A DNA stretch of 64,000 nucleotides. It comes from Rhodococcus pyridinivorans. GTDB lineage: Bacteria > Actinomycetota > Actinomycetes > Mycobacteriales > Mycobacteriaceae. The translations under genes and the position numbers were made by a program. The stretch is from assembly GCF_900105195.1 (NCBI RefSeq), contig NZ_FNRX01000002.1, positions 1,488,001 through 1,552,000 on the forward strand, given 5' to 3'. This document shows positions 1 through 64,000 of the stretch, one piece after another. The notes below the pieces were generated by a model that made no database searches, had not been told where the DNA came from, and saw only the letters and a list, made by a program, of their open reading frames with translations. Positions within the stretch are counted from its first letter, which is position 1, and every line of letters starts with the position of its first letter.

Positions 1-899
1 CCGTAGCCGACGACGTGATCGACCTGTGTGAGCGCGTCCGCCGCTTCGGGTGTCAGCCACTTCTCGTCCGCCGGTCCCAACCCGACGACGAGCAGTTCGT
101 TCGCGTCCGGATGTGTCGCCTCGACCGCGACGGACGGCCGCGAGCGGTCGGCGACCGCCTGATTCCTCGGGGAGCGGTCACCGGCGGTGAGGATCACCGA
201 GAAGTACGGCACCGCGTCGGCGTCGACCTCGGCGACCGGCAGGATGCGTTGCCGATCCATCGACGCGCGTTCGACATAGACGGCGTCGTCGAGGCGACCG
301 GACTGGGCGAGAGCCTCGCGCACAGCGGGAAACGTCCTGCCCAGCTTCATGATCGCCGCACCGTCGGTGTCGGCGAGCCGTCGTGCGAGCTCCGGGGCGG
401 GCACTGTGCCGGGCAGGATGGTGAGGACGTCGGTGCGGCGCACCATCGGCTCGGCGGCCGCGGCAGAGGCGGCGGACACCGAGGTCACGCCCGGCACCAC
501 TTCCGTCGGGTATCGCGGAGCGAGCCGATCGTGTAGGTACATGTACGAGCCGTAGAACAGAGGGTCGCCCTCGCAGAGCACGACGACGGTGCGTCCCGCG
601 TCGAGGTGGACGGCCAACCGGGCGGCGGACTCGTCATAGAAATCGGCGATCGCACCGTCGTAACCACCCGGGTGCTCGGTGGTGCCCGTCGTCACCGGGT
701 ACACCAGCAGTTCCTCGATCACGCCGTCCGGGATCAGGTCGGCGGCGATCGACCGGGCGATGGATCGGCCGTGCGTGCCGGAGTAGTAGGCGAGGACGTC
801 GGCCTCGGCGATCAGCCGCGCGGCCTTGCGTGTGATGAGTTCGGGATCGCCGGGACCGAGTCCCACGCCGTAGAACCTGCCGGACACCGTGTCACTCAT
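1..899 (-). CDS. cobIJ: Precorrin-2 C20-methyltransferase / precorrin-3B C17-methyltransferase fusion, 3' part outside window
   Basis: SAM-dependent corrin-ring methyltransferase of the aerobic cobalamin pathway, cytoplasmic. Translation from ATG 899..897 begins MSDTVSGRFYGVGLGPGDPE, the glycine-rich SAM loop of tetrapyrrole methylases (CobI half). About residue 268 a second such start appears (VVGLGPADEKWLTPEA), marking the CobJ half, as in the fused mycobacterial protein. The frame is open to base 1, so most of CobJ lies beyond the window. The start overlaps the cobH stop as ATGA, and cobH overlaps cobG as GTGA, so cobG-cobH-cobIJ read as one transcript running leftwards. The assignment of both halves is firm; only the C-terminal extent is unknown. 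Confidence 0.93.
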   Translation of the reverse strand, partial: MSDTVSGRFYGVGLGPGDPELITRKAARLIAEADVLAYYSGTHGRSIARSIAADLIPDGVIEELLVYPVTTGTTEHPGGYDGAIADFYDESAARLAVHLDAGRTVVVLCEGDPLFYGSYMYLHDRLAPRYPTEVVPGVTSVSAASAAAAEPMVRRTDVLTILPGTVPAPELARRLADTDGAAIMKLGRTFPAVREALAQSGRLDDAVYVERASMDRQRILPVAEVDADAVPYFSVILTAGDRSPRNQAVADRSRPSVAVEATHPDANELLVVGLGPADEKWLTPEAADALTQVDHVVGY

Positions 900-1546
900 T
901 CCTTCTCCTGGGCAAGTGCGTTGATCGCGGACGACGCCATCGCCGACCCGCCGCGGCGGCCCCGCACCACCAGATGGGGTATCTGCAGCCGATGGTCGAG
1001 CAGCGCTTCCTTGGATTCGGCGGCGCCGATGAACCCGACGGGCACCCCGACGATCGCGGCCGGCCGGGGGGCGCCGGCGTCGAGCATCTCGAGGAGATGG
1101 AACAAGGCCGTCGGGGCATTACCGATCGCGACGACTGCACCCTCGAGGCGGTCGGCCCACAGGGACACCGCCGCAGCGGAGCGGGTCGTGCCCCAGCGCT
1201 CGGCGAGTTCGGGGACACGCGGATCGGCGAGCAGACACATCACGTCGTTGTCGGCAGGCAGGCGCGTACGGGTGACCCCGGAGGCCACCATGTTCGCGTC
1301 GGTGAGGATCGGAGCGCCCGCGTTGAGCGCAGCGCGTGCGGCCGGAACAAGATCGGGATGGATCACGAGATCCCGTGCCAGATCGGTCTGTCCGCTCGCG
1401 TGGATCATCCGGACTGCGATCTTCTCCGCCGTCGCGGGGATCGCGGTCAGATCCGATTCGGCGCGGATCGTCGCGAACGACCGGACGTAGATCTCGGCAC
1501 CGTCGGTGACGTAGTCGTACCGACGCGGGGGAGGTCGAAGGGTCAC
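896..1546 (-). CDS. cobH: Precorrin-8X methylmutase CobH
   Basis: Moves the C11 methyl group to C12 to make hydrogenobyrinate from precorrin-8X. The 216-residue product matches the family length (about 210). Visible signatures are RMIHASGQTD (holding the conserved histidine used for proton transfer), GNAPTALFHLLEML, the glycine-rich VGVPVGFIGAAESKEAL, and the C-terminal RGRRGGSAMASSAINAL. I chose the GTG at 1546..1544, which overlaps the cobG stop as GTGA. A longer reading from 1609 would add 21 residues (MRARLRRTTL...) that do not look like family sequence. The stop overlaps the cobIJ start as ATGA. Confidence 0.93.
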   Translation of the reverse strand: MTLRPPPRRYDYVTDGAEIYVRSFATIRAESDLTAIPATAEKIAVRMIHASGQTDLARDLVIHPDLVPAARAALNAGAPILTDANMVASGVTRTRLPADNDVMCLLADPRVPELAERWGTTRSAAAVSLWADRLEGAVVAIGNAPTALFHLLEMLDAGAPRPAAIVGVPVGFIGAAESKEALLDHRLQIPHLVVRGRRGGSAMASSAINALAQEKE

Positions 1547-2631
1547 GGGGTGCTCCTGGCAAGAACGACGCGGTGAGGCGAGTGTGGTGCGCCGCAGACG
1601 CGCTCGCATCCGGCGACGTGAATTCGGGGATCGGTGGTATTTCCGGCGACGATCCGGCGAGCCAGCGCTCGGGTGTCACCTTCGGCGAGGCTACACCCGG
1701 GCGCTCCCGTGCACGCTGTCACCCGCTGCCACGCCGAATCCGGGGCCGTCTCGAAGCCGGTCTCGCGAAGCGCGACGAGATCCGACCCGGACGGGAGTAT
1801 CAGGCCGCGCCAGGGCGTGACGACCACACCTCGATCGGGCAGTGCAGCAACCATGGCGGGGGTGAGGATTCCCAGGGGGACCAGCACCGACACCGCATCG
1901 CCGAGCATGCCGTACGGCATCGTGAAGGCCGGTGGCCGCGGAGCGGGATCGGTGCCACCGAGTTCCGCTCCCGCACGCGGGAGTTGACGCACGTGCCACA
2001 CCGACTCGCGAATCTCGACGAACCGGCGGGCCTGGCGCAGGAGCATCTCGGGAACCTGGGTGAGCCGCACCGTCGGCCCGTCGAGTCCACCCACGACGAT
2101 GCGTGCGGTCCCGTCGTCGAGTGCGACAGCGGTGAGGTCGCACCGCAGCGTCGCGACGTCGCCGCGACCGTCGTCGAGGCCGAACAGGAACCGGCCGGGC
2201 AGATCGGCGAGGACCGGATCGGCGCACAGTCCGGCGTCGAGATCGCGGACGAGAGGCCGGACGTCGGTGAGTCCACCCACGAGTCCCGACAGCGGCGACG
2301 CGACGATGTTCCGCACCCGTTCGTGGCTCGCCGAGGGCAGCAGCCCGGCCGCCGTGACGGCGTCGGCCAGTCCCGCGGGGACGGCACCGCACTCGTCGAG
2401 GTCGATACCTCTGAGCTGCAGGTTCCCTCGCGACGTCAGGTGGACGTCGCCGTCGGCGTAGGCGGTCGATGCGTTCGACAGTGCTCGGAGCGCCCCGTCG
2501 GGTACCTGCCCTCCGGGCACGCGGAGCCGCACCAGCGCGCCGTCCGCCGCGACATGCGGGCGAAGGATTCCGGGGCACCGATCGGGAGGGAGAGGGGGTG
2601 GCAGAGCATCCACGGACGCACATGGTTGCAC
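1543..2631 (-). CDS. cobG: Precorrin-3B synthase CobG
   Basis: Monooxygenase of the nitrite/sulfite-reductase-like fold that makes precorrin-3B with ring contraction chemistry; its presence marks the oxygen-dependent pathway. About 362 residues, as usual for actinobacterial CobG. The half-domain motif LTSRGNLQLRGI lies near the N-terminus. The [4Fe-4S]/sirohaem cysteine pattern C-x5-C...C-x3-C is visible as CTGAPGCSLAEGDTR followed by HVAGCERVCG near the C-terminus. The start is GTG 2631..2629; the next in-frame GTG (2613) has no better Shine-Dalgarno. First gene of the leftward cob unit, divergent from cobN; I found no riboswitch on this strand, so its control is unclear. Confidence 0.92.
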   Translation of the reverse strand: MQPCASVDALPPPLPPDRCPGILRPHVAADGALVRLRVPGGQVPDGALRALSNASTAYADGDVHLTSRGNLQLRGIDLDECGAVPAGLADAVTAAGLLPSASHERVRNIVASPLSGLVGGLTDVRPLVRDLDAGLCADPVLADLPGRFLFGLDDGRGDVATLRCDLTAVALDDGTARIVVGGLDGPTVRLTQVPEMLLRQARRFVEIRESVWHVRQLPRAGAELGGTDPAPRPPAFTMPYGMLGDAVSVLVPLGILTPAMVAALPDRGVVVTPWRGLILPSGSDLVALRETGFETAPDSAWQRVTACTGAPGCSLAEGDTRALARRIVAGNTTDPRIHVAGCERVCGAPHSPHRVVLARSTP

Positions 2632-2662
2632 ACCTTTCCGGCCGGGTGCGCTACTCTCGGTT

Positions 2663-2832
2663 TGCCGTGGTGCTCGGGAAGCCGGTGGGAAACCGGCGCG
2701 GCCCTCGCCACTGTGAGCGGATAGTTGCTCGCCCTCGTCCGTACCGGTCCGCCGGTGTGGAGGCCACTGGATCTCATCCGGGAAGGTCGGTGGAGCAGCG
2801 ACGACCCGTCAGCCAGGAGACCGGCCACGGCA
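2663..2832 (+). promoter_or_regulatory. Cobalamin riboswitch upstream of cobN
   Basis: Adenosylcobalamin-sensing leader. The B12-box segment GGGAAGCCGGTGGGAAACC...CGCCACTGTGAGCGG lies at about 2676-2720, and the conserved 3' part GTCAGCCAGGAGACCGGCC at 2808-2826. The outer P1 helix closes perfectly: TGCCGTGG (2663-2670) with CCACGGCA (2825-2832). A TACTCT -10 element at 2652-2657 puts the transcript start at the 5' edge of P1. B12 is expected to lower cobN-cobF expression. No terminator hairpin with a U-run follows, so control is probably translational, acting on the leader ORF at 2865. Confidence 0.9.
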
Positions 2833-2864
2833 CGTGAGGTCCACGAGGGTTTTGGAGACTGAAC

Positions 2865-2900
2865 ATGGCTGTACGCCTGTGTTTTCGGGTTGCGTCGTGA
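2865..2900 (+). CDS. 11-codon leader ORF overlapping the cobN start
   Basis: A short ORF, MAVRLCFRVAS, begins at ATG 2865, 7 nt after a good Shine-Dalgarno GGAG (2854-2857) and 32 nt after the riboswitch P1 helix. Its TGA (2898-2900) overlaps the cobN GTG (2897-2899) as GTGA. cobN has no Shine-Dalgarno of its own, so translation of cobN probably depends on ribosomes finishing this peptide and reinitiating. The ligand-bound riboswitch would then act by blocking initiation on the leader. What is seen is the ORF, the SD and the overlap; coupling is inferred. Confidence 0.5.
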   Translation: MAVRLCFRVAS

Positions 2901-5900
2901 CGCGCCTGACTTTGTTGTCGACGTCCGACACCGACCTGCTGTCGGCTCGGTCGAGCGATGTCGAGTGGGCGCTGGGTAACCCGTCCCGCCTCGACGTGTC
3001 CACCGAACTGCCCGGTCTGCTCAGCGGATCGGACCTGGTCGTCGTGCGGATCCTGGGGTCCGCGCGCAGTTGGCGCGACGGGCTCGACACCGTGCTCGCG
3101 ACCGGCGTCCCGGTCGTCGTTCTCGGTGGTGAACAGACCCCGGACGCCGAGCTCATGGGGCATTCGACGGTGCCGATCGGCATCGCCGCCGAGGCTCACC
3201 GCTATCTCGCGTACGGCGGTCCCGCCAACCTCGCGCAGCTCCATGCCTTCCTCACCGACACCGTGCTGCTCGGCGGTGAAGGCTTCGATCCGCCCGTCGA
3301 ATTGCCCGAGTGGGGTGTGCTCGACCGGCCCGAGGGGCCGGCCGACGACCGGCTGCCACTCGTCGGTGTGCTGTTCTACCGGGCCCACCACACCAGCGGA
3401 AACGTGCAGTTCGCGCACGATCTCGCCGACGCGATCGACGCGACCGGCAGGGCCCGCGGCGTCGTGATCCACTGCGCCTCGTTGCGGGGAGCGTCCGAGG
3501 ATCTGCTCGCCGAACTCGGCACCCTGGATGCGCTCGTCGTGACGGTGCTCGCGGCCGGCGGAACCAAGCCCGCCACCGTGAGCGCGGGAGGTGAGGACGA
3601 GGCGTGGGACGTCGGGGCGCTCGCTGCGCTCGACATCCCGATCCTGCAGGCCCTGTGCCTGACCTGGAGTCGCGAGGATTGGGCGGAGTCGGACGACGGT
3701 GTGTCGCCGCTGGATTCGGCCACGCAGATCGCGGTCCCCGAGTTCGACGGCCGCATCATCACGGTGCCGTTCTCGTTCAAGGAACTCGACGCCGACGGAC
3801 TGCCCCGCTACGTCACCGACCCGGAACGGTGCCGTCGCGTCGCCGGTATCGCGGTGGCGCACGCACGACTGCGACACGTACCGCCGCCGCAGCGCCGGAT
3901 AGCCATCATGCTGTCCGCCTACCCGACCAAACATTCCCGGGTCGGCAACGCCGTCGGTCTCGACACCCCGGTGTCGGCGATCCACATGCTGCGCGCTCTA
4001 CGCGATGCCGGATACGACCTCGGCGACGGATTTCCCGGCATGGACGTCGAGGACGACACCGAAGCCGGTAACACCCTCATCCACGCCCTGATCGATGCGG
4101 GCGGTCAGGACGAGGAGTGGCTCACCGCCGATCAGGTCGCCGGAAACCCGGTGCGGGTGAGCACATCCGACTATCTGGCATGGACGAAGGACCTGCCTGC
4201 CGAGCTCACCGACGCGATGAGCGAGGCGTGGGGCCCGGCGCCCGGGTCGCTGTTCGTCGACGGCAGCGGTGGCGACAAGGCGATCGTGCTGGCGACCCTG
4301 CAGGCCGGCAACGTGGTGCTGATGATCCAGCCGCCCCGGGGATTCGGCGAGAATCCGGTGGCAATCTACCACGATCCCGACATGGCGCCGTCGCACCATT
4401 ACCTCGCCGCGTACAAGTGGATCGAACACGGCTTCGGTGCCGATGCCGTGGTTCACCTGGGCAAACACGGTTCGATGGAATGGCTGCCCGGAAAGAACGC
4501 GGGCCTGTCCGCGGCGTGCGCGACCGACGCGGCCATCGGCAATCTGCCGCTGATCTATCCGTTCCTCGTCAACGATCCGGGTGAAGGTGCGCAGGCCAAG
4601 CGCCGTGCCCATGCGATCATCGTCGATCACCTGATCCCGCCGATGGCGCGCGCCGAATCGTACGGCGACATCGCTCGTTTGGAGCAACTGCTCGACGAGT
4701 ACTCCAACATCGCCGCGATGGACCCGGCGAAACTGCCCGCGATCCGCGCGCAGATCTGGACGTTGATCCAGGCGGCGAAACTCGATCACGATCTCGGGCT
4801 CGACGACCGCCCGCACGACGCCGAGTTCGACGACTTCCTGCTGCACGTCGATGGATGGTTGTGCGAGGTCAAGGACGCGCAGATCCGCGACGGCCTGCAC
4901 GTTCTCGGTGCCGCACCGGTCGGGGAGGCACGGGTGAATCTGGTGCTGTCGATCCTGCGTGCCGCCCAGATATGGGGTGGCAAGAGTAACGCCGTCCCTG
5001 GATTGCGCACCGCGCTGGGACTGAAGCCCGACGCCCCGCTGACCGAGGTCGACGGAATCGAGAACATCGCACGGGCGCTCGTGCAGGCCATGGAGGACGA
5101 CGACTGGAACACCGGGTCGGCCGCGCGCGTTGTCGAATCCGTTCTCGGCCATATCGATTCCGAGGTCGCGCGGGTGCTCACCTTCGCTGCCGACGAAGTG
5201 GTTCCCCGGCTCGCGGGCACGACTGCCGAGCTCGACGCCGTGCTCCACGCGCTCGACGGCGGGTACGTCCCTGCCGGACCGTCCGGCTCGCCGCTCCGTG
5301 GCCTGGTCAACGTGCTGCCGACGGGCCGCAACTTCTACACCGTCGACCCGAAGGCCGTGCCGAGCCGGCTCGCGTACGACACCGGCGTCGCACTCGCGAA
5401 CAACCTGATCGAGCGGTATCTCGCCGATACGGGGGAGTACCCGCAGTCGGTGGGCCTGTCGGTGTGGGGGACCTCGGCGATGCGCACCGCCGGCGACGAC
5501 ATCGCCGAGGTGCTCGCACTGATCGGAGTGCGTCCCGAATGGGACGCCGAGTCGCGCCGGGTCCGTGAACTGACCGTGATTCCGCTCGAGGAACTCGACC
5601 GGCCGCGCATCGACGTGACCGTCCGTATCTCCGGTTTCTTCCGCGATGCGTTCCCGCACGTCATCGGCATGCTCGACGACGCGATCCGCATGGTCGCCGC
5701 CCTCGACGAACCCGACGAACAGAACTATGTGCGAGCGCATGCCCGGCGCGACGAAGCCGAGCACGGCGACGCCGATCGTGCGGTGCGCCGCATCTTCGGG
5801 TCGAAGCCCGGCTCGTACGGTGCGGGCATCCTGCAGCTCATCGACTCCGGCAACTGGCGCACCGACGCCGATCTCGCCGAGGTCTACACGGCGTGGGGCG

Positions 5901-6508
5901 GATTCGCCTACGGGCGCGGTGTGCACGGAGTTGCGGCCGCCGACGACATGCGCACGAACTACCGCCGGATCGCGGTGGCGGCCAAGAACACCGATACCCG
6001 TGAACACGACATCGCCGACTCGGACGATTACTTCCAGTACCACGGCGGCATGGTCGCGACGGTGCGGGCACTGACGGGCACCGACCCGAAGGCGTACATC
6101 GGCGACTCCACCACACCCGACGCGGTGCGGACACGCTCACTGGCGGAGGAGACCGCGCGGGTCTTCCGGGCGCGGGTCGTCAACCCGAGGTGGATCGGCG
6201 CGATGCGCCGGCACGGCTACAAGGGCGCGTTCGAACTCGCCGCCACCGTCGACTACCTGTTCGGTTACGACGCCACCGCCGGTGTGGTCGAGGACTGGAT
6301 GTACGAATCGCTCGCACAGAACTATGCACTCGACCCGGAGAACCAGGAGTTCCTCCGCGAAGCGAATCCGTGGGCGTTGCGCGGCATCATCGAACGACTC
6401 ACCGAGGCAGCCGATCGAGGGCTGTGGGCCGAACCGGACCCCGAGACGGTGAACAGCCTGCAGCAGGCCTATCTCGACGTCGAAGGTGATCTCGAGGACC
6501 GCGCTTGA
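2897..6508 (+). CDS. cobN: Cobaltochelatase subunit CobN
   Basis: Large subunit of the ATP-dependent aerobic cobaltochelatase (CobNST) that inserts cobalt into hydrogenobyrinate a,c-diamide. From GTG 2897 the product is 1203 residues, beginning VTRLTLLSTSDTDLLSARSS, which matches the N-terminus of mycobacterial CobN; an upstream in-frame GTG at 2834 would sit next to the riboswitch and is unlikely. The magnesium-chelatase-H family signature HLGKHGSMEWLPGKNAG is at about residue 518. The riboswitch, leader ORF and cobN form one unit, followed by cobF with a TTGA overlap. CobS and CobT partners are not in the window. Confidence 0.95.
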   Translation: MTRLTLLSTSDTDLLSARSSDVEWALGNPSRLDVSTELPGLLSGSDLVVVRILGSARSWRDGLDTVLATGVPVVVLGGEQTPDAELMGHSTVPIGIAAEAHRYLAYGGPANLAQLHAFLTDTVLLGGEGFDPPVELPEWGVLDRPEGPADDRLPLVGVLFYRAHHTSGNVQFAHDLADAIDATGRARGVVIHCASLRGASEDLLAELGTLDALVVTVLAAGGTKPATVSAGGEDEAWDVGALAALDIPILQALCLTWSREDWAESDDGVSPLDSATQIAVPEFDGRIITVPFSFKELDADGLPRYVTDPERCRRVAGIAVAHARLRHVPPPQRRIAIMLSAYPTKHSRVGNAVGLDTPVSAIHMLRALRDAGYDLGDGFPGMDVEDDTEAGNTLIHALIDAGGQDEEWLTADQVAGNPVRVSTSDYLAWTKDLPAELTDAMSEAWGPAPGSLFVDGSGGDKAIVLATLQAGNVVLMIQPPRGFGENPVAIYHDPDMAPSHHYLAAYKWIEHGFGADAVVHLGKHGSMEWLPGKNAGLSAACATDAAIGNLPLIYPFLVNDPGEGAQAKRRAHAIIVDHLIPPMARAESYGDIARLEQLLDEYSNIAAMDPAKLPAIRAQIWTLIQAAKLDHDLGLDDRPHDAEFDDFLLHVDGWLCEVKDAQIRDGLHVLGAAPVGEARVNLVLSILRAAQIWGGKSNAVPGLRTALGLKPDAPLTEVDGIENIARALVQAMEDDDWNTGSAARVVESVLGHIDSEVARVLTFAADEVVPRLAGTTAELDAVLHALDGGYVPAGPSGSPLRGLVNVLPTGRNFYTVDPKAVPSRLAYDTGVALANNLIERYLADTGEYPQSVGLSVWGTSAMRTAGDDIAEVLALIGVRPEWDAESRRVRELTVIPLEELDRPRIDVTVRISGFFRDAFPHVIGMLDDAIRMVAALDEPDEQNYVRAHARRDEAEHGDADRAVRRIFGSKPGSYGAGILQLIDSGNWRTDADLAEVYTAWGGFAYGRGVHGVAAADDMRTNYRRIAVAAKNTDTREHDIADSDDYFQYHGGMVATVRALTGTDPKAYIGDSTTPDAVRTRSLAEETARVFRARVVNPRWIGAMRRHGYKGAFELAATVDYLFGYDATAGVVEDWMYESLAQNYALDPENQEFLREANPWALRGIIERLTEAADRGLWAEPDPETVNSLQQAYLDVEGDLEDRA

Positions 6509-7251
6509 GAGTTCGGCTCATCGGTATCGGACCCGGAGGACCGGACGATCTCACGGTGGCGGCGGTGCGCGCCCTCGAAAGCGTCGACGTCTTCCTGGTG
6601 GCCGACAAGAACCGGGGCGTGGACGATCTCGTCGAGGTGCGCGAGGGCATCCTGCGCCGCCACACCTCCGGTGCGCATCGGGTGATCGTGGTGGCCGACC
6701 CGCCCCGCGACCGGAATCCGGACCGGTACGGCGACGAGGTGCGCGACTGGCACGCCGCCCGCGCCGCAGCCTACGAATCCGTTCTGCTCGAACAGGTTCG
6801 GGACGACGAAACCGTCGGATTCCTCGTATGGGGAGACCCGAGCCTGTACGACAGCACGATTCGTGTCGTCGACCGCATCCTCGGGCGAGGGAACGTGCGG
6901 TTCGATTATGACGTCGTTCCCGGGGTCAGCAGTGTGCAACTGCTGGCGGCCCGGCATCGTCTCGTGCTCAACACCATCGGCGGGCCGATCACCGTCACGA
7001 CCGGTCGCAGGCTGGTGCAGGACGTCGCAGCGGGTGCGTCGAACATCGTGGTGATGCTCGACGGCGGCCTCGCCTGCGCGGACCTCGACGGGGCCTGGAA
7101 CATCTGGTGGGGTGCGAATCTGGGGACCGACGACGAAGAACTCGTCGCCGGCCCGCTCGCCGAGGTGCTCCCGGCGATCCGGGAGGCTCGTGCCCGGGCC
7201 AAGGGGGTCCGAGGCTGGGTGATGGACACCTATCTACTCCGACGAGGATGA
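6505..7251 (+). CDS. cobF: Precorrin-6A synthase (deacetylating) CobF
   Basis: SAM-dependent C1-methyltransferase that also releases the acetyl group, giving precorrin-6A; specific to the aerobic route. 248 residues. The N-terminus LIGIGPGGPDDLTVAAVRAL is the tetrapyrrole-methylase SAM loop, and VGFLVWGDPSLYDSTIR is the typical GDP motif further in. It starts at TTG 6505, whose last bases form the cobN stop (TTGA), so it is translationally coupled to cobN and under the same riboswitch. The 3' end overlaps the convergent methyltransferase gene by 18 bp. Confidence 0.92.
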   Translation: MRVRLIGIGPGGPDDLTVAAVRALESVDVFLVADKNRGVDDLVEVREGILRRHTSGAHRVIVVADPPRDRNPDRYGDEVRDWHAARAAAYESVLLEQVRDDETVGFLVWGDPSLYDSTIRVVDRILGRGNVRFDYDVVPGVSSVQLLAARHRLVLNTIGGPITVTTGRRLVQDVAAGASNIVVMLDGGLACADLDGAWNIWWGANLGTDDEELVAGPLAEVLPAIREARARAKGVRGWVMDTYLLRRG

Positions 7252-8025
7252 GTTCGGGTCGCCCGGAACCGTTCCCCGCGCGTACCAGGCGCGGGCGTCG
7301 AGCGAGAACGGTCCCGACGGAAGAGCATCACGACAGGCGTCACGTACTGCAGCGCGGTGCCTTTCGGGCATCGACACCAGGTGCCGCCCGGCCGGTCCTA
7401 CGCCGAACGTGAAGGGCTCCCAGAAGTCGGAGAAATCGGCGTAGTCCACGCGTGCGGACAGGGCACCACCGATCACGTCGTCCAGACCGGCACGGCGGAA
7501 CCGCTCGGCGATGTCGCCCTCGGTGGTACCGGCCAACCTCGTCTCACCCGGAGACCCGGGCTCGACCGTTCCCACCGCGGCCCAGAAGATGCGGAGCATC
7601 GTCATCCCGCCGGCCGTGGTGTCCCACATGCATGCGGCGACGGTGCCGCCCGGGCGGGTCACCCGCACCATCTCGCGCACGCCCAGTTCGGGATCGTTCA
7701 TGAATCCGAGGACCAGCGACGCCAGGGTGACGTCGAACGTTCCGTCCGGCCACGGCAGATTCTCGGCCACCCCGATGCGGACGTCGATCTCCGGTGCTAT
7801 CTGCCGGCACGCCGCTGCGAACTGGGGAGCCGGGTCGATCGCCGCGACGTTCGCTGCGCCGACCCGGCCGACCAGTTCACGGGTGAGCCCACCCGGTCCG
7901 CAGCCCACGTCGCAGACCCGATGTCCGCCCCTCACCCCGCTCGCGTCCGCCAGGGCGGGCGCGAGCGTCGCTGCGTAGCGGCCCATGAAGCGGTTGTACT
8001 GTTCGGCAGGTCCGGCGAACTGCAT
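7234..8025 (-). CDS. Class I SAM-dependent methyltransferase
   Basis: 263-residue cytoplasmic methyltransferase of the UbiE/Methyltransf_11 type. Motif I is clear (VCDVGCGPGGLTREL), followed by the acidic residue ending strand 2 (VAAIDPAPQFAAACR) and a motif IV region TFDVTLASLVLGFMND. The substrate cannot be read from sequence. The start ATG 8025 is supported by a TAGATT -10 element seven bases upstream (leaderless); an upstream ATG at 8070 would add 15 unremarkable residues. Convergent with cobF, overlapping it by 18 bp; nothing ties it to cobalamin chemistry beyond position. Confidence 0.85.
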   Translation of the reverse strand: MQFAGPAEQYNRFMGRYAATLAPALADASGVRGGHRVCDVGCGPGGLTRELVGRVGAANVAAIDPAPQFAAACRQIAPEIDVRIGVAENLPWPDGTFDVTLASLVLGFMNDPELGVREMVRVTRPGGTVAACMWDTTAGGMTMLRIFWAAVGTVEPGSPGETRLAGTTEGDIAERFRRAGLDDVIGGALSARVDYADFSDFWEPFTFGVGPAGRHLVSMPERHRAAVRDACRDALPSGPFSLDARAWYARGTVPGDPNSSSSE

Positions 8026-8032
8026 GCACTCA

Positions 8033-8038
8033 AATCTA
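8033..8038 (-). promoter_or_regulatory. -10 element for leaderless methyltransferase mRNA
   Basis: TAGATT on the minus strand, seven bases before ATG 8025. This TANNNT-N7-start layout is the hallmark of leaderless transcripts in this order. Inferred from sequence only. Confidence 0.45.
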
Positions 8039-8085
8039 TCGGCCCGATCGGTGGCCTCGTGGCCGTTCACATCGTCCGGATCGGG

Positions 8086-8223
8086 TCACTTCTCGTCGTC
8101 GTCCGAACGCTCGACCACCTCGGGGGCGTTCTCCCGGGTCGCCATGCCGCCGTTGCGACCGTGATCGACCGGACCCGGCGGGTCCTTGCGCACCTCGTCG
8201 TCCTTCTTCTTCGACGTCGTCAC
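8086..8223 (-). CDS. Small charged hypothetical protein (45 aa)
   Basis: Begins at GTG 8223, five bases after a strong GGAGG, which is the main support for translation. The product is very hydrophilic: lysine-rich start (VTTSKKKDDEVRKD), a central PPGPVDHGRNGG stretch and an acidic tail ending SDDDEK. No signal peptide, membrane segment or known domain. It lies between the divergent SDR gene and the methyltransferase gene on the same strand as the latter, 60 bp upstream of the methyltransferase start. Likely intrinsically disordered; function unknown. Confidence 0.5.
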   Translation of the reverse strand: MTTSKKKDDEVRKDPPGPVDHGRNGGMATRENAPEVVERSDDDEK

Positions 8224-8348
8224 TTCTACCTCCGTACGCTGGGCCGACTCGTGTCCGGGCGGATACCCGCAGACGTGCACGCGCACACTTCGGGTGGCGT
8301 CGGGCCGCCGGACCGGATTGACTGGACCCAACGACACGAGGAGGCAGC

Positions 8349-9149
8349 ATGCAGATCCGTGACAGGGTTTTCGTCGTCACCGGTGGAGGCAACGGGATCG
8401 GACGCGACGTCGTCCTCGAACTCCTCGTGCGTGGGGCGCGGGTCGCGGCGGTCGACCTCCGCGCCGAGGCTCTCGACGGCACCCGTGCCCTGGCGGTCGC
8501 GTACGACGACCGTCTGACCACCCACACGGTCGACGTCTCCGATCGCGGCGCGGTCGAAGCCCTGGTGGTGGAGGTGACCGCAGCACACGGGCAGGTCGAC
8601 GGGGTCGCCAACGTCGCCGGCATCATCCAGAAGTTCGTCCCATTCGCGGACCTGCCGTACGACGAGATGAACAAGGTGCTCGACGTCAACTACTGGGGCG
8701 TCGTGCACATGTGCAAAGCGTTCCTCCCCGAGCTGCTGAGCCGTCCCGAAGCGAGCCTGCTCAACGTGTCGAGCATGGGTGCCTTCGTGCCGGTGCCGGG
8801 CCAGTCCGTCTACGGCGCGAGCAAGGCGGCGGTCAAACTGCTCACCGAAGGTCTGTACGCCGAACTGCGCATGACGAAGGTCGCGGTGACGCTGGTGTTC
8901 CCAGGCGCCGTCCGCACCGGCATCGCCGAGAACTCCGGTGCCGCCATCCCGGGACGCAGCACTGACGCCTCCGTCAAGATCACCTCGTCCGCCGAGGCAG
9001 CCCGCAGGATCGTCGACGCGATCGAGAAGGGCACCTTCCGGGTGTGCATCGGCAAGGACGCGACGATGCTCGACCTGCTCGCCAGGCTCATGCCGCGTCG
9101 CAGCATCGAGTTCCTGGCGAAGAAGATGGGCTCGCTCGTCGAGCGCTGA
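8349..9149 (+). CDS. Short-chain dehydrogenase/reductase
   Basis: NAD(P)-dependent classical SDR of 266 residues. The cofactor motif TGGGNGIG is at residues 11-18, NVAGI (NAG-type motif) follows in mid-sequence, and the catalytic Ser-Tyr-Lys set is present as LNVSSMGAF and YGASKAA. The acidic D after strand 2 (AVDLRAEAL) suggests NAD(H) preference. GAGGAGG precedes the ATG at proper spacing, and TTGACT upstream may be a -35 box. Substrate unknown; the C-terminal part (LARLMPRRSIEFLAKKMGS) resembles SDRs acting on lipid-like substrates in actinobacteria, which is only a hint. Confidence 0.88.
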   Translation: MQIRDRVFVVTGGGNGIGRDVVLELLVRGARVAAVDLRAEALDGTRALAVAYDDRLTTHTVDVSDRGAVEALVVEVTAAHGQVDGVANVAGIIQKFVPFADLPYDEMNKVLDVNYWGVVHMCKAFLPELLSRPEASLLNVSSMGAFVPVPGQSVYGASKAAVKLLTEGLYAELRMTKVAVTLVFPGAVRTGIAENSGAAIPGRSTDASVKITSSAEAARRIVDAIEKGTFRVCIGKDATMLDLLARLMPRRSIEFLAKKMGSLVER

Positions 9150-9150
9150 C

Positions 9151-9684
9151 CTACCGGCGACCGGTCCGCAGCGGATGCGGCCGGGGCGGGACGTCCGTCG
9201 GCGACCGGCTCAGCACGATCGGCAACCACTGCGAGGTCATCACGATCATCACCAGCCATTCGGCGACCAACGCCACGGTCGGGTGATGCGGAGCGTTCGT
9301 GATCATTCCCGCCTGCGACCAGTACGCCAACAGCCCGAAGAACGACGACAGCCCCGAGCCGAGCATCGCGAGCGACGCCAGCTTCCATCGTCGCAGCCAC
9401 AACGCCAGCGTCGAGATCACCACCCCGAACACGAGGGCCAGGGCCGCGAAGATCCGCAGCGGCACCGCCACGGGTGCGGTGTCGCCGAACCAACTACCGA
9501 AGACCGTCCACGACCACGCCGACGACGTCTGCGGAAGCACCATGCACACCGTCAGGACGACGACGCAGATCGCCAGGACCCGTCCGCGGCGACCGGCGTC
9601 GAACTCCCCGGCGACCTTCTTCTCGATCCGGGCGAAGTCGTTCCGATAGGCCGACAGGTCCGCGCTCGTACCGTCCGCGCTCAT
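9151..9684 (-). CDS. Four-helix integral membrane protein, unknown function
   Basis: 177 residues from ATG 9684 (GGAGAGG upstream). A hydrophilic N-terminus (DLSAYRNDFARIEKKVAGEFD) is followed by four predicted membrane spans at about residues 40-58, 80-98, 107-127 and 145-163, and a basic, proline-rich tail. No enzyme motif. The gene ends two bases after the convergent SDR gene, so the two share an intergenic boundary without a terminator. The sequence resembles unnamed membrane proteins of mycobacteria and rhodococci; I cannot assign a role. Confidence 0.78.
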   Translation of the reverse strand: MSADGTSADLSAYRNDFARIEKKVAGEFDAGRRGRVLAICVVVLTVCMVLPQTSSAWSWTVFGSWFGDTAPVAVPLRIFAALALVFGVVISTLALWLRRWKLASLAMLGSGLSSFFGLLAYWSQAGMITNAPHHPTVALVAEWLVMIVMTSQWLPIVLSRSPTDVPPRPHPLRTGRR

Positions 9685-9861
9685 GCCTCGACCTCTCCGT
9701 TCCGACACATGGGTGGCCATTATGCGCCGCACACCGATGTGACCTCGCTCATGTCGTCCACCTGCGATTATGCTCCGACACATGCGTCCGGAGCGGTGCC
9801 GGTGTGGCGCCGTGGTGCACCGGGTATCGCCCCTTACGAACCCGATCGAGGGAGGGCGAGA

Positions 9862-10059
9862 ATGCCGGACCAGGACCAGTACCGCATGCAGCACCCGGGA
9901 GAGCAGCACCCCGTTCCGTCGCTCGAGGAGCAACCGGAGATCGCCTACCCCGGCCAGCCCGCCGAACTCGCCCCGGCCTACGTCTTCCTCGCCTCCCAGG
10001 AGTCGAGCTACATCACCGGGGAGACCATCGCCGTCACCGGCGGAGTCCCGTTCACCTGA
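9862..10059 (+). pseudogene. C-terminal remnant of an SDR oxidoreductase (65 aa)
   Basis: The reading from ATG 9862 gives 65 residues. The last 40 (PGQPAELAPAYVFLASQESS then YITGETIAVTGG) are the typical C-terminal end of a glucose-1-dehydrogenase-like SDR. The cofactor-binding and catalytic parts are absent, and I find no matching N-terminal piece upstream. A strong purine-rich site (GGGAGGG) precedes the ATG, so a short peptide could still be made. Most likely a deletion relic; the first 25 residues (MPDQDQYRMQHPGEQHP...) are also family-like, implying the break lies just upstream. Confidence 0.7.
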
Positions 10060-10067
10060 GAATCAGA

Positions 10068-10121
10068 GCGCGAAATGGTCATCGGAGCGCGTAACAGCGC
10101 GCATCGATGACCATTTCGCGC
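10068..10121. terminator. Perfect 17-bp inverted repeat, probable bidirectional terminator
   Basis: Left arm GCGCGAAATGGTCATCG (10068-10084) is exactly complementary to the right arm (10105-10121), with a 20-nt centre that can itself form a small GCGC helix. It sits between the SDR remnant and the convergent deacetylase gene. No U-run follows, as is common for terminators in this order. It could also be a dispersed palindromic repeat, since its design resembles the two palindromes near 50 and 51 kb. Confidence 0.55.
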
Positions 10122-10129
10122 CCCGGAGT

Positions 10130-10846
10130 TCACGAGGCCTGCATGTCGAGCAATTCCGACACCGTCACGAACCGGTAGCCCTCGGCGCGCAGGCCGTCGA
10201 CGATCCCGGGAATCGCCTCCAGCGACGCTGTCCGGGAGGGGTACATGACGTGCAGCAGGATGATCGAGCCGGGACGGGTCTCGTCGAGTGCGGTCTGCAC
10301 GATCGTCTCGGTGTCGGACGCATCGGAATCCGGTTCGACGTCCCACATCACGGTGGTCCGGTCGTGCTGGTCGAGATAGCGGGGGAGCGCGACGAGCTTC
10401 TTGCCGTAGGGCGGGCGGAAGGTGATCTCCCCGTCGAACCCGGTCTCGCGGATCGCGGCGTCGGTGCGCTCGATCTCCTCGGCCACCGTGCCGCTGCCGA
10501 CGAGCATCATCCTGCGGTGCGTCGCGGTGTGATTACCGAGTTCGTGCCCGGCCTCGACGATGGCCCGGCCCAGCTCCGGTCGTTGTTCGAGTTCCGAGCC
10601 GGTGACGTAGAAGGTGGCGGGGACGTCGGCGTCCTCGAGGGTCTGCAGGACCTGCGGGGTGAGGACGCTCGGGCCGTCGTCGAGGGTCAGCGAGACCACC
10701 TTCTCGGGTGTCTCCACCCTATGGACGAGTGCCCCGAACAGCTGGAAGGTGCGGGAGTTCGAAAGCTGGAAGATCGCGACGGCGACGACGACCAGCACCA
10801 CGAGCACGGCGGATACGACGACGAGGGTTCTTCGGCGGGATGCCAT
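10130..10846 (-). CDS. Polysaccharide deacetylase (NodB domain), membrane-anchored or secreted
   Basis: 238-residue carbohydrate esterase family 4 protein. After a basic start (MASRRRTL) a single hydrophobic segment acts as signal anchor. The NodB motifs are in order: SLTLDDGP (metal-binding and catalytic aspartates), HELGNHTATHRRM (the two metal-binding histidines), FRPPYG, and SIILLHVMY near the C-terminus. It probably deacetylates a cell-wall or exopolysaccharide N-acetyl group outside the membrane. ATG 10864 would add six residues; 10846 gives a conventional signal sequence. Its 5' end lies within the out-of-frame tail of the truncated metE paralogue, as if a deletion brought the two together. 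Confidence 0.86.
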   Translation of the reverse strand: MASRRRTLVVVSAVLVVLVVVAVAIFQLSNSRTFQLFGALVHRVETPEKVVSLTLDDGPSVLTPQVLQTLEDADVPATFYVTGSELEQRPELGRAIVEAGHELGNHTATHRRMMLVGSGTVAEEIERTDAAIRETGFDGEITFRPPYGKKLVALPRYLDQHDRTTVMWDVEPDSDASDTETIVQTALDETRPGSIILLHVMYPSRTASLEAIPGIVDGLRAEGYRFVTVSELLDMQAS

Positions 10847-12011
10847 TCGGACATGGTGCCTCATCCGGTGTCGATGGGTGGAGGACGCCCGGTTGCGCGG
10901 TTCCGGGACCGACGCCGGGTCTTGCGAGATTCGCGAAACGTTCGATGCGGTCGGCCACGAGTTCGGGATGTTCGACGACGTTCGTCGCGTGGCTGATGAC
11001 GCCGGGCACGATCTGCTTCCCGTCGGGAAGCTTCACGTCCTCCCACACCCGCCACTCGTGTTCGTGACGGACGTTGGCGGCCTCGAACGAGTACGACCCG
11101 GCGTCGATGTCGAGCATGGTTTCGACGAGGTACTTGAACTCGAGATCGGTGGTGTGCGGGCCGTGCCAACTGCCCCAGCACAGATGGAAGCGGATCCGGT
11201 CCTGGGGCAGACCCCGCAGGGCGTAGTTCAGGGCTTCCACCCGGATGCGGGTGAAAGCCAGGTAGTCCTCGACCGTCGGCTCGGGGTTGATCTGGTCCCA
11301 GTTCTCGGCGATGGACGGGTCGTCGATCTGCAGGATCAGACCGGCGTCGATGATCGCTTTGTACTCCTCGCGCATGGCATCCGCGCATGCCCAGATGAAT
11401 TCTTCCTCGGTTGCGTAGTGCTCGTTGCCGATCCGCGAGGCGCTACCCGGTGACAAGGAAGTCATGAAACCGTTCTCGACCCCTGCGGCCGCCAGCGCGG
11501 ACTTCAGATTCGCGATGTCCGACGCGATGGCGTCGTGGCCGATATAGGTGACCGGTCCGGTCGCAGTAGGGAAGAGGGGTGCCTCCTTCCCGATCGACAC
11601 CCCGCTGTCGGGATCGCCGTAGGCCTCAGCGAACAGCGTCCCGTCGCGCCGGTCGGGGAAGGTGGTCAGACGCACGTTGCCGGGTGTCGACCGGATCGGT
11701 GTACTGCCGAACGGTCCTCCGTCGGTCAACTGGAGACCGGACAGGCGCTGGAACGAGTACGACCACCAGGCACCGTAATCGACCGTCGAGGACATGGCCT
11801 TGCCGTACTCGCCGTCGCCGGGAGTGCAGATGCCGAGGTCGACCTGGCGCCGAACCAGCGCGGTCACCTCGTCGCCGAGCAACTGTGCGAACTCCTCGGA
11901 GGTATCGAGGCGGAAGCCGTCTGCCGCTTCTCGTCGTGCTCGGTTGGCTTCGACGAGGGCCGTGGTGCGCGGGAGACTTCCCGCATGGGTGGTGCGAATA
12001 TGGGTGGACAT
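10719..12011 (-). pseudogene. Cobalamin-independent methionine synthase-like protein, 3' end replaced
   Basis: From ATG 12011 about 360 residues follow the MetE C-terminal-domain family (PF01717): THAGSLPR, GDGEYGK, LQIDDPS, and the zinc-ligand region FHLCWGSWHGPH. Family similarity stops at ERFANLA (about base 10922). The expected C-terminal 35-40 residues, which carry the TDCGLG cysteine zinc ligand, are missing. The frame instead runs through an Arg/Pro-rich tail to 10719, across the 5' end of the deacetylase gene in another frame. Without the second cysteine it is unlikely to be active. It lies 29 bp after metE, in the same B12-controlled transcript. Confidence 0.75.
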
Positions 12012-12040
12012 TGTCGACGACCTTCTTCGTAGTGCGGTAG

Positions 12041-14323
12041 TTATCGGTTCAGCTCGGCACGCACGGTGGCGGCAGCGGTGACGAGATTTGCCAGTGAGGC
12101 CGTGACCTCCGTCGTACCGCGGGTCTTGAGCCCGCAGTCCGGGTTGACCCACAGTCGCTCGGCGGGCACTGCCTGCAGAGCCTTGCGCAACAGTGCTGTG
12201 ATCTCGTCCTCGCTCGGGACGCGCGGCGAATGGATGTCGTACACGCCGGGGCCCACGCCGAGGTCGAAGCCGACGGCGTCGAGATCGTCGAGGACCTCCA
12301 TGTGCGAGCGGGCCGCTTCGATGGACGTGACATCGGCGTCGAGTTCGGCGATCGCCTCGATCACCTCTCCGAACTCCGAATAGCACAGGTGGGTGTGGAT
12401 CTGCGTGGAGTCGGCGACACCGGACGTCGCCAACCGGAACGCACCGACCGCCCACTTCAGATACTCGGGCTGTTCCGACGCGCGCAGCGGCAGGAGTTCA
12501 CGAAGTGCAGGCTCATCGACCTGGATGATGCGCACCCCGGCGGCCTGCAGGTCCACCGTCTCGTCGCGGATCGCGAGCGCGATCTGGTCGGCGGTCTCGG
12601 CGAGCGGCTGATCGTCGCGGACGAACGACCACGCCAGGATCGTCACCGGGCCGGTGAGCATGCCCTTGACCGGCTTGTCGGTGAGGGACTGGGCGTAGGT
12701 GATCCAGTCGACGGTCATCGGGCCGCGGCGGGCGACGTCGCCGTAGAGGATCGGCGGCCGCACACAGCGCGTGCCGTAGGACTGCACCCAGCCGTTGGCA
12801 GTGGCGAAGAATCCGTCGAGCTGCTCGGCGAAGTACTGCACCATGTCGTTGCGCTCGGGTTCGCCGTGCACCAGGACATCGAGTCCCAGTTCCTCCTGCA
12901 GCGCAACCACTTCGGCGATCTCGTCGCGCATCTGTCGCACGTACTCGCCGTGGTCGATCTCGCCGTTGCGCAGCGCGGCACGGGCCACCCGGATGCGGGT
13001 CGTCTGCGGGTACGAGCCGATCGTGGTCGTCGGCAGCAGTGGTAGATCGAGATGGCGACGCTGGATCTCGCGCCGTCGATCGGCGGGGGTGCGGGTGCGA
13101 TCGGTGGAGATCGAGGCGAGGACACCGCGCACCCGATCGTTGCGTAGACGCGGATCCGACGCTCGTACCTGCGCGGCGGTACGGGCAGCGGCGAGTTCGT
13201 CGGTGACGGCGTCGCGCCCCGTACGCAGAGCGGTAGCGAGAGTGACTATCTCCGAGACCTTCTCGTCGCCGAAGGCCAACCACGTGCGCAGCGACTCGTC
13301 GAGATCCGGTTCTGCATCGATCGTGTACGGCACGTGCAGTAGTGAGCACGACGACGACACCGCCACGTCGGCTGCGGAACCGAGCAGTGTGGCCAGCGTC
13401 GCCAATGCCTGTTCGAGGTCGGTGCGCCATACGTTCCGGCCGTCGACGACACCGGCGACGATGAGCTTGTCGGCGAGCTCGGGCAGGCCTGCGATTCCGG
13501 TGGTGGTACCGGCTACCAGGTCGACGGCGAGGCCTTCGACTCCGGTGTGTGCGAGTCGCTCGAGCGCAGGCCCGAGGCTGCCGAAGTACGACGCGACGAG
13601 GATCGCCGGCCGCTTCTGTGACTGAGACAGCGCGTTGTATACCCGTCCGATCGCATCGAGGGCAGGTGCGTCGAGATCGCGGACCAACACCGGTTCGTCG
13701 AGCTGCACCCAGTCGACCCCGGTGTCGGCGAGCTGCGCCAACAGGTCCAGATAGAGGGGAACGAGCTCGTCGACGCGGCCGAGCAGCGGTCCTTGCCCGT
13801 CGACGGGCTTCGACAGCAGCAGGAAGGTCAGTGGACCCAGGACGACGGGGCGAGCGGGCACACTGAGCTCGCGTGCCTCCACGATCTCACCCAGAATCTT
13901 TGTGGCATCGAGTTCGAAGACGGTGTCGGGTCCGATCTCGGGGACGAGGTAGTGGTAGTTGGTGTCGAACCACTTGGTCATCTCGAGTGGGGCGATATCG
14001 TCGGTGCCGCGTGCTGCGGCGAAATAGCGGTCGAGGTCGTCGGCGATATCTGCGGCCCGGGCAGGCAACGCCCCGAGCATGACTGCTGTGTCGAGGACGT
14101 GGTCGTAGAACGAGAACGTTCCGACCGGGATCGAGTCCAGCCCGGCTGTGTGTTGACGTGACCACGTGTCGGCGCGCAGTTGTGCGGCAACCGATTCCAG
14201 GCCACTGCGGTCGAGGCGCCCGGCCCAGTAGGCTTCGGTGGCCTTCTTCAGTTCGCGGTTCGGTCCGATGCGTGCGGAGCCGAGCACGGTGGCGGTGAAT
14301 GAGGATGCTGTCGGAGCAGACAT
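12041..14323 (-). CDS. metE: 5-methyltetrahydropteroyltriglutamate-homocysteine methyltransferase (B12-independent methionine synthase)
   Basis: 760 residues, the full family length. The N-terminal domain opens [20 protein letters not shown]. The C-terminal domain has [30 protein letters not shown], the zinc site HTHLCYSEF and the final ligand [11 protein letters not shown]. It transfers the methyl group of methyl-tetrahydrofolate to homocysteine in the cytoplasm without B12. Start ATG 14323 follows GGAGAAAACCTG. A cobalamin riboswitch lies about 160 bp upstream on the same strand, so it is expected to be shut off when B12 is plentiful, when MetH can take over. The truncated paralogue follows after 29 bp. 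Confidence 0.96.
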
Positions 14324-14480
14324 CAGGTTTTCTCCGGTGTTCGTCGCTGGGTGGTCTACCGCCCGATGAACGCGCATCCCGATACGAGCCCCGTGTTCTC
14401 GACCTGTGGTCGAGGTGTTGCCGATCGGCGCGCGCCCATTCCACGAGGCGGCATACCGTCGGGCACGGCGTGCCCGACAC

Positions 14481-14660
14481 GATCGGCAGGTCTTCGGACT
14501 CGCAGGCACCCATTCCCGATTCCGTCGGGATGGACCTAGTGGCCGTCGCTTCCCGGACCTGGTGGTCCAGTGCTTGGTGACGGCGGTCGTTCCTGCATAC
14601 CGCTGCGGGACAGTCCCGGATTCCCACCGGGTTCCCTCTCACACCCGATACCTGTCGGCA
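14481..14660 (-). promoter_or_regulatory. Cobalamin riboswitch upstream of metE
   Basis: Read on the minus strand: GGGAACCCGGTGGGAATCC followed by GGGACTGTCCCGCAGCGG (about 14630-14598), and the 3' conserved GAGTCCGAAGACCTGCC (about 14502-14486). CCGACAGGT (14658-14650) can pair with ACCTGCCG to form P1. A TATAGT -10 element is at 14740-14735. Between aptamer and metE a CTCGACC/GGTCGAG hairpin (about 14396-14412) may be part of the expression platform. Repression of metE by B12 through such a leader is well known in mycobacteria. Confidence 0.88.
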
Positions 14661-14844
14661 TCGGGTGCTTCGGCGCGCACATGAGGTCTTCGGGGCTCCT
14701 CACGACGACATGCGGCGAACCGATCGCAGCGCCGACTATACAAGGATCACCTCCTTCCTCGGCGTCCGTGGGCTGGACGACGCTCTACCAAGTCCGGAAT
14801 GCGTTCCTCTGTATACGAACTCGGGAGTGTGAGGATTGCCCGGT

Positions 14845-14875
14845 CGGCTCGGATCCGGTGGCAGGATCCGAGCCG
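14845..14875 (-). terminator. Hairpin downstream of the PepSY gene
   Basis: A perfect 12-bp stem, CGGCTCGGATCC (14845-14856) with GGATCCGAGCCG (14864-14875), and a 7-nt loop, 21 bp after the PepSY gene stop on the minus strand. Probable transcription terminator, separating that unit from the metE promoter region. Confidence 0.6.
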
Positions 14876-14896
14876 CCGGGCCGGAGACAGCGAGAC

Positions 14897-16402
14897 TCAG
14901 CCGGTCGCGGAGGTCCCCTCGGGGGAGTGCTCGGGCGAACGCCGGCGCCGCAGCAGACCGACCGCGACGTCGACGAGCAGGAATGCGAGCAGGCTCAGTC
15001 CCAGCAGCGGAGCGAACCACCCGACGGTCACCGCAGCAGCGACCACCGCGACGACGGTGACCGGGTGCAGGCGTCGCCACGTCCCACGCAGCGGTGGGCG
15101 CGCCACCCGGCGCGATCCGCGGGTGGGGCGACGCTGCCACCACAGCTGGTAGCCGCGCACGATGACCGTGCCCAACGCGACCGCGAGAGCGAGCAATACC
15201 AGCTGGTTGAGCAGCCCGAACAAGATGCCCATGTGCAGGGCGATGCCCCAGGTGGTGAGCTGGGCGGCCAGCGGCCAGTCCGCGAACGTGTTGGTGGCGG
15301 TCACCGCCCCGGTGGCCGGGTCGATCGCGACCGCGTCGGTGACGAACTGCCAGGGCTGGCGGGTTTCGGTGACGGTGACGGCAGTGTGGCCGTCGGCCGG
15401 GATGCTCATCTCGACGTGTTCGGTCACTCGATGCTCGGCAGCGGCGGCAAGGACGCGGTCCAGAGCGCCGATGTTGCGATCGAGTGCGCCCGTATCGGCA
15501 ATAGCGGCAGTATGGCCGTCGTGGCCGTCGTGTCCACCGGCTGCAGGCGCGGTGTCCGAGACGCCGAGGGTGGTATCGAGCGTCGGGGTGGTCCAGCTCA
15601 ACGCGGTACGCAACTCGCCCACATTCGCCCCGGCATATGTGGACCAGGTCAACCCGGTGGCCGACAGGAAGATCAAGCCGACCGCGATCCACAGGCCGGT
15701 GGTGCCGTGCCAGCCGAGGGTGCGGTTGCGGCCCCGCGCGCCGCGGTCGAAGGTCAGCAGTCGCGCCGACTGCCGGGTGCGGGTGCGCTGGGTGCGGTAG
15801 CGCTGCACCCACAGGTACACCCCGCCCAGAGCGATGACCCACAGCCAGGAGGCGGCCAGTTCGCTGTAGATCCGGCCGGGCTCACCCAGATGCAGGTGCC
15901 GGTGCAGCTGGGAAATCCAGGTGCGTACCGGCAGCGCGCTGCTACTGCCGTAGACCACCGACTGACCGGTCGACGAGGCGGTCGCGGGATCGATGAACAC
16001 GGCAGTGCGCTCGGATTCACCGAGGGACGGATCGGTGAACAGCACCCGGGTGGTCTCACCGACCTCGGATGCGGGGCGTACCGCTGAGACGGTCAGGTCC
16101 GGGCGTAGCTGCTGGGCGGCGCGGACCTGCTCGGCGACCGGCAGTGCCGGACCGGTGGAATCGACGTGCAGCAGGTCGCGGTAGAGCACCTGTTCGAGGG
16201 TCGGGGCGATCGCGTAGAGGCCCCCGCTGATCGTCGCGATCAGCAGGAACGGGGCCACCAGGATCCCGGCGTAGAAGTGCAGCCGCATGATCAGCGGCCG
16301 CATGCTGCGCGGCGGTGAAGAATCCTGCGCCGCAGCCCGGGCGGGCTCGGCGGCGGAATTGTCCGCGGCGATGGTGCCGCGGTCGAGTTCGGGAACGGAC
16401 AT
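14897..16402 (-). CDS. PepSY-associated transmembrane protein with His-rich loop
   Basis: 501-residue polytopic membrane protein of the PepSY-TM (PiuB-like) family. From the N-terminus: a spanning segment after RLHFYAGILVAPFLLIATIS, a PepSY-like extracytoplasmic domain, a second span (WLWVIALGGVYLWV), a third (TTGLWIAVGLIFLSATGLTW), a second PepSY-like region, and C-terminal spans. Paired histidines near helix ends (RLHFYAG, LHRHLH, GWHGTTG, ALHMGI) recall haem- or iron-reductase-type proteins. A loop GGHDGHDGHTA may bind metal. Family members are linked to iron or copper handling; that role is inferred. Start ATG 16402. It lies beside the divergent riboswitch-controlled uptake operon. Confidence 0.82.
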   Translation of the reverse strand: MSVPELDRGTIAADNSAAEPARAAAQDSSPPRSMRPLIMRLHFYAGILVAPFLLIATISGGLYAIAPTLEQVLYRDLLHVDSTGPALPVAEQVRAAQQLRPDLTVSAVRPASEVGETTRVLFTDPSLGESERTAVFIDPATASSTGQSVVYGSSSALPVRTWISQLHRHLHLGEPGRIYSELAASWLWVIALGGVYLWVQRYRTQRTRTRQSARLLTFDRGARGRNRTLGWHGTTGLWIAVGLIFLSATGLTWSTYAGANVGELRTALSWTTPTLDTTLGVSDTAPAAGGHDGHDGHTAAIADTGALDRNIGALDRVLAAAAEHRVTEHVEMSIPADGHTAVTVTETRQPWQFVTDAVAIDPATGAVTATNTFADWPLAAQLTTWGIALHMGILFGLLNQLVLLALAVALGTVIVRGYQLWWQRRPTRGSRRVARPPLRGTWRRLHPVTVVAVVAAAVTVGWFAPLLGLSLLAFLLVDVAVGLLRRRRSPEHSPEGTSATG

Positions 16403-16708
16403 GAGTGTGTCTCGATTCGGCTGTCGTGAGGTGCTCACCGTGTGCGCGTTTTTCGGCGGTGTCCGTGCATGAGTACGGGCACCGCTGGAGATGCGGTCGG
16501 TGAGGCGACCGTCAGGAAAGGCGGGCATCGAGGGGACTTGGCAGATCGAATCCGGTCGATGCCGCTGAGGGCACGCACGCCATACACTCGGCACCCCAGC
16601 ACGGGGCGAAGGCAGGACGGCGGAAGAAGAATGTCGGACACCCGTCGGCGATCGCGTGCTCTCCCGCGCCGGGGACGGCGCAGCAGGCGGATCGGGTAGG
16701 GAGGCCGA
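16403..16708. other. 306-bp gap without a supportable gene
   Basis: Lies between two leftward membrane-protein genes. No reading on either strand shows a family signature, a convincing Shine-Dalgarno or a leaderless start. A short minus-strand reading with CWGAECMAC near 16580-16610 could be the relic of a cysteine-containing protein, but it has no start I can defend. No strong hairpin seen. Confidence 0.4.
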
Positions 16709-17239
16709 CTACGCCGCGGTCGGCGGTCCGCGGGTACCGGCGGCGGCGCCGGCCAGCAACCACAACGACAGCGTCGCCCGATAGAGCGGGGTCGCCGACC
16801 AGACCACGGTCTGCGCAGGCGGGACAGAAACGAGCACCAGCATCACGCGGGTGAACGCCCCCAACACGTGCAGGCACCCACCTTCGACGGCGCGCACCGC
16901 AGCGGCGGAGACGGCAACAGCGGCAAGGTGGGCGGCGATCATCGCGGGCGACAGTTCCAGCCCGTGCGCGTGGTCGTCGACCACCGAGAGGGTGGTGTGC
17001 CCGACCACCTGTCCGGCAGTCAGTGCCGCGAGGAGAAACACCCAGTTCCGATCGCGCACGGTGACGGCGGCGACCGCGGCACCGACGCCGGCGCACGCCG
17101 CCAGCAGCAACACCACCGCCGACTGGCTCGGCGGCATCCCGCCACCGGCCACACCATGGGCGGCGATACTCACCGCCCCCGACACCGACCCCACGGCAGC
17201 ACCGCGCACCTGCGCAAGCACCGGCATCCGTGAGTCCAC
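16709..17239 (-). CDS. Small integral membrane protein, unknown function
   Basis: 176 residues with four or five hydrophobic spans (AVVLLLAACAGVGAAVAAVT, WVFLLAALTAGQVVGHTT, AHLAAVAVSAAAVRAV, LYRATLSLWLLAGAAAG). Histidines cluster at the membrane edge (GHTTLSVVDDHAHG), which could bind metal or haem. GTG 17239 is supported by TATCCT six bases upstream, a leaderless arrangement; ATG 12 bases later is an alternative. Same strand as the PepSY protein 306 bp downstream. Possibly part of the same metal-handling function; this is inference from position and histidines. Confidence 0.68.
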   Translation of the reverse strand: MDSRMPVLAQVRGAAVGSVSGAVSIAAHGVAGGGMPPSQSAVVLLLAACAGVGAAVAAVTVRDRNWVFLLAALTAGQVVGHTTLSVVDDHAHGLELSPAMIAAHLAAVAVSAAAVRAVEGGCLHVLGAFTRVMLVLVSVPPAQTVVWSATPLYRATLSLWLLAGAAAGTRGPPTAA

Positions 17240-17245
17240 GCCGCG

Positions 17246-17251
17246 AGGATA
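17246..17251 (-). promoter_or_regulatory. -10 element for leaderless membrane-protein mRNA
   Basis: TATCCT on the minus strand, six bases before GTG 17239. Supports that start. Confidence 0.4.
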
Positions 17252-17470
17252 GCGTTGATTCCCCTCGGGTCTCTTCTCCGGTGCCGGGACAGGGCCGGGC
17301 GATGACGTCGGTCTCCCGCACAGCGGTGGTACCGGCGTCGAACAGGACACAACCGCTACGCCGTTCGAGTGGCGTTGCGCCACCACCGACCTGCACCGCC
17401 CCCGGCTCCTACTTCGGCCGAGCCGGGAATTCGGGCATGGTCGGCTCCTGCTAGCCTCAGTTCGTCCATC

Positions 17471-17570
17471 ACGATGGGATCCGAGGAAGCCGGTGTGAAT
17501 CCGGCGCGGTACCGCCACTGTGAGCGGCGCTTCGACAAGCGTCTGCGAGCCAGATACTCACCCCATTCGT
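17471..17570 (+). promoter_or_regulatory. Cobalamin riboswitch upstream of FecBCD-type uptake operon
   Basis: Contains GAGGAAGCCGGTGTGAATCC then GGCGCGGTACCGCCACTGTG (about 17483-17522) and GCGAGCCAGATACTC (about 17545-17559). ACGATGGG (17471-17478) pairs with CCCATTCGT (17562-17570) with one bulge as P1. A TAGCCT -10 is at 17452-17457. About 236 bp separate it from the first gene; a CGGGG/CCCCG hairpin near 17583-17601 may belong to the expression platform. The compact aptamer is very like the one at 23.9 kb. Confidence 0.88.
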
Positions 17571-17806
17571 ACCTTTCAGCATCGGGGCGGCCTACCCCGA
17601 GAAAGGCTGCGCGAAGCCGTGCACCCATCTCTCTCCCATTCTGTCTCCGCTGTACCTCTTCGGCGTCCGGATCCTGTCGAAGGGCGCGCCATCGCGATCG
17701 CCCACGCACCGGGAATCAGTGATCAGGTCGCTGCGACCCGCACCTTCCATGCCTTGATCCGGCCCGAGTGCCGATTCCCCCAGCGCATCGAAAGGACGGC
17801 CGTCGC

Positions 17807-18874
17807 ATGACTCCGCTGAACCGTCGGACGCTGAGCGTCGCCGCCGCATGTCTGACGCTGATCAGCGCGAGCGCATGTGGCGCAGACGAGGAGAACGCCG
17901 CGTCGGCCGACTCCATGACCGTCGAGAACTGCGGGATCGACGTCACCGTGGAAGCGCCACCGGAACGCGTGTATGCCGCCTACCAGCCGGCCATCGAGAT
18001 TGCGCATGCGCTGGGCATCAGCGACCGCCTGATCGAGACCGCCTTCCTCGATGCTCAGGTGTTGCCCGAGTACGCAGATGCCCAGGAGCAGGTGCCGTAC
18101 GTCGAGAAGCTCCCCAGTCGTGAGGCGCTTCTGGCCACCGGGCCCGACTTCATCCTGTCGGGGTACAACAACGTGTTCACCGAGGACGGCGCCGGCGACG
18201 AGAGCTTCGGCACGCGGGCGAGTCTGACCCGGCTCGGCATACAGAGCTGGATCCTCAGCCCGCTGTGCCCCAGCGCGGACGGACTGTCGGACGAGGCGAT
18301 CGACCCCGCCACCGTGAGCGTCGAGACGATCTATGACGACCTGCGCGACCTCGGGGCCCTGTTCGACGTCGAGGAGCGCGCCGAGGAGGTCATTGCCGAT
18401 CAACAGCAGCGCATCGCGGCGGTCGACCAGGTGCTGGCCGGGGCGGACCGCCCGAGCGTCGCGATCGTCCTACTCGATGAGGGCGGTGGCATCCGCGTCG
18501 CCGGTGGCATCGACTTCGGTACCCGGATCATCGCGCAGGCCGGGGGCGTGAACGCCTTCGCCGACCTCGTCGAGCGACGCCACGTCGCGATCGACCTCGA
18601 AGAGCTGATCCGTCGCGACCCCGATGTCATCTTGACCAGCACCTGCTGCGACGCCTCCTATACCCGCCAGGACGGCGCCGAGGAGGCGCAGACGATCGTG
18701 CAGAACCCGGCGCTCGCGGGCCTGTCGGCGGTGCAGAACGGTGCCGTGCATCCCTTCCTGTTCGCTGACCGCGCCGCCGGAGTCCGCATCGCCCATGCAA
18801 TCGAGCTGCTGGCTTCGCTGCTGCACCCCGACCTGGCCATCCAGGACGAGACCGGACAAGACGGGGGCGAGTGA
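17807..18874 (+). CDS. ABC transporter substrate-binding lipoprotein (FecB/BtuF type), probable corrinoid uptake
   Basis: 355 residues with a lipoprotein signal (LTLISASAC, Cys about residue 24). The periplasmic-binding fold of PF01497 shows PERVYAAYQPAIEIAHALGI near the start, a long linker helix, and DPDVILTSTCC later. Captures a metal chelate outside the membrane and hands it to the two permeases that follow. The riboswitch 236 bp upstream indicates regulation by B12, so the ligand is probably a corrinoid (or cobalt chelate) rather than a siderophore; this is inference. ATG 17807 has AAAGGA upstream. First gene of a four-gene operon ending at 21862. Confidence 0.88.
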   Translation: MTPLNRRTLSVAAACLTLISASACGADEENAASADSMTVENCGIDVTVEAPPERVYAAYQPAIEIAHALGISDRLIETAFLDAQVLPEYADAQEQVPYVEKLPSREALLATGPDFILSGYNNVFTEDGAGDESFGTRASLTRLGIQSWILSPLCPSADGLSDEAIDPATVSVETIYDDLRDLGALFDVEERAEEVIADQQQRIAAVDQVLAGADRPSVAIVLLDEGGGIRVAGGIDFGTRIIAQAGGVNAFADLVERRHVAIDLEELIRRDPDVILTSTCCDASYTRQDGAEEAQTIVQNPALAGLSAVQNGAVHPFLFADRAAGVRIAHAIELLASLLHPDLAIQDETGQDGGE

Positions 18875-18882
18875 GGTAGGCG

Positions 18883-19968
18883 GTGACGACGGCGGCAACG
18901 ACCCCGGAGCGGTCTGCGGACGGTCCGGCCCCGGCTGCCGGCGCGCCTGTCGTGCGTTCCGGCCTGCTGAGCGGCAACCGTACTCGCCTACTCGGGCTCG
19001 CGGTGGCCACGGCTGTTCTGGTGGCCGTGACCCTCGGCTCGGTCCTGCTCGGCACCCTGCCGGTCGGCCTCTCCGACGTGGTCGGGGCCGTTACAGGTTC
19101 GGCGGACAGTGACGTCGAGCGTGCGGTGCGATATATCCGCATCCCGCGGACCGTGACCGGATTGCTGGCCGGGATGGCGCTCGGCCTCGCCGGCGTGGTG
19201 ATGCAAGGTCTGACCCGCAACCCCTTGGCGGGACCCGGACTGTTGGGCATCAACGCCGGCGCGGCGCTGGCGGTGGTTTCGGCGATGGTCGGTCTCGGCG
19301 TCACGAGCGCTGCCGGTTATGTGTGGTTCGCCTTCGCAGGAGCTGCGGTGGCCGCCGTCTTCGTCTACATGCTCGGCTCGCTCGGTCCGGGTGGTGCCAC
19401 GCCGGTGAAGCTCGCTCTGGCCGGGTCGGCGTTGACCGCGCTCCTGGGCGCGGTCACCACGATGATCACCCTCCAGGACGCCTCCACGATGGAGGACTTC
19501 CGCTATTGGGTCGTGGGATCGTTGACCCGTTCGGACAGTGACGCTTTGGCCGCGGTAGCGCCGTTCATCGCCGTCGGTGTCGTCCTGGCTGTTGGCCTGA
19601 CCCGCGCGTTGAATGCTCTGGCTCTGGGTGAGGATCTCGCCCGCAGCCTCGGTGCCCGTGTGTGGGTCGACCGCATCGCGGGGGCTCTCGCTGTGGTTCT
19701 GCTTGCGGGTGGCGCCACCGCTATCGCAGGTCCGGTCGGGTTCATCGGGCTCGTGGTACCCCACATCGCACGGATGATCACGGGCTCGGACTACCGCTGG
19801 GTGCTCGCCTGGACCATCGTGCTCGCGCCCATGCTGCTGCTGATCGCCGACATCGTCGGACGACTCCTGGTCCAACCCGAACAGCTGCAGGTCGGGATCA
19901 TCACCGGCCTGGTCGGCGCCCCGTTCTTCCTCTACCTGGTCCGCAACCGCAAGGTGGTCGGCACATGA
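18883..19968 (+). CDS. FecCD-family ABC permease, first subunit
   Basis: 361-residue polytopic permease with about ten spans. Family signatures: RIPRTVTGLLAGMALGLAGV, VMQGLTRNPLAGPGLLGINA, GPVGFIGLVVPHIARMI and the C-terminal LQVGIITGLVGAPFFLYLVR. The N-terminal 45 residues are hydrophilic. Begins at GTG 18883, eight bases after the lipoprotein stop; its TGA overlaps the next gene's ATG (ATGA). Forms a heterodimeric channel with the next product. Confidence 0.9.
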   Translation: MTTAATTPERSADGPAPAAGAPVVRSGLLSGNRTRLLGLAVATAVLVAVTLGSVLLGTLPVGLSDVVGAVTGSADSDVERAVRYIRIPRTVTGLLAGMALGLAGVVMQGLTRNPLAGPGLLGINAGAALAVVSAMVGLGVTSAAGYVWFAFAGAAVAAVFVYMLGSLGPGGATPVKLALAGSALTALLGAVTTMITLQDASTMEDFRYWVVGSLTRSDSDALAAVAPFIAVGVVLAVGLTRALNALALGEDLARSLGARVWVDRIAGALAVVLLAGGATAIAGPVGFIGLVVPHIARMITGSDYRWVLAWTIVLAPMLLLIADIVGRLLVQPEQLQVGIITGLVGAPFFLYLVRNRKVVGT

Positions 19969-21035
19969 GTTCGCCGGTGCGCCGCGGTCCAACCCGCGAC
20001 ACGCTCCTGGTGGCCCCGCGAGGTACCCCGGTCTCCTTTCGGATCAGCCGCTCCTCGGTGCTGCTCACCGTCCTCGCCGGCGTGGCCGCCGTTGCGGTCG
20101 CCACGGCTTCCTTGGTCCTCGGGGTGTACCCGATCTCGGTTTCCGACGCCGTCACCATCGTGGGAGGCGGAGGCACCCTCATCGAGCGCGAGGTCGTGCT
20201 GGGCGACCGCCTGCCCCGGGCACTGACCGGGCTCGGTGTCGGCGCGGCTTTTGCGCTCTCGGGGGCCATATTGCAGCGCATCGCCGCCAATCCGCTCGTC
20301 AGCCCCGACATCATCGGCATCAATTCCGGGGCGGCGATGGGCGCATTGACCGTGCTGCTTGTCGTGGGGGGCAACGGTCTGCAGCTCGTGTTCGGTGCGC
20401 TGGCCGGCGCGGTCCTCGCTGCGCTGATGATCGTGCTCATCGCTTACCGGCGCGGTCTGCACGGCTTCCGGCTGGTGCTGGTCGGGATCGGTGTCGCGGC
20501 GATGCTTTCCTCCGCTATCTCCTATCTGCTCACCCGTTCCGACATCCACCGAGCCATGAGTGCCGCTGCCTGGCTGACCGGCAGCCTGGCCAATCGGAGC
20601 GGGCTGCACGTGACCATCATTGTCATCGCGCTGGCGGCGACGGTCCCGGTCCTGATCGTGGAGTCGCGGCACCTGCGGCTGCTCGAGCTCGGCGACGATC
20701 TCACCCGCACCCTGACCGGAGCCGGTCAAGGCCGCAAGGTGTTGTTGCTGCTGATTGCAGTGGTCCTCGCCGCGATGGCGACCGCAGCTGCCGGACCCAT
20801 CGGTTTCGTCGCGCTGGTGGCGCCGCAGATCACTCGCCGCATCCTCGCCGAGCGGCAGATCGGCCTTGCGCCCTCTGCCGCCGTCGGCGCCCTTCTGGTG
20901 GTCGGCGCCGATCTGGCGGGCCGTTCGATTTTCGCGCCGTCGGAGATGCCCGTCGGAGTCCTCACGGCGATCCTCGGAGCGCCGGTCCTGCTCTATCTCC
21001 TCGCCCGCGCCCACCGCATCGGAGCCGCCGGATGA
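19965..21035 (+). CDS. FecCD-family ABC permease, second subunit
   Basis: 356 residues, same family: GDRLPRALTGLGVGAAFALS, ILQRIAANPLVSPDIIGINS, GPIGFVALVAPQITRRIL and MPVGVLTAILGAPVLLYLLA. ATG 19965 overlaps the upstream stop (ATGA) and its own TGA overlaps the ATPase ATG (ATGA at 21032-21035), so the three membrane/ATPase genes are tightly coupled. Confidence 0.9.
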   Translation: MSSPVRRGPTRDTLLVAPRGTPVSFRISRSSVLLTVLAGVAAVAVATASLVLGVYPISVSDAVTIVGGGGTLIEREVVLGDRLPRALTGLGVGAAFALSGAILQRIAANPLVSPDIIGINSGAAMGALTVLLVVGGNGLQLVFGALAGAVLAALMIVLIAYRRGLHGFRLVLVGIGVAAMLSSAISYLLTRSDIHRAMSAAAWLTGSLANRSGLHVTIIVIALAATVPVLIVESRHLRLLELGDDLTRTLTGAGQGRKVLLLLIAVVLAAMATAAAGPIGFVALVAPQITRRILAERQIGLAPSAAVGALLVVGADLAGRSIFAPSEMPVGVLTAILGAPVLLYLLARAHRIGAAG

Positions 21036-21862
21036 CACCACAGCCAGCACACGCGATCCGGTCGGTCTCGTTGACGACCGAGCAGCTCAGCCTGGGCTAC
21101 GGATCCTCGCTGATCGTCGACCAGGTGAGCACGAGCCTGCCTGCCGGCCGTATCACGGCGATCGTCGGACCCAACGGGTGCGGCAAGTCGACGCTGTTGC
21201 GGGGCCTGGCCCGCCTGTTGTCGCCGCAGCACGGCCGAGTCCTTCTGGACGGTACCGAGCTCACCGAGATGCCGGCGCGCACACTGGCCCGCGCCCTCGG
21301 TCTGCTGCCGCAGCAGCCCCTTGCCCCGGACGGCATCACCGTCGCCGATCTCGTCGGCCGGGGCCGGCATCCCCATCAACGGTGGTTCCGACAGTGGAGT
21401 GCCGAAGACGAGCGGGCGGTGGCTGCCGCACTGGCGGCGACCGGCGTCGACCAGCTGGCCGAGAGCCCGATCGAAGAACTGTCCGGTGGCCAACGCCAAC
21501 GCGTGTGGATCGCGCTGGCGTTGGCCCAGGATCCCGACATCATGCTGCTCGACGAGCCCACGACCTTCCTCGACCTGGCCCATCAAATCGAGGTGCTCGA
21601 TCTGCTCGCTTCCCTCAACCACCGGCTCGGACGCACCATCGTGCTGGTGTTGCACGATCTCAACATGGCCAGTCGCTATGCCCATCACCTTGTGGCGATG
21701 CGAGCGGGGACGCTGGTGACCGCCGGACCGCCCAGCGAAGTCATCACTTCCGAGATGGTGCGCGACGTCTTCGGTGTGGAGGCCACCGTGATCACCGATC
21801 CCGTCGCAGGCACACCGCTGGTCCTGCCCCACCGGTCGGTCGACATCGAGGCCGCCCGGTGA
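21032..21862 (+). CDS. FecE/BtuD-type ABC transporter ATPase
   Basis: 276 residues with a full ATPase set: Walker A GPNGCGKST, Q-loop LLPQQPL, signature LSGGQRQRVWIALAL, Walker B IMLLDEPTTFLDL and the switch histidine VLHDLNMAS. Energises import through the two preceding permeases. Last gene of the operon; followed by hairpins before the convergent unit at 21950. Confidence 0.93.
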   Translation: MTPQPAHAIRSVSLTTEQLSLGYGSSLIVDQVSTSLPAGRITAIVGPNGCGKSTLLRGLARLLSPQHGRVLLDGTELTEMPARTLARALGLLPQQPLAPDGITVADLVGRGRHPHQRWFRQWSAEDERAVAAALAATGVDQLAESPIEELSGGQRQRVWIALALAQDPDIMLLDEPTTFLDLAHQIEVLDLLASLNHRLGRTIVLVLHDLNMASRYAHHLVAMRAGTLVTAGPPSEVITSEMVRDVFGVEATVITDPVAGTPLVLPHRSVDIEAAR

Positions 21863-21948
21863 CCGGGCGCGTTCTGCCTTCGCGGACGGACCGCTCCGCG
21901 CCGGACCTCGGTCGGCGCCCGGCTTCACACTCATGTGTGCCGGAAGCC
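21863..21948. terminator. Hairpin-rich convergent intergenic region
   Basis: CCGGGCGC (21863-21870) pairs with GCGCCCGG (21915-21922) around an inner CGCGGA/TCCGCG helix. A second hairpin, GGCTTC (21921-21926) with GAAGCC (21943-21948) and an inner CACAC/GTGTG, follows. It lies between convergent genes and probably ends transcripts from both sides. Confidence 0.5.
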
Positions 21949-21949
21949 C

Positions 21950-22396
21950 CTACCTGTGCGATCGCGTGGATCGGGTTCCAGCCCCAGAAATTCCGCGGAT
22001 GCGGTCCCACGCCTCGAGGTGCTCCCAGACCGGTTCCTCCGTCAGTCGCTGGGTGTTGGTGAGAAACGGGGTGGGCAGCATGATCGTGAGCATCTGCTCG
22101 TCCCGGCCGTTGAACATGCGCAGACCCCAGGAGGTGACGGTGTCGTCCCTGCCGATCCTGCGGTACAACTCGGCGCGACTGCAGCGGCGGATCCGGCCGA
22201 GTTCCGGCCCACTCGCGGTGTGTTCGCCGATGCAGAGATGGAAGTGCCACCGACCGAAGTCGACGGTGACGTACCCGTCGTACATCCCGATCTTCTTCGG
22301 TGCGTTCGGGGCCGCGACCTCCAGTGCCGAGCCTTCGATGAGCAGACCGAACCACATGTCGTTCCAATAGTTCTCGGGATCGGACACGACTGTCAC
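21950..22396 (-). CDS. Conserved hypothetical protein paired with the FhuF-like gene (DUF7676-like)
   Basis: 148 residues from GTG 22396, which overlaps the stop of the upstream gene as GTGA. Soluble; rich in aromatic and histidine residues: ENYWNDMWFGLLIEGSALEV, IGMYDGYVTVDFGRWHFHLC, IGEHTASGPELGRIRRC, MFNGRDEQMLTIMLPTPFLT. I take it as the actinobacterial family labelled DUF7676, from memory only. Last gene of the unit led by the cobalamin riboswitch at 23.9 kb, so it is likely B12-repressed and linked to corrinoid or metal uptake. Activity unknown. Confidence 0.7.
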   Translation of the reverse strand: MTVVSDPENYWNDMWFGLLIEGSALEVAAPNAPKKIGMYDGYVTVDFGRWHFHLCIGEHTASGPELGRIRRCSRAELYRRIGRDDTVTSWGLRMFNGRDEQMLTIMLPTPFLTNTQRLTEEPVWEHLEAWDRIRGISGAGTRSTRSHR

Positions 22397-23040
22397 GGCA
22401 TCTCCTTCGAGCGGTCGTCCGGCGGGGTGGGGAAGACGCAGTCGCCGCAGACCCCGCCGGTGGGTGTGCGGTAGTAAAGACAGCAACTACGGCGACGGCC
22501 GGTCGCCGGGTCCACAGTGTCCGCCAGACGCGGATCGGACAGAAGGTCATCGATGAGAGGCTGTGCATCGGAACCGATCACCCGACCGGCACCGATCAGA
22601 GCGGATGCCGCGTTGCCCCACAACAGGCCGGCCGCGACCACGTCGCGCCACGCATGGACGAGAGGTTCGATCTGCCGGTCGAGGACTTCCGTCACGATGT
22701 CGTCGCCGAATCCGGGTTCGGTGATGTGCAGGTGCAGTCCGGCGTCGTTCCGCCACAGGAGTTGCTCGGGATCGAGCCGGATGCATCGTCCGGAGTCGAC
22801 GACGGAACCGATCGCCACCGACCACACGCGTGCGACGTATCCGAAGAAGAGGGTCGATGCCGCCACGCGCGGTTCGTCGGTGTCCATCCGCGCGGCAGTA
22901 TCGGCCACCAGAGCGTCGCGGGTCGCGGGGTCGGCCAGATCTGCGGTGGGACGCCATCTGTCGTCGGCAGGTCCGGTACTCACGCGGAAGTACGGGCTCC
23001 ATACGGCGATTCGCTCGAGAACCCCGATTGCATCAGACAC
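22393..23040 (-). CDS. FhuF-like (2Fe-2S)-binding protein
   Basis: 215 residues. The C-terminal motif RRSCCLYYRTPTGGVCGDC gives the CC-x10-C-x2-C cysteine set of ferric-siderophore reductases such as FhuF, binding a [2Fe-2S] cluster. The middle shows WGNAASALIGAGRV, also typical of the family. Such proteins reduce an imported metal chelate in the cytoplasm so that the metal is released. Here it sits in a B12-riboswitch unit, so reduction of a cob(III) corrinoid or release of cobalt is conceivable (inference). It overlaps the decayed ATPase gene by 8 bp and the next gene by 4 bp. The gene looks intact. Confidence 0.82.
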   Translation of the reverse strand: MSDAIGVLERIAVWSPYFRVSTGPADDRWRPTADLADPATRDALVADTAARMDTDEPRVAASTLFFGYVARVWSVAIGSVVDSGRCIRLDPEQLLWRNDAGLHLHITEPGFGDDIVTEVLDRQIEPLVHAWRDVVAAGLLWGNAASALIGAGRVIGSDAQPLIDDLLSDPRLADTVDPATGRRRSCCLYYRTPTGGVCGDCVFPTPPDDRSKEMP

Positions 23041-23410
23041 GGCTGTCCTCCGCTTCCAGGTCGAACACCATCCTACGAGGATCGAACCGCATGCGTCCGC
23101 GATCGAACGCCGCTCCGATACGGCCGGATTCGGCGAGAGCAGCGGGAGTGTCGCATGTCAGTGTGCGATCTGCTTCGAGCAGCCACATCCGGTCGGACAC
23201 CCGTAGTGCGAGTTCGAGTTCGAGTTCGTGGGTGGACATGACGACCGCCAGATTCTGCTCGCGCGCCAGGCGTCCGAGCACGTCGACGAGTTCACCCCGT
23301 CGAGCAACGTTCACCTTCGAAGCGATCTCCGTGACCGTCCTGCCACGTAAGGCACGACGACGGGCGTGGCCGATGGTCAGATCGCGTAGTTCCACGCCGG
23401 TGGAGGTCAC
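23033..23410 (-). pseudogene. ABC ATPase remnant with internal deletion
   Basis: From GTG 23410 the first about 20 residues (VELRDLTIGHARRRALRGRT) are the start of a FecE-type ATPase. The reading then jumps straight to its C-terminal third: TEIASKVNVARRGELVDVL, then AREQNLAVVMSTHELELEL with the switch-histidine region. Walker A, Q-loop, the LSGGQ signature and Walker B are all missing, about 110-120 residues lost in frame. It cannot hydrolyse ATP. The GTG overlaps the upstream stop (GTGA), the junction expected in the intact operon. Confidence 0.75.
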
Positions 23411-23817
23411 AGTGCCGCTCCCAGTGTTCCACGCCGTGAACGAATCAGGACGGCGATGACCACGGGCGCCTCCACGATGGCCGTGACGGCATTGAGGGGG
23501 AACACGGTGGCCCCGAGCGCCGCGGCGATCACCACACCGGCGCGGCCGAGTCCGGCCAGCCCCGCGGTGAACCCGCCGACGCCGCCACCCACGAGCCAGG
23601 TCGGGGCGTCGGCCGCCTGCGCGACCACGGCTTCGAAATCGGCGTCGACGATCTCGGACTTGTCGGGAAAGTAGTCGACCGAGGCATCGAAGTCGGTGAT
23701 GCACTCGTCCGAGGCGGCGTTCTCGGTGTCGGAACCCGCCGTCGAACATCCGGCGAGCAGAAGGCTCGCGGAGGTCAACGCGACAAGGAGCTTCGGGAAG
23801 GCTGCGCGTACACGCAC
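23407..23817 (-). pseudogene. Chimeric remnant: substrate-binding lipoprotein N-terminus joined to FecCD permease C-terminus
   Basis: A 136-residue reading. Residues 1 to about 60 are a lipoprotein signal (LLLAGC) and the N-terminus of a FecB-type protein (DFDASVDYFPDKSEIVDA). From about residue 65 onward it is hydrophobic and ends like a FecCD permease (FPLNAVTAIVEAPVVIAVLI then RSRR). A deletion of more than 1.5 kb seems to have fused the two in frame. The hybrid could still be exported and lipidated but cannot transport. It directly follows a cobalamin riboswitch on the same strand. Confidence 0.72.
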
Positions 23818-23865
23818 GGCGATTACACTCTCTCTCGGGGAAGTCCGCCCCGGGCAAGGAGGTAC

Positions 23866-23960
23866 GGCGACGGGAGTATCTGGCTCCCGGAGATCGCTCT
23901 CCGGTCACAGTGGCGGGACCGCGCCGGAATCACACCGACTTCCTCGTGCGTCGTCGCAAT
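23866..23960 (-). promoter_or_regulatory. Cobalamin riboswitch upstream of the decayed uptake operon
   Basis: Minus strand: GAGGAAGTCGGTGTGATTCC then GGCGCGGTCCCGCCACTGTG (about 23945-23907) and GGGAGCCAGATACTCCCG (about 23889-23872). GCGACG near 23956 can pair with CGTCGC near 23868 as P1. A TAATTT -10 element is at 23975-23970. The aptamer is close in sequence and size to the one at 17.5 kb. Promoter and aptamer appear intact although two downstream genes are ruined. Confidence 0.85.
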
Positions 23961-23995
23961 GACGTGCCGAAATTAGCACACGGAACGAAAAGTCT

Positions 23996-24823
23996 TCACG
24001 GGCCGGTCGTCCGCACCTTCGTCCACCGCTGCGCGTCGGGGTCGAAGGAGACGAGTCCCGTCCGCTCGAACTCGTCGAGCCACCCCCGCATCGGCCACCA
24101 CCCCCAACGCTGGTGGAACAGCGCGGCATTGGTGAGGATGTCGTCGAGATGCTCGACCGGCGGGCTCGACACCGGGTGGTACTGGTGGAAGGCGTGGGCG
24201 CCGCCGACCCAGGCCATCGGGACTCCGGCACGGGCGGCCTTCTGTCCGAAATCGGTGTCCTCGCCGCCGTATCCGCTGTATGCGGTGCAGAACCCGCCGA
24301 TGCGGTCCCACACGAGCGACCGGGACGCGAACGACAGCGACCAGAACAATTCGTGTCTATCGTCCAGCACGATCTCACCCGAGGAGGGGAACGGACGGGC
24401 CGAATGCGGATCGATCGCGTCGCCCAGCCGGTCGAGGTCGTAGCCGTCGGCGCCCGGTTCGGACAGATAGGTGACCGGACCGTTGAGCAGCGCAGCCGGG
24501 TGCCGGCCGGCCGCCTCGGCGTACCGTTCGATCAGGTCGGGAGCCGGAATGCAGTCGACGTCGAGGAAGACGAGCAGATCCGACGACGCCGTCCGCGCGC
24601 CCAGATTCCGTGCCTCTCCGACCGGCAGTTTCGCGGAGTCGACGTCCATCTCCACCACTCGCGCCGACGAGCCGGCCGTGGCGACGACCTCCGTGACCTC
24701 CGGGTCACCCATCGCGACAACGATGTGCTCGTCAGGTGTCCGGGTGCTGCGTGCGAGGCCGTCGAGTTGGCGTCGCAGATGCGTGCCGCGACCTGCGGCG
24801 ACCGTGACGACCGAGACGGTCAC
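23996..24823 (-). CDS. Family 2 glycosyltransferase
   Basis: 275 residues, GT-A fold. SVVTVAAGRGTHLRRQLDGL is the N-terminal nucleotide-sugar segment, LLVFLDVDCIPAPDLI holds the DxD metal motif, and YGGEDTDFGQKAARAG is the galactosyltransferase-type C-terminal ED motif. The WWPMRGW stretch follows. GTG 24823 overlaps the upstream stop (GTGA). Last of four leftward glycosyltransferase genes; the B12 riboswitch of the next unit begins only about 35 bp after its stop. Product glycan unknown. Confidence 0.85.
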   Translation of the reverse strand: MTVSVVTVAAGRGTHLRRQLDGLARSTRTPDEHIVVAMGDPEVTEVVATAGSSARVVEMDVDSAKLPVGEARNLGARTASSDLLVFLDVDCIPAPDLIERYAEAAGRHPAALLNGPVTYLSEPGADGYDLDRLGDAIDPHSARPFPSSGEIVLDDRHELFWSLSFASRSLVWDRIGGFCTAYSGYGGEDTDFGQKAARAGVPMAWVGGAHAFHQYHPVSSPPVEHLDDILTNAALFHQRWGWWPMRGWLDEFERTGLVSFDPDAQRWTKVRTTGP

Positions 24824-25812
24824 GATCGCTCCGCTAGGTCGTCCAGGATCGCCGCCGCGCGCGCCGCGGCACCGTCGACCTGCCAGCGTTTCCATTCGAC
24901 GGGGTCGAGGCCGCGTGCTCGCTTGATCAGTTCGGGCCAGCGGTTCGGGTCGGGCCACCCGTCGAGACCCACCGCCAGTCCGGCCTTCTCCAAAGCCGTT
25001 GCGGTGGAACGCTGTTCGTCGAACGGGCGGGGTTCGGCGATCACGACCGCAGGTCGCGCGGCGGCCGCGATGTCGGCGACGGTGTTCTGGCCCGCATGCC
25101 CGATCACGACGTCGGCGCCGGTGAGGACGGGCCACGGATCGTCGACCCACGGGCCGCCCGCGACACCGAGACCCTCCCACACGTACTGGGGGTAGCGCGA
25201 CGAGAACCGGTGCAGATCGTCGACGGTGATCGACGATCCGCCGCTGCCGCTCATGACGAGGACCCTCGGCTTCTCACCGGCTGTGCGGGTGGGAGACGGG
25301 CGTCCGTCGAAACGGCTGATCCCGCCGACGTACGAGGTGGCGTACGAGCGCAGCCAGTGCGGATCGTAGACGTCCTGCGACCACGGTGCGATGAGATGGT
25401 CGGCGACGCGGTAGGCCAGCGTGTGGGCGGTATCGGTGCGCTCGCCCGGCATCGCGAGCACCACGACGGGGATCCCGTACAAGCGGGCGAGGAGCGTCAC
25501 CTCCACCGACACATCCACTACCAGCAGGCTCGGGCGGGTCGCGGCGATCCACGACCCCAGCGCGTGCATGCGTTCGCGGAGACCGTCGTCGTGGGTGGGA
25601 ACCCAGTGGAGGACGTCGTGGGCCGTCGTGTCCTGCGCGGTGTCGACGGCGAGGTCGTCGCGGGGGAGCAGCACGACGTCGTCGAAGGCGTCGGCGGCAG
25701 TGCCGAGCGGCGCCGACGACAATGCCGTCACCGGCGTCCGCAGATCCGCGCAGATGCTGCTCGCGCGGGTGCGGTGTCCGTGCCCGTGGTGATGGATGTA
25801 GTAGCCGATCAT
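24820..25812 (-). CDS. GT28/MurG-like glycosyltransferase
   Basis: 330 residues, GT-B fold. It starts MIGYYIHHHGHGHRTRASSI, a glycine/histidine-rich N-terminal loop like that of MurG-type enzymes. The C-terminal domain carries ADVVIGHAGQNTVADIAAAA and PAVVIAEPRPFDEQRSTATA, the UDP-sugar-binding region of GT28. ATG 25812 overlaps the upstream stop (ATGA), and the stop overlaps the GT2 gene (GTGA). Acceptor unknown. Confidence 0.82.
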   Translation of the reverse strand: MIGYYIHHHGHGHRTRASSICADLRTPVTALSSAPLGTAADAFDDVVLLPRDDLAVDTAQDTTAHDVLHWVPTHDDGLRERMHALGSWIAATRPSLLVVDVSVEVTLLARLYGIPVVVLAMPGERTDTAHTLAYRVADHLIAPWSQDVYDPHWLRSYATSYVGGISRFDGRPSPTRTAGEKPRVLVMSGSGGSSITVDDLHRFSSRYPQYVWEGLGVAGGPWVDDPWPVLTGADVVIGHAGQNTVADIAAAARPAVVIAEPRPFDEQRSTATALEKAGLAVGLDGWPDPNRWPELIKRARGLDPVEWKRWQVDGAAARAAAILDDLAERS

Positions 25813-26889
25813 GCCGCTCCCGCGAGTTCCCGATACAGCGAGACGTAGGCATCGACCATCGTGCGTTCCGAACAACGCTCCTCCGCGCGGGCTCGGGCGG
25901 AGGCACGGGACAGACCGACAGCGCGGGGTACCGCCTCGGCCAGGCCGTTGATGTCGTCCGGCGCGACCAGGCATCCGCTGCTCTCGTCGACGACCTCCGG
26001 GATGCCGCCGCGCGCGAAGGCCACCACGGGTGTCCCACATGCCAGGGACTCGGCGACGACGAGCCCGTACGGTTCGTCCCATTGCGGGGTGATGAGTGCT
26101 GCTGCCGAACGTCCCACCGCGGCAGCGAGATCCGGCTGGGAAAGATGACCGAGATAGATCACGTCGGGACCGAGGAACGGTTCGACGTGTTCCGCGAAGT
26201 ACCCCCGGTTGCTGATCGGGCCCGCGATCCGCAGCCGGTAACCGACCCGGCGCGCGGCCTCGATCGCGAGATGCGCGCCCTTCTCCGGCACGAGGCGGCC
26301 GAACCAGATCAGATCCTCACCTCCCGAACCGACCGGCCACGCTCCGAGATCGACACCGTTGGGCACGACCGCCACCGGACCGGGCGTGACGTGTTCCCAG
26401 GCCGTCGCGGTGTGCCGGCTGACCGCGACGAACGTGCCCGGGCACCCACCCGGAGTCGCCATCGCCGACTCGAGCCACGGCGTCGGCGGCGTGTGCAGCG
26501 TGCAGAGCAGCGGGGTGTGCAACATGCGGGCCATCGCTATCGGCAGGTAGTGCAGACTGTGGTTGTGCACGACGTCGAAGGCATCGGCGGACGGTCCGGC
26601 GAGATCGAGCATCAGCGACAGGTAGGCGTGGTGGTCGCCGAGGAAGCCGTTCGCCGGGGGGCATCGACACGTCGATGCGTGCGAGTTCGCTGACCTCGAA
26701 GGACGGCACCTCGAGGAACGAGGCCGGAAGTTCCGGATCGGATCCCGGTGCGGCGAAGAGCGTCACCTCGTGGCCGTCCTTGCCGAGCGCGTGGGCGAGA
26801 TGCCACACGTGCGCTTCGAGTCCGCCGGCGAAGGGCTGGCGGATCGGATATCTGTTCGACGCGACGAGTGCGATGCGCAACGGCGTCAT
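25809..26889 (-). pseudogene. Family 4 glycosyltransferase with a frameshift in a G6 (minus-strand C6) run
   Basis: The N-terminal part from ATG 26889 reads [20 protein letters not shown] and continues GGLEAHVWHLAHAL to VSMPPG at about base 26656. There the frame is lost. The next frame continues exactly as a GT4 protein should (NGFLGDHHAYLSLMLDLAG, then VPNGVDLG, WFGRLVPEKGAHLAIEAARR, DEPYGLVVAESLACGTPVVA). Removing one base from the six-G run at 26656-26661 restores a single frame of about 360 residues. Either a real phase-variable or inactivating change or a sequencing error. Gene overlaps with both neighbours (ATGA) are intact, favouring a recent event or error. Confidence 0.8.
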
Positions 26890-27959
26890 GATCTGCTCCG
26901 GCTGCTCATCGCGCGCAGGTAGATATCGCGATGGGCGCGGGCCAGCGCGCGACGTTCGTCCATACGTTGCGACCAGTCGGCTCGCGGAAGATCCCTGCTC
27001 TCGTACAGTTCTCGCACGCAACGATCGAGCGAGTCGGCTTCGAAGGTGTCCTCGTCGTAGGTGTACACCCCGCACCGACGCTGCTCGCCGTAGAAGCCGC
27101 AACTCGGCGCGGTCACAGCGGTGCCGAGGTCGAAACACGCCTCGAGCCAACCCGAATGGGTTCCGAAACGGTAGGGCAGCACCGACACCGACAGATCCGA
27201 GAGGTACTGCCACAGTTCGTCGTCGGAGAAGTACGGATGCACCCGCACGTCCACCTGGGGTTGCTCGCCGTACTGCAGGATGCGGGAACCGACTTCCGGG
27301 TTGTACCAGTACGCATTGTCGGGATCGAAGATCTCGTCGTGCACGTTGATCTGCAACACCGCATCGGGTAGCGAGCGCACGGTCTCGGCCAGCGTGTCGA
27401 GCACCGGGAACAGATCCATGTTCGCGCGCAGGCTCTTCGCGTGGACTCCCACGACGAACGGACTTTCGTCGCGACGCGGTCGCTCGAGCCAGTGCTGTTC
27501 GACGACGTGCGGATGCGGCAGGACCGTCGCCTCCCGGCCCCAGCGCAGACGGATCCGCTCGGCGGCGCCCGGCGTGAGGGTGATCAGTTCGTCCGCGGCC
27601 GGAATCAGCACGTCGAGTTGCTTGTGGTGCTCACCGGGGGTGGGATGGTGCGGGTTCCGCAGGTCGTGCACCGTGTACACGAGAGGCTTGTCGTGCTCGG
27701 CGAGTTCGGCGACGACGTCCTGCAGCTGCTCCGCGCCGATCGCGTCGAATCCGAAATGGATGTGGAAGACGTCGAATTCCTCGTGGTGGTCGCTCACCCA
27801 GCCCGGTTCGAGAATCAACGGCGGCCACCAGCCCCCGGGAACCTTGCGGCCGTCGGCGGGAACCGGATCCGTCAACCGGATCACGTCGTCGCCCTCCGGG
27901 CAGGCGAGGTGCCGGACGTAGACGTGCGACGCAGGGACCGACGCGACTCGAATCACCAC
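26886..27959 (-). CDS. Glycosyltransferase, GT4-like
   Basis: 357 residues, two Rossmann-like halves. [40 protein letters not shown] and [19 protein letters not shown] mark the N-terminal domain. [39 protein letters not shown] and [17 protein letters not shown] mark the donor domain. The start is one of two adjacent GTGs (27959, 27956) after GAGGGAGAAGAGGG. First gene of the four-gene glycosyltransferase cluster. Which sugar and acceptor are used cannot be told. Confidence 0.8.
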
Positions 27960-28144
27960 AACCGACCCTCTTCTCCCTCGCGCGACATTCGCCGTACACA
28001 CCGAAAGGCCGGGAACGCCGTCCCCGGCCATTGTCCGGTGCCCTGCGGCTACCCCCGCGGGACGGCCTTCACACGTCCTGCCCGACTCGTCCGGTCTTCA
28101 CTAGGGTGGCGGTAGGCAACGATCATCGAGCGAGAGGATTCGGT

Positions 28145-28723
28145 ATGGGTGTGAGCTTGGCCAAGGGCGGCAACGTTTCGCTGTCGAAGGAGGCTCCGAA
28201 CCTGACGGCGGTGACGGTGGGTCTCGGCTGGGACGTGCGCGCGACGACCGGCGCGGACTTCGATCTCGACGCCAGTGCACTGCTGACGAGCGAGAACGGC
28301 AAGGTCCTGTCCGACCAGCATTTCGTCTTCTACAACAACCTGCGTTCGCCGGACGGCTCCGTCGAGCACACCGGCGACAACCTCACCGGTGAGGGCGAGG
28401 GCGACGACGAGAGCGTGAACGTCGACCTCGTCGCCGTTCCCGCGGAGGTCAAGTCGATCGTCTTCCCGGTGTCGATCCACGACGCCGACGCGCGGGGCCA
28501 GTCGTTCGGTCAGGTGCGCAACGCGTTCATCCGCGTCGTCGACCGCGCCGACGGCCGGGAACTCGCCCGCTACGACCTCACCGAGGATGCGTCCACCGAG
28601 ACCGCGATGGTCTTCGGTGAGCTGTACCGCCACGGTGGCGAGTGGAAGTTCCGCGCCATCGGCCAGGGCTACGCCTCCGGTCTGGCGGGCATCGCACGGG
28701 ACTACGGCGTCAACGTCGGCTGA
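28145..28723 (+). CDS. terD: TerD family stress protein
   Basis: 192 residues, the usual TerD length. Hallmarks: [59 protein letters not shown] and [19 protein letters not shown]. Acidic calcium-binding loops are visible ([16 protein letters not shown]). Cytosolic; family linked to tellurite, phage and oxidative stress resistance. SD GAGAGGA precedes ATG 28145; a TAGGGT -10 lies about 40 bp upstream. It is a lone gene here, without the other ter genes. Its 3' end forms the first copy of a 25-bp tandem repeat. Confidence 0.93.
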
Positions 28724-28773
28724 GCCGACAGGGGTCAACGTCGGCTGAGCCGAGAGGGGTCAACGTCGGCTGA
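28709..28773. repeat. 25-bp tandem repeat, 2.6 copies, spanning the terD stop
   Basis: The unit GTCAACGTCGGCTGAGCCGA+CAGGG begins at 28709, 28734 and 28759. The terD stop TGA lies inside the first copy. Each copy includes GTCGGCTGAGCCGA, and copy 1 forms a near-perfect palindrome (GTCGGCT-G-AGCCGAC). It may have arisen by slippage and may help end transcription. Confidence 0.75.
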
Positions 28774-28782
28774 AGATGGGTT

Positions 28783-29448
28783 TCAGCGGACGAGCTTCCA
28801 CTTCTTGTCGTGCCGGTAGAAGGTCGACCGCTTGAGAGCCCGGGGGTTCGCGACCCCGTCGCGGGTGACGACTGCGGCGGGGGAACCCAACTGCATGGCC
28901 CGGCCCGTCAGCCACTTGTAGCCGCCGAACCAGCGCGGCCGGTCGATCGCGGCCCGCAGACCGGGCATCGCGGGTGTGGGTTCGACGCGGATGCCGGGCA
29001 CCGTGCCGGAGAACAGGCGGGTGTCATCGACGTAGGCCTCCCCGACGAGCGCATCGCCGTTCTCACCGCACAGCAGCGCACGGCCGACGAGGGCGATACC
29101 GGCGTCGTCGCGGATGAGCGGCAACGGCTTCGCGACCCCCTGCAGGGCGACGGTGGCGGCCTTCGACCCCGTCCGCAACCCGTACGCCTCCGTGGCCGGG
29201 GTTCGTGTCTCCGGGACGTACGCGACCTCCAGGTCGAGGCGTTCGGTGCGCATCAGCCGGGTGACGGTCGCGGCGAACGCCGCGTCGTTGCCTACGAGGA
29301 TCAGACGAGGGTCCTCTACCGACTCGAGATGCGCGAAGACGTCCTCGAAGTCGTCCTTCTCGGGGAGGGCAGGCGCAGACAGTGCGGTCACGGGGGTCAG
29401 CGCCAACGGCAATGGCACGTCACCGCATCTGAGCACTACCGGGGTCAA
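28783..29448 (-). CDS. Conserved hypothetical protein (Rv0358-like)
   Basis: 221 residues from TTG 29448, which has GAGGAG at correct spacing; an upstream start at 29577 gives a low-complexity extension. Soluble, two-part protein: LTPVTALSAPALPEKDDFED, DPRLILVGNDAAFAATVTRL, VALQGVAKPLPLIRDDAGIA, and a basic C-terminus RSTFYRHDKKWKLVR. Divergent from purA, as Rv0358 is from purA in M. tuberculosis, and of similar length. No catalytic motif recognised. Confidence 0.75.
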   Translation of the reverse strand: MTPVVLRCGDVPLPLALTPVTALSAPALPEKDDFEDVFAHLESVEDPRLILVGNDAAFAATVTRLMRTERLDLEVAYVPETRTPATEAYGLRTGSKAATVALQGVAKPLPLIRDDAGIALVGRALLCGENGDALVGEAYVDDTRLFSGTVPGIRVEPTPAMPGLRAAIDRPRWFGGYKWLTGRAMQLGSPAAVVTRDGVANPRALKRSTFYRHDKKWKLVR

Positions 29449-29676
29449 CGGGTCTCCTCGAGGGGTCGGGTTCGTCGGGCTCTCGGCTGCGTCCACTGTA
29501 ATGGGAAGGCGGTGGGGGAGGGCGGCGGCGACCCGCCACCGCGCGCCGCAGCTCCGGCGCTTCTGCAGTCCCGTCATTCGCGCTCGTCGGAGGGTGGACT
29601 ACACTGTGGTCCCGGCTGCTGCCCGGTTGGGCAGGACCCTGCAGGCGAGACCGCCCGCACGTAGACACCTGCCTGA

Positions 29677-30978
<1,302 letters not shown>

Positions 30979-31106
30979 CGGGGTAGCTCCCGGCCCGCGC
31001 CGATTCGTCGTCGGACGGGCGCCGATCCCTCACTGCATGTTCACCGACGGTTCGCACGGACTGTGCACGCTCGTCCCGCACAGTCCGTCGGACCCCGGGG
31101 AGAACC

Positions 31107-32645
31107 ATGTACGTGTCCCGTCGAACCCTGCTGCGCACCGTCGCGCTCGGAGCCCTCGCGGCTCCGGCGGTGGCGTGCTCGTCGGGAAGTTCCGTTGCAA
31201 CGCCGAGCCTCGTCCGTGAGCGGCCGATCCTCACCCACGGTGTGGCCACCGGCGACGTGCGGGCCGACGGGGCGCTCGTGTGGGCGCGCTCGGATCGACC
31301 GGCGCGGCTCGTCGTGGAGACGGCGGCCACCGAATCCTTCACCGATCCCGTCCGGCACGTGGGTGGTCTGCTGACGCCCGAGACGGACGGAACCGGCCGA
31401 CTGCGGCTGACGGGACTGCCGGCCGGCGAGCAGGTGCACTATCGTGTCGTCCTCGAAGGCGAGGACGGCGCCACGTCCGAGCCGGTGACGGGTCTGTTCC
31501 GCACCGCCCCGACCACACCCGGCGACATCAGGCTGCAGTGGTCCGGCGACACCGCCGGTCAGGGCTTCGGTATCAATCCCGACATCGGTGGGATGACGAT
31601 CTTCGACACGATGGCCCGTCGCGACCCGCACCTGTTCGTGCATTCCGGCGACGTCGTGTACGCCGACAATCCGCTGAAGGAGACCGTCGAGCTGCCGGAC
31701 GGCCGGATCTGGCGCAACATCGTCACCGAGGCCAAGAGTGCTGTGGCGCAGACCCTCGACGAGTACCGCGGCCAGTACGCCTACAACCTCATGGATGAGA
31801 ACTATCGGCGGTTCAACTCCTCCGTCGCGCAGATCGTGCAGTGGGACGACCACGAGACCGTCAACAACTGGTACGCGGGTGAGATCCTGGATCTCGAGCA
31901 GTACACCGAGAAGAACGTGGACGTCCTGGCGGAACGGGCTTTCCGTGCCTTCCACGAGTGGCTCCCGCTCGATCCGGCGGAGGCCGTCGACGGACGCATC
32001 CACCGGCTCGTGCGGTACGGACCGCTGCTCGACGTCTTCGTACTCGACATGCGGACCTACAAGGACGCCAACGGCACCAACGTCGGCGCGGCGGGGCAGG
32101 TGCTCGGCAGCGCGCAGACGCAGTGGCTCATCGACGAACTCACCCGTTCGACCGCCACCTGGAAGATCATCGCCGCCGACCTGCCGATCGGCCTGGTCGT
32201 ACCCGACGGCGATACGGCCTTCGAAGGAATCGCGAACGGGGACAACGGCGCTCCCTCGGGCCGGGAATCGGAGATCGCGCGGGTCCTGTCGGCGGTCGAG
32301 GCGCGCAGGATCACCGGCACCGTGTGGTTGACCGCCGACGTGCACTACACGGCCGCGCATCACTATTCGCCGGACCGCGCCTCGTTCACCGACTTCGACG
32401 AGTTCTGGGAGTTCGTCTCGGGACCGCTCAACGCCGGTGCTTTCGGACCCAACGAGCTGGACGGGACGTTCGGTCCCGAGGCCGTCTTCGTGCACGCGCC
32501 CCCGGCGGCGAACACCTCGCCGATGGACGGATATCAGCACTTCGGGGAGGTGTTCATCGACGGCGCGACGAAGCAGATGCGGGTGGAGTTGCTCGACTCG
32601 CGAGGGACGGTCCTGTTCCGTCAGGTGCTCGATCCACCGGCCTGA
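31107..32645 (+). CDS. phoD: PhoD-like alkaline phosphatase, Tat-exported lipoprotein
   Basis: 512 residues. The Tat signal SRRTLLRTVALGALAAPAVAC ends in a lipobox cysteine. An N-terminal fibronectin-like PhoD_N domain (VATGDVRADGALVWARS) is followed by the metallophosphatase domain: WSGDTAG, HSGDVVYADNP, VQWDDHETVNNW, DMRTYKD, and VWLTADVHYTAAHHYSP with the metal-binding histidines. Probably a calcium/iron-dependent phosphodi- or monoesterase on the outer face of the membrane, releasing phosphate. Start ATG 31107 with GGGGAGAAC upstream. No pho box recognised. Confidence 0.88.
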   Translation: MYVSRRTLLRTVALGALAAPAVACSSGSSVATPSLVRERPILTHGVATGDVRADGALVWARSDRPARLVVETAATESFTDPVRHVGGLLTPETDGTGRLRLTGLPAGEQVHYRVVLEGEDGATSEPVTGLFRTAPTTPGDIRLQWSGDTAGQGFGINPDIGGMTIFDTMARRDPHLFVHSGDVVYADNPLKETVELPDGRIWRNIVTEAKSAVAQTLDEYRGQYAYNLMDENYRRFNSSVAQIVQWDDHETVNNWYAGEILDLEQYTEKNVDVLAERAFRAFHEWLPLDPAEAVDGRIHRLVRYGPLLDVFVLDMRTYKDANGTNVGAAGQVLGSAQTQWLIDELTRSTATWKIIAADLPIGLVVPDGDTAFEGIANGDNGAPSGRESEIARVLSAVEARRITGTVWLTADVHYTAAHHYSPDRASFTDFDEFWEFVSGPLNAGAFGPNELDGTFGPEAVFVHAPPAANTSPMDGYQHFGEVFIDGATKQMRVELLDSRGTVLFRQVLDPPA

Positions 32646-32678
32646 TCCCGCCCGCGCGATGCGGGGCATACTGGATCG

Positions 32679-34160
32679 GTGATCACTCGAGCGATCGGAG
32701 CCGTGTCGCTCGTCCGCGACCTCGGGAACTGGCAGGATTCGGGGCAGTCGCATTCCCGTCGCTCCGCTCGCCCCGATCCCAGACCCGCCTACCGGGCGCT
32801 CGCGGACAGCATCCGCCTGCTCGTGCACGACGGCCGCGTCCCGCTCGGGGTCGCCCTGCCCAGCGAGCGGGAACTCGCCGCGGCGCTGTCGGTGAGCCGC
32901 ACCACCGTCGCGTCCGCCTATGCGGCGCTGCGGGAAGAAGGCTATCTGCGCAGTCGGCAGGGTGCCCGCAGCACGGTCGCCGTGCCCGCTCGCCGGGGCG
33001 CGGAGAACACCGGGTCCCGGATGCCGATCGGCCCGGCGATCGATCTGAGCAACGCCTCGCTGCCCGCGCCGGCAGCGGAGATCGAAGCGGCGTATGCCGC
33101 GGCGCTGCGGTCGATGTCGACCTATCTGGACTCGCACGGCATGGAACCGATAGGGGTGTCGGTGCTGCGCGAGGTCATCGCCCGCCGCTACCGCGAGCGT
33201 GGACTGCCCACCTCGCCCGACCAGATCATGGTCACCTCCGGGGCGCAGCACGCGATGCGCCTGCTGCTCGGTGTGCTCGACGACCCCGGCGACCGGGTGG
33301 TCGTCGACCACCCCACCTATCCCAATGCGCTCGAAGCGATCCGCCGCTACGGCGCGCGCCCGGTGCCGGTTCCGGTGCGCCCGGAGAACGGCCCGCACGG
33401 CGGCTGGGATCTCGACGGTGTCGCCAGTGCCGTCCGGCAGACCGCGGCGCGCACCGCCTTCCTCGTCCCCGACTTCCACAACCCCACTGGCCTGTGCCTC
33501 GACGAGGACGGCCGCGCCGAACTGGCCCGCATCATGCGCGACACGCGGACCACGCTCGTCGTCGACGAGTCGATGGTCGATCTCTGGCTCGACGCCCCGC
33601 CACCGCCTCCCGTCGCAGCCATGCCTGCCGGCGCGTCGGTGGTGACGGTGGGTTCGACGGCGAAGTCGCTGTGGGGTGGCCTGCGGGTGGGATGGATCCG
33701 CGCCGACCGCGACACGATCGTCCGGCTGGCCGGGGCACGGACCGCGGTCGACCTGGGCACGCCTGTCATGGAACAGCTCGCGGCCGCGCATCTGCTCTCC
33801 GAAGTCGACGAACTGCTCGAACGTCGCCGCGCCGCGTTGAGGGAACGACGCCGTGCACTGTGCGCAGCTTTGGACCGGCGGTTGCCCGACTGGGAGTACA
33901 CGCCGGGCCAGGGCGGGATGTCGTTGTGGGCGCGGATGCCCGAGCCGGTGTCGACCTCGCTGGCTGCCGCCGCGCCGTCCCACGGTGTGCTGCTCTCCGC
34001 CGGTCCGCGCTTCGGTGTGCAGGGTGCGTTCGAACATTTCGTGCGCCTGCCGTACACGCAGGATGTCGAGGTCCTCGACGACGCCGTCGAGGCGATGGCC
34101 GCTGCCTACGAGCAGGTCGCCTCCGGGCGCACACCCGACGAGGCGCGGCTCGTCGTCTGA
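32679..34160 (+). CDS. MocR-family PLP-dependent transcriptional regulator
   Basis: 493 residues. An N-terminal GntR winged helix (LPSERELAAALSVSRTTVAS, AYAALREEGYLRSRQG) is linked to a fold-type I aminotransferase domain with MVTSGAQHAMRLLLGVL, DFHNPTGLCLDEDGR, VDESMVDLWL, the PLP-lysine site VGSTAKSLWGGLRVGWIRA and the C-terminal arginine region. MocR proteins usually regulate a neighbouring metabolic or transport gene. Neither phoD nor the convergent CaiB-type gene is an obvious target. GTG 32679; a CATACT motif lies six or seven bases before it. Confidence 0.9.
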   Translation: MITRAIGAVSLVRDLGNWQDSGQSHSRRSARPDPRPAYRALADSIRLLVHDGRVPLGVALPSERELAAALSVSRTTVASAYAALREEGYLRSRQGARSTVAVPARRGAENTGSRMPIGPAIDLSNASLPAPAAEIEAAYAAALRSMSTYLDSHGMEPIGVSVLREVIARRYRERGLPTSPDQIMVTSGAQHAMRLLLGVLDDPGDRVVVDHPTYPNALEAIRRYGARPVPVPVRPENGPHGGWDLDGVASAVRQTAARTAFLVPDFHNPTGLCLDEDGRAELARIMRDTRTTLVVDESMVDLWLDAPPPPPVAAMPAGASVVTVGSTAKSLWGGLRVGWIRADRDTIVRLAGARTAVDLGTPVMEQLAAAHLLSEVDELLERRRAALRERRRALCAALDRRLPDWEYTPGQGGMSLWARMPEPVSTSLAAAAPSHGVLLSAGPRFGVQGAFEHFVRLPYTQDVEVLDDAVEAMAAAYEQVASGRTPDEARLVV

Positions 34161-34211
34161 TCCTGTGCGCCAAGACGATCGTCGGAGCGTCGGCGGGCTC
34201 GGGCTGCCGGA

Positions 34212-35309
34212 TCAGACCCAGAGGGTGTCGATGTCGGTGGCCTCGGCCGCCGGACCGACCGGCTCGCCGGCGGGGGTGCGGGAGAAGCGCGGCGCCGGTG
34301 CGTGCTGCACGGTGCCGTCGATCTCGATCAGCGACCCGCGTGCGACGAGATGCTCGTTCTTCTCCGCCTCGGCCCAGGTGAGGACCGGGGAGACGCAGGC
34401 ATCGGTACCGAGGAAGATCTCGGTCCACTCGTCGCGGGTCTTCGACAGGAACTTGTCGGTGAAGATCTTCTTCATCTCCGCCCAGCGGGAAGTGTCGAGC
34501 TGGTGCGGCAGGTCGGCCGGATCGAGCTCGAGGCCCTGCAGCAGCAGCGCGTAGAACTGCGGCTCGATGGAACCGACGGCCATGTACTTGCCGTCCTTGG
34601 TCTCGTAGACCTCGTAGAACGGGGCGCCGGTATCGAGCATGTTGACGCCGCGCTCGTCCGACCACGCGCCGCGACCGCGGAACGCCCACATCATGTGCGA
34701 GAGAGCGAGGGCGCCGTCGACCATCGCCGCGTCCACGACCTGGCCCTTGCCGGAGGTCTGACGCTCGACGAGGGCCGACAGGATGCCGAAGACGAGGAAC
34801 ATCGAACCGCCACCGAAGTCGCCGACCATGTTCAGCGGCGGCACCGGACGCTCGCCCTGGCGGCCGATGGCGTGCAGGACGCCGGTGAGGGAGATGTAGT
34901 TGATGTCGTGGCCGGCGGCGTTGGCGAGCGGGCCCTCCTGGCCCCAGCCGGTCATGCGGCCGTAGACGATGCGCGGGTTGCGCTCGAGGACCACGTCCGG
35001 TCCGAGGCCGAGTCGTTCGGTGACGCCGGGACGGAAGCCCTCGATGAGGACGTCGGCGCGCTCGAGCAGGGTCAGGACCTTCTCGATGTCGGCGGAATCC
35101 TTGAGGTTGGCCTCGACGATGCGACGGTTGCGCTGAATCGGATCGCGCTGTCCCTCCGGCGGGATCTCGCCGGGGCGCTGCACGATGACGACATCGGCGC
35201 CGAGATCGGCGAGCAGGGTCGCGGCGTGCGGGCCGGGACCGAGACCCTTGAACTCGACGACGCGGACACCCGCGAGCGGACCCTTCTTCTCAACAGCTTC
35301 AGCGGACAC
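34212..35309 (-). CDS. CaiB/BaiF CoA-transferase family, alpha-methylacyl-CoA racemase-like
   Basis: 365 residues, family III CoA-transferase fold. The N-terminus [20 protein letters not shown] is diagnostic. [25 protein letters not shown] and [15 protein letters not shown] match the His, Asp and Glu active-site positions of the mycobacterial racemase MCR. Probably epimerises 2-methyl-branched acyl-CoA, for example in sterol side-chain or branched lipid breakdown; CoA transfer is the alternative. GTG 35309; a TAAGGT -10-like hexamer lies near 35360 on the minus strand. Stands alone. Confidence 0.87.
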
Positions 35310-35415
35310 TCGACGAACCTCGCTCCGATGTGTAGGGACTGTCGCAACGGAGAGTACCTTAGCGAGCGTTCAGAATATGGCTCCGGTTGCTGGGGTTCCG
35401 GTCGTCGGGAGTGGA

Positions 35416-35793
35416 TCACTCCTCGTAGAGGTCGGCCTCGCTCAGTCCGGTCGCCTCGAAGGCCTCGCCGAGATCGGCGTGGCGGACGACGGTGACCACC
35501 TGGTCGTCGACCACCCGGAAGGCGATCGCCTCGTCGCGAGGCCCCGGATCGGACGCCCAGGTCGCCGTCTCCTCGACCACCACGATTCCGTGGTGGACGA
35601 ACAGGCGGCCCGGTTGCAGCGTGACCCCTGCCGTCGTCGCCCACTCGCGCAGTTCGTCGAGTCCTTGGTCGGGATCGTCGTCGGGGGTGGGGAGCACGAT
35701 GTCGTCGCTCGACAACTGCACGAGCGTGTCGATGTCGTTGCTGTTCACAGCGTCGTGCCAGGCCAGGACCGTAGCGATCTCCGAAGTACTCAT
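35416..35793 (-). CDS. NTF2-like (SnoaL-type) small protein
   Basis: 125 residues: EIATVLAWHDAVNSNDIDTL, VQLSSDDIVLPTP, VTLQPGRLFVHHGIVVVEET and FRVVDDQVVTVVRHADLG give the helix-rich start and curved sheet of NTF2-like proteins. No clear catalytic set, so binding or an unknown enzyme role is possible. ATG 35793 has TAGGCT seven bases upstream (leaderless). Confidence 0.75.
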   Translation of the reverse strand: MSTSEIATVLAWHDAVNSNDIDTLVQLSSDDIVLPTPDDDPDQGLDELREWATTAGVTLQPGRLFVHHGIVVVEETATWASDPGPRDEAIAFRVVDDQVVTVVRHADLGEAFEATGLSEADLYEE

Positions 35794-35800
35794 GATCGAG

Positions 35801-35806
35801 AGCCTA
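35801..35806 (-). promoter_or_regulatory. -10 element for leaderless NTF2-like gene mRNA
   Basis: TAGGCT on the minus strand, seven bases before ATG 35793. Confidence 0.45.
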
Positions 35807-35885
35807 GTCGCCGGATCGCCGAGGTGGGGGCGTGAATCCGCCGAATCCGCTGTCGCACTCGGGCGCTCCGGAGCACAGTGGACGT

Positions 35886-36266
35886 ATGACGATCACCGGC
35901 CAACTCGTGAGCTTCGTCCCGAGCACCGACCTCGACGTCTCGGAGATGTTCTACGTCGACACCCTGCGCTTCCGGAAGCTCTCCCGCGACCCCTTCGCGC
36001 TCGTCCTCGACGGAGGCGGCGGCGCACCGGTCCGGGTGACCCTCGTGCAGTCGCGCGAGGAGACCGGCTACACCGTGCTGGGCTGGCGGGTATCCGATCT
36101 GGACGGCACCGTCGAACGACTGCGCGAGCACGGCGTGGAGTTCATCCGGTACAACGGCATGGATCAGGACGACCACGACGCGTGGACCGCACCCGACGGT
36201 ATGCGGGTCGCATGGTTCCGCGACCCGCACGGCAACGTCCTGTCGTTGCTCGAACACCGCACCTGA
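35886..36266 (+). CDS. VOC (glyoxalase/bleomycin-resistance) family protein
   Basis: 126 residues with one pair of beta-alpha-beta-beta-beta modules: SFVPSTDLDVSEMFYVDTLR (first module start), GYTVLGWRVSDLDGTVERLR, and the C-terminal WFRDPHGNVLSLLE, the usual metal-ligand end of VOC proteins. The first half lacks an obvious histidine ligand, so the metal site may be altered. ATG 35886 chosen because upstream codons are unremarkable. Function unknown. Confidence 0.8.
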   Translation: MTITGQLVSFVPSTDLDVSEMFYVDTLRFRKLSRDPFALVLDGGGGAPVRVTLVQSREETGYTVLGWRVSDLDGTVERLREHGVEFIRYNGMDQDDHDAWTAPDGMRVAWFRDPHGNVLSLLEHRT

Positions 36267-36273
36267 CGCGGCC

Positions 36274-36702
36274 TCAGCTTGCGAAGGCACCCCACAGGAA
36301 GCCGGCGAACAGCACCGCGAAGCCACCCATCTCACCGACGATCAGCGCGGCCATCGCCAGACCCGTCCCGCGCACCGGATGCGCGAACTGATTCGTGGTG
36401 TCGCGCAGCGCACCGTGCACGACATAGCTCGCGATCGCGCCGACGAAGAACACCACGATCACCGCGGCCGCGGCGAGGTTCACTGCGGTGGGCCACGCGC
36501 TGAGCTCGACGAACACCGCGACCAGCAGCGTCGCGAAGGAATACATCAGGGCCGATCGGTGGGCGATGTCGACGTACGGGTGCGCGAGGTGGTCGTCGGA
36601 CGTCGACATCTGCCGGTACTTCCACACGCCGAGAGCGAGCGCAAGAAGGAAGACCGCACCCGCGGCCGTCAGTGTCAGTTCGGTGTCGACTCCCAGGACC
36701 AT
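36274..36702 (-). CDS. Four-helix membrane protein, unknown function
   Basis: 142 residues, spans near ELTLTAAGAVFLLALALGVW, LMYSFATLLVAVFVELSAW, NLAAAAVIVVFFVGAIASYV and MAALIVGEMGGFAVLFAGFL. His residues between spans (HPYVDIAHRS, FAHPVRGTG). Ends seven bases from the convergent VOC gene and begins 23 bp after the nrdJ stop on the same strand, so it may be cotranscribed with nrdJ. A CATACT hexamer lies six bases before ATG 36702. I do not recognise the family. Confidence 0.7.
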   Translation of the reverse strand: MVLGVDTELTLTAAGAVFLLALALGVWKYRQMSTSDDHLAHPYVDIAHRSALMYSFATLLVAVFVELSAWPTAVNLAAAAVIVVFFVGAIASYVVHGALRDTTNQFAHPVRGTGLAMAALIVGEMGGFAVLFAGFLWGAFAS

Positions 36703-36725
36703 CCCGCCAGTATGGACGCATCACC

Positions 36726-39509
36726 TCAACTGCAGCCGCTGGTGTTCCCACAGGACGGGCAGGCGTGGCACGACCCGGCCCGTTGCATCTTCACTCCGCA
36801 CTGCATGCAGTACGGCGCGTCCGGATTCGACGGTGACGGAGCAGCGAGACCACCCGGGGAGGACGTGCTCGCGCTGCTCGTGCTGTGCGTGCCCCGCGGC
36901 GCGGTCGCCGGCGGATCGGGCTCACGCACCGGCGGCGTGCTCGTGTACGGCGTGAGCGTGGGGGTGTCGGGCACCGAACGCTCGGCGCCGGTGAGGATGC
37001 CCAGTTCGGCGCGCTCGTCGGGTTCGAGATAGTCGATCGCCAGTCGCCGGAAGATGTAGTCGAGGATCGACGTGGCGATCCGCAGATCCGGATCGTCGGT
37101 GATCCCGGCCGGCTCGAAACGCGTACTCGTGAAGGCCCGGACGAAGGTGCGCAACGGGACCCCGTACTGCAGACCGTAACTGACCGACATCGAGAAGGCG
37201 TCCATGATACCGGCGAGCGTCGAGCCCTGTTTGGACACGCGCAGGAACATCTCGCCGGGACGCCCGTCGTCGTACTCACCGATCGTGACGAAGCCCTTGC
37301 AGTCCGCCACCCGGAACTCGAACGTCCGAGAAGTGCGGGTGCGCGGGAGCCGCTCGCGGCGAGGCGCCGTGGACGGAGCCGCTTCTGCGACAGCAGGGCG
37401 CGACGCCGTCGACAACGGTTGTCCCAGTTTGCAGTTGTCACGGTAGATCGCAAGGGCCTTCACGCCCAGGCGCCACGCGTCGACATACATGTCGGCGATG
37501 TCGTCGACGGTCGCGGACTCGGGCAGGTTCACCGTCTTGGAGATCGCACCCGACAGGAAGGGCTGCACCGCGGCCATCATCGCGACGTGGCCGCGCGGCG
37601 AGATGACGTTGTCGCCCATGGACGTCGCGAACACCGGTGCGTGCTCGTCGCGCACGTGCGGCGCACCGGCGAGATCGTGATGCAGATCGAGGTGCGCCAC
37701 GATATCGGCGACCTCCGACGGGCTGTAACCCAGACGCGACAGTGCGCGCGGCACACTGCGATTGACGATCGTGAGGCTGCCGCCGCCGACGAGCTTCTTG
37801 GTCTTCACCAACGCCAGATCCGGTTCGATCCCGGTGGTGTCGCAATCCATCGCGAGCCCGATCGTGCCGGTCGGTGCGAGCACGCTGACCTGGCTGTTGC
37901 GCACACCGTGGGCAGAGCCGTCGGCCACGGCGCGGTCCCACGCCTGTCGTGCCGCATCGAGCACGTCGGCCGGTGCGAGATCGGCGTCGATGTCATCGAG
38001 TGCGCCACGATGCTTGCCCAGCACGTCGAGCATCGGCGCGCGGTTCTCGTCGAAACCGTCGAACGGTCCGAGGCGCCTCGCCATGTCCGCCGACACGGCG
38101 TAGGCGTGACCGGTCATCAGGGCGGTGATCGCCGCAGCCGTCGCGCGTCCGGCCTCGCTGTCGTAGGGCAGGCCCGAAGCCATGAGCAGCGCACCGAGGT
38201 TGGCGTAACCGAGCCCGAGCTGCCGGAACCGCCGCGACGTCTCACCGATCCGCTCGGTGGGGTAGTCGGCGCGGCCGACGAGGATTTCCTGCGCGGTGAG
38301 CATCACCGCCACGGAGTGACGGAAACCGTCGACGTCGAAGGTGCCGTCCTCGCGCAGGAAGGTCAGCAGATTCAGGCTCGCGAGGTTGCAGGCCGAATCG
38401 TCGAGATGCATGTACTCCGAGCAGGGATTCGACGCGTTGATCCGGCCGGTCGCGGAGGCGGTGTGCCAGGCATTGATCGTCGTGTCGTACTGGATGCCCG
38501 GGTCGGCGCACTCCCAGGTGGCGGCGGCGGTGCGCTGCAACAACTCTCGCGCGCGGACAGTCCGGACCGTCTCGCCGGTCGTCACGGTACGCAGCGGCCA
38601 CTCGGCGTCGGCCACCACCGCGTGCATGAACTCGTCGGTCACGCGCACCGAGTTGTTCGCGTTCTGGTACTGCACCGAATGGATGTCGGTGCCGTCGAGA
38701 CCCATGTCGAAACCGGCCTCGGCGAGCACCCGCGCCTTGCGTTCCTCGATCGCCTTGCAGTCGACGAACTCCTCGATGTCGGGATGGTCGACGTCGAGGA
38801 TCACCATCTTCGCGGCCCGCCGGGTCTTGCCGCCGGACTTGATGGTGCCGGCGGAGGCGTCGGCGCCGCGCATGAAGCTGACCGGCCCCGATGCGCTTCC
38901 GCCACCGGTCAGCGGTTCGGCCGACGAGCGGATCCGGGAGAGGTTCACCCCGGCGCCCGACCCGCCCTTGAAGATCACCGCTTCCTGCCGGTACCACTCG
39001 AGGATCGAGTCGATGCTGTCGTCGACCGACAGAATGAAACACGCGCTGGCCTGCTGCGGAGTGTTCGGCACCCCGATGTTGAACCAGACGGGACTGTTGA
39101 ACGAGGCCCGCTGGTGGATCAGCAGATAGGTCAGCTCGGCGGCGAACGCCTCCGGATCGTCGAGATGACCGTCGGTGTGCCCCCACGCCGTGATCGTGTC
39201 GACGATGCGCGCGATCACGTCGCGCAACGAGTGCTCACGATCCGGGTGTCCGAGCTGCCCGCGGAAGTACTTCTGCGTGACGATGTCGGTGGCGTTCTGC
39301 GACCAGAAGGCAGGAAACTCCACATCGGTTTGCTCGAAGACGACACGACCGGTGCCGTGGTGGACGATCCGCGCGTCGCGGCGCTGCCACTCCACCGCCT
39401 CGGCGGGATCGACACCGGGCGTCGTGAAGTACCGGACGTCGCCGCGCACCGCGGCGGCTGCGGCGTCCGATGCACTCTTCGGGCTGCTGTGAGGCCTGGT
39501 ACTGCTCAT
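36726..39509 (-). CDS. nrdJ: Adenosylcobalamin-dependent (class II) ribonucleotide reductase
   Basis: 927 residues. Reduces ribonucleotides with adenosylcobalamin as radical source; works with or without oxygen. Signatures: ASFNSPVWFNIGVPNTPQQA, SACFILSVDDSIDSI, FKGGSGAGVNLSRIRS, INASNPCSEYMHLDDSACNL, LAPTGTIGLAMDCDTTGIEP, and the C-terminal zinc/redox tail YCMQCGVKMQRAGSCHACPS. No intein or gap. SD GGGAGG precedes ATG 39509. No riboswitch upstream; an ACTATATGT sequence in the promoter faintly resembles an NrdR half-box. Its need for B12 fits the surrounding cobalamin genes. Confidence 0.96.
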   Translation of the reverse strand: MSSTRPHSSPKSASDAAAAAVRGDVRYFTTPGVDPAEAVEWQRRDARIVHHGTGRVVFEQTDVEFPAFWSQNATDIVTQKYFRGQLGHPDREHSLRDVIARIVDTITAWGHTDGHLDDPEAFAAELTYLLIHQRASFNSPVWFNIGVPNTPQQASACFILSVDDSIDSILEWYRQEAVIFKGGSGAGVNLSRIRSSAEPLTGGGSASGPVSFMRGADASAGTIKSGGKTRRAAKMVILDVDHPDIEEFVDCKAIEERKARVLAEAGFDMGLDGTDIHSVQYQNANNSVRVTDEFMHAVVADAEWPLRTVTTGETVRTVRARELLQRTAAATWECADPGIQYDTTINAWHTASATGRINASNPCSEYMHLDDSACNLASLNLLTFLREDGTFDVDGFRHSVAVMLTAQEILVGRADYPTERIGETSRRFRQLGLGYANLGALLMASGLPYDSEAGRATAAAITALMTGHAYAVSADMARRLGPFDGFDENRAPMLDVLGKHRGALDDIDADLAPADVLDAARQAWDRAVADGSAHGVRNSQVSVLAPTGTIGLAMDCDTTGIEPDLALVKTKKLVGGGSLTIVNRSVPRALSRLGYSPSEVADIVAHLDLHHDLAGAPHVRDEHAPVFATSMGDNVISPRGHVAMMAAVQPFLSGAISKTVNLPESATVDDIADMYVDAWRLGVKALAIYRDNCKLGQPLSTASRPAVAEAAPSTAPRRERLPRTRTSRTFEFRVADCKGFVTIGEYDDGRPGEMFLRVSKQGSTLAGIMDAFSMSVSYGLQYGVPLRTFVRAFTSTRFEPAGITDDPDLRIATSILDYIFRRLAIDYLEPDERAELGILTGAERSVPDTPTLTPYTSTPPVREPDPPATAPRGTHSTSSASTSSPGGLAAPSPSNPDAPYCMQCGVKMQRAGSCHACPSCGNTSGCS

Positions 39510-39542
39510 CGCGTCCTCCCGGGGGCGTGGACCGGTGGCACA

Positions 39543-39548
39543 TATAGT
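39543..39548 (+). promoter_or_regulatory. -10 element before the leaderless ORF upstream of the DUF456 gene
   Basis: TATAGT followed by six bases and ATG 39555. On the other strand the same ATATAG core lies about 35 bp upstream of nrdJ, so divergent promoters may overlap here. Confidence 0.45.
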
Positions 39549-39554
39549 CCCACC

Positions 39555-39620
39555 ATGCTGCCACCGCGTCCCGGTACTCCGCTGTCTTCCGCCCGCTCGA
39601 CCCGCTCGGTGGCGCCGTGA
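39555..39620 (+). CDS. 21-codon leaderless ORF overlapping the DUF456 gene start
   Basis: MLPPRPGTPLSSARSTRSVA+P from ATG 39555, directly downstream of the TATAGT -10. Its TGA overlaps GTG 39617 of the DUF456 gene as GTGA. The DUF456 gene lacks a Shine-Dalgarno, so coupling by reinitiation is likely. The peptide itself shows no domain. Confidence 0.4.
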   Translation: MLPPRPGTPLSSARSTRSVAP

Positions 39621-40099
39621 GTGCCGGCGGCGAACTGCTCGTCGGGCTGGCGATCCTCGTCGGCCTGCTCGGGATCGTGCTGCCGGTCCTGCCCGGCGTC
39701 CTGCTGATCTTCGGCGCGATCGCCGTATGGGCGTTCCTCACGGGAGGCACCACCGCATGGATCGTGCTGGGCGTCGCGGCGGTGGCGCTGCTGGTCACCG
39801 GCATCGTGAAGTACACCTGGCCCGGCAAGCGACTGCAGCAGGCCGGGGTGCCGAACCGCTCGTTGATCCTCGCCGGTCTGCTCGGCATCGTCGGGTTCTT
39901 CGTCGTCCCCGTCGTCGGGCTGTTCCTGGGCTTCCTGCTCGGCATGTACCTGTCGGAGGTGCAGCGGCATCGCACCCACCGCGACGCGTGGGTCTCGACG
40001 GTCGCGGCGACCAAGGCGGTCGCGTTGTCGATCCTCGTCGAACTGTTCGGCGGACTCGTCGCGGCGTCGGTGTGGCTGGGCGCCGTCCTGTTCACCTGA
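39617..40099 (+). CDS. DUF456 membrane protein
   Basis: 160 residues, with four or five spans. The DUF456 start LLVGLAILVGLLGIVLPVLP and the middle GLLGIVGFFVVPVVGLFLGF (glycine/proline-kinked double span) are typical. Cytoplasmic segment EVQRHRTHRDAW precedes the last spans. Family function unknown. GTG 39617 has no SD and overlaps the 21-codon ORF stop. Ends before a strong terminator. Confidence 0.85.
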   Translation: MSAGGELLVGLAILVGLLGIVLPVLPGVLLIFGAIAVWAFLTGGTTAWIVLGVAAVALLVTGIVKYTWPGKRLQQAGVPNRSLILAGLLGIVGFFVVPVVGLFLGFLLGMYLSEVQRHRTHRDAWVSTVAATKAVALSILVELFGGLVAASVWLGAVLFT

Positions 40100-40130
40100 G
40101 CGCACCCGGAAAGCCGAGCAGACCCGAAAG

Positions 40131-40168
40131 CGAGGAGGGACCCATCCGCGCGGATGGGTCCCTCCTCG
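40131..40168. terminator. Bidirectional terminator between the DUF456 gene and fprA
   Basis: CGAGGAGGGACCCATCC (40131-40147) pairs perfectly with GGATGGGTCCCTCCTCG (40152-40168) across a GCGC centre: a 17-bp stem followed by TTC. It separates two convergent genes. Confidence 0.85.
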
Positions 40169-40189
40169 TTCGTGCAGTTCAGGCTGCTG

Positions 40190-41587
40190 TCACGCCTTGT
40201 GCGGCTCGCTCGCGCGGAACATGTCCTCGCGCTCGACGACCTTCACGCGCTCGCGGCCCTCGGCCTCACCGAGGCTGCGCTCGTGCGCGTCGAGGCGGTA
40301 CCAGCCCTGCCAGGTGGTGTACGGCAGCTGCTTGTCCTCGAGGAACTTCACGATCGCGTCCTCGGACGGATCCTCGGGGGTGTTCAGCCGGCCGGCGGCC
40401 CGGTCCTCGAGCAGGTTCGCGACGGTCTCGTTCGCGTCGCCCTTGGTGTGGCCGATCAGGCCGACGGGGCCGCGCTTGATCCAGCCGGTGACGTAGGTGT
40501 GCGGCATGAACCGGTCGGGACCCTCGGCGTTCTCGTCGGCGAGCACACGTCCGGCCTCGTTCGGCACGGTGCCGGCCTGCTCGTCGAAGGGCAGCTTGGC
40601 GATGTTCTGCGACAGGTAGCCGACCGCGCGGTAGACGGCCTGGACCTCCCAGTCGTTGAACTTGCCGGTGCCGCGCACGTTGCCGGTGCCGTCGAGCTCG
40701 GTGCGCTCGGTGCGCAGACCGACGACCTTGCCGTCCTCGCCGAGGATCTCGTGCGGGGACTCGAAGAAGTGCAGGAACAGCTTGTGCGGGCGGTTGCCCA
40801 CATCGCGGATCGCCCAGTCCTGCAGAGTGTTGGCGACCATGTCGACCTGCTTGGAGTTGCGACGTGCCTGCTCGGAGCCTTCGTCGTAGTCGATGTCCTC
40901 GGGGTCGACGATGACCTCGATGGTCGGGGAGTGGTCGAGTTCGCGCAGCTCGAGCGGCGTGAACTTGGCCTGCGCCGGACCACGGCGACCGAAGACGTGC
41001 ACCTCGACGGCCTTGTTGTTCTTCAGACCCTCGTAGACGTTCGGCGGAATCTCCGTCGGCAGCAGCTCGTCGCCGGTCTTGGCGAGCACGCGGGCGACGT
41101 CGAGCGCGACGTTGCCGACACCGAGGACGGCGACCTTCTCCGCCTCGAGCGGCCAGGTGCGCGGCACGTCGGGGTGACCGTCGTACCAGGACACGAAGTC
41201 GGCGGCGCCGTAGCTGCCGTCGAGATCGATGCCGGGGATGTTCAGCGCGCGGTCCGCGTTCGCGCCGGTCGAGAAGATCACCGCATCGTAGAAACGCTGC
41301 AGGTCGTCGAGGTTGAAGTCGCTGCCGTAGTCGAGATTGCCGAGCAGGCGGATCTGCGGCTTGTCGAGCACCTTGTGCAGGGCGGTGATGATGCCCTTGA
41401 TGCGCGGGTGGTCGGGCGCGACACCGTAGCGGATCAGACCGAACGGCGCCGGCATGCGCTCGAACAGGTCGATGCTGACCCCGGGATCCTGCGCAGTGTC
41501 GGACTTCATGAGTGCGTCGGCGGCGTAGATACCGGCAGGGCCGGCACCGACGATCGCGACGCGAAGGGGACGAGTCTGATCGGTCAT
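40190..41587 (-). CDS. fprA: NADPH-ferredoxin/adrenodoxin-type reductase FprA
   Basis: 465 residues, adrenodoxin-reductase family. FAD loop RVAIVGAGPAGIYAADAL, FERMPAPFGLIRYGVAPDHP, NADP loop VAVLGVGNVALDVARVL, and the C-terminal TGWIKRGPVGLIGHTKGDAN are in order. Moves electrons from NADPH to ferredoxins that serve P450s and other enzymes, in the cytoplasm. Start ATG 41587. A 19-bp sequence 46 bp upstream resembles a DtxR/IdeR box, suggesting possible iron control. Confidence 0.95.
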   Translation of the reverse strand: MTDQTRPLRVAIVGAGPAGIYAADALMKSDTAQDPGVSIDLFERMPAPFGLIRYGVAPDHPRIKGIITALHKVLDKPQIRLLGNLDYGSDFNLDDLQRFYDAVIFSTGANADRALNIPGIDLDGSYGAADFVSWYDGHPDVPRTWPLEAEKVAVLGVGNVALDVARVLAKTGDELLPTEIPPNVYEGLKNNKAVEVHVFGRRGPAQAKFTPLELRELDHSPTIEVIVDPEDIDYDEGSEQARRNSKQVDMVANTLQDWAIRDVGNRPHKLFLHFFESPHEILGEDGKVVGLRTERTELDGTGNVRGTGKFNDWEVQAVYRAVGYLSQNIAKLPFDEQAGTVPNEAGRVLADENAEGPDRFMPHTYVTGWIKRGPVGLIGHTKGDANETVANLLEDRAAGRLNTPEDPSEDAIVKFLEDKQLPYTTWQGWYRLDAHERSLGEAEGRERVKVVEREDMFRASEPHKA

Positions 41588-41633
41588 CAGGGGATCAACT
41601 ACCTCTTCGGTGTGCGGACGGACATATCCAGCT

Positions 41634-41652
41634 TAAATTAAGGCTGCCCTCA
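41634..41652 (-). promoter_or_regulatory. Possible IdeR/DtxR iron box upstream of fprA
   Basis: TAAATTAAGGCTGCCCTCA on the plus strand matches 12 of 19 positions of the DtxR-family consensus TTAGGTTAGGCTAACCTAA; the neighbouring CTTAAATTAAG is a perfect 11-bp palindrome. It is placed 46 bp before the fprA start. Weak but well positioned. Confidence 0.3.
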
Positions 41653-41866
41653 GTGGGCTCGGCGCAGGTCGCGCGGGGATGACGGCGAAGGAGGACGAAT
41701 CGAGCCGTCGAGCGAATCGCTTCAGCGACAACACATGTGGGCACCCATACGACACAGGTCGACGGCGAGGCGTCGAACGAGCTGCGTGGTGGCCATGCGA
41801 CAATTCCTACCTCAAGAGGGTTTTTAGGGCAAATGCGGTCGTGACGGGCCGTGACCTCGCGCCCAC

Positions 41867-41872
41867 TAGGAT
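41867..41872 (+). promoter_or_regulatory. -10 element for a leaderless membrane-protein mRNA
   Basis: TAGGAT, seven bases before ATG 41880. Confidence 0.45.
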
Positions 41873-41879
41873 CGGGCGC

Positions 41880-42326
41880 ATGGCCAAGCGCGGAGCCCCC
41901 GAACCCGAACCCGATCCCGGCCCGGATCCCGACGGTCCCACCAGTAGCAGCATAGGGCCTTTCCTCGGAGCCCTCGCGGTCCTGGTGGTGCTCGTCCTCG
42001 TCGTCTTCGGCGCCCAGCTCTTCTCCCCGGCGGGCGACGACCTCACCGAGGACGAGATGGTGCGCCGCGCCGTCACCGACTACGTCTCCGCGCACAACGA
42101 GAACGACGGACCGATCCTCGACCGGCTGCGGTGCAGCGATCTGCCCGCCGAGGAAGCACCGCTCGCGGACGTCGAGGGACGCGTGGAGCTGCAGGCCACG
42201 CAGAACATCGCCGTGGACGGCGATCGGGCCACCGTCGACGTCCGGACCGGCCTCGACGGGGAGACGCAGACCGAGACGTGGCAGGTCGTCCGCATCGACG
42301 ACGTGTGGCGGATCTGCCGGTTCTGA
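41880..42326 (+). CDS. Single-span membrane protein with NTF2-like extracytoplasmic domain
   Basis: 148 residues: an acidic/proline-rich cytoplasmic N-terminus (PEPEPDPGPDPDGPTSSS), one span (FLGALAVLVVLVLVVFGAQL), then a soluble domain with MVRRAVTDYVSAHNENDGPI and ETWQVVRIDDVWRIC, like the small lumazine-binding/NTF2-like domains common in mycobacterial membrane proteins. ATG 41880 is backed by the leaderless -10. Two cysteines (RLRCSDL, WRICRF) could form a disulfide outside the membrane. Role unknown. Confidence 0.75.
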   Translation: MAKRGAPEPEPDPGPDPDGPTSSSIGPFLGALAVLVVLVLVVFGAQLFSPAGDDLTEDEMVRRAVTDYVSAHNENDGPILDRLRCSDLPAEEAPLADVEGRVELQATQNIAVDGDRATVDVRTGLDGETQTETWQVVRIDDVWRICRF

Positions 42327-42396
42327 CGTGTCGCCGTGCGTATACGAAGCGGTGCCCGCGTGTACGTCACAGTCCGACCTGTGAAAATATGTCCCG

Positions 42397-42807
42397 GTGA
42401 GCTACGCAGGTGATATAACGCCGCAGCAGGCATGGGACCTGCTGCAAGGTGATCCGGATGCCGTGCTCGTCGATGTGCGTACCGAAGCCGAGTGGAAATA
42501 CGTCGGGGTCCCCGAGACCTCGTCGCTCGGTCGCCGGACCGTGTTCGTCGAGTGGGTTCGTTACCCCGACGGCGCCCCCAACCCGAACTTCGTCGAGGAT
42601 CTGAGGGCAGCGGGTATCGGCAGCGGACCGGTGATCTTCCTGTGTCGCTCGGGGCAGCGCTCCATCGGAGCGGCCACGGCCGCCACCGCTGCGGGCCTGA
42701 CCCCCGCCTACAACGTTCTCGAAGGATTCGAAGGCGCTCTCGACGGCGAAAGCCATCGCGGTGCCGAGGGCTGGCGGGCCGCGGGCCTGCCGTGGAGGCA
42801 GTCGTGA
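42397..42807 (+). CDS. Rhodanese-domain protein (Rv0390-like)
   Basis: 136 residues, single rhodanese domain with the catalytic loop CRSGQRS. AVLVDVRTEAEWKYVGVPE is the CH2A motif. Possible sulfur carrier feeding the next gene, O-succinylhomoserine sulfhydrylase. GTG 42397; its TGA overlaps metZ GTG 42804 (GTGA). The pair Rv0390-metZ exists in M. tuberculosis. Confidence 0.9.
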   Translation: MSYAGDITPQQAWDLLQGDPDAVLVDVRTEAEWKYVGVPETSSLGRRTVFVEWVRYPDGAPNPNFVEDLRAAGIGSGPVIFLCRSGQRSIGAATAATAAGLTPAYNVLEGFEGALDGESHRGAEGWRAAGLPWRQS

Positions 42808-44027
42808 GTTCCATCCCCCAGGGCGGCGCGTTCGACAAGGCGCTGCCCGCCACCGTTCGCCCCGCCACGCTCGGCGTGCGCGGCGGCACCCTCCGATCCG
42901 GTTTCGAGGAGACCTCCGAGGCCCTTTACCTCAACTCCGGGTTCGTCTACGAGTCGGCCGAGGCCGCCGAGGCCGCTTTCACCGGCGACGTCGACCATTT
43001 CGTCTACTCCCGCTACGGCAACCCCACGGTGAAGATGTTCGAGGAGCGCCTGCGCCTGCTCGACGGTGCCGAGGGGGCGTACGCCACCGCGTCCGGCATG
43101 TCCGCGGTGTTCACCGCGCTCGCCGCGTTGCTCGGCAAGGGCGACCGTCTCGTCGCGGCACGCAGCCTCTTCGGTTCGTGCTTCGTCGTGTGCAACGAGA
43201 TTCTGCCCCGCTGGGGCGTGGAGACGGTGTTCGTCGACGGCGAGGATCTCGACCAGTGGGAGAAGGCACTGTCGGTGCCCACCACCGCGGTCTTCTTCGA
43301 GACCCCCTCGAACCCCATGCAGACCCTCGTCGACGTGCGTCGCGTCTCCGAGATGGCGCATGCGGCGGGCGCGAAGGTGGTGCTGGACAACGTCTTCGCC
43401 ACCCCGCTGCTGCAGCGCAGCCTCGATCTCGGTGCCGACATCGTCGTCTACTCCGGCACCAAACACATCGACGGTCAGGGCCGCGTGCTCGGCGGAGCGA
43501 TCCTCGGACCCGCCGACTACATCGACGGGCCGGTGCAGAAGCTCATCCGCCACACCGGGCCGTCGCTGAGCCCGTTCAACGCGTGGACGCTGCTCAAGGG
43601 TCTCGAGACCATGCCGGTGCGGTTGCGCGCCTCGGTCGATTCGGCGCTGCGCATCGCGCAGTTCCTCGAATCGCAGGATGCGGTGCGCTGGGTCAAGTAC
43701 CCGTATCTCGAGTCGCACCCGCAGTACGAACTCGCGAAGTCGCAGATGAGTGGCGGTGGCACGATCATCACGTTGGAGCTCGACGCCCCCGAGGGCGAGG
43801 GCAAGAAGCGTGCCTTCGAGCTGCTGAACAAGCTGCGCATCGTCGACATCTCGAACAATCTCGGCGACTCCAAGTCGCTCATCACCCACCCGGCGACCAC
43901 CACCCACCGGGCGATGGGACCGGAGGGCCGGGCCGCGATCGGTTTGTCCGACGGCGTGGTGCGACTGTCCGTGGGCCTCGAGGATCCCGAGGATCTGCTC
44001 GAGGATCTCCAGCAGGCGCTGTCCTGA
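42804..44027 (+). CDS. metZ: O-succinylhomoserine sulfhydrylase
   Basis: 407 residues, Cys/Met-metabolism PLP enzyme. It makes homocysteine from O-succinylhomoserine and sulfide. Key motifs: YSRYGNPTVKMFEERLRLLD, YATASGMSAVFTALAALL, FFETPSNPMQTLVDV, VLDNVFATPLLQRSLDLGAD, and the PLP lysine in VYSGTKHIDGQGRVLGG. RLSVGLEDPEDLLEDL ends the protein. GTG 42804 overlaps the rhodanese stop. Homocysteine produced here feeds MetE or MetH. Confidence 0.95.
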   Translation: MSSIPQGGAFDKALPATVRPATLGVRGGTLRSGFEETSEALYLNSGFVYESAEAAEAAFTGDVDHFVYSRYGNPTVKMFEERLRLLDGAEGAYATASGMSAVFTALAALLGKGDRLVAARSLFGSCFVVCNEILPRWGVETVFVDGEDLDQWEKALSVPTTAVFFETPSNPMQTLVDVRRVSEMAHAAGAKVVLDNVFATPLLQRSLDLGADIVVYSGTKHIDGQGRVLGGAILGPADYIDGPVQKLIRHTGPSLSPFNAWTLLKGLETMPVRLRASVDSALRIAQFLESQDAVRWVKYPYLESHPQYELAKSQMSGGGTIITLELDAPEGEGKKRAFELLNKLRIVDISNNLGDSKSLITHPATTTHRAMGPEGRAAIGLSDGVVRLSVGLEDPEDLLEDLQQALS

Positions 44028-44051
44028 CCTGGGACGCCGTGAGCTACGCTG

Positions 44052-44175
44052 CGGGTGTCCTGCCGATCCGGTAGGGCACCCGCTGCGTTTTCGGTGAAGC
44101 CGGTGAGATTCCGGCGCTGTCCCGCAACTGTAAGTCCCGATACGGGGTGAGCCAGGTCGGCCGGCGCGGAGGGTC
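44052..44175 (+). promoter_or_regulatory. Cobalamin riboswitch upstream of btuFCD
   Basis: GTGAAGCCGGTGAGATTCC, GGCGCTGTCCCGCAACTGTA and GTGAGCCAGGTCGGCCGGC (44094-44165) are the conserved parts. A 5' hairpin GCGGGTG...CACCCGC (44052-44082) precedes the aptamer core. TACGCT at 44045-44050 is a suitable -10, giving a start near 44057. The limits are approximate; I could not define P1 exactly. Confidence 0.88.
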
Positions 44176-44269
44176 CGTACGTACTGGTCCTCGGACGAAG
44201 GACGGTGGCGTGCCGCAACCGCCTGTTGCAGCCGTGCTGTTTTCGTCCTCCGAACAACGGAGGATGGCT

Positions 44270-45169
44270 GTGCCACTCGACAACCACCGACGGCTGCTCG
44301 CCGCCGGACTGACCGCTTTCGCGCTCCTCGCCGCAGGGTGCTCGAGCAGCGACGATTCGTCACCGTCCGGTGACACCGACACCACCTCCGCGGACGTCCC
44401 GCAGGCCATCGTGTCGCTGAGCCCCACCAGCACGGAGATGCTCTACGCCGTCGGTGCCGGCGACCAGGTGGTCGCGGTCGACGACCGATCCGATTATCCG
44501 GCCGACGCGCCCGTCACCGATCTGTCGGGGTACACCCCCAACGTCGAGGCGATCCTCGGTTACGAACCCGACCTGGTCGTCGCCAACGCCGATACCGCCG
44601 ATCTCGTTGCGGGACTCGAACAGGCCGGTGTCGAGACGCTGATCCTTCCCGCGGCCGAGAACCTGGACGACACCTACGCCCAGATCGAGCAGCTGGGAGC
44701 CGTCACCGGACACGTCGGCGACGCCGCCGAACTCGTGGCGCAGATGAAGACGGACATCGACGAGATTCTCGCCGGCCTCCCCGAACGGGAGACCCCGCTG
44801 ACCTACTACCACGAGCTCGACAACACCTTCTACACCGTCACCGACGACACCTACATCGGCGAGGTCTACTCGATGCTGGGGCTGACCTCGATCGCGACCG
44901 GCGGCGACGGCTACCCGCAGCTGTCCGCCGAGTACGTCCTCGAGCAGAACCCCGACGTGATCTTCCTGGCCGACGGACAGTGCTGCGGCGTCACGCCCGA
45001 GGTCGTCGCACAGCGTGCGGGTTGGAACGAGCTCAGCGCCGTCCGTGACGGTCGCGTCTACGTCCTCGACGAGGACATCGCCAGTCGCTGGGGTCCGCGC
45101 GTCGTGGACCTGATGCGTGAGATCGCCCGGATCGTCGGCACCATCCCCGCGGTCCAGCCCACGCCTTGA
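44270..45169 (+). CDS. btuF: Corrinoid-binding lipoprotein BtuF
   Basis: About 299 residues with a lipoprotein signal (TAFALLAAGC). Captures cobalamin or cobinamide for the BtuCD importer. VSLSPTSTEMLYAVGAGDQV, TPNVEAILGYEPDLVVAN and VYVLDEDIASRWGPRVVDLM follow PF01497. GTG 44270 lies six bases after GGAGG; ATG 44264 is the alternative but is too close to that site. Leads an operon btuF-btuC-btuD-MBL/cobU behind a cobalamin riboswitch. Confidence 0.9.
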   Translation: MPLDNHRRLLAAGLTAFALLAAGCSSSDDSSPSGDTDTTSADVPQAIVSLSPTSTEMLYAVGAGDQVVAVDDRSDYPADAPVTDLSGYTPNVEAILGYEPDLVVANADTADLVAGLEQAGVETLILPAAENLDDTYAQIEQLGAVTGHVGDAAELVAQMKTDIDEILAGLPERETPLTYYHELDNTFYTVTDDTYIGEVYSMLGLTSIATGGDGYPQLSAEYVLEQNPDVIFLADGQCCGVTPEVVAQRAGWNELSAVRDGRVYVLDEDIASRWGPRVVDLMREIARIVGTIPAVQPTP

Positions 45170-46239
45170 TCTCCGTGTCGCGAGGCAACACCCGCGCACT
45201 GCCACCCGGTGGTGCGCGGGTACTGCCGCGCAACGTGCTCGTGCTGACCGGCGCCGTGCTCGCCCTGTTCGCCGCGATGCTGGTCGGGATCCTCGTCGGG
45301 CCCGCCGGTCTCACCCCGGGCGGGGTGCTGCTCGACATCGCCGACCGCCTGCCGCTCGTCGACGTCGACTCCGGGTTGAGCACGCGTCAGCAGGCGATCC
45401 TGTGGAACATCCGGATGCCGCGCGTCGTGCTCGGGGTGCTGGTCGGTGCGATGCTGGCCATCGCCGGTGCGGCCTACCAAGGGGTCTTCCGCAATCCGCT
45501 CGCCGATCCCTATCTGCTCGGGGTCTCCAGCGGCGCCGGTCTCGGTGCCACCCTCGCCATCGTCGTGGGCGGCGCGGCCGGGTTCGCCGGTGTCCCGATC
45601 GCGGCCTTCGCCGGGGGCCTGCTCGCCGTCGGCGCGACGTATTCGCTCGGCCGCACCGTCGGCGGCAGCCGCTCGGAAGTCGTCATCATCCTCGCCGGTG
45701 TCGCCGTCGCGGCCTTCGCCAACGCGATCCAGACGTTCTTCATGCAGCTGCACGACGACACCCTGCGGCAGGTGTACTCGTGGATGCTCGGCCGCCTGTC
45801 CACCGACGGTTGGTCCGACGTCGTCGTGGTCCTGCCGTACGTCGTGGTCACCGTCGCGATCATCGCGCTGCATCGGCGCACACTCGATGTCATGGCGGTC
45901 GGCGACGTCGAAGCCGCGAGCCTCGGGATCAACCCGGCGCGCGTGCGGCTGCTGCTCGTCTGCGTCGCGACCCTCGGAACCGCGGCCGTCGTCTCGGCGA
46001 GCGGTCTCATCGGGTTCGTCGGCATCGTCGTCCCCCACGCGGTCCGGCTGCTCGCCGGACCCGGCCACCGTCTCCTGCTGCCGCTGTCGCTGCTGGTGGG
46101 TGCGTCCTTCCTCGTCCTCGCGGACGTCCTGGCCCGCACCGTCATGTCGCCCGCCGAACTGCCGATCGGTGTCGTCACCGCGGCGATCGGGGCGCCCTTC
46201 TTCCTCGTCGTGCTCAGACGGAGCCGAGGTGTCCGATGA
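45166..46239 (+). CDS. btuC: Corrinoid ABC permease BtuC
   Basis: 357-residue FecCD permease; presumably acts as a homodimer because it is the only permease of this operon. IRMPRVVLGVLVGAMLAIAG, AYQGVFRNPLADPYLLGVSS, GLIGFVGIVVPHAVRLLAGP and LPIGVVTAAIGAPFFLVVLR are the family signatures. It begins at TTG 45166, overlapping the btuF stop (TTGA); GTG 45175 is possible. Ends overlapping btuD (ATGA). Confidence 0.92.
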   Translation: MISVSRGNTRALPPGGARVLPRNVLVLTGAVLALFAAMLVGILVGPAGLTPGGVLLDIADRLPLVDVDSGLSTRQQAILWNIRMPRVVLGVLVGAMLAIAGAAYQGVFRNPLADPYLLGVSSGAGLGATLAIVVGGAAGFAGVPIAAFAGGLLAVGATYSLGRTVGGSRSEVVIILAGVAVAAFANAIQTFFMQLHDDTLRQVYSWMLGRLSTDGWSDVVVVLPYVVVTVAIIALHRRTLDVMAVGDVEAASLGINPARVRLLLVCVATLGTAAVVSASGLIGFVGIVVPHAVRLLAGPGHRLLLPLSLLVGASFLVLADVLARTVMSPAELPIGVVTAAIGAPFFLVVLRRSRGVR

Positions 46240-47048
46240 AGAGCGATGTTCTCACCACCCCGACCATGACGGTGTCGTGCCGGCAGCTCAGCGCCGAACG
46301 CGGTGGCGTCGAGGTGCTGCACGGGATCGACCTGAACGTCACCGCCGGCTCCTGGCTATCGCTGGTCGGACCCAACGGGTCGGGCAAGACCACCCTGCTG
46401 CACGTCCTCGCCGGTCTCGTGCCGGCCACCGGTCACCTGCAGGTCGCCGACATCGTGCCGGGGCGCGCCGGACGTCGGGACATGGCACGCGCGGTCGCGC
46501 TGATGCCGCAACGCCCCGTGGTGCCGGAAGGTGTCACCGTCAGGGAACTGATCCATCTCGGCCGCACCCCGCACATCCCGCGCTTCGGATCCGAGACCGC
46601 GCACGACCGCGAGGTGGTGGACCGGATCGTAGAACGGCTCGAGCTCGAAGCGTTCGCACCGCGACTCGCGACCGAACTGTCCGGCGGTGAGCTGCAGCGC
46701 GTCGTGCTCGCACGCGCTCTCGCCCAGCAACCGCGGGTGCTGCTCCTCGACGAACCCACCAGCGCACTCGACATCGGACACCAGCAGCAGGTACTCGAAC
46801 TCGTCGATTCGATGCGCACCGAAGGCGACCTCACCGTCATCGCCGCGATGCACGACCTGACCTCCGCCGCCCAATACGGGGAACGGCTCGTACTGCTCGA
46901 TCGCGGGCACGTCGTCGCCGACGGAGCGCCCGACGACGTCCTCACCGCCGAACGCATCGCGCAGGTCTACGGCGCCCGCGTCGAGATCCTCGACCGCCCG
47001 GCGGGTCGCGCCGTCCTCCCGCTCCGCGACAGCACGAAGGACCGCTGA
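46236..47048 (+). CDS. btuD: Corrinoid ABC transporter ATPase BtuD
   Basis: 270 residues: Walker A GPNGSGKTT, LMPQRPVVPEGVTV (Q-loop), LSGGELQRVVLARAL, VLLLDEPTSALDIG, and MHDLTSAAQ with the switch histidine. Overlaps btuC by ATGA, and its TGA shares one base with the ATG of the next gene. Complete set of ATPase motifs. Confidence 0.93.
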   Translation: MKSDVLTTPTMTVSCRQLSAERGGVEVLHGIDLNVTAGSWLSLVGPNGSGKTTLLHVLAGLVPATGHLQVADIVPGRAGRRDMARAVALMPQRPVVPEGVTVRELIHLGRTPHIPRFGSETAHDREVVDRIVERLELEAFAPRLATELSGGELQRVVLARALAQQPRVLLLDEPTSALDIGHQQQVLELVDSMRTEGDLTVIAAMHDLTSAAQYGERLVLLDRGHVVADGAPDDVLTAERIAQVYGARVEILDRPAGRAVLPLRDSTKDR

Positions 47049-48394
47049 TGGAGGTCGTGCTCCTGGGAACCGGCGCGGCGGACGGGTGGCCGAACCCGTT
47101 CTGCACGTGTGCATCCTGCGCGGATGCCGCGCGTCGCGGCGAGATCCGCGGGCAGACCGCGGCACTCGTCGACGATGTGCTGATGCTCGACTGCGGTCCT
47201 GAGGCGCCCCGCGCGGCCGTGCGGCACGGCAGGTCGCTGGCGCAGGTGCGGCATATCCTCCTGACCCACGACCATGCAGATCATCTGGGCCCGCAGGCAT
47301 TGTTGTTCCGGTCGTGGGTGGCCGCCGGCGTCGAACTCGATGTGATAGGTCCCGCCGACGCGCTCGACACCTGTAGACCCTGGGTGGCTCCCGACGCGCC
47401 GGGGCGTTTCGTGCCGGTCGAGCCGGGGGACTCGCTCACCGTCGGCGACTACTCGGTGCGCGTTCTTCCCGCACGGCACAAGGTCTTCCGCGACGGCGAC
47501 GCGGTGCTGTACGACCTGTCGGGCCCGGGCGGGTCGCGGTTGCTGTGGGCGTGCGACACCGGGATGTGGCTCGCCGAGTGGTTCGAGGCCGTGCGCGACG
47601 CCCGGTTCGACGCGGTATTCCTCGAGGAAACCTTCGGCGACCGTTCCGAACGGTCCGAGGGTCACCTCGGCCTGCCCGAGTTCGGCGCGATGGTGGATGG
47701 TCTGCGCGGTGTCGGTGCCGTCACCGAGAACACCGAGGTGGTCGCAGTGCATCTGGGCCACCACAATCCGCCCATCGACGAACTGCGGAATCGTCTGCAG
47801 CAGGTGGATGCTCGTCCCGGTCGTGACGGTGAGGTGGTCCACGTGGGTGAAGGCACTCCGGTCGTGCCGCATCGGACGCTGGTTCTCGGGGGAGTGCGGT
47901 CGGGCAAGTCGCGGCACGCCGAGGAACTACTCGCGTCCTGCCCGTCCGTCACCTACGTCGCCACCGGCGGGACACGAGAGGGTGACGCGGAGTGGGCGGA
48001 ACGTGTTGCACTGCACCGGGAAAGACGTCCCGGTTCATGGTCGACGGTGGAGACGGTCGATGTCGCCGAGGTGCTGTGCACCGCTACGGAACCGCTGCTG
48101 ATCGATTGTCTCGGAACGTGGTTGACGGCACGGCTCGATATCCACGGTGTCTGGGATGATGGCGACCTCGACCCTGTCCACTCCGATGTGGACGAGTTGA
48201 TCGCGGCGTGGCGGAAGTGTGCGGTGCCGGTGGTCGCCGTGAGCAACGAGGTCGGTAGCGGAGTGGTGCCCGCGACCTCTTCGGGCCGATTGTTCCGCGA
48301 CATGCTTGGCCGGCTCAATGCGCGGGTCGCGGAGGCCAGTGAGTCGGCAACTCTCGTGGTGGCGGGGATTCCCATTTCTCTGAAATCGGATTGA
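47048..48394 (+). CDS. cobU: Fusion of a metallo-beta-lactamase-fold hydrolase and adenosylcobinamide kinase/guanylyltransferase
   Basis: 448 residues. Residues 1 to about 270 are an MBL-fold phosphodiesterase of the PhnP/PqqB type: LGTGAADGWPNPFCTCASC (CxCxxC zinc knuckle) and LLTHDHADHLG (HxHxDH). From about residue 278 a full CobU follows: LVLGGVRSGKSRHAEELL (P-loop), YVATGGTREGDAEWAERVAL with HRERRP, LIDCLGTWL, and VSNEVGSGVVP. CobU phosphorylates adenosylcobinamide and adds GMP, for nucleotide-loop assembly and salvage. The MBL half could supply a phosphatase or phosphodiesterase step (inference). Cotranscribed with btuFCD. Confidence 0.9.
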   Translation: MEVVLLGTGAADGWPNPFCTCASCADAARRGEIRGQTAALVDDVLMLDCGPEAPRAAVRHGRSLAQVRHILLTHDHADHLGPQALLFRSWVAAGVELDVIGPADALDTCRPWVAPDAPGRFVPVEPGDSLTVGDYSVRVLPARHKVFRDGDAVLYDLSGPGGSRLLWACDTGMWLAEWFEAVRDARFDAVFLEETFGDRSERSEGHLGLPEFGAMVDGLRGVGAVTENTEVVAVHLGHHNPPIDELRNRLQQVDARPGRDGEVVHVGEGTPVVPHRTLVLGGVRSGKSRHAEELLASCPSVTYVATGGTREGDAEWAERVALHRERRPGSWSTVETVDVAEVLCTATEPLLIDCLGTWLTARLDIHGVWDDGDLDPVHSDVDELIAAWRKCAVPVVAVSNEVGSGVVPATSSGRLFRDMLGRLNARVAEASESATLVVAGIPISLKSD

Positions 48395-48457
48395 TACCTG
48401 TTCTTCTCGTAACGCTGCGGACAACCCCGGCAGAGGTGAATTCCGGAAAGTGGTGCG

Positions 48458-49231
48458 TCAGGCGAGCAGTCGGTAAAGACCGATCAGCCCCACCACGACG
48501 ATCACCGTCCGCAGCGCGACCGGCGACAGGCGTCGGCCGTAGTGCGAGCCGAGATAGCCACCGATCAAAGAACCCACCGCGATCAGTGCGGCCACGGTCC
48601 AGTCGATCCGGTCGAACGCCACCAGGATGTACGCGCACGCTGCCACGACGTTCACCACCAGCGACAGCAGATTCTTCACCGCGTTCTGTCGCTGGATGTG
48701 GTCGTGCAGCAACGCTCCGAACAAACCCATGAGCAGAATGCCCTGCGCCGCCGTGAAATAGCCGCCGTAGATGCCGACGGCGAAAGTGCCGACGACGAGC
48801 AGTGTCATCCGCACCGGTCCGAGGTGGCCGTCGGCGTCGCCGCCGGTTCTGCGGGCAACCCACGCCTGGATCTTCGGCTGGAACACGACGAGGGTAAGGG
48901 CCAGGAGGAGCAGGATGGGTACGACCGTCTCGAAGACGGTCTCGGGCAGGTGGAGCAGGAGCCACGCTCCTACCAGTGCCCCGCAGAACGACGCCGGGAT
49001 CTGCCATCGCAGCCGCTCCCATTGCCCGCGCAGCTCGCGCCGATACCCCCAGGTGCCTGACACACCTCCAGCGACCAGGCCGATCGCGTTGGACATCGTC
49101 GCGGTCACCGGGGGCACACCGAACGCGACGAGCGTCGGGAAGGTGATGAGAGTGCCGGATCCGACGAGGGAGTTGATCGCTCCGGCGCCCAGTCCGGCCA
49201 ATGCGACGAGGAAGAGTTCGAGCGGGGTCAC
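48458..49231 (-). CDS. TSUP (TauE/SafE) family membrane transporter
   Basis: 257 residues, seven or eight spans. GLGAGAINSLVGSGTLITFP and FAVGIYGGYFTAAQGILLMG are the two repeated family signatures; VVNVVAACAYILVAFDRIDW follows. TSUP proteins export or import sulfur-containing anions or organic acids; substrate not readable. GTG 49231 has TAGACT seven bases upstream (leaderless). Convergent with the cobU fusion gene. Confidence 0.88.
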   Translation of the reverse strand: MTPLELFLVALAGLGAGAINSLVGSGTLITFPTLVAFGVPPVTATMSNAIGLVAGGVSGTWGYRRELRGQWERLRWQIPASFCGALVGAWLLLHLPETVFETVVPILLLLALTLVVFQPKIQAWVARRTGGDADGHLGPVRMTLLVVGTFAVGIYGGYFTAAQGILLMGLFGALLHDHIQRQNAVKNLLSLVVNVVAACAYILVAFDRIDWTVAALIAVGSLIGGYLGSHYGRRLSPVALRTVIVVVGLIGLYRLLA

Positions 49232-49238
49232 CGAGGCG

Positions 49239-49244
49239 AGTCTA
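49239..49244 (-). promoter_or_regulatory. -10 element for leaderless TSUP gene mRNA
   Basis: TAGACT on the minus strand, seven bases before GTG 49231. Confidence 0.45.
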
Positions 49245-49378
49245 CGGCGTACCGAAACCGGCCTTGTCGTCGATGCCGGGGCACCGCGTCGACATCGACA
49301 TCGGTCTCGACGAGGAACGGATTTCCGTCACAGTGAGAGAAACCTTTCCGCGGCGTGCCGCACTCCGTAGCTTTAGCC

Positions 49379-49475
49379 GCGACCATCCAGAGCGACCGAG
49401 AGACCTGGCTCTACGACGTCGCAGCAACCCCCCGTACGCGGGTGCGGGTGCTACCGCCGGGACCCACGTCTGCAC
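49379..49475 (+). promoter_or_regulatory. SAM riboswitch (S-box type)
   Basis: ACCATCCAGAGCGACCGAGA, then GACCTGGCTC, GACGTCGCAGCAACCCCCC and GGGTGCTACC occur in the order of the SAM-I core: P2 as GAGC...GCTC, the GCAACC of P3/J3-4, and GGTGCTA after P4. I cannot find a convincing 3' strand for P1, so the aptamer may be damaged. It precedes the truncated flavin oxidoreductase gene by about 45 bp. Confidence 0.72.
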
Positions 49476-49517
49476 CCTCGATTTCCCACACCCCGCATTC
49501 CCGAAAGGCCCATTCCG

Positions 49518-49989
49518 ATGGCTCCCGCCCACAGAACGTCGCCGTGAGCACGTCCACCCGGGCACGACAGTCGAAGCGGTCGAGGCGTACCGGTCGGCGT
49601 TCCGTCCGTCGCCGATCCTGAGGAAGCCCTACGTGGTGGTCTCGGCCGACGCGGTGGTCGCCGACGACGACGCCACCGCACGCGAGTTGGCGTCGACCTA
49701 CGGGCATTGGACGCACAGCATCCGCTCGGGCCACGGCGCGATCCCGTACCCGGACCCAGAGACCACCCCGCCGCTGACCGACGAGGAGCGAGCCCTCGTC
49801 AACGACCGCATCGTCACCCAGTTCGTGGGGGCGCCGAGCTCGGTGGCGGAGCGTCTCGACACCCTCCGCCGAGTAACGGACGCCGACGAACTCGTCGTCA
49901 CCTCGGTCACCCACGGCCACGAGGACCGTCTGCGTTCCTACGAACTGCTGGCCCGCGAATGGGGGTTGGCGCGGGTCCGCGCCGCGTGA
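49518..49989 (+). pseudogene. LLM-class flavin oxidoreductase, N-terminal two-thirds deleted
   Basis: ATG 49518 with AAAGG upstream opens a nine-codon reading (MAPAHRTSP) that stops at once. About 12 bases later another frame encodes the C-terminal part of a luciferase-like monooxygenase: VEAYRSAFRPSPILRKPYVV, VSADAVVADDDATARELAST, VTQFVGAPSSVAERLDTL and TSVTHGHEDRLRSYELLA. The FMN-binding barrel core is absent. I read this as a deletion joining the true start to the C-terminus out of frame. The SAM riboswitch upstream suggests the intact gene served sulfur metabolism, such as sulfonate use. Confidence 0.7.
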
Positions 49990-49996
49990 TCGTTCG

Positions 49997-50054
49997 TCGA
50001 GACCGGTGTTGTTGTCGATAACTCGCGAGAAATCGACAACAACACCGGTCTCGA
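49997..50054. repeat. 58-bp near-perfect palindrome, left flank of the DUF559 gene
   Basis: The 23-bp arms 49997-50019 and 50032-50054 are exactly complementary; the left arm starts TCGAGACCGGTGTTGT. The 12-nt centre AACTCGCGAGAA contains CTCGCGAG, so the whole is almost one palindrome. It starts seven bases after the stop of the oxidoreductase fragment. The same 16-base start recurs in the palindrome at 51010. Confidence 0.9.
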
Positions 50055-50064
50055 TTCGGCGCGT

Positions 50065-50093
50065 CTGGGGATAACGTCGAAAGTTCTCCACAG
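50065..50093. promoter_or_regulatory. Pair of inverted DnaA-box-like sequences
   Basis: TGGGGATAA (50066-50074) and TTCTCCACA (50084-50092) each differ by one base from the DnaA-box forms TGTGGATAA and TTGTCCACA. They form an imperfect inverted repeat (CTGGGGATAAC/GTTCTCCACAG). It lies between the left palindrome and the DUF559 gene. A binding role is conjecture. Confidence 0.35.
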
Positions 50094-50144
50094 ACGGCGG
50101 ATTCGGGGTACCGGAGGGACCGGAGACCGGGCACGCTCGCGCTC

Positions 50145-51005
50145 ATGGTCGACTTCCACGAACCGTTCGCCGGCACCGATGCGCTGGCGGCCGGATCGGT
50201 GACGCGGTACCGACTCCGGCACCACTTCGTGAAGCTGCATCGCAATGTGTACGTTGCTCCGGGAGTCGAAGCGACCGCGCTGCTACGCGCGAAGGCAGCC
50301 TGGCTGTGGGCGGGAGGTAGAGGGGTACTGGCCGGACCGTCCGCAGCCGCCGTGCACGGGACGCGCTGGCTCGACGCGTCGTTGCCCGCGGAGATCGTGC
50401 GGCCCGGGAAACTGCACTCGACGCCCGGCATCATCGTTCGCAGCGTCGACGACATCGAATCCTGCGTCGTCGACGGAATGACGGTGACGATACCGGCCCG
50501 AACGGCCTTCGACCTCGCGCGCGGTGCGGACCTCGATCGGTGCGTCGAAATGGTGGACGCGCTCTGCAATGCGACCGGAACGAAGGTCCACGAGATCGAA
50601 GCGGTGGCCGCTCGGAACAAGGGCGCTCGGCACCTCGCGTCCGTACGAAAGGTTCTCGAACTCGTCGACGGAGGTGCCGCGTCACCACCGGAGACGCACA
50701 CGCGGCTGCTGATCGTCCGATCCGGTCTGCCCGTGCCGGAGACGCAGATCGAGATCTACGACGGTGGGCGGTTCGTGGCACGCGCGGACATGGGCTGGAA
50801 GCAGTGGAGGGTCCTCGTCGAGTACGACGGTGCGCAGCACTGGACCGATCGAGTACAGCGGACCATCGACATCGACCGCTATACGTTGCTGTCGGAGCTC
50901 GGTTGGACCGTGGTGCGTGTCGGCGCCGACCTGCTGTATCGGCGACCTCAAGTCCTCGTCGAAAGGGTGCGACGCGCGTTGCACCGCGCCGGTGCCCTCG
51001 GGTGA
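50145..51005 (+). CDS. AbiEi-type winged-helix plus DUF559 (Vsr-like) putative nuclease
   Basis: 286 residues. The N-terminal 80 ([36 protein letters not shown]) resemble the AbiEi antitoxin-type winged helix. The C-terminal 90 form a restriction-endonuclease-like DUF559 domain: [20 protein letters not shown], then [20 protein letters not shown] (putative D...E-x-D metal site), and [20 protein letters not shown]. No partner toxin gene is adjacent. Framed by two related palindromes and without an evident strong ribosome site. Probably a soluble DNA-acting protein; whether it is defence, mobile or domesticated is unknown. Confidence 0.8.
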
Positions 51006-51009
51006 CCTG

Positions 51010-51066
51010 TCGAGACCGGTGTTGTGTGCGATTTTTCGGTGAATTTCGAACACAACGTCGGTCTCG
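51010..51066. repeat. 57-bp imperfect palindrome, right flank of the DUF559 gene
   Basis: The left arm, starting TCGAGACCGGTGTTGT at 51010, pairs with the right arm ending at 51066 with only a few mismatches, some G-U compatible. The centre is T-rich. It begins five bases after the DUF559 stop. Shares its first 16 bases with the palindrome at 49997 but differs in the centre, so it is a diverged copy rather than a recent duplication. Confidence 0.85.
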
Positions 51067-51130
51067 ACCGACGACGAGCGTCCGGTGGGCATACTCGGGG
51101 ACATCGGAACGCGAACGGTCGGAGGAATCT

Positions 51131-52144
51131 GTGGCTCAGGGTTTGAAGTTGGGATACAAGGCGTCGGCAGAGCAGTTCGGGCCGCGCGAGCTGGTGGAGT
51201 TGGGTGTGTTGGCCGAGGCGCACGGGATGGATTCGGCGACGGTGTCGGATCATTTCCAGCCGTGGCGGCACAACGGTGGGCATGCGCCGTTCTCGTTGGC
51301 GTGGATGACCGCTGTGGGGGAGCGCACCGAAAGGTTGCAGCTGGGCACGAGTGTGCTCACGCCGACGTTCCGGTACAACCCGGCGGTGATCGCGCAGGCC
51401 TTCGCGACGATGGGGTGTCTGTATCCGGGACGGATCTTCCTCGGGGTCGGCACCGGCGAAGCACTCAACGAGATCGCCACCGGCTACGCCGGCCAGTGGC
51501 CGGAGTTCAAGGAACGCTTCGCCCGGCTGCGCGAATCGGTGCGGTTGATGCGTGAGCTGTGGCGCGGAGACCGGGTCGATTTCGAGGGCGAGTACTACAC
51601 CACCAAGGGGGCGTCGATCTACGACGTGCCCGAAGGCGGCATCCCGGTCTACGTCGCCGCCGGTGGCCCGGTCGTGGCCCGCTATGCCGGACGCGCGGGG
51701 GACGGGTTCATCTGCACCTCGGGTAAGGGCATGGAGCTCTACACCGACAAGCTGTTGCCGGCCGTCGCCGAGGGGGCGGAGAAGGCGGAGCGGGATGTCG
51801 CGGGGATCGACAGAATGATCGAGATCAAGATCTCGTACGACACCGATCCGGACAAGGCGTTGGAGAACACCCGCTTCTGGGCGCCGTTGTCGCTCACGCC
51901 GGAGCAGAAGCATTCCATCGATGATCCGATGGAGATGGAGGCGGCGGCGGATGCGTTGCCGATCGAGCAGGTCGCCAAGCGGTGGATCGTGGCGTCGGAT
52001 CCGGACGAGGCGGTCGAGCAGGTCAGGGCGTATGTCGAGGCGGGGTTGAATCATCTGGTGTTCCACGCTCCGGGTCATGATCAGAAGCGGTTCCTGGAGT
52101 TGTTCGAGCGCGACCTCGCCCCGCGCCTGCGCGCACTCACCTGA
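51131..52144 (+). CDS. fgd: F420-dependent glucose-6-phosphate dehydrogenase
   Basis: 337 residues, luciferase-like TIM barrel. Oxidises glucose-6-phosphate and reduces coenzyme F420 in the cytoplasm. [38 protein letters not shown] (active-site His and Trp), VGTGEALNE (catalytic Glu) and [20 protein letters not shown] match the mycobacterial Fgd. GTG 51131 lies five bases after GGAGG. Followed by two hairpins and then pta-ackA, as Rv0407-Rv0409. Confidence 0.95.
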
Positions 52145-52159
52145 CGTCCGACCCCGCAA

Positions 52160-52192
52160 GGTGCCGCTTCTCCGCTGAGTAGGAGCGGCACC
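52160..52192 (+). terminator. Hairpin after fgd (first)
   Basis: GGTGCCGCTTCT (52160-52171) pairs with AGGAGCGGCACC (52181-52192), 11 of 12 positions. It begins 15 bp after the fgd stop. Confidence 0.6.
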
Positions 52193-52251
52193 GAGCAGCC
52201 CGACACCCCGCGCGTGCTGCAGACCCAGTCCTGACATCCCGCGACTCCCAT

Positions 52252-52277
52252 GCCCGGCCGGACACCTCCGGCCGGGC
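52252..52277 (+). terminator. Hairpin after fgd (second)
   Basis: GCCCGGCCGGA (52252-52262) and TCCGGCCGGGC (52267-52277), a perfect 11-bp GC-rich stem with a CACC loop. It backs up the first hairpin before the pta promoter. Confidence 0.6.
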
Positions 52278-52315
52278 GTGTGCGCGGGTACGCGGGACGG
52301 AGCAAAGTTTGCAGT

Positions 52316-52321
52316 TAGGGT
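52316..52321 (+). promoter_or_regulatory. -10 element for leaderless pta mRNA
   Basis: TAGGGT, seven bases before ATG 52329, consistent with a leaderless pta-ackA transcript. Confidence 0.5.
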
Positions 52322-52328
52322 GGAATCC

Positions 52329-54413
52329 ATGAGTGCTGCTGCAGGGTCCGTCTCGAGCATCTACATCGCAGCTCCGGAAGGGGACACCGGGAAGTCGACG
52401 GTCGCCCTGGGCGTGCTGCAGACGCTGTGCGCGTCCACCGCCCGCGTCGGTGTCTTCCGTCCCATCGCGCGCTCCGACAGCGACATCGACTACATCCTCG
52501 AACTGTTGCTCGAACACACCACCGTCGACCTCGCCTACGAGGACTGCATCGGCGTCACCTACGACGACGTCCACGACGACCCGGACGCCGCGCTCAGCGA
52601 CATCGTCGGCAAGTACCACGCGGTGGCGGACCGCTGCGACGCCGTCGTCATCGTCGGCAGCGACTACACCGAGATCGCCAACCCCAGCGAACTGTCGTAC
52701 AACGCCCGCATCGCGGCGAACCTCGACGCCCCGGTACTGCTCGTCCTGCGCGGTTCCCGCCGCACGCCCTCGGAGATCGCCCAGCTCGCCGGTGTGTGTG
52801 CGAACGAGCTCGCGGGACAGCACGCGCATCTCGGCGCGGTGGTGGTGAACCGCTGCGACCCCCATGCACTCGACGAGATCGCCCGGGCTCTCGGCGACCG
52901 CACCGAACCGGTGTGGACGCTCCCGGAGGTGCCCGCACTGGTCGCGCCGACGATGGCCGAGCTGCAGACCGCGATCGGAGGCGAGCTCTACAGCGGTGAC
53001 CCCGACCTGCTGCAGCGGGAAGCGCTGCGGATCATGGTCGGTGGCATGACCGCCGAACGGATTCTCGAGCGGCTCACCGACGGCGTCGTCGTCATCGCTC
53101 CCGCCGACCGCTCCGACGTCATCCTCGCGCTGGTCAACGCCAATGCCGCCGAAGGATTCCCGACGCTCGCCGGCATCATCATGAACGGGGGCCTGCTGCC
53201 GCACCCGATGATCGCGCAGCTCGTCACGGCCTTGAAGCCGTCGCTGCCGATACTCACCACCGAACTCGGCACCTTCGACACCGCCTCGGCTGCCGACCGC
53301 ACCCGAGGCCGCATGGCCCTCGGCGCACAGCGCAAGATCGACACGGCACTCGCGCTCATGGAACGACACGTCGATTCCCGTTCTCTGCTCGACCGGTTGC
53401 GACTGCCGCGACCGTCCGTGACCACCCCGCAGATGTTCGAATACCAGCTCATCGACCGCGCGCGGGCCCAGCAGCGGCACATCGTGTTACCCGAGGGCGA
53501 GGACGACCGCATCCTTCGAGCCGCCGGACGCGTGCTCCAGCGTGGCATCGCGAAGCTGACGATCCTCGGCGACGAGGCAGCCGTCCGCCAGCGGGCGTCG
53601 GAACTCGGGGTGGACCTGTCGCAGGCGCAGATCCTCGACCCGCGCACTTCCGAGCACGCCGACCGGTTCGCGGAGGAGTACGCGCGGCTGCGTGCCCACA
53701 AAGGCATGACCGTCGAACGTGCACGCGAGATCATGCGCGACATCTCATATTTCGGCACGATGATGGTGCACCTGGGACTGGCCGACGGCATGGTTTCGGG
53801 CGCGGCCCACACCACCGCCCACACGATCCGCCCCGCCCTCGAGATCATCAAGACCGAACCGGGCGTCTCCACGGTGTCGAGCATCTTCCTGATGTGCCTC
53901 GCCGACCGTGTCCTCGCGTACGGCGACTGCGCCGTCGTCCCCGACCCGACCGCCGACCAGCTCGCCGACATCGCGATTTCGTCCGCCGCGACCGCCGCCC
54001 GGTTCGGCATCGACCCGAGGGTCGCGATGTTGTCGTACTCCACCGGCGAATCCGGTTCGGGTGCCGACGTCGACAAGGTCCGCTCGGCCACGACGTTGGT
54101 CCGGGAGCGGCGACCCGACCTGCTGGTGGAAGGTCCGATCCAGTACGACGCGGCGATCGAACCGACGGTCGCGAGCGCGAAGCTGCCCGACTCCGACGTC
54201 GCCGGACGCGCCACGGTGTTCATCTTCCCGGACCTGAACACCGGCAACAACACCTACAAGGCCGTGCAGCGCAGCGCCGGTGCCGTCGCCGTCGGACCCG
54301 TCCTGCAAGGCCTGAACAAGCCGGTCAACGACCTCTCGCGGGGCGCCCTGATCCAGGACATCGTCAACACCATCGCCATCACCGCGATCCAGGCGCAGGA
54401 GGAAGACGCGTGA
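52329..54413 (+). CDS. pta: Phosphate acetyltransferase
   Basis: 694 residues, the long form. An N-terminal DRTGG/P-loop-like regulatory domain ([20 protein letters not shown]) and a C-terminal catalytic PTA_PTB domain: [60 protein letters not shown] and [20 protein letters not shown]. Converts acetyl-CoA and phosphate to acetyl phosphate. ATG 52329 with the -10 seven bases upstream. The TGA overlaps ackA GTG (GTGA). Confidence 0.96.
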
Positions 54414-55624
54414 GCAGCCCGAACCCGGTCACCGCAGGCACCGTCCTGGTCCTCAACTCCGGATCGTCGTCGATCAAGTTCCAGCTGATCGAACCGGAGA
54501 GCGGAAAGTCGCTGGCGCACGGACTGATCGAGCGGATCGGGGAACCGGAGGGCCGGATCGTCTTCCACCACACGGCGGGGGCGGACGAACGCAACGACGC
54601 CATCGCCGACCACCGGACCGGACTGCGTGCGGTACTGGAGATGCTCGAAGGGCTTGGCCGTCCGCTGCACGAGGTGGGCATCGTCGCCGTCGGACACCGA
54701 CTCGTGCACGGCGGCAAGGTCTTCTACGAACCGACCCTGATCGACGACGACGTGGTCCGCGCCGTCGACGAATTGTCGATCCTTGCGCCCCTCCACAATC
54801 CGGCGAACGTCGTGGGAATGGAGGTCGCGCGGGAGGAACTGCCCGACATCCCCCATGTGGGGGTCTTCGACACCGCCTTCTTCCACGGTCTTCCGCCGCA
54901 CGCGGCGACCTATGCGATCGACCGCGACATCGCCCACAAGCACGACATCCGGCGGTACGGATTCCACGGTACTTCACACGAATACGTGTCGGGGCGTGCC
55001 GCGGAGTTCCTCGGACGCGACATCGCGGACCTGAATCTGGTTGTGCTCCATCTGGGTAACGGTGCGTCGGCGTCGGCGGTCGCAGGTGGGAGCCCGATCG
55101 ACACCTCGATGGGACTGACCCCGCTCGAGGGTCTCGTCATGGGCACGCGCAGCGGCGACATCGATCCGGGTGTCGTCATGCACCTCAACCGAGCGGCCGG
55201 GTTGAAGGTCGACGCCATCGACGACCTGCTCAACCGGCATTCGGGCCTGAAGGGGCTGTCGGGTGTCAACGACTTCCGGGCTCTGCTGAAGCTCGTCGGC
55301 GAGGGCGACGAGGACGCGCGACTCGCGTACGAAGTCTACGTGCATCGCATCCGGAAGTACGTGGGCGCCTACACCTTCGAGCTCGGCGGCGTCGACGCGA
55401 TCGTGTTCACCGGTGGGGTGGGGGAGAACAACGTCGACGTCCGGCGCGACAGCCTCTCCGGCCTCGACCGGCTCGGCATCGTCGTCGACGATGCGCGCAA
55501 CACTGCCGACGACGACGGGGAACGCCGGATCTCGGCCGACTCGTCGCAGGTGGAGGTTCTCGTGATCCCCACGAACGAGGAACTCGCCATCGCCCGCGCG
55601 GCCGTGCAGTTCGCCCGGCGCTGA
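54410..55624 (+). CDS. ackA: Acetate kinase
   Basis: 404 residues. [15 protein letters not shown] (nucleotide-binding start), [91 protein letters not shown] and [10 protein letters not shown] are the acetate-kinase signatures. Makes ATP from acetyl phosphate, or the reverse when acetate is used. GTG 54410 overlaps the pta stop. Ends seven bases before the convergent pknG. Confidence 0.96.
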
Positions 55625-55631
55625 CTTCTGA

Positions 55632-59076
<3,445 letters not shown>

Positions 59077-59080
<4 letters not shown>

Positions 59081-60429
59081 TGGTACTCCTTCAACCGGGG
59101 CCGGAGACCGACCCACACGCCGACCAGCGCCACCGTCAGCAGCACCACCGACATCGGTGCGAGGCCGGCGAGGGTGCGGGAGGCGCGGAACTCGTTGTCG
59201 CGCAGTTCGGTGCGGGTGTCGTCGATTCCTTCCGTCAGGGCCGCATCGAGAGCGACGAACCGGGCGGTGGACTCGCCGGGACCTGCACCGACCGCGAGGA
59301 CCGAGGCCGCTGCGTAGTCGCCGCGGACGAGGGCGTCGACCATGCGTGCATGCGAGTTGATCCATGCGTCGTGCGCCGACCGGGCGGTCTCCACTGCCTC
59401 GGCGCCCGCCTCGAGGGCGGAATCGCGACCGTACTCGTCGAGGATGTTGCCGAGCCGCGCCATGTTGGTCTCGAAGGTGTCGTCGTACGCGCCGGTTGTG
59501 TCGCGCCGGGCGATCAGCAGGGTCTCGGCGGTACGCGACTGCTGGGCGAGGATCCGGCCCTCGGTGAGATCGGCGAGCGGTGCCGCACCGCGCTCGATGG
59601 CGCGTTCGGTGGCACTCGACGAGGCCAGGCCCGCGACGAGCAACCAGCACAGCAGCGCGCCGGTCGCGCCGATCGCGACGAGGATTCCGGGATTGAGGGT
59701 GCGACGACTGCGGCGGCTCACGACGGCGTGCGCCACGCACAGGGCAGCGACCGTGACGAGGAGCAATCCGATCGCGAGCCAGGGCGGTCGCACCGCGTCG
59801 CGCTGGGTGTCCTCGACCGCGGCGACGCCGCGCGTGTGCAGTTCCTGCGCGGCGGGGAGCAGTTCGGTCTGCATCAGGTGCGAGGCCTCGCCGAGATATG
59901 CGGCGCCGACCGGATGCCCGGTGCGGTTGTTGGTGCGAGCCGTCTCGATGAGACCCGTGTAGACGGGCAGCAGCCGCCCGATCTCCGTCAGGTTGTGCGC
60001 GGTCTCGCGGTCGGCATCGGTCAGGCCGGTCGCCGCGATGACGAGATATTCCGCGGCCTCGTTGGTCGCCCGGATGTAGCGACTGCGCACCGCCTCCGGT
60101 TCGAGTCCGCCCGAGATGAAGCCCGTCACGGCGGCGGCGTCGGCCACCGACAGCGCGCTGTAGAGATTCTGGGCCGCGCTGGCGAGCGGCTCGATGGACG
60201 CGAGGAGACGATCGTGGGTGGCCTGCCTGCCGGACACCATCGTTGCGGAGACCGCTGCCGAGGCGACGAGCAGCACGGTGAGCACCACCCCGAGGACCAC
60301 CAACCGGACCGGCGTGGACCGGAGCAGGGCACGAGCGTCGTCGAACCGGGCGTCCGGAGTGTCCGTATCGGCGTCGTCGCGGATGTGGCTCTCGACAGGA
60401 GCGAAGGGAGGGGTGATCCGTACGTCCAC
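59077..60429 (-). CDS. glnX: Membrane sensor-linker GlnX
   Basis: 450 residues. A cytoplasmic N-terminus (DARFDDARALLRSTP) is followed by a span (VRLVVLGVVLTVLLVASAAV), a long helical extracytoplasmic part rich in coiled-coil-like sequence, two more spans (PPWLAIGLLLVTVAALCVA, ILVAIGATGALLCWLLVAGL), a second helical extracytoplasmic part, and a final span. It looks like paired four-helix-bundle sensor domains without a kinase. GTG 60429 after GAGGAAGGGAG. First gene of the glnX-glnH-pknG operon, as Rv0412c-Rv0410c. Confidence 0.88.
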
Positions 60430-60566
60430 CGGGCACTCCCTTCCTCGTGTCGAGCGGTCTGAGGGGAGCATATAAGCAGCCCGGCGGTATTGTTGCCGTC
60501 CACGGACGGCGGGGATCCGGTACCGGGCACAGGTCCGGGCGAGGGCGGGTCGGAGAGGCGGACGCA

Positions 60567-61421
60567 ATGCGTGGAGACGGTGACGGCTGGGCGGTCGGAC
60601 CGGACGGCGAGAAGCGCTGGGGACGGCACGGCGCCGCAGGTCTGCTGCTGCGCGCTCCGCTCGCGGACGGTCGCCCCGCGGTTCTCCTGCAGCATCGGGC
60701 GGCATGGTCGCACCAGGGCGGGACGTGGGCACTTCCCGGTGGAGCGCGCGACTCGCACGAGAGCACCGTCGACGCCGCCGTGCGGGAGGCCCAGGAGGAG
60801 GCCGGCATCGATGTCGCGGCCGTGACGGTACGCGCCGAACGCGTCACGTCCGGTCTCGCGGGCGGATGGACCTACACCACCGTCGTCGCCGACGCCACCG
60901 AAACTCTCGTGACCAGTCTCAACCAGGAGAGCACCGAACTGCGCTGGGTGCCCGAACCGGAGGTCGAGGCGATGCCGCTGCACAGCGGCTTCGCCGAGGC
61001 GTGGCCGTCGCTGCGCACCTCACCGGTACGCATGCTGCTCGACACCGCGAACGTGCTCGGAGCGAGCGGCCCCACCGGATGGTGGCGCGACCGCCCCGGC
61101 GCGACGAGCGCACTGCTCGCCGACCTCGCCGCGGTCCTGCCCCGCACCGTCGAAATTCCCGACGGGACGTTCGGCTGGGTCCCCCGCGTCGAAGCGGTCC
61201 TCGAAGGGCATGCCCGCGACGCGACGATCGACGACGTCCGGATCCCGGTGCACAGCGCGGACGGCAGCGGCGACGACGAACTGACCCGGCTGGCCTCCAC
61301 CACGACGGCCGTGGTCGACCCCGGTGTGACGGTCGTGGTCACCGCGGATCGCGGTCTGCGCGCACGGTTGCCCGAGGGCACGATCGCGATGTCGCCCTCG
61401 GCCGTGCTGGGCTGGCTGTAA
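60567..61421 (+). CDS. mutT3: NUDIX hydrolase (MutT3-like)
   Basis: 284 residues. The Nudix box is complete: GGARDSHESTVDAAVREAQE then EAGI. The Nudix domain fills residues 1 to about 150. The C-terminal about 90 residues (EAVLEGHARDATIDDVRIPV, VVVTADRGLRARL, MSPSAVLGWL) form a separate small domain with a NYN/PIN-like feel, as in Rv0413. Hydrolyses an oxidised or other nucleotide; substrate uncertain. Divergent from glnX, convergent with thiE. Confidence 0.88.
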   Translation: MRGDGDGWAVGPDGEKRWGRHGAAGLLLRAPLADGRPAVLLQHRAAWSHQGGTWALPGGARDSHESTVDAAVREAQEEAGIDVAAVTVRAERVTSGLAGGWTYTTVVADATETLVTSLNQESTELRWVPEPEVEAMPLHSGFAEAWPSLRTSPVRMLLDTANVLGASGPTGWWRDRPGATSALLADLAAVLPRTVEIPDGTFGWVPRVEAVLEGHARDATIDDVRIPVHSADGSGDDELTRLASTTTAVVDPGVTVVVTADRGLRARLPEGTIAMSPSAVLGWL

Positions 61422-61425
61422 CGCC

Positions 61426-62115
61426 TCAGGTCGGGAGTGCGGCCTTCAGCGCCGCCGCGGCTGCCCGCGGATCGGATGCCTTCGTGATCGCCCGGACCAC
61501 CGCGACCCGCGTGGCACCGGCGTCGAGCACCTCGGGGAGTCGCTCGAGATCGATGCCGCCGATCGCGAACCACGGCCGTGCCGGCTGCGACTGCGTGACC
61601 TCGCGCGTCACCTCCAGCCCCGCTGCGGTCCGTCCCGGCTTGGTCGGTGTGTCCCACACCGGCCCGGATGCGAAGTAGTCGACGCCCTCCTCGATGTCGG
61701 CGAGCGCAGCCTGCGCGCGGCTCGACGTCGAGCGGCCGATGACGATCTCGTCGCCGAGGATCTGCCGCGCGTGCCGCACCGGCAGGTCGCCCTGACCGAG
61801 ATGCAGGATGTCGGCGCCCGACGCGAGCGCGATGTCGGCGCGGTCGTTCACGGCCAGGAGCGCACCGTGGCGTGCACACGCCTCGCCGATGATCTCGAGG
61901 GCGGCGAGTTCCTCGCGTGCCTCGAGGCGTCCGAACTTCTTCTCGCCGGCCGAGTCCTTGTCGCGCAACTGGACGATGTCGACCCCACCGGCGAGGGCCT
62001 CCTCGACGAACCGTGCGAGGTCGCCGGTGTCCCGGCGAGCGTCGGTGCACAGATACAGCCGGGCGGTGGCGAGTCGGCCGCGCGGGTCGGGATGGTTGCC
62101 GCGATAGGTGGTCAC
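61426..62115 (-). CDS. thiE: Thiamine-phosphate synthase
   Basis: 229 residues. Joins HMP-diphosphate and the thiazole phosphate to give thiamine phosphate. [88 protein letters not shown] and [12 protein letters not shown] are the conserved blocks. I prefer GTG 62115 because TACCGT lies seven bases upstream; TTG 62121 is the alternative. Divergent from the TPP riboswitch and thiO. Confidence 0.95.
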
Positions 62116-62122
62116 GGACAAG

Positions 62123-62128
62123 ACGGTA
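62123..62128 (-). promoter_or_regulatory. -10 element for leaderless thiE mRNA
   Basis: TACCGT on the minus strand, seven bases before GTG 62115; supports that start over TTG 62121. Confidence 0.45.
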
Positions 62129-62150
62129 GCCTCTAGAGCGAAAGTGACGA

Positions 62151-62240
62151 CACGGGAGTCCCGGGGATCGCGGGGCTGAGAGGGGGCCTGCCGGCCCCGA
62201 CCGTTATGACCTGACCCGGATCATGCCGGCGCAGGGAGTG
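62151..62240 (+). promoter_or_regulatory. TPP riboswitch (THI element)
   Basis: CGGGGCTGAGAGGGGG (P2/P3 side), GACCGTTATGACCTGACCCG and GATCATGCCGGCGCAGGGAG are the classic THI-box parts in order. It ends 10 bp before thiO ATG 62251, so ligand binding can hide the GGGAGTGAGG ribosome site: translational control of thiO-thiS-thiG by thiamine diphosphate. Confidence 0.93.
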
Positions 62241-62250
62241 AGGTGGACCA

Positions 62251-63311
62251 ATGGCAACTGTGGCCGTCGTGGGTGGCGGAGTGATCGGGCTGTCGATCGC
62301 ATGGCGCGCGGCCCGCGCGGGACACGTCGTGACCGTGCACGACCCGAATCCTGGTAGCGGAGCCTCGTGGGTGGCCGGAGGAATGCTGGCACCGCTGTCC
62401 GAGGGCTGGCCCGGTGAGGACCACGTCCTGTCCCTGGGAGCGGCCTCCCTCGACCGCTGGCCCGGCTTCGCGGAGGCGCTGCGCACGGAGACCGGCGTCG
62501 ATGTGTTCACCGCCCAGGCGTCCCTGACCGTCGCGCTCGATGCGGCCGATGCGGCCGACCTGCGGACCGTCGCCGAATGGGTGGGGGAGCAGGGGCACGA
62601 GATGCGGCTGCTCTCCCGCGCCGAGATCCGGGAGTTCGAGCCGTCCCTCGGTCCGAAGGTCCGTCTCGGACTCCTCGCCCCCACCGAGTCGTCGGTCGAC
62701 AACCGTACGCTCGTCGACGCCCTGCGCGTCGCGGCCACCGCGGCCGGGGTGCGTTTCTCCGACGCCGCCGTCCACGATCTCGCCGACCTTCCCGACGATC
62801 AGGTGGTGCTCGCCGCCGGCTCGGCGTCGGCGCGACTGTGGCCGGGCCTTCCGGTCCGTCCGGTCAAGGGCGAGATCCTGCGCCTGCGGGTGCGGCCGGG
62901 CGCGACTCCGCCGCCGCAGCGCACCGTGCGCGCGAGTGTCCACGGACGCCCCGCCTATCTGGTGCCCCGCCACGACGGCCTCGTCGTGGGCGCCACACAG
63001 TACGAGGCGTCCGACACACAGGTCACGGTGGCCGGGGTGCGCGATCTGATCGCCGACGCCGAGAAGATCTTTCCTGCGCTCGGCGAGTACGAACTGTTCG
63101 AGGCGAGCGCGGGCCTGCGCCCGATGACCCCCGACAACCTGCCGCTGATCGGCCGGCTCTCCGATCGTGTCGTCGCCGCGACCGGCCACGGCCGCAACGG
63201 TGTGCTGCTCACGCCGCTCACCGTCGACGCGGTGCTCGCCGAACTCGGTGGGCGGTCGCTGGCCGACGCGCAGTACGCCTGTCCTGGACGAATTACGGAA
63301 GCGAGTGTGGG

Positions 63312-63315
<4 letters not shown>
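62251..63315 (+). CDS. thiO: Glycine oxidase ThiO
   Basis: 354 residues, FAD-dependent DAO family. VAVVGGGVIGLSIAWRAARA (dinucleotide loop), SGASWVAGGMLAPLSEGWPG, VDNRTLVDALRVAA, and GLRPMTPDNLPLIGRLSD with GHGRNGVLLTPLT near the end. Makes dehydroglycine for thiazole synthesis. The TGA overlaps thiS ATG (ATGA). Confidence 0.94.

Positions 63316-64000
<685 letters not shown>

Follow-up and report, generated by a model that had tools for sequence, protein, structure and literature searches.

In REP/RAYT (TnpA-REP) systems, a dedicated nuclease gene is flanked by clade-specific palindromes, solo copies of which lie mostly at the 3′-ends of genes; these systems are chromosomal and of low copy number. 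The same organization was found in Rhodococcus pyridinivorans, within a window (the whole stretch of DNA that was analysed) of 64,000 nt: a nuclease gene is flanked by clade-specific palindromes, with solo copies elsewhere, mostly at gene 3′-ends, and it too is chromosomal and of low copy number. The parallel with REP/RAYT drawn in the initial annotation therefore stands for the organization but not for the enzyme, which is an AbiEi-Vsr/EDxHD fusion, while RAYTs are Y1 HUH transposases. The present palindromes also differ in being ~57 nt long and few per genome, and a given site may be found in any of four states (full, solo, empty or inverted). A second system for comparison is the EDxHD homing endonuclease I-Bth0305I, described as acting as a dimer on a target of nearly 60 bp (PMC3943268), a length that was counted as a likeness. 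Further shared traits are the catalytic fold (predicted here) and the existence of occupied and vacant sites. Unlike I-Bth0305I, the present element lies outside introns and phages and has an AbiEi-like N-terminal part; moreover, if the palindrome is the target, the gene does not interrupt it but sits between two whole copies.

Other relatives share only parts of the element. The N-terminal fold resembles that of the AbiEi type IV antitoxins, and by analogy with them paired inverted repeats would be read: Rv2827c is described as binding 23-bp repeats spaced 13 bp (PMC7319586). In contrast to these antitoxins, the present protein is fused to a nuclease and no AbiEii partner was found among the neighbours scanned. 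The nuclease fold is that of Vsr and the DUF559 nucleases (PMC12907096 describes a DUF559-containing protein of Caulobacter as Vsr-like), but these differ from the present case, which has cognate flanking palindromes, an AbiEi-like part and no methylase among the neighbours scanned. The match to Tn7 TnsA was below a telling level. A literature search of titles and abstracts, with few subscription journals covered, found no pairing of a DUF559 gene with cognate palindromes and no described role for the Actinomycetes relatives of the gene. New stem-loop families are reported from mycobacteria (PMC2267715). The element thus works like both a REP/RAYT system and a homing endonuclease gene, failing one defining feature of each, and looks like an undescribed self-spreading DNA element. 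Our preferred reading, to which we give a probability of about 0.57, is that it is both REP/RAYT-like and homing-like, and that its AbiEi domain would read the palindrome arms while its nuclease would cut the centre.

The whole element spans ~1.07 kb in the order palindrome, DnaA-box-like spacer, gene, palindrome (Table 1). The initial annotation had placed a 58-bp palindrome 7 bp after the preceding gene fragment, and it was found exactly there, the preceding stop codon being at 49987–49989. The second palindrome, reported as 57 bp long and 5 bp after the gene, does follow the gene, although both figures were off by one. That the two begin with the same 16 bases and have diverged in the centre was confirmed: both start with TCGAGACCGGTGTTGT, and they are 73% identical over 59 nt. 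The arms of the left palindrome, 29 nt each, are 93% complementary. RNA folding gave −47.1 kcal/mol (z −8.85) for the left palindrome and −35.7 kcal/mol (z −4.33) for the right one, values equalled by 0 of 200 shuffles in each case. Membership of a known RNA family was rejected; there was no Rfam match at the gathering score, and weak microRNA-like and RNA-OUT matches were simply matches to a long hairpin.

Table 1. Features of the element; positions are those of the window.
Feature	Position	Strand	Remarks
Left palindrome, type A	49997..50054		58 nt; 7 bp past preceding stop codon
DnaA-box-like inverted pair, GGGGATAAC-N7-GTTCTCCACAG	50067..50093	+	Between left palindrome and ORF
ORF, 286 aa, AbiEi-like + DUF559 nuclease	50145..51005	+	Pfam, PADLOC, predicted fold
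AbiEi-antitoxin-like part (residues 1-175), a presumed reader of DNA	50145..50669	+	
Residues 178-284, Vsr/I-Bth0305I-like nuclease domain	50676..50996	+	
Right palindrome, type A	51010..51067		58 nt; 4 bp past ORF stop

The protein scored above the Pfam cut-off for DUF559 and below it for MTES_1575; at E up to 1 the scan returned these two and no transposase family. PADLOC models for AbiEi matched the N-terminus weakly, and fold prediction places an AbiEi-like N-terminus in front of a nuclease of the Vsr/I-Bth0305I type, that is, the EDxHD/Vsr-type catalytic fold of a homing endonuclease. The Y1 HUH tyrosine transposase that marks a RAYT was not found, the two parts of the protein being AbiEi-like and Vsr-like. 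In the nuclease domain, across 36 sequences, H232 was invariant and E183, D215 and D235 were each at least 90% conserved. At the sequence level, the protein shows purifying selection (dN/dS 0.07 between the window ORF and the 98%-identical copy L026, and 0.07–0.27 in 13 of 14 chosen pairs). The nearest database protein, 95% identical, is from Rhodococcus rhodochrous. A TALE-repeat likeness of residues ~109–190 (best E 2.4e-13) was set aside; because no single stretch passes alone, this TAL-effector-like profile is probably an artefact of summing over repeats.

Five neighbouring ORFs scanned with Pfam matched TauE, Bac_luciferase (two of them), CobU/Lactamase_B and PTA_PTB; neither an AbiEii-type nucleotidyltransferase toxin nor a methylase family was present among the five, and the Tn7 families besides TnsA were likewise absent from the neighbouring ORFs scanned. 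These results bear on a model in which the palindromes would serve the AbiEi-like part as operators, with the nuclease as a regulated toxin or anti-phage effector. The PADLOC matches and the position of the left palindrome, ~90 bp upstream of the ORF, agree with it, as does the autoregulation of AbiEi relatives through inverted repeats (described in PMC7319586). However, a matched palindrome also lies just past the stop codon, copies elsewhere occupy the 3′-ends of genes, and the expected toxin family is missing from the ORFs scanned, which leaves the operator model very improbable.

The association of gene and palindromes was followed across relatives, palindromes being scored with a script of our own. 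Within the genus, a homologue (E up to 1e-60) was found in 11 of 18 genomes, at 21 places; nine had a palindrome at both ends, seven at one end (one of these with a weak palindrome, another at a contig edge) and five none (L033, L038, L039, L040 and L041). The usual plan was one palindrome 72–115 bp upstream and another 5–17 bp downstream. For the best 80 of 454 relatives, from Rhodococcus, Mycobacterium, Nocardia, Tomitella and others, 26 loci had an upstream palindrome with a score of at least 13 and 23 had a downstream one; among control windows, 19 of 2014 contained one. In a class-wide set, which included five loci (L301–L304 and L307) from genomes outside the order, 18 of 29 loci had one at either end, compared with 0 of 209 windows. 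Merging these sets gave 120 non-redundant loci (all 80 named loci, 13 of the 21 from the genus and 27 of the 29 class-wide ones; eight genus loci were left out because a contig end cut them, because they were truncated or because they duplicated a named locus). A strong palindrome was present at one or both ends of 61 and at both ends of 25, while 1440 random window pairs matched for size and locus gave 19 and 0, respectively. When proteins were clustered at 70% identity, 35 of 62 clusters held at least one palindrome-bearing locus. Sequence comparison thus shows a strong association of gene and palindromes. The predicted co-occurrence was borne out, although homologues without flanking palindromes, which the initial annotation would have taken as refuting its idea, do exist: no strong palindrome was detected at 59 of the 120 loci. 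As in REP/RAYT systems, cognate palindromes flank the gene, but some homologues lack them. The proposal of a palindrome-associated DUF559 unit is nevertheless supported by matched palindromes far above chance, by solo copies and by some orthologous sites that lack the palindromes.

Relatives of the gene (E up to 1e-25) were found in 143 of 296 sampled genomes of the class, and one genus holding Mycobacterium loci had 12 genomes with at least eight scored copies each. Phages and plasmids held almost no copies: two weak matches in 50,697 phage records (E up to 1e-5) and one in 72,556 plasmid records (E up to 1e-20). The gene was therefore rejected as phage or plasmid cargo, and no vehicle between cells was seen; it is a widespread chromosomal element of Actinomycetes.

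The arms of the palindromes differ between clades and match between the two ends of one element. For the 25 loci with both ends scoring at least 11, the best match of an end was its own partner in 14, and the partner was within the best four in 24; in the sole exception, L042, the upstream match was wrong. Palindrome similarity tracked protein identity over 56 loci (Mantel r 0.36, reached by 0 of 1000 permutations); between loci it was high where the proteins were more than 70% identical and hardly above background where they were less than 60% identical, a trend that would also follow from inheritance of the whole element. The two ends are neither strictly direct nor strictly inverted repeats, both of which were rejected: among the 25 loci the direct alignment was better in 12 and the inverted one in eight, with five ties. 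In 34 type-A palindromes, 88.2% of cells pair, a value partly built in because the palindromes were preselected by score, and 12 pairs had changed on both sides. Covariation was 0.255 versus 0.141 for shuffled controls, which leave shared ancestry in (0 of 500), and did not exceed 0.094 on sliding; on 31 palindromes it was 0.249. Conservation extends over about 20 outer pairs, whereas the centre varies freely. The covariation shows that the symmetry is maintained, whichever strand form is used.

Solo palindromes were present in the genome of origin. In the window, the arm motif GAGACCGGTGTTGT occurred six times with up to two mismatches (0.57 expected), four of them inside the two palindromes. 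In the whole genome (5.26 Mb) it had 18 matches with up to one mismatch and the reversed motif none; three were in the window element, eight in five solo palindromes and seven outside any palindrome. At least five type-A solo palindromes thus accompany a single type-A gene, in line with the expectation that palindromes also lie elsewhere without the gene, and solo copies of the same palindrome are a REP/RAYT trait. The paralogue L002, 70% identical and in the same genome, has its own palindrome pair with a different arm, GTTCGGGGAGGTTGTG, which also has solo copies. Since the arms of window element and paralogue differ within one genome, the arm goes with the gene and not with the genome. Eleven mycobacterial genomes gave 4–29 matches to their own arm motif, against 0–3 for the control. 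Single-arm searches with one mismatch were noisy in coding DNA across the genus and were used for paired arms only. The palindromes of L263, L264, L266, L267 and L268 form a sub-type of A with the arm GACCGACGTCGTGTGCGA or one near it, and at L049 (~1497–1690) type-B and type-A solo palindromes start ~130 bp apart.

The setting of the palindromes raises the question of whether they are bidirectional terminators or insulators that came to flank a mobile gene, as well as to lie at the ends of other genes, and that do not interact with the protein. The set comprised 38 distinct palindromes, some of which were ends of elements or represented a single site in several relatives. Classification was possible for 35 of them: 14 lay between convergent genes, 18 between tandem and three between divergent ones. 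Thus 32 of the 35 adjoin at least one gene 3′-end, and 27 of these 32 are 3–25 bp from the stop codon. On the other hand, no T run follows the G+C-rich stem of either window palindrome, and a terminator scan of 11 kb gave four sites versus 3.4 expected, two of them partial stems within the palindromes. A separate hairpin already stands behind the gene at the L014 site, and the arms are common within an element clade and matched between both ends. We therefore hold it decidedly unlikely that the palindromes are terminators and nothing else; because they sit at terminator positions, a secondary terminator role is likely enough, and solo copies may have one, but this leaves the clade-specific arms unaccounted for. 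The objection that they might be widespread ordinary terminators thus holds for their position, mostly just after stops, but explains neither the clade-specific matched pairs nor the full, solo and empty states.

These states were read at orthologous sites. The window site lies between the luciferase-family fragment and the gene called fgd in the initial annotation. It holds a full A element in G000 and G008, a full but oppositely oriented B-prime element in G013, a solo A palindrome in G015, a solo B palindrome in G007 and in G005 (where the luciferase fragment is missing) and perhaps a remnant in G012. A decayed A element lies between other neighbours in G003. The paralogue site, readable in seven of 18 genomes (its flanks are non-adjacent in the other 11), was full in G000, G005 and G008, full and inverted in G007, solo in G015, truncated in G013 and partly deleted in G003. 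Among 59 genomes with the Mycobacterium site, four matched the whole element and three part of it (G333, G342 and G361), and one (G359) had a single palindrome; none was present in the seven short-gap genomes read (gaps of 17–42 bp), and none of that type in the nine larger-gap genomes read. For some orthologous sites, such as these seven, the prediction that empty sites lack palindromes therefore held. At L050 a palindrome separates the stop codons of two convergent genes, which in G015 directly adjoin each other, and half of it is kept in G003. L050 versus G015 and the Mycobacterium site were the best cases, but no target-site duplication or exact boundaries were obtained. G005 and G013 lack a type-A gene but still contain type-A palindromes. 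At the level of sequence, both the cognate pairing and the turnover at fixed positions are shown.

Five inverted pairs at three sites had both flanks matched; their genes were 59–69% identical (mean 65.6%) and their flanks 75–90% (mean 85.8%), which points to replacement by a diverged element of opposite orientation. Part of this gap reflects faster evolution of the gene, since same-orientation pairs show it too (68.2% for genes versus 77.2% for flanks, n = 105). In the inverted pair L002/L036, by contrast, the gene (81.6%) fell between its flanks (92.3 and 73.3%), which shows inversion, with no sign of replacement.

Two further sites also varied between relatives. The L014 site, behind a gene that we take to be rpsR, has a solo A palindrome in G000, G007 and G008 and nothing in G015, and in several relatives (L038–L043) it is occupied by a DUF559 gene of type D. 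The L012 site has a solo A palindrome in G000 and G005, whereas in G008 and G013 its place is taken by a different, type-D-like palindrome.

In the mechanism that we propose, two monomers would bind the two arms of ~20 nt, one each, and the nuclease domains would cut the variable centre. Repair from an occupied copy would then leave the gene with a palindrome on each side; the symmetry of the site would allow both orientations. If the two ends recombined, the gene would be lost and a single palindrome would remain. By analogy, the geometry of the Rv2827c and I-Bth0305I targets counts in favour of such homing-like behaviour. This mechanism does not account for the arrival of palindromes at entirely new sites, which would be a REP/RAYT-like step. 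In a rival reading, the nuclease would mobilize the palindrome itself, as a short repeat that is non-autonomous, and the gene would just happen to lie between two copies, without homing. The excess of type-A solos over the one type-A gene, the covarying stems, and the chromosomal location and purifying selection, both also features of RAYTs, agree with this; however, the fold is Vsr-like, and movement of palindromes alone does not predict that one site alternates between solo, full and inverted full. We consider it rather unlikely. The cognate palindromes give this common gene family a testable target, the pairing would be a second case, unrelated to REP/RAYT, of a nuclease with dispersed palindromes, and the many natural reader-target pairs could allow AbiEi-type DNA recognition to be decoded.

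The spacer carries a further motif. The strict form TT[AG]TCCACA was found upstream in 39 of 93 loci, compared with three of 3660 control windows, and the looser form T[TC]NTCCACA, the only one that the window spacer fits, in 50 of the 93 (28 of 56 loci with a detected palindrome and 22 of 37 without). The strict form occurred in three of the 29 class-wide loci and in none of five distant paralogues of the genome of origin. The motif lies ~67–78 bp before the ORF, and an inverted pair was seen in eight of 127 loci. In sequence it resembles the DnaA-box consensus. Since the palindromes change between clades while the spacer motif does not, it is a candidate site for a host protein, possibly DnaA. 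More tentatively still, the element may be class-wide and an independently evolved selfish one. It would then encode a homing nuclease in which the AbiEi reader and the palindromic target diversify in concert. Its palindromes would designate the 3′-ends of genes as landing sites for both orientations, and the DnaA box would couple its expression or its copying to replication.

Both genes adjoining the element belong to the luciferase family. The ORF before it (49201–49989) matches only the C-terminal part of the family; the portion retained in relatives is ~49549–49989, which G005 lacks. The gene after it (51131–52144) has a 99%-identical second copy at G000:C2:1097811-1098804, whereas the counterparts in G005 and G008 show 93% identity to this gene or its second copy; the pair at 99% identity has perhaps undergone gene conversion.
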